Assembly (NCBI GenBank): GCA_026419775.2
Contig: JAOPGA020001428.1
Location: 1-25,665, forward strand
DNA: 25,665 bases
Direction: 5' to 3'
Origin: Acrasis kona
Taxonomy: Eukaryota; Heterolobosea; Eutetramitea; Acrasida; Acrasidae
A model generated the notes under the pieces. The model ran no database searches, was not told where the DNA came from, and saw nothing but the letters and a program-made list of their open reading frames with translations. Position 1 is the first letter of the stretch, and each line of letters begins with the position of its first letter. This document shows, in pieces, positions 1 through 25,665 of this stretch. Position numbers and translations under genes: made by a program.

Positions 1-764
1 GGGTTAGAGGGGTAAAGGTTCTTTCTGCTGAGTTCCACATAGTTAGATGCTTAGACCTTGTTGAGATATTGTTTTGATCTAGTTGTGCATCTAGAGTAGA
101 AATGTGGAGGTTGGAGTCGAAGTATGGTGGATAGCTCTTCAATACAGGCAGGGTCAGACCACAGAGGATCATATAACAGTAGCACACCGACTGTGCATAG
201 AAGTCTGGACGTGTGAATGTCAGTGGTATTTTTATTGAGAGCAAGGAGTATGTGAGTGGAAGGGTTGTTCACAAGAGTATTGTCGCGGAGGTGGATCCCT
301 TCCATATAAAGCATGTTGCAAGCATTAACAAGATATGAGTTAATCATATTTGTTCTTGTAATGCGGCAACAAGACATGGTAGGGTGAACAGGGAGATTGT
401 TCTCTGATTGGATATCCAGGAAGCGCCGTTTTGTTGTAAGAGCAAGATGGGTATCAAGTCTAGTGTTAAGCGCCTTGTGTAAGCCAACAATCGCTTCAGT
501 GGTAAGAAGCAGGGATGGTTGACCTAGTCCATAACCACCTCTAGATGCAGGTGCAAATAGAAAGTGTTTACCCATGTGACGGTGTTTGATGTTGGATGAT
601 CTGATAAAATTGGACAATATCAGACTGTCTAGCCTATTCAATTGAGCATTGGTCCAACAGAAGTAGTCACCAGCATATGTTATCGTAGGGATAATAATAC
701 TGTTAACCGCAGTGATTAGTTGGTTGATGGGCAGTTGGTGTTGGTGTAGAAGAAAAATTCAATT
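1..764 (-). pseudogene. Non-LTR retrotransposon reverse transcriptase, C-terminal fragment
   Basis: Reading the minus strand from about 764 gives an open frame down to a TAA at 51-53. It contains the run NSIIIPTITYAGDYFCW, then LNRLDSLILSNF, then the glycine-rich RGGYGLGQPSLL. This order (P-T-x-x-Y-G/A near a Trp, a helix, then GGxGL) is what follows the catalytic palm of LINE-type reverse transcriptases, so this is the thumb and post-RT part. The catalytic F/YxDD is not in the window. Upstream, the frame ends at a TGA near 765. Downstream of the TAA, the same frame is open again to the window edge, so the stop may be an internal nonsense mutation. I infer a truncated, dead copy; the element family is unknown. 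Confidence 0.6.
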
Positions 765-779
765 GAATCCCTCTAGTAG

Positions 780-1207
780 AATACATGGACATAGTTTTTT
801 TATGTTTGTGAAGAAAAGTGAAGAGTTAACAGGTATAAGAAGCGTATGTATTTCAGCGCAAGAGTCCCGGACTTTGATTTCAACGCATTTTTACACAATA
901 AAAAGTGCCTCAACAATCCAAAGAAACAAGAAAATAATTCAAATAAGTGAATCCAAAGCAGACCCAATTATTATCAATGATGAATTATGCATGTTTGTAC
1001 CAAAAACACCAAACAAGCCACCAAGAGCAGTATTTCAAAAGATATAGGCCAAAGCAAAAAAGAAAGAAAAATTTCAACAAACAACTTTGACGCAAATGCC
1101 TGGTGCAGAAGTTATAAGAGCTGCTGATGTGAGTGCTGAGAAATGTCTTTAGGAATTTGGTTTTACTAGTCCTCCTAAGAACAATTTGGATGTATTAGAC
1201 TTTTAAT
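780..1207 (+). pseudogene. Degenerate coding remnant with in-frame stops
   Basis: One reading frame is open from about 712, is interrupted by TAG at 1045-1047 and by a second TAG near 1152, and finally ends with TAA TAA near 1203-1208. Between the stops the translation still looks protein-like: lysine-rich after the first stop, then QMPGAEVIRAADVSAEKCL, then EFGFTSPPKNNLDVLDF. I do not recognise it. Position among other transposon debris and the repeated stops suggest a decayed mobile-element gene. The first ~70 bases overlap the end of the reverse transcriptase fragment on the other strand. Confidence 0.35.
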
Positions 1208-1302
1208 AAATTCATTTATTGCAAACTGCTTGTATATCTTGATTTGATCCTTGGGATACATCCGCGGATTCATCACGGATGGGATAATNCGTCTTTACAA
1301 AA

Positions 1303-1359
1303 ATCCTATCCCATCCTACAATCCCAAGACAACCATAATTGCAGCGGATGGGATAGGAT
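1303..1359. repeat. Perfect 14-bp inverted repeat in a GGATGGGAT-rich patch
   Basis: ATCCTATCCCATCC at 1303-1316 is the exact reverse complement of GGATGGGATAGGAT at 1346-1359. Further copies of GGATGGGAT or ATCCCATCC occur at about 1277 and 1368, so 1255-1382 can fold back in several ways. The ambiguous base at 1289 lies in this patch, probably because the repeat assembled poorly. It lies directly upstream of the DDE transposase fragment and may be the remnant of a terminal or inserted short repeat element. Confidence 0.55.
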
Positions 1360-1386
1360 ATCTGGATTGATCCCATCCCTAAGGTG

Positions 1387-1570
1387 CTCTATAACCACAA
1401 ACCTGCGCAACATTCAAAATCCCTTTTTCATTGATCTTGTGACCGAGAACGTTGACCAGTACATTGTCATGAACTACATTATTGCAGAAATTCAATCAAA
1501 TGTATTTGCTAGGGGAGATTTTCTGGTTTTGGACAATGCGAAGGTACATTCCGGACTAGACACTTTCTAA
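1387..1570 (+). pseudogene. DDE transposase fragment (IS630/Tc1/pogo-like)
   Basis: The open frame reads ENVDQYIVMNYIIAEIQ, then ARGDFLVLDNAKVH, then SGLDTF and a TAA. The pattern of an 'xVxxxxFxxFL' helix followed by GDxLVxDNAxxH matches the strand carrying the second catalytic Asp in DDE_3-type transposases of the IS630/Tc1/pogo group. The first Asp region and the downstream P-x-Y-S-P-x-L-N-P-I-E block are not visible, so only the middle of the catalytic core survives. The start codon of the longer frame at 1244 lies in the repeat patch and is not meaningful. Function is lost in this copy. Confidence 0.5.
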
Positions 1571-1875
1571 CTATCAGCCGACTACTAAATTTTCAAAGCT
1601 GGGACTTAATAACCACTACATCACCGACATTAGTCCTTCATCCTCACTTCTTTTCAACATTGTTTGCAAAGGTGAAGTTCCACACTCCTCTGTTTGTAGT
1701 GCTGTTTCCAACTACCTTCTGTCTACCATCTTTAACTCCTCTGATTACAAATATAATATTCTCCATGATGAATATAATATCAAAGCCAGAGTCGACACCA
1801 ATCTTATGTCGCGACCAAGACAGATCTTCCTCCTCCGTCTCCGTTCCAATCAACTCTGTACTCTCTATAGAATAA
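1560..1875 (+). pseudogene. Open frame without a start, possible transposon tail
   Basis: After a TAG at 1557-1559, a frame is open for about 105 codons to the TAA at 1873-1875. It includes SSSLLFNIVCKGEVPHSSVC and, near the end, RPRQIFLLRLRSNQLCTLYR. The arginine and leucine spacing at the end resembles the RLRTGH-type segment in C-terminal parts of some non-LTR elements, but this is a weak likeness. There is no plausible initiator. Following sequence to 1998 is AT-rich with no gene. It could equally be chance. Confidence 0.25.
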
Positions 1876-1998
1876 ATTAAATAAGAATATTTTTATAGAA
1901 TAAGGTGTCCATTGTCTCAAATCAAAATTGTACAGAAGTATAGACACTTTTCAAAGATTGCAATCAAACCAGTATTGGAATTAGTATCAATATAAAGT

Positions 1999-3249
1999 TT
2001 ATTGTAATTTTATCCAGGACCCTTGTACTAAATGCTCTAGACCTTCTTTACAAAATACAATATTAAAACACTGGGACAACATTTTGGCCTTTATATCAAA
2101 ATCAACACCAATTACCACACTTCCATTCCTACTCATTCCATCCAAATCAGGCATGCCATTCACTTCAAGCAAATAAGGTCTCAAATCCTCGTCAAACAAT
2201 ACATCAAAACCCAATAACTCAAAACATTTTTCCTTTACTTTCGCATAAGAGTGGCCAAGTTTTGATTCATGATGTGCAAACTTATCGGAGAAGATGGTTT
2301 TGTTGACTGCACCCCTCACCAAATCATACAATTTGTCATACTTGAAACAAATTTCAGATGAAAGAAGCTTAAAGCTTTTGTTACCATAATATCCATGGCA
2401 GTTGTTAACATCACCTACACCAATTTTATTATCCCTCATTTTTTTATTGTTGATAGAGTTATTAGTGATGTGAATGAATGGATTATTAAGAGTCGAAAGA
2501 TGGTTAGAATAAGATTCACTTGCACTCCTCACAATGCCATCATCAAACAAAAAAATGCAATTATTTTTTAAAAGTACATAGAGACGCATATCAACCTTTT
2601 TATTATTCAATAGAAGAGGCTTATCGATATATTGACACACAACAGTCTTCTTCAACTTTACATCGTTTGCTGGTAGAGAGCATGTTGTATCATGTTGTAT
2701 TTTGTAATCATCAAGAACTTGTTCGCGGGTAAGCACTCGGACATTTTCTCCTCCGCCTTTGGCATTGGGCTTCATTATCCATAGAAAACCATTTTCGTCA
2801 AAATTTTTAAATTCATTATATTGCTTTGGGAAGACAAAGGACTTTGGTAAGTAATTAAAATCGGTTGATAAATTTTCACTTAACAGATTTTTATGCGTTA
2901 ATTGATGGCTGTTGGGAAAATGATTAACAACACTTTTTGTAGATATTGGGTAGTTGGGATAGCATGTTGTCCAGTGCAACGTCGTGTGAATTTTGGCAAG
3001 TTGAGCCCTGCTCAGCTTCCTAATAACAAAATGATTTTCCTCAAGTGTGCGTCGCAACACCGTAAATGGTTGCTGCTCTTGTGTCCTAGGGTCAAGATAG
3101 TAGGTTAATGTATCGTCCGTGAAAACAACTGGGTCGTCAATGGTGTGATCGTATCGACATTCTTCAGCAAAAGGGCATGGAATATTTTGGACAATGTATC
3201 TACACTTGACGGGTTGAGCGTGTCTGGGTTCTACTTGTTTAAATTTCAT
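1999..3249 (-). CDS. CCCH zinc finger plus tubulin-tyrosine-ligase-like (TTL) domain protein
   Basis: This is a single-exon protein of 416 aa. Residues 16-35 form a textbook CCCH finger with spacing C16-x8-C25-x5-C31-x3-H35. Such fingers usually bind RNA. The rest is a TTL-type ATP-grasp ligase: NHFPNSHQLTHKNLL (start of the TTL fold), WIMKPNAKGGGENVRV (nucleotide-binding strand with Gly-rich loop), KKVDMRLYVLL (the conserved D-x-R), FLFDDGIVR, FIHITNNSIN and LLEVNGMPDL (metal/ATP-binding E and N). Family members add Tyr, Glu or Gly to tubulin or other proteins. All core motifs are present, so it should be active, but the finger makes a tubulin-only role uncertain. The start at 3249 lies just before the finger. 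A zinc-finger/TTL fusion is not a usual TTLL architecture. Confidence 0.85.
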   Translation of the reverse strand: MKFKQVEPRHAQPVKCRYIVQNIPCPFAEECRYDHTIDDPVVFTDDTLTYYLDPRTQEQQPFTVLRRTLEENHFVIRKLSRAQLAKIHTTLHWTTCYPNYPISTKSVVNHFPNSHQLTHKNLLSENLSTDFNYLPKSFVFPKQYNEFKNFDENGFLWIMKPNAKGGGENVRVLTREQVLDDYKIQHDTTCSLPANDVKLKKTVVCQYIDKPLLLNNKKVDMRLYVLLKNNCIFLFDDGIVRSASESYSNHLSTLNNPFIHITNNSINNKKMRDNKIGVGDVNNCHGYYGNKSFKLLSSEICFKYDKLYDLVRGAVNKTIFSDKFAHHESKLGHSYAKVKEKCFELLGFDVLFDEDLRPYLLEVNGMPDLDGMSRNGSVVIGVDFDIKAKMLSQCFNIVFCKEGLEHLVQGSWIKLQ

Positions 3250-3350
3250 AATGACTCGATTGACAATTACAATTAAAATTCACACAAACCAATGAACAAG
3301 ATAAAGCAACGCAAGATCAAGAAACAGCAAGTCGTTGTTAACAATAAAAT

Positions 3351-4609
3351 TTATGATAATTTAAATGTTGTGACCAATTCATCATAGCTTTTCGGATTGT
3401 TGCTTCTTTTGTATTTGCCCATTCGCAGTTTCAGGGTTTTCTCTATTTTTGGTCTTCCTCGACGCGAGGGATCTTTGTTTGAAGCATGTGATGATTCGAC
3501 AGGTGGTTCGGGCGAAGGTGAAGCTGATGGTGCCGTGGGTCGATCTAATTGATTGACGCCCACTTTTTGCATTATGGGAGGTAGTATCGGCGACAACAAG
3601 GGCGCCTGCGATGAGACATGAATCTGAGGAATGGTATTGCTTCTTATATTCCGAGGGGATAGAGTTGGTGGCGCATGTGTTGCTGTATCGTTTATTAAAG
3701 TACAAGGTGATGCAGAAGGCATGCTTGAAGATGTGTGTTGGCTAGGATTAGGATATGTATGATTTCTTGTTAAAAATGGAGGCACTGGTTGTGCCGACGG
3801 TTGACTTTGAATCATTGTTAATGATTGACTTCTCCTCGAGTCAACCGTCGATTGTTCCTTGTGTATATGTTGTTGTTGGTGTTGTCGCGTGGCATCAAGA
3901 TTGGGTATACATAGTTCAGGGTTCCGCCATTCGGACGTATGAGGATTGTAAGGTGGTAGTGGACGTTGAGGGTCAAACATTCTAGCTTGAATCTGAACGA
4001 GCGCGATGGAAACTGTTACAACCTCCGTCACTGTTAAACTTCCAGTCATGACGGCAAATTCATCATAATTCACACAGGTCACCCTGTGCGTATCTTCATA
4101 ATAGAGGACTTTATCTAATAGCCTTGTATTCTGTATTACTTGCCTCGCCTCCCAGTATGAGATGGCTCTATTCAAGTCTCCTGTGATGTTTCTGTAACCT
4201 GAAAACGAAAGATTTAGAAGCGACGATTAAAGAATAACTCACAATAAACTACCGAATATATAAACGAATACATGTTCTCGAAAATTGTACCAACATCATC
4301 AAGAGGATACATGAACTTCTCGAGTTCAAAGAAGTCTTCTATTGCACCTACATGAAGATAAATGTAAAAATCTTCGTTGACTTTTCGAGTGAAACCCTCT
4401 ATCGTCCAGACTCGCGTGCTTTCAACGAGACGGATTGGTTGCGTCGTCCTGTTGTTGTTGCTGTTGGTTTGAGGTTCTAAAGTATGTTTGTTCTGCTGGC
4501 ATGTTGTATTAAAACTGATAAGTATCTCTGCGGCTTCTTCCTCTATACCCTCCATTTTGTGGTTGATTCTGCGAGACAAGAAACATGAGGAGGTAATTTT
4601 AGTGCATAC
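3351..4609 (-). CDS. Hypothetical protein with Pro/Ser/Gln-rich middle and AT-hook-like C terminus
   Basis: The coding sequence starts at ATG 4555 (MEGIEEEAAE), runs to 4243, then skips a 44-nt intron (4199-4242, GTGAGT...TTTTCAG) and resumes 4198-3351, giving 386 aa. The junction restores the frame as FIYSVVYC-YRNITGDLNRA. A probable 41-nt intron in the 5' leader lies at 4569-4609 (GTATGC...CTCGCAG). About residues 45-170 look folded (IEGFTRKVNEDFYIYLHVGA, EARQVIQNTRLLDKVLYYED). The middle is rich in Gln, Ser and Pro and likely disordered. Near the C terminus, RRGRPKIEKTLKLR resembles an AT-hook (R-G-R-P core), which would bind the minor groove of AT-rich DNA. I do not recognise the N-terminal region; its tandem DxxR-like residues are not diagnostic. 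A chromatin or transcription role is inference only. Confidence 0.7.
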
Positions 4610-4695
4610 CTAAATATCGAATTGACCAATCCGGGAATCAAGGAAACTCCCAAGGGAAGGGGAATAATTAAGTCGCCATGTTAGTCTAAGCCGCT

Positions 4696-4841
4696 TCAAT
4701 CAACTTTGAAAGTGATTGGTGCAAATGCCCAATGATCATTCGTCAAAGGTCTTACACAACCATAAAAGCAAGGTCCTGCATCCGTCATGTACCGGGCAGA
4801 TCCATGATTGTATCGTCAATATCAAACAAAAGGAACACATC
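4696..4841 (-). pseudogene. Possible HAD-family phosphatase motif remnant
   Basis: The gap between 4610 and 4947 has no intact gene. On the minus strand, 4841-4785 reads DVFLLFDIDDTIMDLPGT and then stops at TGA. The hhhhDxDxT signature is motif I of haloacid-dehalogenase phosphatases such as phosphomannomutase. A shifted frame then gives a 30-codon ORF (MTDAGPCFYG..., 4788-4696). No further HAD motifs follow. It may be a broken gene piece or chance. Confidence 0.22.
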
Positions 4842-4947
4842 TTAATATGTTAGCGCGTAGTTAATATGGACTGATGATGACGTGTAATGATTCTAACCAC
4901 AAGAACATGTTGAGAACAATATTATTATAAGATTACATTATATTTAT

Positions 4948-6324
4948 TTATAACACAGTCACACCAAGACCCGAACTTCCGTCCATGTGGCCCAACTTCC
5001 CAGCATCCTCGCATACCTGCCTACAAATTGGACAAGTCATGCTACTTGTACTAAACCAAGAGCTGATGCATTCCTCGCAAAAAATGTGTTCGCATTGAAG
5101 TTTGACTGGCTTTGTGAATTCTTCGTAACAAATGCTGCAGTTAGGGTTTCCAAGTTCCAATACATGTTCGCGAGTTGCATACACTCCATATTGCTGACAG
5201 TGTTATTTTAATCAATAAAGAAAGTACATACTGCTGAGGAACGGAACAATGATGTAAATGCCAAACTAAATTCTGTGAATAATTCATAAAATACTTTTGC
5301 TTCAAAATTTTAGTTAAAATGAAAAAGTCTAAACGTACCTTTGTATGCTCCATATAAAGTCATGACGAAGATGACAAAAATCAGGTGATAATGGGCGCTG
5401 ACGTAGCGGAACCATATTGGTATGGGTAACAGCGAACGGTATAACCTGAACGTAGTCTCCGTAGTAGCATATAGTCTTGATCTTGTTAAATTGTTCAAGA
5501 AGAGTGGCGTGAATATGAGGAGGACACACTTGACCACCATACAGGCTGCATTCATGATTGTATCTGGAGGAATTTAATCACTAATATGGGCGTCGTGCAC
5601 TTACCAACAATGACTATTGTGAACAAAGAGTCCCAAAGACTTGCGGATATTACTACTGTTGAGCTCGCCAAGAATCCCATGTACAGCCAAAGTTCATATC
5701 GGATAAACATAAATACAACAAGGCAAGACTGAAGGCTCAATAAAAGGATGACAAATAAAGCCATAATTATAGATCTTGACTCCTTTTGTGACACTAGACC
5801 TTTTATACGCTCGTTTGCTCCATACAGCATGTACATGCACCAGAAAAATACTGCAATGCCTAATAAAGATTAGAAATGTTGATGAAAAGCTATATATTAC
5901 CAACAAAATGGTCATAAAAAAATAAGAGCGCGGGAAATACAATCAAAGGAATAATTTTCCAGGCTAGTTTGGTAACATTTTGATAGTCTGAAGGAGTTGC
6001 TTGTTCACTATTGTCTGTGGGAGGCTGCTGATTGTTTTCGTTGTCTACTAACCCAACGTCGTCGTTCTCCTCAACCCGTGCTTCTTCACTAGAGACCACC
6101 GGTACTGCAGGAATTGGTCCAAGTTGTTGTATTAGCCGCATAAGTGTCTGATTTAAACGCATTCTTTGTTGCTCTACAAGATTAGTTGACGCATCTGTAC
6201 TTGGTTGTGGCACGTCAGGCTCAACAGCAGGCGCTGTTGGATTCTCTGGTTCTACTTGCAGGTGAACATCGTGAGTGACCTCCGGGTTTGTCTGCCCATC
6301 AAGAGGGTTGTTTGTTGATGACAT
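4948..6324 (-). CDS. RNFT1/2-like RING finger transmembrane E3 ubiquitin ligase
   Basis: Five exons join perfectly in frame: 6324-5901, 5859-5605, 5563-5339, 5272-5232 and 5193-4948, giving 396 aa. The introns are 41, 41, 66 and 38 nt, all GT-AG. The N-terminal ~140 residues are polar and likely disordered. Then come about five to six hydrophobic helices (for example IIPLIVFPALLFFYDHF, SIIMALFVILLLSLQSCLVV, FIRYELWLYMGFLASSTVV). A conserved QYGVYAT linker leads to a C-terminal C3HC4 RING: CSIC, then C-EHIFCEEC, then CPIC. This order (disordered N terminus, multipass membrane region, RING near the C terminus) matches RNFT1/RNFT2, ER membrane E3 ligases linked to ER-associated degradation. ATG 6324 (MSSTNNPLDG) is the first ATG in frame; a longer version would need a TTG start. 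Confidence 0.87.
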
Positions 6325-6512
6325 TGAGGAGAAAGATTCAAACTTCGAACTTGAACAATATTGTAAATATTTACCGGAATTTTGCAAAAAGCCAAAAATA
6401 CAAATGACACGTTTATCAATACAAAAAGTTGTTTCTTCTAAACATCAAGGTCCTTTCATTAGAGTATTGTGATGTATTTTGCAAAGAAGGTACAGTATGG
6501 CAAATAGACCAT

Positions 6513-7082
6513 CTAAAGCAATGTACGTGTATTTTTAAACTCATATATTATGACTTTGTGCGTTTCACCATGTGCAGTTATCGCTTTTGTAGATTCTCGC
6601 TGATCAGTTGGATTTAATTTCTCTGCAACTCTTCTACTTGCAATGTTTCCTTGTGCACAATGTAACTCCACCGTTTTTAATCTTAACTGCTCAAAGGCGA
6701 CCAAGTCCATAACCTCTTTTGTTGACGTAGTAGTGATGCCCTTCCCACAAAATTCCTCCGCCATCCAGTAACCAATCTCCCCACTCATAGTCTCGTAATT
6801 TATCCTCAATACACCAATCACTCCAGCAATGCAACCACTAACTTTTATTGAAAAATTTATAATATTGGGGAGACCACCTCCTTTAAACTTTTCTATTTCG
6901 TTCACACAATTTGAGACAAAACTTCTGGTCAAATTCTCATCATCGCCATGTAGATGTGGTAGCCAAAATGTTAGAAAATCCTTGTTCGCTTTTATCAAAG
7001 AATGTAATTCATCAGTTATTTCGTTTGTGAAAGGCTCCAAGGTCCAACCAAGGTCCTTTCTCTGCAAGGGTATGGCAAGCAT
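6513..7082 (-). CDS. GNAT-family N-acetyltransferase (RimJ/RimL type)
   Basis: A single-exon 189-aa protein. Family features in order: an N-terminal L-x-P-F-T-x-E-I strand, FLTFWLPHLHG, VSGCIAGVIGVLRIN (central strand), GEIGYWMAEEFCGKGITTTS (the acetyl-CoA pyrophosphate loop, Q/R-x-x-G-x-G/A variant, seen here as EEFCGKGITT) and LHCAQGNIASRRVAEKLN (the helix with N-x-A-S that closes the active site). RimJ/RimL enzymes acetylate N-terminal amines of ribosomal proteins or similar substrates; the substrate here is unknown. It is transcribed away from the carboxypeptidase gene, and the 311 bases between them (7083-7393) hold the two promoters. I see no other feature there beyond AT-rich tracts and an ATATAAAG run at about 7191. 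Confidence 0.85.
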   Translation of the reverse strand: MLAIPLQRKDLGWTLEPFTNEITDELHSLIKANKDFLTFWLPHLHGDDENLTRSFVSNCVNEIEKFKGGGLPNIINFSIKVSGCIAGVIGVLRINYETMSGEIGYWMAEEFCGKGITTTSTKEVMDLVAFEQLRLKTVELHCAQGNIASRRVAEKLNPTDQRESTKAITAHGETHKVIIYEFKNTRTLL

Positions 7083-7393
7083 TAAAATCGGTCAACTATT
7101 GGATGTTTTGTAATATCCCTTTGAGCGCCTGTAGAGTGACGTATTGGTAATATAAAATTGATTGAAACTTCACACACCATCACAGCAGTATATAAAGAGT
7201 AGATTGAAACCAAAATAAATTTTGGTATCGCAAAACATTCTGACAACATCATACTAACGCTTGATCACTTGTTCTACTTCTACTAGTAGAACTTAAGCGG
7301 ATATCTCGATTGTTGTTTCCAACTCATCACAGTAATTACAAAAAATATTACAAGATGTGATAGTTCATTGATTTCTTAAACTTATTGAAAAGG

Positions 7394-9611
7394 ATGGTTG
7401 TGGGGAGGTGCTGCAACAGCATGAGACGATTAATTATACTCTCTTTTATTTTGTTACCCTTCGTATCAACTCAGTCGGATTCAGTGGAGAGACTACCTGG
7501 ATTTGATGGTCCCTTAAAAGAGAAACAGTATGCAGGACATATCACCGTGAACCAAACATATAATTCAAACTTGTTTTACTGGTTCTTCGAGCACATTGAT
7601 GGAAAAAGCGACTCTGTGCCGCTTATACTTTGGTTGAACGGCGGGCCTGGTAAAACCTTCTGTATCACTGTACACTAACACTTTTAAAGGATGTTCATCA
7701 ATGACTGGTCTTTTTGGCGAGCTAGGTCCATACAAATTTAGTGGGGATAATACGCTCGTAGAGAATCCGTATGGTTGGAATAGAGTAGGGCATTTGATCT
7801 TTATTGATCAACCTGTCGGCGTTGGACTTAGCACAACGAGCGATGGAGGTTACGCTACAAATGAAGATATAGTATCAGATCAGCTGTACCAGTGCTTAGT
7901 AGGATTTTTCAAACTTCACCCAGAATACTCAAAGTCAAAAATGATCTTGAGTGGCGAGAGCTATGCTGGAAAATATATACCCGCCCTAACTCAGAGAATT
8001 CTTGCTGCGAACAAAGACCCAAAGCAAGTACACATTGACTTGTTTGGAATAGCGATTGGAGACGGGCTTGTGGACGGACTCATACAGAGACTCATCAAAC
8101 CCAATCAAGTGTACTGGTCAGGTATCATGGGTTACCAACAATTACAAAACATCAAACCCATACAGTCGGCTTGCATTCGTTACATTCAGAACGGTCAAAC
8201 CACCGAGGAAGGCTCTCCATGTGAAAAGTTACAAGAGTACATAAGTACGGTTGCAGGACCTGGCTTAAACACTTTGGATCTTCGAATCTTCTCTCCCACC
8301 TACAATGCTACAGCTCAAGTTAATTATTTAAATAGACCTGACATTCAGAGCTTGCTACATTTAAAGTCAAGGACAGTATACGAGTCATGCAGTGATGTCG
8401 TGTACAAATATCTCCGCGAAGACATTCTAGTGTCCTACAAACATTTGATTAGAAAGTTTGTTGTGGACGATGGAATCAAAACGCTTCTGTACAATGGAAA
8501 CTTTGATCTACAAGACGGTCCATACGGAACGGAGCAATACCTTTTATCACTAAAAATCGTAAGTCCGTCAAAACTTCATTTATTAAAAATCGACAGCCTG
8601 GATTTAAACAAGAACCTAGAGTATGCAAACAAATCTCAACAACAACTTTTTAACATTTTAAGGACTTGTGGGTTGTGAATGGAAAAACTTCCGGATATGT
8701 TACCACTGTTGGGAAACTTACGTTTTTGAGCGTGTCGGGTGCTGGTCACTTTTTACCTGCAGATCAACCAATTAACGCCCTGGAGATGATGCGCACCTTC
8801 ATCAACGAACAAGCATTCTGCGATCCGCTCAAAGAATTCCAATTTGACAATAACAAGGCTTCAAGATCATGTAGAGTAACTCAGGACTTGTGTAGAATCA
8901 ACAATTGCAACCAAAAAGGCGACTGCGATCCAAACACTGGAACATGTAACTGCGACGATGATGTGACCGTAAGTGAGATGATGAAAATGATGAAACTAAC
9001 ATTTTATTTAGGGACCTGATTGTTCTCATAAATTGTTCAGGGTCAGCAACAGCAAACACATTGACATGAATCGTGACATTGCTCAGAGGGATTGGGTCTA
9101 CTACAAGGCGACGGCACCTCAAAGTGATTCATTCTCCATCTTTTTGAACGTAACTCAGAAGGGTGTTGGAGTGCCATTTGAAGGAGATGATGAGTCGTTT
9201 GATACTGTGATTGGAGGCGGCATCGGAGGGATCAACCAACCGCGCACTGGTCTTTGTGTGTTTGCTTCTAGTAAAGCTTTACCGACGGAAGACAATTATG
9301 ATTTGATTCGTTGTGTGGATGGACTCAAGCCAGTCGTTCTTAGATCTATTGTTCATGTTAATGCTTCTTCTTATCCTGAATATTACTTTGCAATCTTTAA
9401 CGCTCATCCTTACCAAGTGTCATACTCCATGACATTCTCAACTGAAAAAGTTATTGTCCGACCCTCCTTTGTTGAGGAAGTTTTTGTTAGCAAAGAGTTT
9501 TGGATACCCATGGGAGTGAGCCTTGGTGTTATTGTTTTGTTGTGTCTGCTGTGTATTTATTTGTTGGTGCTGGTTCGAAGAAAGTCAAGCAAGTATACTG
9601 GTCTAAATTAG
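7394..9611 (+). CDS. Serine carboxypeptidase (S10), type I membrane form with EGF-like module
   Basis: Exons 7394-7649, 7690-8558, 8597-8620, 8663-8968 and 9012-9611 join in frame to 684 aa. Introns are 40, 38, 42 and 43 nt. An N-terminal signal peptide ([18 protein letters not shown]) is followed by the S10 fold: [14 protein letters not shown] (oxyanion hole, completed only after splicing intron 1), [12 protein letters not shown] (catalytic Ser), [11 protein letters not shown] (catalytic Asp region) and [11 protein letters not shown] (catalytic His). Then comes a Cys-rich EGF-like module ([30 protein letters not shown]), a ~150-residue lumenal domain and one membrane helix near the C terminus ([20 protein letters not shown]) with a short basic tail. 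Such enzymes remove C-terminal residues in lysosome, Golgi or at the surface. The membrane anchor is reminiscent of fungal Kex1, but the EGF module is not. Exon 3 is a 24-nt microexon. ATG 7394 is the first in-frame ATG. Confidence 0.92.
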
Positions 9612-9803
9612 ATTGTTTGTAAATTTGTAATACTAATAAATTTAACATGTATGGCATCAACGCCGTTTGATTTCTATTTGCAATTAATTGTACATATTGA
9701 ATGGTGGAATCTTCTTTTTTGTAGTGAGGACTTGGAAATTCTCCTTTTAGAGTTATTTGTAAATGTTGAGCGTGAGAGAATTGAAATATTATTAAATACA
9801 CAA

Positions 9804-10469
9804 ATGGAGCACACAACACGACTACCTATGATGATTCCCTCGATGGGTTATAAGAGACTGAACAGTGTAGCTGAATTGAGAACTAAAGCTAGGGTCCCGC
9901 TGGGTGATTCTTCGAATTTGGTGACGTATCTGCCATTGTTGACGCCTATTAAAACGGAGGAGTGGGAGCATGACGATAGCAACAGACGAAGAATGGATTA
10001 CTCTAGCTCTTTAAAACAAAGAGAAATGGAACTTTCGAAGGACAGCAGAAAGTACATTTCCGATTATCTAAGAAAGCACAGGCAGCTAGACCCGCTTCCT
10101 ATTCAACAACAACTTAAAACGGATGCAGTCATACTAAACGACGCTGCATCACAAAGAAGACGTAAAAGATATGAAAAAATTGAGATATGGAGACCATTCC
10201 CCTATACCATACTTTGACTACACACTATTCCACAAGAAGGAAAAGAATGAACTAAACGAAATGTACAACTATAGACTTACTGCAAAGTCGACAACACAGT
10301 AGCGCTCATTTACACATGGGCATATCAAAATATCCTTCGCGTTTTGAAACAGGAGACACAGTTTGAAGACATCCAGCTGAACAACCCGCATCTTCAAAGA
10401 TTCCCTTGGGAGACCTTGGAAAAATTATTTTTAGACGACCTCCAATTGCAAGCTGTCATATTAAACTAA
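9804..10469 (+). CDS. Hypothetical protein, splice model uncertain
   Basis: An open frame from ATG 9804 (MEHTTRLPMMIPSMGYKRLN; an upstream in-frame ATG exists at 9651, inside the carboxypeptidase 3' region) runs to TGA 10217. After 10300 the same phase is clearly coding again (ALIYTWAYQNILRVLKQE, ending at TAA 10467-10469). A GTAAAAG...AACACAG intron at 10162-10299 (138 nt) would join the two parts in phase to a 175-aa protein. The removed piece also contains a protein-like stretch in another frame (PYFDYTLFHKKEKNELNEMY, 10207-10266), so a frameshift, an alternative exon or a pseudogene are possible. The protein is hydrophilic and mostly helical. I do not recognise it. It converges on the P450 gene, 200 bp apart. 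Confidence 0.5.
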
Positions 10470-10669
10470 CATTGCGGTTACAATATTTGCCTTCGAAATT
10501 TTTTTATTGGGTTCCTCTGCCACTCTTCAGTTGCATTTGTTGTAATCGATCATCTTAAACGGTCAATGAGATTACAGTTTTAGCATCTCTTAACAAGCAA
10601 GTCCACTATATTAAAACAAAGTGGTAGTTATGGGAATACGAACAGTTTTTAATAAAATTACATCATTAT

Positions 10670-12304
10670 TCAAGTAGAAGGCCTTTTGCGCTTCTTTATT
10701 GTTGCCCTGATAGCACTTGACGGTGTTAATGTCATTGCAAATTTCTCACCCATAAAATCTCCTACTGAATCTCCTACGGCAGGTTCGACATCAAAATTGA
10801 TTATGAATTGCACAATGAAGTAAATCACTTCGATCTCTGCTAATTTTCTCCCTAAACAAGCTCTGGGACCAGCACCGAATCTATATGCATTTTAAATACA
10901 CTACGTACACTAGTTTCACTTACGGAGTAAATTGATATCTAATCAAATCCTTATGAGTACTCGATTCCAATCTCTTCTCTAATTCTATAAAACGTTCAGG
11001 TATGAACTTATCAACTTCATCTCCCCAAAACTCTCCTTCTTTCGATAATATACTCCAGTTCAACATCATATAAGTCTATTGAATATTGTCAGAGTTCATG
11101 GATGATTTCGGAGACATACATTCTTTGGTATTTTGTATCTATCAGCTAGCACTACATCTTCAATCGAATACCGAGTAGCTTGTTGTACAGTATTTCGGAG
11201 TCTCATGGTCTCCATAAATACCATTTTAATATAAGGAAAACTCTCATATACCTGAGAGAAGGATAGTTCTGGGTGATTCGTGCAAACACTTTCTGCTTCT
11301 CTTCTTGCTTTTAGTAATACCTTCTGGTTTCTGGATAGATAATAAATAATCCAGGCCATATTGTGTATGGTAGTTTCATTTCCAGCTAGCATCATTATGT
11401 GCAGATTGGCCAAGATTTCTTCATCAGTGAGTCCTTGTTTTGAAGCATGTCTATTCCTCATAAGAACTGACAACAAGTCCCAATCTAATTCATCTTGTTC
11501 ACCCTCATTATCAACGACATGACTCTTCTCAACAATCTTTGATTGCAGAAAGGCTCTCCACTCGGTGATAGTTTCGTAAACTGGCCTGAACGGCCAAAAT
11601 GGTATAGACTCTACGAGTACCATTGGCACAACAAAGGTCACGGTAATGGCGAAGAGCACTCTATCTGCCATTTTATGCATGTAGCTATACCCTTCATGAT
11701 CTGCTTTGAATGCATTATACCCAAGAGAGATTCTACCGAACAAATCTGATACAAACCTACCCATAGCAGCGCTTATATCGACTTGTATAGAGTTTTTTTC
11801 TTCGAGCTGCTTGCTCCATGATGACTGTACTCTCTCAGTAGCTGGAACTATGTAGTTAAGGTAAATATGATCCAAGTTCTCCTCATCAAAACACGGTGCT
11901 AGCAAAGTTCGTTGTTTCTTCCAGATTGCACCATGTGCAGATATGATATTGTCTGTAGATGAAATTAAACGTAATGATTTTTCTGCCATGGGTCCTTTGG
12001 TAAATGATTTCACTTTACCCACCATGACATCTTTGAAAGCCATGGGATCAGAGGTAAATACGAATGTTGTCGCTCCTGCTGTTATACGCCATACTTTCCC
12101 ATACTTTTTAGAAAGTTCCATTTGTCCTCTAGGGTTTGTCAAGAACATGTTATTTCCGCCGAGCAATAAAAAAGTGATCATGTGAATATAGTTGAGGCCA
12201 GGTATATGCTTTACACGATCTACTTCTTTTTTGTGCTTATTGTATGCATCAAAAGCAAATCCAACTGCAAGTGCCAACACGACCAAGAACAAGAGATAAA
12301 TCAT
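10670..12304 (-). CDS. Cytochrome P450 monooxygenase
   Basis: Three exons, 12304-11120, 11075-10924 and 10880-10670, join to 515 aa. Introns are 44 and 43 nt. The N terminus is a membrane anchor (MIYLLFLVVLALAVGFAF) followed by a polar stretch and HIPGL, as in ER-bound P450s. The I-helix oxygen-binding motif is MLAGNETT (usual A/G-G-x-D/E-T-T), the K-helix ExxR is in FMETMRLRN, and the heme-binding loop is PFGAGPRACLGRKLAE, matching F-x-x-G-x-R-x-C-x-G with the axial Cys. All essential motifs are present. Exon 3 begins one nucleotide before the heme loop, so splicing is needed for heme binding. Substrate cannot be told. Length is typical. Confidence 0.92.
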
Positions 12305-12383
12305 CCTCTTGGATAGCTACTTAATTGGATTGATGTTTATTAGTGGGTCAACCAAATAGCATCACTCTTACAATACATTTAAC

Positions 12384-12700
12384 ATGCTATTCTCAAGAGG
12401 AGGGGGACAATTTTTAAAATGTGGACGCTCTATATTATTTAGGTCTCAAAACTATAGCAAGATTGGCGGAACTTCATTTTCTTCAATGATTATCATCAAT
12501 ACAACAAACCAAACACAGACCAAGTAATTATAACAGAGACATCAAATTTTAAACCTCAGGTTCTCAAAATCAACAGAATCAGCGACAAATGATAGAGTAG
12601 AAAGATCCTTATTTCATCAAATGCTTTCACTTGGTTCCTCAAACGATGATGGTAAGCATTCTATTCAGTCACGTTAATACTTTTAATAGATGGCTGCTAA
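12384..12700 (+). CDS. Small spliced gene, 80 aa, probable mitochondrial presequence
   Basis: This gene has no long ORF. Exons 12384-12523, 12560-12651 and 12690-12700 are joined across two GT-AG introns of 36 nt (GTAATT...CCTCAG) and 38 nt (GTAAGC...TTAATAG). The product starts MLFSRGGGQFLKCGRSILFR, then SQNYSKIGG, and ends SLGSSNDDDGC before TAA. The first ~35 residues are rich in Arg, Ser and hydrophobics with no acidic residue, as in mitochondrial targeting peptides, with an R-S-Q-N-Y-S stretch like a processing site. The rest is polar. Intron sizes and consensus fit the well-supported genes nearby. An AATAAA-like tract follows at about 12719-12738. Function unknown. The intergenic space to the P450 start (12305-12383) would be a shared promoter. 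Confidence 0.5.
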
Positions 12701-12758
12701 CATTCGTCAAGTTTTGTAAAAATAAACATTGAATAAAAATACATTTAATGATCGTTGA

Positions 12759-14747
12759 CTAGATTGATTTTTCTCTAAGATGCTCTCCAGCCATCTTCCT
12801 AGCGCTTGCCACAAGTGTCAACATTTCATCCTCACCAATCATTGACTTGAAAACGTATTTGGGCTTCAACCTTTGATACCTGTGGCTGTTTCCCATATTA
12901 CCTACTCTAGACTTTTCTTCGCTTAAAATCTTCTTGATGAACGCTCTCTTCCTTCTGGTTAAATTCTCTCTAATCACTGTGATTCTTAAATTCTCCGGTA
13001 TCAAAGACTGTATCTCCACCTCCTCATTCTGAACCTTTGTCTTTCTAAACCCTGAAGACCTCTTCAAGGACTCCAATCTCACTTTCTTCATCTCCTTGAC
13101 CAGCGAAGGACTTAGTTGTAAGTTGATGGAAGCCGATGTCTTTAAAAGATCCGAAGCAAGTTCCTCTCTTTCCTTCCTCCTAATTTGGCTTTCTATTTTT
13201 GCAAATTGTAAGTCCATTAATTTTTCTCTACAACGCTTCATAAGAAGGTACTCTCTTACAATCCTTTGAGCTCTCTTGACGTGCTCTTTGAATTTTCTTG
13301 CAGCCCTTAGTATCGTCTGAATATCTACAAAACCTAAAAGTGACACCCGAATCATGTGTGCTGCGATCTGCTTCCTTCTAAACTTCCATCTCATTCTTGC
13401 AATATATACATTAGTGTCGAAGAGTTCAATGTCTCTAAAGGCGCTTGGTCTCTTCTTGATCTCCTCATAAATGGCTGCTTTGTGCTTTTTGAATTGTTCT
13501 CTTTGTTCGGATGTTGCATTTTCGTTGAGTTGGACCGTTTCGTTGCGCTCCGAACGTTGTAACACGATGGCTTTATTTAATTTGATGAAGAGCTTGGAAA
13601 TGATGATGGCTTCTATCCATGTTTTTTTATGGTTGAGCTCAACGAAGGCTTGGTACCTTTCGCGCGAACTTTCGTATTGTTCAACGTTGCTCATTTTATC
13701 CAACGTCCTTGTAAACTCTGCACTTAATGTGTTGATGCGTTCGTTTTCGATCCTCTCTTTATTTAGTTGTGCGTGTTGAATCTTTTTATCTCGCTCTCTA
13801 AACTACGAAACCAATCAAAAAGACGTGAAGAACTTGACTTACCCCTGACTTGCGCATCATTGATGTTTTTTTATTAACGTCATCATGTACCCACTCAATG
13901 TTATTTTTAACGTAGGTTAGATTCTTTTCTCTTTCTTCCTCTTCAATTTTCTTCTTCTTGTCAATAATCTCTCCAATGTCTTTTTTAAAGTCATTGTATT
14001 TAGAGGGGTTGTTTTTAAGCTCCGTTATTTTGAATAATAATCCCCTTGGTAGGCCGTTTAAATACCCTGAAGTTGATTCGTGCGAGACTGCATCCTCTTT
14101 GTATGTTGAATCATCATGGTGCTCGTAAGGGTGCTCGTCTTTGTGTCTCTTCTGGTTGCCTTTTGGATTTTTGTGAATTTGAGGTAACTTTGATTCTACA
14201 TGATTAGTTGATTTGACCATTCAAACAAACCTTTGAGAGTTTTTGCAATACTTTGTGCGAACTCGTCGCACTCCTTCATAAAATCCCGAGAGGACGGAAC
14301 GTCATCGTTGTTTAAATAGTTTGTATTATCGACAGCACTATCCCTATCTAACAGGTTTCTAATGTATTTGCTCTTCAATCTATTCTCTTTTTTCGTCAAG
14401 TCACTAATGTCGTTTCTATTCCTGGTATGACTTTGCATTTCCTCCAAAACTTGATCTATAACTGGACTAGTTATTGTGTTAGCCCTCTTCGGCCTCACCT
14501 TGGCTGGAGAAAGTAGATGCATGTTGACATAAGAAAGTTGAGATGCCGTTCTAGGAACCGTTACTATGTGTATCCTCCTCTGGTCGTCAGGCAAATGTTC
14601 TGCGAAGTGAATTATGGGAGTTATACAACGTGAGTTGGGGGTCATTAGTCTGCCATCATCCACATCATCTATTCTCTTTTTTCTCTTTCTTACCCTAACG
14701 GCACTGTCGCTAGCATAGGCGCGCTGGTCATCCACCAGTCGCTTCAT
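12759..14747 (-). CDS. Basic coiled-coil protein with IQ-like helices
   Basis: Three exons, 14747-14231, 14195-13843 and 13802-12759, join in frame to 637 aa. The introns are 35 nt (GTTTGTTTG...CATGTAG) and 40 nt (GTAAGT...TTCGTAG). The N-terminal third carries an RVRKRKKR basic cluster (possible nuclear signal) and low-complexity segments. The centre is a highly charged helix (DKKKKIEEEEREK). The C-terminal half is a long Arg/Lys-rich helical region with stretches such as FVDIQTILRAARKF and RAQRIVREYLLMKRCREK, which look like degenerate IQ (calmodulin-binding) motifs. I do not recognise the family; cytoskeletal or ciliary helical-rod proteins have this look. It diverges from the eL35 gene. 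Confidence 0.75.
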
Positions 14748-15137
14748 TGCATCCCAGTCTTTACAATTTTATGTTTGCGCGGTTATGCAGAGGAAGGTGA
14801 GATAATTGTTCATTATAGTTTGGGAGAATATTGACGTAATGTACAGTATTTATTTGACTTCTTAACTAATGACAACGTAGAGTTGTATAATCTTGAATGC
14901 ATTTGGGTGATGCTCTCTTAACCCTTACTGCCACCATAACATCTATATTGCGGTTGAATACATCACCGTCTTTAAACTAATAGCTCTGTATAACCCCTCC
15001 TGTCCATATTGCCGAGACGCTCCTTCTTGTTCTACTTTGAGTTTTTATTGTAACATTAGTGGTTTACCATCAGCAATTGGTTAATTTGAAATCTTTGTGA
15101 AAAATTTCTCTGTGAAAAAACCCAAGCCACAAACACA
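14748..15137. promoter_or_regulatory. Divergent intergenic region upstream of eL35 and the coiled-coil gene
   Basis: There is no ORF of note in these 390 bases. The region must hold the leaders and promoters of two divergent genes. I see T-rich and A-rich tracts and a pyrimidine-rich run (CTCCTTCTTGTTCTACTTTG at about 15019) but no motif I can name with confidence. Confidence 0.4.
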
Positions 15138-15720
15138 ATGGGTATGTCGATTTTTTTGTACCATGTTATGAGAGAAGTGTCTTCGTCAACGACTAACTCA
15201 CATCACTTTTTACCTTATATTCAAAATAACAACGTGAACGTTCTTCGACTACATTTTCTTTCATACCTTGTACATTTATTTTAATGAACAGCGTTTAACA
15301 TTGTATAGTAAACAGCGCCAAAGCCTACGAACTCAGAAAGTTGAACAGAGACGACCTACAAAAGGAGCTCGACAACTACAAGGAAGAGCTATACACCCTC
15401 CGTGTATCAAAGGTTGCAAGCGGAAACCAAAACAGCTTATTGAACATGTGAGTTTATTTATTTTTGTGCGTGTATGATTTAATGTTAGCTCTAAGATCCG
15501 CAAATCAATCGCAAGAGTGCACACAATCTTAACTGAGAGACAAAAGGCCGAAGTCAACAAGCTATATGCCAACAAAAAGAGAAAGCCATTGGACTTACGT
15601 TCAAAGCAAACCCGTGCATACAGAAGACGCGTCACCTGGAACAACATCCAAAAGGTTTCATTAAAGAAACAAAAGAAGAGAGATAACTTCCCCAAGCGCA
15701 AGTACGCTGTTAATGCTTAA
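15138..15720 (+). CDS. 60S ribosomal protein eL35 (uL29 family)
   Basis: Exons 15138-15141 (ATGG only), 15309-15447 and 15489-15720 give 124 aa, the usual eL35 length (~123). The protein reads MVNSAKAYELRKLNRDDLQK, then EELYTLRVSKVASGNQN, then SKIRKSIARVHTILTERQK and a basic C terminus with RKPLDLRSKQTRAYRRR. These are the diagnostic uL29/L35 segments that sit at the polypeptide exit tunnel of the large subunit. Intron 1 is 167 nt, four times longer than the others, and splits the second codon. Intron 2 is 41 nt. I looked in intron 1 for C/D snoRNA boxes and saw no convincing pair. Splice choice for exon 2 (after TATAG 15308) is fixed by phase: the nearer AACAG would break the frame. Confidence 0.95.
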
Positions 15721-15878
15721 ATGTTGTCGTCATTAAAAATTATAAAAAAATATTCTTGTTCATTAAATGATTTTGTTCGATATGTGTTGTGTGGAATCGT
15801 TTCATAGACATGTCGCTGAGGTGATGGTGGATCCTAACCTTCAATTTTTATTATAATTACAATATCCCGCTGGTTTGG

Positions 15879-17206
<1,328 letters not shown>

Positions 17207-17237
17207 ATCCAGTGTATAATTACATAAATTGTTTTAT

Positions 17238-17651
17238 TTACTTCTTCTCCTCTGAGATGTTAAGAGCCTTTTTTGCTCTTCTGACTTGCTTGTCAAAGTA
17301 AGCTTGAATGTCCTCCGCCTTCAAGTTTGAAATGTCTTTAATTGCTTGACTGGCAGCTTGGTAGAACTGTTCGTATGTAGTCTCAACGTTTACTTTAATT
17401 CCTGCATCCTTGAGCTTCTTTTTTGTTTCGTATGCATTTGGGTTGTTGAGTCTTCTTACTTTCTTATCGAAGTAAAACTGTACAGTATTGGTCTTGTCCA
17501 AGTTTTTTAGTTCACTGTGCTTCTTGGATGTCTCTTCATACCAATCCTCAAACTTGGTATTGGCAGTAATTGGTTTCTCACTCTTAGATGCTTTGTAGAT
17601 TCTTTTGATCTCACTCTTTTCCTTGGCTCTTATTTCTCTTCCTGTCGACAT
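17238..17651 (-). CDS. Small duplicated-domain Lys-rich protein
   Basis: A 137-aa single-exon protein made of two similar units. Unit 1 has FEDWYEETSKKHSELKNLD, then VQFYFDKKVRRLNN. Unit 2 has YEQFYQAASQAIKDISNL, then IQAYFDKQVRRAKK. Each unit is a helix with an aromatic pair followed by x-x-Y/F-F-D-K-x-V-R-R. No signal peptide, membrane segment or cysteine is present. Frequent C/G-ending codons, as in eL35 and HPPD, hint at high expression. The family is not recognised. It converges on TTLL1, with 31 bp between the stops, so the 3' UTRs must be tiny or overlapping. Confidence 0.75.
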   Translation of the reverse strand: MSTGREIRAKEKSEIKRIYKASKSEKPITANTKFEDWYEETSKKHSELKNLDKTNTVQFYFDKKVRRLNNPNAYETKKKLKDAGIKVNVETTYEQFYQAASQAIKDISNLKAEDIQAYFDKQVRRAKKALNISEEKK

Positions 17652-17961
17652 TGTTTATGTTTTATGTTGGCATTGATCTCCAACATTTCGTTTAAAAGGA
17701 CTAACTATCTTATTTTTAGAACGGATGCATTACAATCGATGCCTAAAATATATTAAAATGATTGGGATAATGTTCCCGGTTATTTTAGCCTGCAGGTTGG
17801 ATTCATTAAAAATCTTATCATATGCCCCTACATTTGGAGGAGAACGTATCGGAATGGATGCGGACTTTTTAAAATTTATTGTAAATAGTCCTTTTGTGTA
17901 ATTCAATCAATTATAAAATGTCCATTTCTATTCAATCAATAAAAAATAAATTAACAAAACC
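17652..17961. promoter_or_regulatory. Divergent promoter region of the 17238 gene and HPPD
   Basis: These 310 bases separate two divergent, probably well-expressed genes. They are AT-rich, with an A/T run just before the HPPD ATG (17937-17961). No repeat, RNA gene or ORF worth naming was seen. Confidence 0.4.
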
Positions 17962-19110
17962 ATGTCCAACAAAGCAGTAGTACCAGCAGGAAAGTTCTTA
18001 GGCTATGACCACTTGCACTTCTGGGTTGGTAACGCGAAGCAAGCAGCTTCATTTTACACTACCAGAATGGGGTTCAAGCACGTCGCCTATCGCGGTCTAG
18101 AAACCGGAAGCAGAGAGGTGGTTACACATGTTATCAACCAAAAGGGCATATATTTGGCTTTCTCATCCACACTTCGTCCCAACAACAAGGAGATGGGCGA
18201 TTGGTTATCATTACATGGTGATGGTGTGAAGGATGTTGCATTCGCCGTTAGCGATGTTGATGCTATATATAATGCAGCAGTTACAAATGGTGCCACCAGC
18301 ATCAAGGAGCCACACGAAGTAAAAGATGAGACAGGCACAGTAAGATTGGCCTCAGTCCAAACATACGGAGACACCATTCACACATTCGTCGACCGTTCAA
18401 ACTACAAGGGAGTTTTTTTGCCCGGCTTCAAAGCATCAGAAGTCAACGACCCGTTAGCCAAGTTCACTGATGAAATTGATTTGGAGGTTATCGATCACAT
18501 TGTCGGTAACATGGACTGGAACGGCATGAAGAATGCATGCGATTGGTACGAAGAGAAGTTGGGCTTCCGTCGCTTCTGGAGCGTCGACGACAACCAAATT
18601 CACACGGAATTCTCAGCATTGAGCTCCATCGTGATGACTGATGTCGACGAGAAGGTCAAGATGCCAATCAACGAACCCGCCAAAGGAAAGAAAAAGTCAC
18701 AAATTGAAGAGTATGTTGAGTTCTACGGAGGCGCTGGTGTCCAACACATTGCTCTATTGACCCATGACATCCTCAAGAGTGTGAAATTACTAAAGGAACG
18801 TGGTGTTGACTTTTTAAGTGTTCCAGACACATACTATGATCTCCTAAGGAAGAGACTTGCCAACAGCGACATTAAAGTGACCGAGGATCTTGACGTCATT
18901 CAAAAGCTAAACATTTTGGTCGACTTTGATGAGAATGGATACTTGCTACAAATCTTTACAAAACCAGTTGAGGATAGACCAACACTCTTCTTCGAAGTGA
19001 TCCAAAGACACAACAATAATGGATTCGGAGTTGGAAACTTTAAGGCTCTATTCAAGGCCATTGAGGACGAACAAGCAAAGAGAGGAACTTTGACTGACGA
19101 GGAACACTAA
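17962..19110 (+). CDS. HPD: 4-hydroxyphenylpyruvate dioxygenase
   Basis: A 382-aa single-exon enzyme of the usual length. It converts 4-hydroxyphenylpyruvate to homogentisate in tyrosine catabolism, using Fe(II). Two vicinal-oxygen-chelate halves are visible: residues ~12-150 ([20 protein letters not shown]) and ~175-360 ([12 protein letters not shown]...). The metal triad is H179 (VIDHIVGN), H262 ([12 protein letters not shown]) and E345 (FFEVIQRH). The C-terminal gate helix region ([20 protein letters not shown]) is complete. The start is set by ATG 17962, in an A-rich context. The stop lies 41 bp from that of the convergent bleomycin hydrolase gene. Confidence 0.97.
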
Positions 19111-19151
19111 ACTGTACAAAAAAATAAACACACATCTTTTAAAAATTGTTT

Positions 19152-20634
19152 TTATAATTTACTGTTAAATGTATTGAACCACATGGGTAGTACGATCGGG
19201 TGATCTTTGTTATAATGTTGCAGGTGTGAAGGTAGGCAGCTCTTATGTATGGCCACCTGATGTACGTTTTCATCAAACCAATTATTCATCATGACAAAAT
19301 ACCCATTCCTTCCACTCTTCTCTCCGTGTGAATTTTCGACCCTCCATCTGTTTGGTTGTGCTTGTTGTTCGTGATTATCATTTGTAATGTTAACACCAAC
19401 TATCACCATCGCATGAGCTCCACTTACATGTTTGAACTCGATGCGATCTTGCTTGGACATTTCTTCATGTTGATGATAGACGTATCTTGATAATTGATGT
19501 AAGTCGTCATCTAGCACTCCATGGGCCACATCTGCATTACGCCCAAATTCACAACCAATCCAAACGGATTTGTGGTGTTTGGCTATGGACAGCATGGAAG
19601 CGTGTTGTATTGTACGCATGTCAACATTTAACAAAAAGTGATCATGTTGAGATGAATCTTGGCAAGGTTTTGTAACTCCCATCGGAAACTGCTTGGTGTA
19701 AGTGTGGTAGTATGGATATTTGTGAGTCCTAGGATCATGTATCAAACACATGTATTCGCGAACATCAGTATGCGGCTTTACAAGTTCATAATAAAAATCT
19801 ACTGGGGTGTGCTTGATCTTGACATGTTCTTGGTCTAAAATGACTTGCTGTGAGGACAAGTTATTTTTTATTTTATTCATTCTTTTAAAAGCATCGATCA
19901 ACTCAAACAATTCAAAACAATCTGGTGGTGACCCCAAGTGAAGAGATATAATAGTATACACTTGCTGCAAAGCAGTCTTTTTTATTAAATCATAGTCGTG
20001 GATGTTATGGAATAAATCTCTGGCAGTGCGGCGGAGAACTTCCTTTAATGCATCGTTCATGGGCTTGGCAGATGTGGCGCCATGACGGTCTGGCATAATT
20101 ACTTCTGGAACTAAACCATACTTTTCAATCAAATCTACAAAGTTGTTCCAATCACCACCATCGTTGCAGACATTTCGCAAAAGAATGCTTACGACACGAT
20201 CGTCTGCATCTTTCTTCTCTTTAAATAACGAGTAAAGGTTCTCTATGAATGTGTTGCTTCTCTCTAGTTTATCGTAAAAAAATAAATACGATTGAGAAAA
20301 CTCTAGTTTTTTCAAGTGAGATAAAATGTGATTGTCATTTTGATATAAATTACATCTTACAACATTCAATCCCGCAAACAACCAACAACTGTTTGTTAAT
20401 TTAAAAAATGAATCAAGCTTACCGACCAGATGATTTTTGATCCGTCACCTTGAAGCGTTTGAGTTCGTGAGAAAAGTAGTGTTGTGATGTGGCTTTTGTT
20501 AAAATGTTTCTGTTTAGAGTTACATGTCTCCCTCCACTTTTCATTATAACGTTTTGAAGAACGCCGTCTTCAAATTCATCATTGAATTTATCCTGCAGGT
20601 CATGAATTAAATTGTGGTCAATGTGTTTTTGCAT
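19152..20634 (-). CDS. Bleomycin hydrolase (C1B cysteine aminopeptidase)
   Basis: Exons 20634-20423 and 20388-19152 are joined across a 34-nt intron (GTAAGC...AAACAG) to 482 aa, the normal family length. The junction creates TDQKSSGRCWLFAGLNVVR, with catalytic C72 encoded immediately after the split Arg codon. The catalytic His is in SGAHAMVIVGV and the catalytic Asn in RVENSHGEKSG. Other family marks are NDGGDWNNFVDLIEKYGLVP and VDFYYELVKPH. Bleomycin hydrolases form self-compartmentalised hexamers in the cytosol and trim peptides; they also hydrolyse homocysteine thiolactone and bleomycin. All catalytic residues are present. Confidence 0.95.
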
Positions 20635-20717
20635 CTTGTGTTACAAAAAGTCAGGTTGACAATTGGGTGAAAAGAGTTTATTGTAATTTGAAAACAGTGC
20701 ACCTAAAAGGCACTATA

Positions 20718-20872
20718 TCAGGAGGCATAGGATTGTTGCACTACCACCCAACCAACAACGCTGTAATGATTGCTACACGGCGAGCACAAACGACTTACCT
20801 CCAGACCCATCGATTCTGTACTCCTTTACTGTCTTCAATCAATGTGTCTTTAGTATCATTGGTCATCAACAT
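20718..20872 (-). CDS. Possible short spliced ORF or leader intron of bleomycin hydrolase
   Basis: On the minus strand an excellent 38-nt intron (GTAAGT...ATTACAG) lies at 20761-20798. Around it, an open frame from ATG 20872 gives a 38-aa peptide (MLMTNDTKDTLIEDSKGVQN, then RWVW, then SVVGWVVVQQSYAS) that stops at 20718-20720, 84 bases before the bleomycin hydrolase ATG. It may be a tiny gene. Alternatively, this may be the 5' leader of bleomycin hydrolase with a leader intron and an upstream ORF. The sequence has no known relatives that I recall. Confidence 0.3.
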
Positions 20873-20912
20873 CACTAAGTGTATTTGAAATCTCTTACGT
20901 TCATCATGGTGA

Positions 20913-22034
20913 TTAGTGTGGAGTATTTGAAGGTTGGTTCGACACAAATCTGTGATTGCAATTTGGACAGGTATGTTTTTGTTGTATATTTTGTAAAGAT
21001 GACGTTGACAAGTCATCTATTTTTTGCCGGAGATGGTCCAATACATTCAACAAGTCAACGTGTCGTTGTCGACTCGTGTCTTGTTCCTTGCCCTTCTTAC
21101 GATTATAGATACTGACCTCCTCCATATATGCATTTCCGATGATGGACACGAATAACGAAAAGAACACAAGTGCCATGATGCCGAATGCAATGGTGAGTAT
21201 TTTACCAAGAACTGTTTTTGGAGCGACGTCTCCATAACCTATGGTGGTCATTGTAACCGCGGCAAACCACATGCTCTCGGTGATGCTGCCGAAATATTCT
21301 GGCTGCCTTTCCCTCTCTGCAAAATACAAGAGCATTGACATTGTAAGCCACGAAACAATAACAACAATCGAACTGGACATGACATCTCTGTACTGCCTTT
21401 TTATTAATCTTCTAATCATGTTTATTGTCCTACTTTTGCTACCCAACCTGAGCAATCTCAACATTCTAAAGAATGATAGAGCACTCGCGTGTGAGTCATC
21501 GAGTTGAATTTTACCTTCTAGGTAGAATTGCTTTGACATCAAGATGATGGAAATTAGACTTGGGAGTATGGATAAAAAGTCAATGATTGCTCTTAATGAA
21601 AACAGAAAGCGTAATCTTCCAAAAACAGGTCCAAATCTTTTGTATTTGATGCTTTCGGTACATGTTATTACTTTGAGCGCGTATTCAACCATGAATACCT
21701 CGGTTGAAAAGAGTCTAAATATTTGATATGATATGAGGAAGAATGGGTGGGAGAAGAAGTTGTAGACTTCTGGTTCAGAATCGATGACCGTGTGTATTAC
21801 TGAAATTATAATTAAACACGATATAAAGTTATTGAATATTTTTCCGATTAGTGTTGGTTTGAACTCTTGTGATAATAAATTCCAAATGAAAAATTTTGCT
21901 CTGTTGTACGATGATATTTGATCTTCTGGCTTTTGAAACATCAGAGTATTTAGCGTTGGTATCGACATAGATCTTCTCAAGGCCTCTTGTATTGGTCCTG
22001 AACTACCAGTAGTAAGGTCTAACGATGCCCTCAT
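20913..22034 (-). CDS. Voltage-gated K+ channel (six-transmembrane, Kv/KCNQ-like)
   Basis: From ATG 22034 (MRASLDLTTGSSGP) the protein is 373 aa. S1 is FISCLIIISVIHTVI, S2 FSTEVFMVEYALKVI, S3 AIIDFLSILPSLISIILM, S4 FFRMLRLLRLGSKSRTINMI (regularly spaced Arg, the voltage sensor), S5 SSIVVIVSWLTMSMLLYFAE, the pore AAVTMTTIGYGDVAP (GYGD K+ filter) and S6 IAFGIMALVFFSLFVSIIG. S6 lacks the PVP bend of Shaker channels, which is closer to KCNQ or prokaryotic Kv types. The C terminus has a predicted coiled coil (LLNVLDHLRQKIDDLS) and ends with a CPNC dyad. The frame is open 45 codons further upstream to an ATG at 22169, but that extension is encoded by a mobile-element end and is unlikely to be native. 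Confidence 0.9.
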   Translation of the reverse strand: MRASLDLTTGSSGPIQEALRRSMSIPTLNTLMFQKPEDQISSYNRAKFFIWNLLSQEFKPTLIGKIFNNFISCLIIISVIHTVIDSEPEVYNFFSHPFFLISYQIFRLFSTEVFMVEYALKVITCTESIKYKRFGPVFGRLRFLFSLRAIIDFLSILPSLISIILMSKQFYLEGKIQLDDSHASALSFFRMLRLLRLGSKSRTINMIRRLIKRQYRDVMSSSIVVIVSWLTMSMLLYFAERERQPEYFGSITESMWFAAVTMTTIGYGDVAPKTVLGKILTIAFGIMALVFFSLFVSIIGNAYMEEVSIYNRKKGKEQDTSRQRHVDLLNVLDHLRQKIDDLSTSSLQNIQQKHTCPNCNHRFVSNQPSNTPH

Positions 22035-22111
22035 TTTGTAAGGCAATGGAGTAAGTTGACCATCCACGACGTAGACTACGATGAACACTACCAACGGTAC
22101 ACTATCATGTG

Positions 22112-22240
22112 ACCACACAAGTAAGTCTACTTTTACAGCTACTGGGAGCCGAACCAGTATGCTTACCATATAAGGAGCCGAACTTATATGAAGCTAGCGG
22201 GAGCCGAACCGTCTAGAAATGTTGGGAGCCGAACCAACAT
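22112..22240. repeat. Left terminal inverted repeat with four hairpins
   Basis: Hairpins: H1 22140-22159 (arms TACTGG/CCAGTA), H2 22167-22190 (CATATAAG/CTTATATG), H3 22194-22216 (CTAGCGG/CCGTCTAG, one bulged T) and H4 22219-22240 (ATGTTGG/CCAACAT). All share loop GAGCCGAA. Arm sequences are unrelated beyond the closing G-C. An AATCATCATC run follows H4. Confidence 0.9.
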
Positions 22241-22371
22241 AATCATCATCATATTTTACATTTACTATAACCTTATAAAACATAACTAATATACCAACCG
22301 TTACAATTAATGTAACACCATCTACATTCTATCTACCATACAAAGATCTATCTACCAAAATATATCTACCA

Positions 22372-22409
22372 AGTGGGCTCGTCGCACGGCTACGCCGTCG
22401 CTCCTCCTT
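22372..22409. repeat. Left subterminal inverted repeat (38 bp)
   Basis: GC-rich segment starting AAGTGGGCTCGTCGCAC and ending CGTCGCTCCTCCT. It matches the reverse complement of 23758-23795 with one mismatch (G/A at the middle). It contains an internal ACGGC-TAC-GCCGT hairpin. It is strikingly GC-rich against the AT-rich flanks. Preceding it, TATCTACCA or close variants recur at about 22330, 22350 and 22362. The remaining non-coding part, 22410-22768, is AT-rich leader sequence in which I see nothing else. Confidence 0.88.
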
Positions 22410-22768
22410 TGATAACTAAAAACCACAATCCATTACATTTAAGAAATTAAAGAACTTTATTACCCTACATGTATTCCGATTTATAAAGGTTGGAAATGAT
22501 ACTACAACCTTAAATTTACCTTCATAATCGATTTTCATTTGTCCAGAGATGTTAATCACTCTGATGTGGAAAGTGCTAAAATCTAAAACAGAGTTGTAAT
22601 AGACCAGAAATATATATAATAAAATGCTACTTGCTTTACTTCACGATAATGAAGTTAAAAGCGGCCATCTGGTCAATAATGCGTTCATACTCTTGTTTAC
22701 AATAACAATATATTTAGTATAAAAAATAGAACGGCTTATTCTTCGCTGATAAAAAATATAAAATTAAC

Positions 22769-23446
22769 ATGTCACACAAAAGAAAACAAGACAATACATC
22801 AACGACAGTAACCTCTACTGATAACAAGAGAAGGAAGCATAACATTGAGGACATCTTTAACTCCTGGGCTGACCGAACAACCAAAAACCTTGAAGCAAAC
22901 CACAAAAGATACAAGTGGCCCCTACCAGTTTACAATGAAGACGAAGTCAAATACTGGAAAGCGTTAGTACTATCAAACTATGATAACAAAACAATTCCAA
23001 GACTGTTATTGACATCAGGAACGCATAAGTACGGGGTACCAATAAACACTCCAAAATATAAAAACGCTGGTCACCTACAAATAGATACAAACATAAACCA
23101 CAGGCTAAATAAATCGGCTGCGATTCTATCAGGTTGCGAATTCTATGATCAACACATTGCCTCCAAAACTCTGAGAACACCAACGTTTGAAATGTCCAAA
23201 ATAAACAGGATATGCCGTCTTGGTGAAGACATTTATGACATCAAATCAAAATCAATCATCACAGACACAAGAATTCTAAACTGGATAAAAGTTATAGAAG
23301 AAATACACCCTCTGCAACCACAAACATTGGAAACCATCAAACATAAGTACTCATTGTACATGATATTCCAACCGTTAAAGGAAAAGAAACAAGCATTCTA
23401 CATTGGCTTTGGAGATGGCCGTTCTCACAACTTTCTGTCGAAATGA
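22769..23446 (+). CDS. Element-encoded hypothetical protein, 225 aa
   Basis: The sole clear ORF of the hairpin-ended element, from ATG 22769 (preceded by AATATAAAATTAAC) to TGA. The N-terminal ~30 residues are basic and Ser/Thr-rich (MSHKRKQDNTS..., NKRRKHN), like a nuclear localisation signal. A globular part follows with DIFNSWADRTTKN, RYKWPLPVYNEDEVKYWKAL, GHLQIDTNINHRLNKSAAIL and SLYMIFQPLKEKKQAFYIGF. No catalytic triad, zinc finger or membrane helix is evident. Codons are A-ending and the ORF is intronless, unlike most neighbours. It could bind the hairpins or be a cargo gene; both are guesses. Confidence 0.7.
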   Translation: MSHKRKQDNTSTTVTSTDNKRRKHNIEDIFNSWADRTTKNLEANHKRYKWPLPVYNEDEVKYWKALVLSNYDNKTIPRLLLTSGTHKYGVPINTPKYKNAGHLQIDTNINHRLNKSAAILSGCEFYDQHIASKTLRTPTFEMSKINRICRLGEDIYDIKSKSIITDTRILNWIKVIEEIHPLQPQTLETIKHKYSLYMIFQPLKEKKQAFYIGFGDGRSHNFLSK

Positions 23447-23487
23447 GAACAAAAAGCATTATATTAATGTACATTAAAGTTCTGGTC

Positions 23488-23680
23488 TTGGTTGCATTTG
23501 TCTTGCTCTAAATGATTATTCATTGCATCAATTCCCTTCTGAGAGAACAATGTCATTTTATGGTTGTATTTGTCTTGCTGCTATATCAAAGATAAGGTAT
23601 AGTTACCCTGAATTATCTTGGTTATATGTCTTGCTCTAACTGAGAGTGCTCATTCTATTCTTTTGGTTGTGTATGTATTG
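23488..23680 (+). repeat. Four degenerate copies of a TTGGTTGYATTTGTCTTGCT motif
   Basis: Copies start near 23488, 23560, 23618 and 23663. The first three share TGGTT..AT.TGTCTTGCT, and the first and third end in CTAA. The fourth is weaker (TTGGTTGTGTATGTATTG). Spacing shrinks from 73 to 46. They lie just after the ORF stop, so they could be 3'-UTR or internal binding repeats of the element. The remaining interval to 23757 has no gene. Confidence 0.55.
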
Positions 23681-23757
23681 ATATCATGGTAAATCTTGAG
23701 GTTAGGGATGATTGGTTGATGCTTTTGAGTTTTCTGGCTCTTGATAAGTAATGTTAT

Positions 23758-23795
23758 AGGAGGAGCGACGGCGTAGTCGTGCGACGAGCCCACTT
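23758..23795. repeat. Right subterminal inverted repeat (38 bp)
   Basis: Begins AGGAGGAGCGACGGCGTAG and ends GCGACGAGCCCACTT. It is the inverted partner of 22372-22409 with one mismatch. On the plus strand its internal hairpin keeps a G-T wobble in place of the G-C pair of the left copy. Confidence 0.88.
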
Positions 23796-23890
23796 TTAAG
23801 AATTACTTGACACTAAATGGTCTTGTATATGGTAAATGATGTATGGTCACTTAAATAAAGTTATCAATTATCAGTAATAATAATAANATT

Positions 23891-24027
23891 GTTGGTTCGG
23901 CTCCCAACTTATGAATAATTGTTTCTAGACGGTTCGGCTCCCGCTAGCTTCGTATAAGTTCGGCTCCTTATACGGTAAGCATACTGGTTCGGCTCCCAGT
24001 AGCTGTAAAAGTATACTTACTGTGGTG
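23891..24027. repeat. Right terminal inverted repeat with four hairpins
   Basis: Hairpins in mirror order: H4 23891-23908 (GTTGG/CCAAC), H3 23925-23947 (CTAGACGG/CCGCTAG), H2 23951-23974 (CGTATAAG/CTTATACG) and H1 23982-24001 (TACTGG/CCAGTA). All have loop TTCGGCTC. Between H4 and H3 there are about 14 extra bases relative to the left end. H2 differs from the left H2 by a paired change. An ambiguous base sits just inside at 23887. Confidence 0.9.
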
Positions 24028-24387
24028 TATTGTGAAACCATATATACAGGGTCTCATAGCCGTCCCGTTGGGCCGGCGCATAGTTACTTCCACTAACTTA
24101 GTATGATGTCATATACTCTACGATGTATGGTTGACTCCATTTCCCCTTTGTAATGATTTGGAACCTTTGTGAATTTATTAAAGAATGTACAACGCAGGTA
24201 TTGATCAAATATTGCGATATGTAGCAAAAAACGGTCAGATATGTAAGATATATGAATAACAGTTGTGTGATAGGCAATCTCACGTTCTTGGAGTTTTCAC
24301 AATATTTATTAAGGTTGAGTTCCTCGAACTCTATATGGTCTCAGATGGTTACAATAAACCATCTTTACCACACTCCACCTGCCAACA
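24028..24387 (-). mobile_element. Candidate 3' LTR of the gypsy-type element
   Basis: On the minus strand, about 235 bases after the integrase stop, TGTTGGCAGGTGGAGTGTGG begins at 24387. Reading on, the stretch ends near 24022-24028 with ATACACCACA. TG...CA ends with near-inverted tips (TGTTGG and CCACA) and an internal TATATAT-type box (about 24041) fit an LTR of roughly 365 bp. The other LTR is outside the window, so this cannot be confirmed. No gene is seen in 24028-24621. Confidence 0.35.
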
Positions 24388-24621
24388 TAAATGCCTCGCA
24401 TTTACTTGTTGAACCATATCAAAATTTCGTAGCACCCAAACTTTCAATGTGTGATCAATAGTAAGATAGCCGAACGTTGTCACGTTTCAATAACCTCTTG
24501 TTATTACGTGCAAGCAACGCCAACTACCAATACTTCTCAGCGTACATGACAAGAATTGGTCTACTAAGCTAAAAAACCTATCTCTAGGAAAAACTGCCTA
24601 CTCACACTAACTTCTATACCT

Positions 24622-25665
24622 TTATTCATCTACATAGTCATCATCATTCTGGTCATCGACCCAGATATCGCTCTTTGACGACCTTTCCATCGCTTGTTGA
24701 TGATCTACGTCTAATAGATCTTCCCCTTTCCTCAATTTTGCTATTTTGAGGAAGTTAGCTGGAGCAGTAAGCGTTTCTACTTGACTTTCGATTTCGTAAA
24801 TGCCATGTACGTCAACTGCTTTGACTCGGAACGGTCCTACATATCTCACTTGAGATTTTTTCTTTGTAGGAATCTTCCACATAACAATATCTCCCACCGA
24901 AAATACCTTGCATCTCTTCTTGTATTTCATATTATTGAAATTCTTTAACTTGACTTTCCATATCGCTGGAATAACATCTCTGTTAAACGTGGTCCAGAAT
25001 TCTAGCATTCTCATATGCGCATTCTTCTCATCCATCACAAGACCTACCGACGACTCATCATAAAAAGGCGTACGGCCAAACATCAAACCGAATGGTGAAG
25101 ATTTCAATCTAGAGTGCACTCTTGCATTCATTTCCATCATGACGGCAGGAACATACATATCCCAATACTTGATGTCTCCAGAAAGATCGATAGCTTTCTT
25201 CACTAATGTATCGTAGACGGTTCTGTTGTTTCTCTCAACTTTCGCATTAGCATGGTGATCATAGGCAACAGTGAACTTGTGACTCACAGTTCCTAGCTTC
25301 TCAATCACCTTTACCACCTTGTTGTCGAATTCCTTTCCTTGGTCTGTCTTAAACCACTTCGGAAAACCGAATGATGTGAATACATCCAACAAGGATTTAG
25401 CTATATCTATAGCGCTTTTAGATGGGCATACACGTATCCATGTGAAGCCTGAGAAGTCATCTACTACATCTAGAACGACTTTATTACCTTGGATACTCGT
25501 TGGCATTTCTAGTACATCTATGCTGACATACTGACACGGTCCAGTCATCTTTGGCGCCCTTACTGGACTATAAAACACATTATGATTGTTCATCAGTCTG
25601 CAAACTTTGCAACTATTACAGTAATCTATGCATCTCTGTCTTAGTCCTGGCATGTCCCCGCGTTC
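24622..25665 (-). CDS. Ty3/gypsy-type polyprotein, integrase end (partial)
   Basis: The frame enters from beyond the right edge (reading ERGDMPGLRQRC...) and ends at TAA 24622-24624, so only the C-terminal end of a Pol polyprotein is present. Visible parts: the CNSCKVC half of the HHCC zinc site, then the integrase catalytic core with the D-D-E triad in YVSIDVLEMP, WFKTDQGKEF and HHANAKVERNNRT, and finally a C-terminal beta-rich module VGDIVMWKIP and VRYVGPFRVKAVDVHGIYEI, as in gypsy/Ty3 integrases. A short acidic tail follows (DDQNDDDYVDE). The ORF is intact within the window, so the copy may be young. It would insert element cDNA into the genome. Confidence 0.93.
   Translation of the reverse strand, partial: ERGDMPGLRQRCIDYCNSCKVCRLMNNHNVFYSPVRAPKMTGPCQYVSIDVLEMPTSIQGNKVVLDVVDDFSGFTWIRVCPSKSAIDIAKSLLDVFTSFGFPKWFKTDQGKEFDNKVVKVIEKLGTVSHKFTVAYDHHANAKVERNNRTVYDTLVKKAIDLSGDIKYWDMYVPAVMMEMNARVHSRLKSSPFGLMFGRTPFYDESSVGLVMDEKNAHMRMLEFWTTFNRDVIPAIWKVKLKNFNNMKYKKRCKVFSVGDIVMWKIPTKKKSQVRYVGPFRVKAVDVHGIYEIESQVETLTAPANFLKIAKLRKGEDLLDVDHQQAMERSSKSDIWVDDQNDDDYVDE

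Follow-up and report, generated by a model that had tools for sequence, protein, structure and literature searches.

What kind of element carries, at both of its ends, an array of hairpins that present one loop on different stems? The question is raised by the window, the whole 25,665-nt stretch of Acrasis kona DNA analyzed here, in which the initial annotation described eight hairpins with a common 8-nt loop. All eight are present where they were placed, and beyond chance expectation. On the plus strand, the GAGCCGAA loops start at 22146, 22175, 22201 and 22226, and on the minus strand, they start at 23896, 23933, 23959 and 23988. At the left end, on the plus strand, H1 (22137–22163) has the arms AGC + TACTGG and CCAGTA + bulged T + GCT around the loop GAGCCGAA at 22146–22153; H2 (22167–22190) has the arms CATATAAG and CTTATATG around 22175–22182; H3 (22194–22216) has CTAG + CGG and CCG + bulged T + CTAG around 22201–22208; and H4 (22219–22240) has ATGTTGG and CCAACAT around 22226–22233. 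At the right end, on the minus strand, H4 (23891–23908, GTTGG/CCAAC) has its loop at 23896–23903, H3 (23925–23947, with one unpaired base) at 23933–23940, H2 (23951–23974) at 23959–23966 and H1 (23978–24004) at 23988–23995. The left and right arrays are copies of each other in inverted orientation (97% over 100 nt), and therefore they display four hairpin types seen twice, not eight independent ones. The stems had been described as 5–8 bp long and unrelated to one another. The arms are indeed complementary, but H1 and H3 each contain a one-base bulge in the minimum free energy (MFE) fold: H1 pairs over 6 bp, skips one base and pairs over another 3 bp, and H3 has 3 bp and 4 bp separated by a single unpaired base on one arm. 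In both left-end hairpins, the unpaired base sits on the 3' arm. The sequences of the four stems do differ, but the two pairs nearest the loop are conserved in part: all eight hairpins close the loop with a G-C pair, and in six of them these two pairs read GG/CC.

The MFE fold of the left end (22120–22245) consists of H1 to H4 and one small extra hairpin, with RNA and DNA parameters alike. The RNA fold has −40.7 kcal/mol (z −4.43) and the DNA fold −19.9 (z −3.54), and 0 of 200 shuffles folded as well in either case. Counting only exact loops on stems of at least 4 bp without a bulge, each window end has three hairpins sharing one loop; of 200 dinucleotide shuffles per end, none gave three and one gave two. 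The core GGGARCMGAACC occurs 89 times in the genome (searched as 37.35 Mb in 1021 contigs, where the window is contig C740), against 4 occurrences of a reversed control. A search for tRNA found none. Known RNA families in Rfam gave no match in window 22000–24200 or in the relative loci L052, L053, L054, L067, L070 and L071.

The left array matches 27 places in the genome. We collected 38 distinct arm pairs from the fetched loci, requiring [AG]G/C[CT] beside the loop and a neighboring unit within 150 nt, a rule that leaves out hairpins whose first two pairs are broken, and allowing one bulge, in shuffles as well. Beyond the inner two pairs, these units have 131 bp, compared with a mean of 32.0 and a maximum of 70 when arms are shuffled (0 of 5000 as high). 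Sliding the arms by 1, 2 or 3 positions leaves only 6, 9 and 18 outer pairs. In a looser set of 139 arm pairs that includes background, 21 have at least 4 bp (shuffled mean 2.4, maximum 9). An alignment of 13 rows, from which the other left-array matches were left out as fragmentary or near-duplicate, has 93.6% of 346 cells paired, against 19–42% for slid structures. Both sides have changed in 14 of its cells, against 5.1 for shuffles, none of 500 being as high. Of five covariation measures on these 13 rows, two were not above shuffles: pairs changed on both sides were as numerous in 161 of 500 shuffles, and further pair types in 500 of 500. The initial annotation had read the hairpins as a structure under selection and not as a simple repeat, and the excess of pairing over arm shuffles, together with compensatory changes in H1 and H2, supports that view. 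A simple tandem repeat finds no support, given the covariation.

Another repeat explanation is ordinary turnover, in which the hairpins of the ends descend by duplication from an ancestral one and have no structural function. Duplication did occur, as stretches of up to 19 nt are 79–89% alike among H1, H3 and H4. Units have also been exchanged: L013, L014 and L023 contain chimeric hairpins with arms from two different hairpins, which deletions between repeated loops are expected to give. Further hairpins have decayed in L003, L010 and L011. Arms that are no longer complementary, the finding named in advance as counting against a selected structure, do occur, with just 0–1 outer pairs in 9 of the 38 units. 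Overall pairing nevertheless still exceeds shuffles; without selection the arms should drift independently, yet the observed pairing is above all 5000 arm shuffles, and the design is kept in other families (see below). We therefore regard turnover as very unlikely; the hairpins are real and appear, from their patterns of change, to be kept by selection.

A compensatory change within the window is in H2, which has CATATAAG/CTTATATG at the left end and CGTATAAG/CTTATACG at the right end. Among other copies, the left-type L002, L003 and L007 carry A, and the right-type L006, L008 and L009 carry G; the exception is L010, a right-type copy with a deletion at H2, which carries A. Such separate left and right versions in most copies suggest that each end is copied in full and not regenerated from the other. 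In the GAACAGAA relatives, both arms of H2 are replaced throughout, and two rows have TATTGG/CCAATA as H1. Loop and stem switch together between two subfamilies, GAGCCGAA versus GAACAGAA/GAACCGAA. Stem mismatches include both C-A and G-U, and therefore they do not tell RNA from DNA. An explanation confined to RNA would be that the 5' loops, GAGCCGAA, kiss the 3' loops, UUCGGCUC, and so join the RNA ends for packaging or strand transfer. The loop sets of the two arrays are complementary in sequence and RNA folding is strong, as this would call for. However, inverted repeats give loop complementarity automatically, and ends this nearly identical could pair along their whole length. Moreover, most aligned left-type and right-type copies keep different H2 hairpins (L010 excepted), and neither end seems to be routinely copied from the other. 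We consider loop kissing improbable.

How far does the element extend? The initial annotation had it span 22112–24027 as a free-standing TIR element with the hairpins as its ends. Neither point is supported. Homology between copies runs from 22034 to 24154, and a 1.9-kb element ending at the hairpins is rejected because that homology continues outward. From copy homology and 18 listed ends compared by eye, the whole non-autonomous element occupies about 22042–24147 on the plus strand, between TTGTAA copies at 22036–22041 and 24148–24153, and the hairpins are subterminal. The listed ends matched two end motifs, were restricted to distinct flanks and were assigned to left or right by eye. In the clade of the window element, exact TTGTAA in direct orientation flanks seven of eight listed left ends and all eight listed right ends; the eighth left end (C213) has TTGTTAA. 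The hexamer is probably a target duplication, although TTGTAA is inverted, not direct, at the two ends of C843 and C575. Inward of the arrays lies a second subterminal inverted repeat, found by repeat search and copy homology, with its left arm (GTGGGCTCGTCGCACGGCTACGCCGTCGCTCC) at 22371–22408 and its right arm at 23758–23795; motifs like it were seen by eye in other families. A further motif, GGCCATCTGGTCA, at 22663–22675 on the plus strand, has an inverted partner after the reverse transcriptase (RT) in C666 (L054 4134), and this partner is not intact in the window copy.

The window element contains a truncated ORF A at 22769–23446 on the plus strand, with 225 codons and a stop. Among 23 other genome matches to it, none extends beyond residue 218 and 13 end at 215–218, which is where ORF A of C666 continues. 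The nucleotide alignments place an internal-deletion junction at 23413/23414: the L029 match ends at 23414 and the L006 match starts at 23413. C666 aligns with the window as far as 23414 and resumes at 23413; the roughly 3.1 kb that it has in between contains the rest of A, an oppositely oriented ORF B, a gag-like ORF and an RT interrupted by one stop. Judged from these alignments, the window copy is an internally deleted, non-autonomous, inverted-repeat element, a derivative of a longer RT element. Both arrays are retained in deleted copies (the window and C213). Upstream of A, C666 has no match to the window, and therefore none of the loci read is a complete copy of the subfamily to which the window element belongs. 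The sequence TCTCAGCACTGAGACT occurs upstream of ORF A in C666 (L054 170–230), where C666 departs from the window.

The longer relatives show what the deleted copy would have lost. In C666, B is convergent with A. In C770 (L067) and C9 (L070), the A, B, gag-like and RT frames are all open, in the same order and orientation. The gag-like ORF is so named by its position, and Pfam finds no gag domain in it. The C-terminal part of A is homologous to B (97.5%, E 6.4e-12). Five divergent members of B have invariant Y, Y/G, R, E and N at GIY-YIG positions; in A, the R at its GIY-YIG position is not invariant. Against a GIY-YIG profile of 74 sequences (73 of 80 viral loci, those with stops or short being dropped, plus one sequence of this genome), B scores 28.5 with E 0.0004 at an HHsuite probability of only 35.3%; the best of 100 column-permuted decoys reaches 19.1 and an RT control 16.4. 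A alone scores 15.5, below decoys of up to 20.5. Tests by hhalign with three to four GIY-YIG sequences were weak (E 0.016–0.072; RT negative control 0.43). Neither Pfam nor NCBIfam calls a GIY-YIG domain in A or B, and a genome scan with PF01541 finds three places, none in A or B, one of which is in C88, about 5 kb from an array. A PDB profile search returned nothing for B and one sperm protein (E 0.22) for A. Weak Pfam and NCBIfam matches were set aside, such as the one between A of C770 and spore photoproduct lyase (E 0.001). B is therefore called GIY-YIG-like with modest support, and A is taken to be nuclease-like through its homology to B only.

Each of the five RTs scanned contains RVT_1, at E 5.3e-16 to 4.9e-21. 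Of 206 PDB matches to the RT profile, the 60 listed have names that point to retroviral, Ty3 or pararetroviral enzymes, apart from one called just 'Polymerase'. One RT also matches a group II intron RT model weakly (E 4e-4). By these profile matches the RT appears to be of the LTR/retroviral type. Among 5.8 billion protein sequences, B has no match at E ≤ 0.01 and a single RT none at 1e-5. The RT profile has two matches there (E 1.7e-15 and 9.2e-11, 22–25% identity), one of them a Retrovirus polyprotein. In viral contigs, scans with the RT profile (28 pattern stretches) and with an HNH-like ORF described below (1 stretch) confirmed no relative.

The hairpin design recurs in other families with other loops. 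C88, with core GAACAGAA, has six units of 3–6 bp. C770 and C9 are divergent copies that repeat the design with other cores: GTCGTAC in C770, in seven units with 3–6 outer pairs, and GAATGCGTGATAGGGCCT in C9, in six units of 5–11 bp, of which three have the exact core and the other three differ from it at one to three loop positions. C575 has the core AGCGGAAACCCAGC, with 4–6 bp in five of six units and one loop change in two. C708, with core GATCAGAA, is a weaker case, with four units and one end seen. C575, C9, C770 and C708 together have 109 paired bases, compared with a mean of 59.4 for shuffles within families (0 of 5000 as high). Taken singly, shuffles equal or exceed the observed pairing 22 times in 5000 for C770, 21 for C9, 72 for C575 and 1284 for C708, and therefore C708 alone is not evidence. 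In the arrays compared, the loop is nearly constant and the stems covary within an array, and the loop changes between families. Beside the GTCGTAC palindromes of C770, at about 1540–1740 on the reverse strand of L067, there are also tandem GCARGGACAAGCC...TGC hairpins, and a GCAGGGACAGGCCCTGC in L071 of C843 resembles the GCARGGACAAGCC of these units.

The putative nuclease module varies as well. C575 has one GIY-YIG-like ORF, so judged by eye, oriented divergently from gag and RT. In C843, a 504-aa ORF replaces the GIY-YIG-like ORFs; we take it to be HNH-like from its motif as seen by eye, and it has no Pfam, NCBIfam or PDB match. RT and HNH-like matches lie divergently on the same contig in C274, C283, C625, C828 and C898, and on one strand, about 5 kb apart, in C875. 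C843 and C671 have related RTs and no array by a census of exact cores, which also missed known arrays: one version missed the L067 arrays and the right end of L070, and another missed L078 and L053 and gave a spurious core, AAAAGCA, in L067. At L071 2741–6806, the HNH-like ORF of the related C843 element looks double by eye (29 genome matches including itself). A further RT frame of this type (L071 1–2333) is enclosed by inverted repeats, 392 and 57 nt long, whose 100% complementarity suggests a recent copy or an assembly fold-back.

We asked which known class could accommodate such an element. It resembles DIRS elements in its inverted terminal repeats, its gag-like ORF with an LTR-type RT, an internal inverted motif and the lack of a visible DDE integrase. 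It differs in its GIY-YIG-like ORFs and hairpin arrays, and in that RNase H and tyrosine recombinase were not detected. The DIRS definition compared here is that of an excerpt of PMC3783388, and of the DIRS traits the inverted terminal repeats are present. PF00589, the tyrosine recombinase, has 61 genome matches, none inside the elements of C740, C666, C770, C9, C575, C843, C671 and C213. For RNase H, searched with PF00075, 150 of 182 genome candidates were scored, and none lies inside those eight elements or in the RT frames; a match in C666 (8311–8553) is outside the element. The DNA methyltransferase of DIRS proper has no Pfam match in the ORFs scanned, nor did these ORFs show an integrase domain. 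GGCCATCTGGTCA is inverted inside both ends, and may correspond to the internal complementary region of DIRS. As to LTR elements, searches for direct and for inverted repeats in the window, C9 and C843 found end repeats that are inverted and none that are long and direct; in C770 the search covered inverted repeats. With no RNase H, tyrosine recombinase, integrase or LTR detected in the elements examined, the DIRS and LTR definitions tested fail.

Penelope-like elements and Terminons have an RT in company with a GIY-YIG(-like) endonuclease, to which the GIY-YIG-like ORFs found here may correspond. Terminons are described in excerpts of PMC6431247 and PMC5718144 as having stand-alone GIY-YIG-like and coiled-coil ORFs, and the excerpt of PMC5718144 places GIY-YIG in eukaryotic transposable elements within Penelope-like elements. 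The present element differs in that its RT ranks with retroviral/LTR structures among the PDB matches listed, its nuclease-like ORFs are separate and its terminal repeats are inverted. The RT of Penelope-like elements is related to telomerase RT. The hammerhead ribozyme, a Penelope trait, has no Rfam match in window 22000–24200 and six relative loci. Helitron2 has hairpins at both ends with compensatory changes, according to an excerpt of PMC3627910. It differs in having one hairpin per end, no array with an invariant loop, and RepHel instead of an RT and GIY-YIG-like ORFs; no Rep-helicase domain was found in the ORFs scanned. The ends of the IS200/IS605 family have subterminal hairpins with unpaired bases and are read as single strands. 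The subterminal hairpins with unpaired bases are a likeness, but those elements are bacterial and have an HUH transposase and no RT, and no HUH domain was found among the ORFs scanned here.

Our preferred reading, to which we give a probability of roughly 0.6 on sequence comparisons, is that the arrays are cis-acting hairpins of a TIR-bounded retroelement, read in single-stranded form by an element protein. The loop would be the recognized part, with the stem merely presenting it. Acting in single-stranded form, whether in the element RNA, in its cDNA or in an extruded cruciform, the array would be a multivalent platform on which the protein docks. We guess that the reader is most likely B or A, and less likely the gag-like protein or the RT. 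Once docked, the protein would mark both ends to be packaged, reverse-transcribed or processed; the TTGTAA target would be opened by a nuclease for the element to insert, and deleted copies with both ends could be mobilized in trans. Alternatively, the arrays might be duplex DNA sites for a dimeric transposase or nuclease, like the subterminal repeats of many DNA transposons, the stems being half-sites. Certain GIY-YIG restriction enzymes do recognize palindromes. Several sites per end, subterminal and within inverted repeats, would suit such binding. Half-sites should be conserved, however, whereas the arms vary between hairpins and families and it is the loop, asymmetric in sequence, that is constant within a family. 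This asymmetry counts for reading as a hairpin because a two-fold DNA site would not need it. We think duplex sites unlikely.

A bolder proposal, which we advance tentatively and at less than even odds, is that these elements form a new order of retrotransposons, bounded by TIRs, with a gag-like ORF, an LTR-type RT without RNase H, an exchangeable nuclease module facing away from gag (a GIY-YIG-like pair, a single GIY-YIG-like or an HNH-like ORF) and hairpin arrays whose loops form a code specific to each family, which the nuclease of the element itself would read. In a literature search in which subscription papers were thinly covered, we found no retroelement combining hairpin-array TIR ends, an RT and GIY-YIG-like ORFs. 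A constant loop on covarying stems occurs here in several versions in one genome, tied to a retroelement in which the usual integration enzymes looked for were not found. If true, this would be another route by which reverse-transcribing elements mark their ends and choose targets, and it would provide paired nuclease and loop sets whose specificity is directly testable.

Other coding frames adjoin the window element on both sides. On the left, the start of a minus-strand frame at 20913–22033 adjoins the element's end. It is likely a voltage-gated potassium channel gene, with a TIGYGD filter that we take to be the potassium channel motif. On the right, an open minus-strand frame at 24622–25665 resembles, by eye, a Ty3/gypsy-type integrase.
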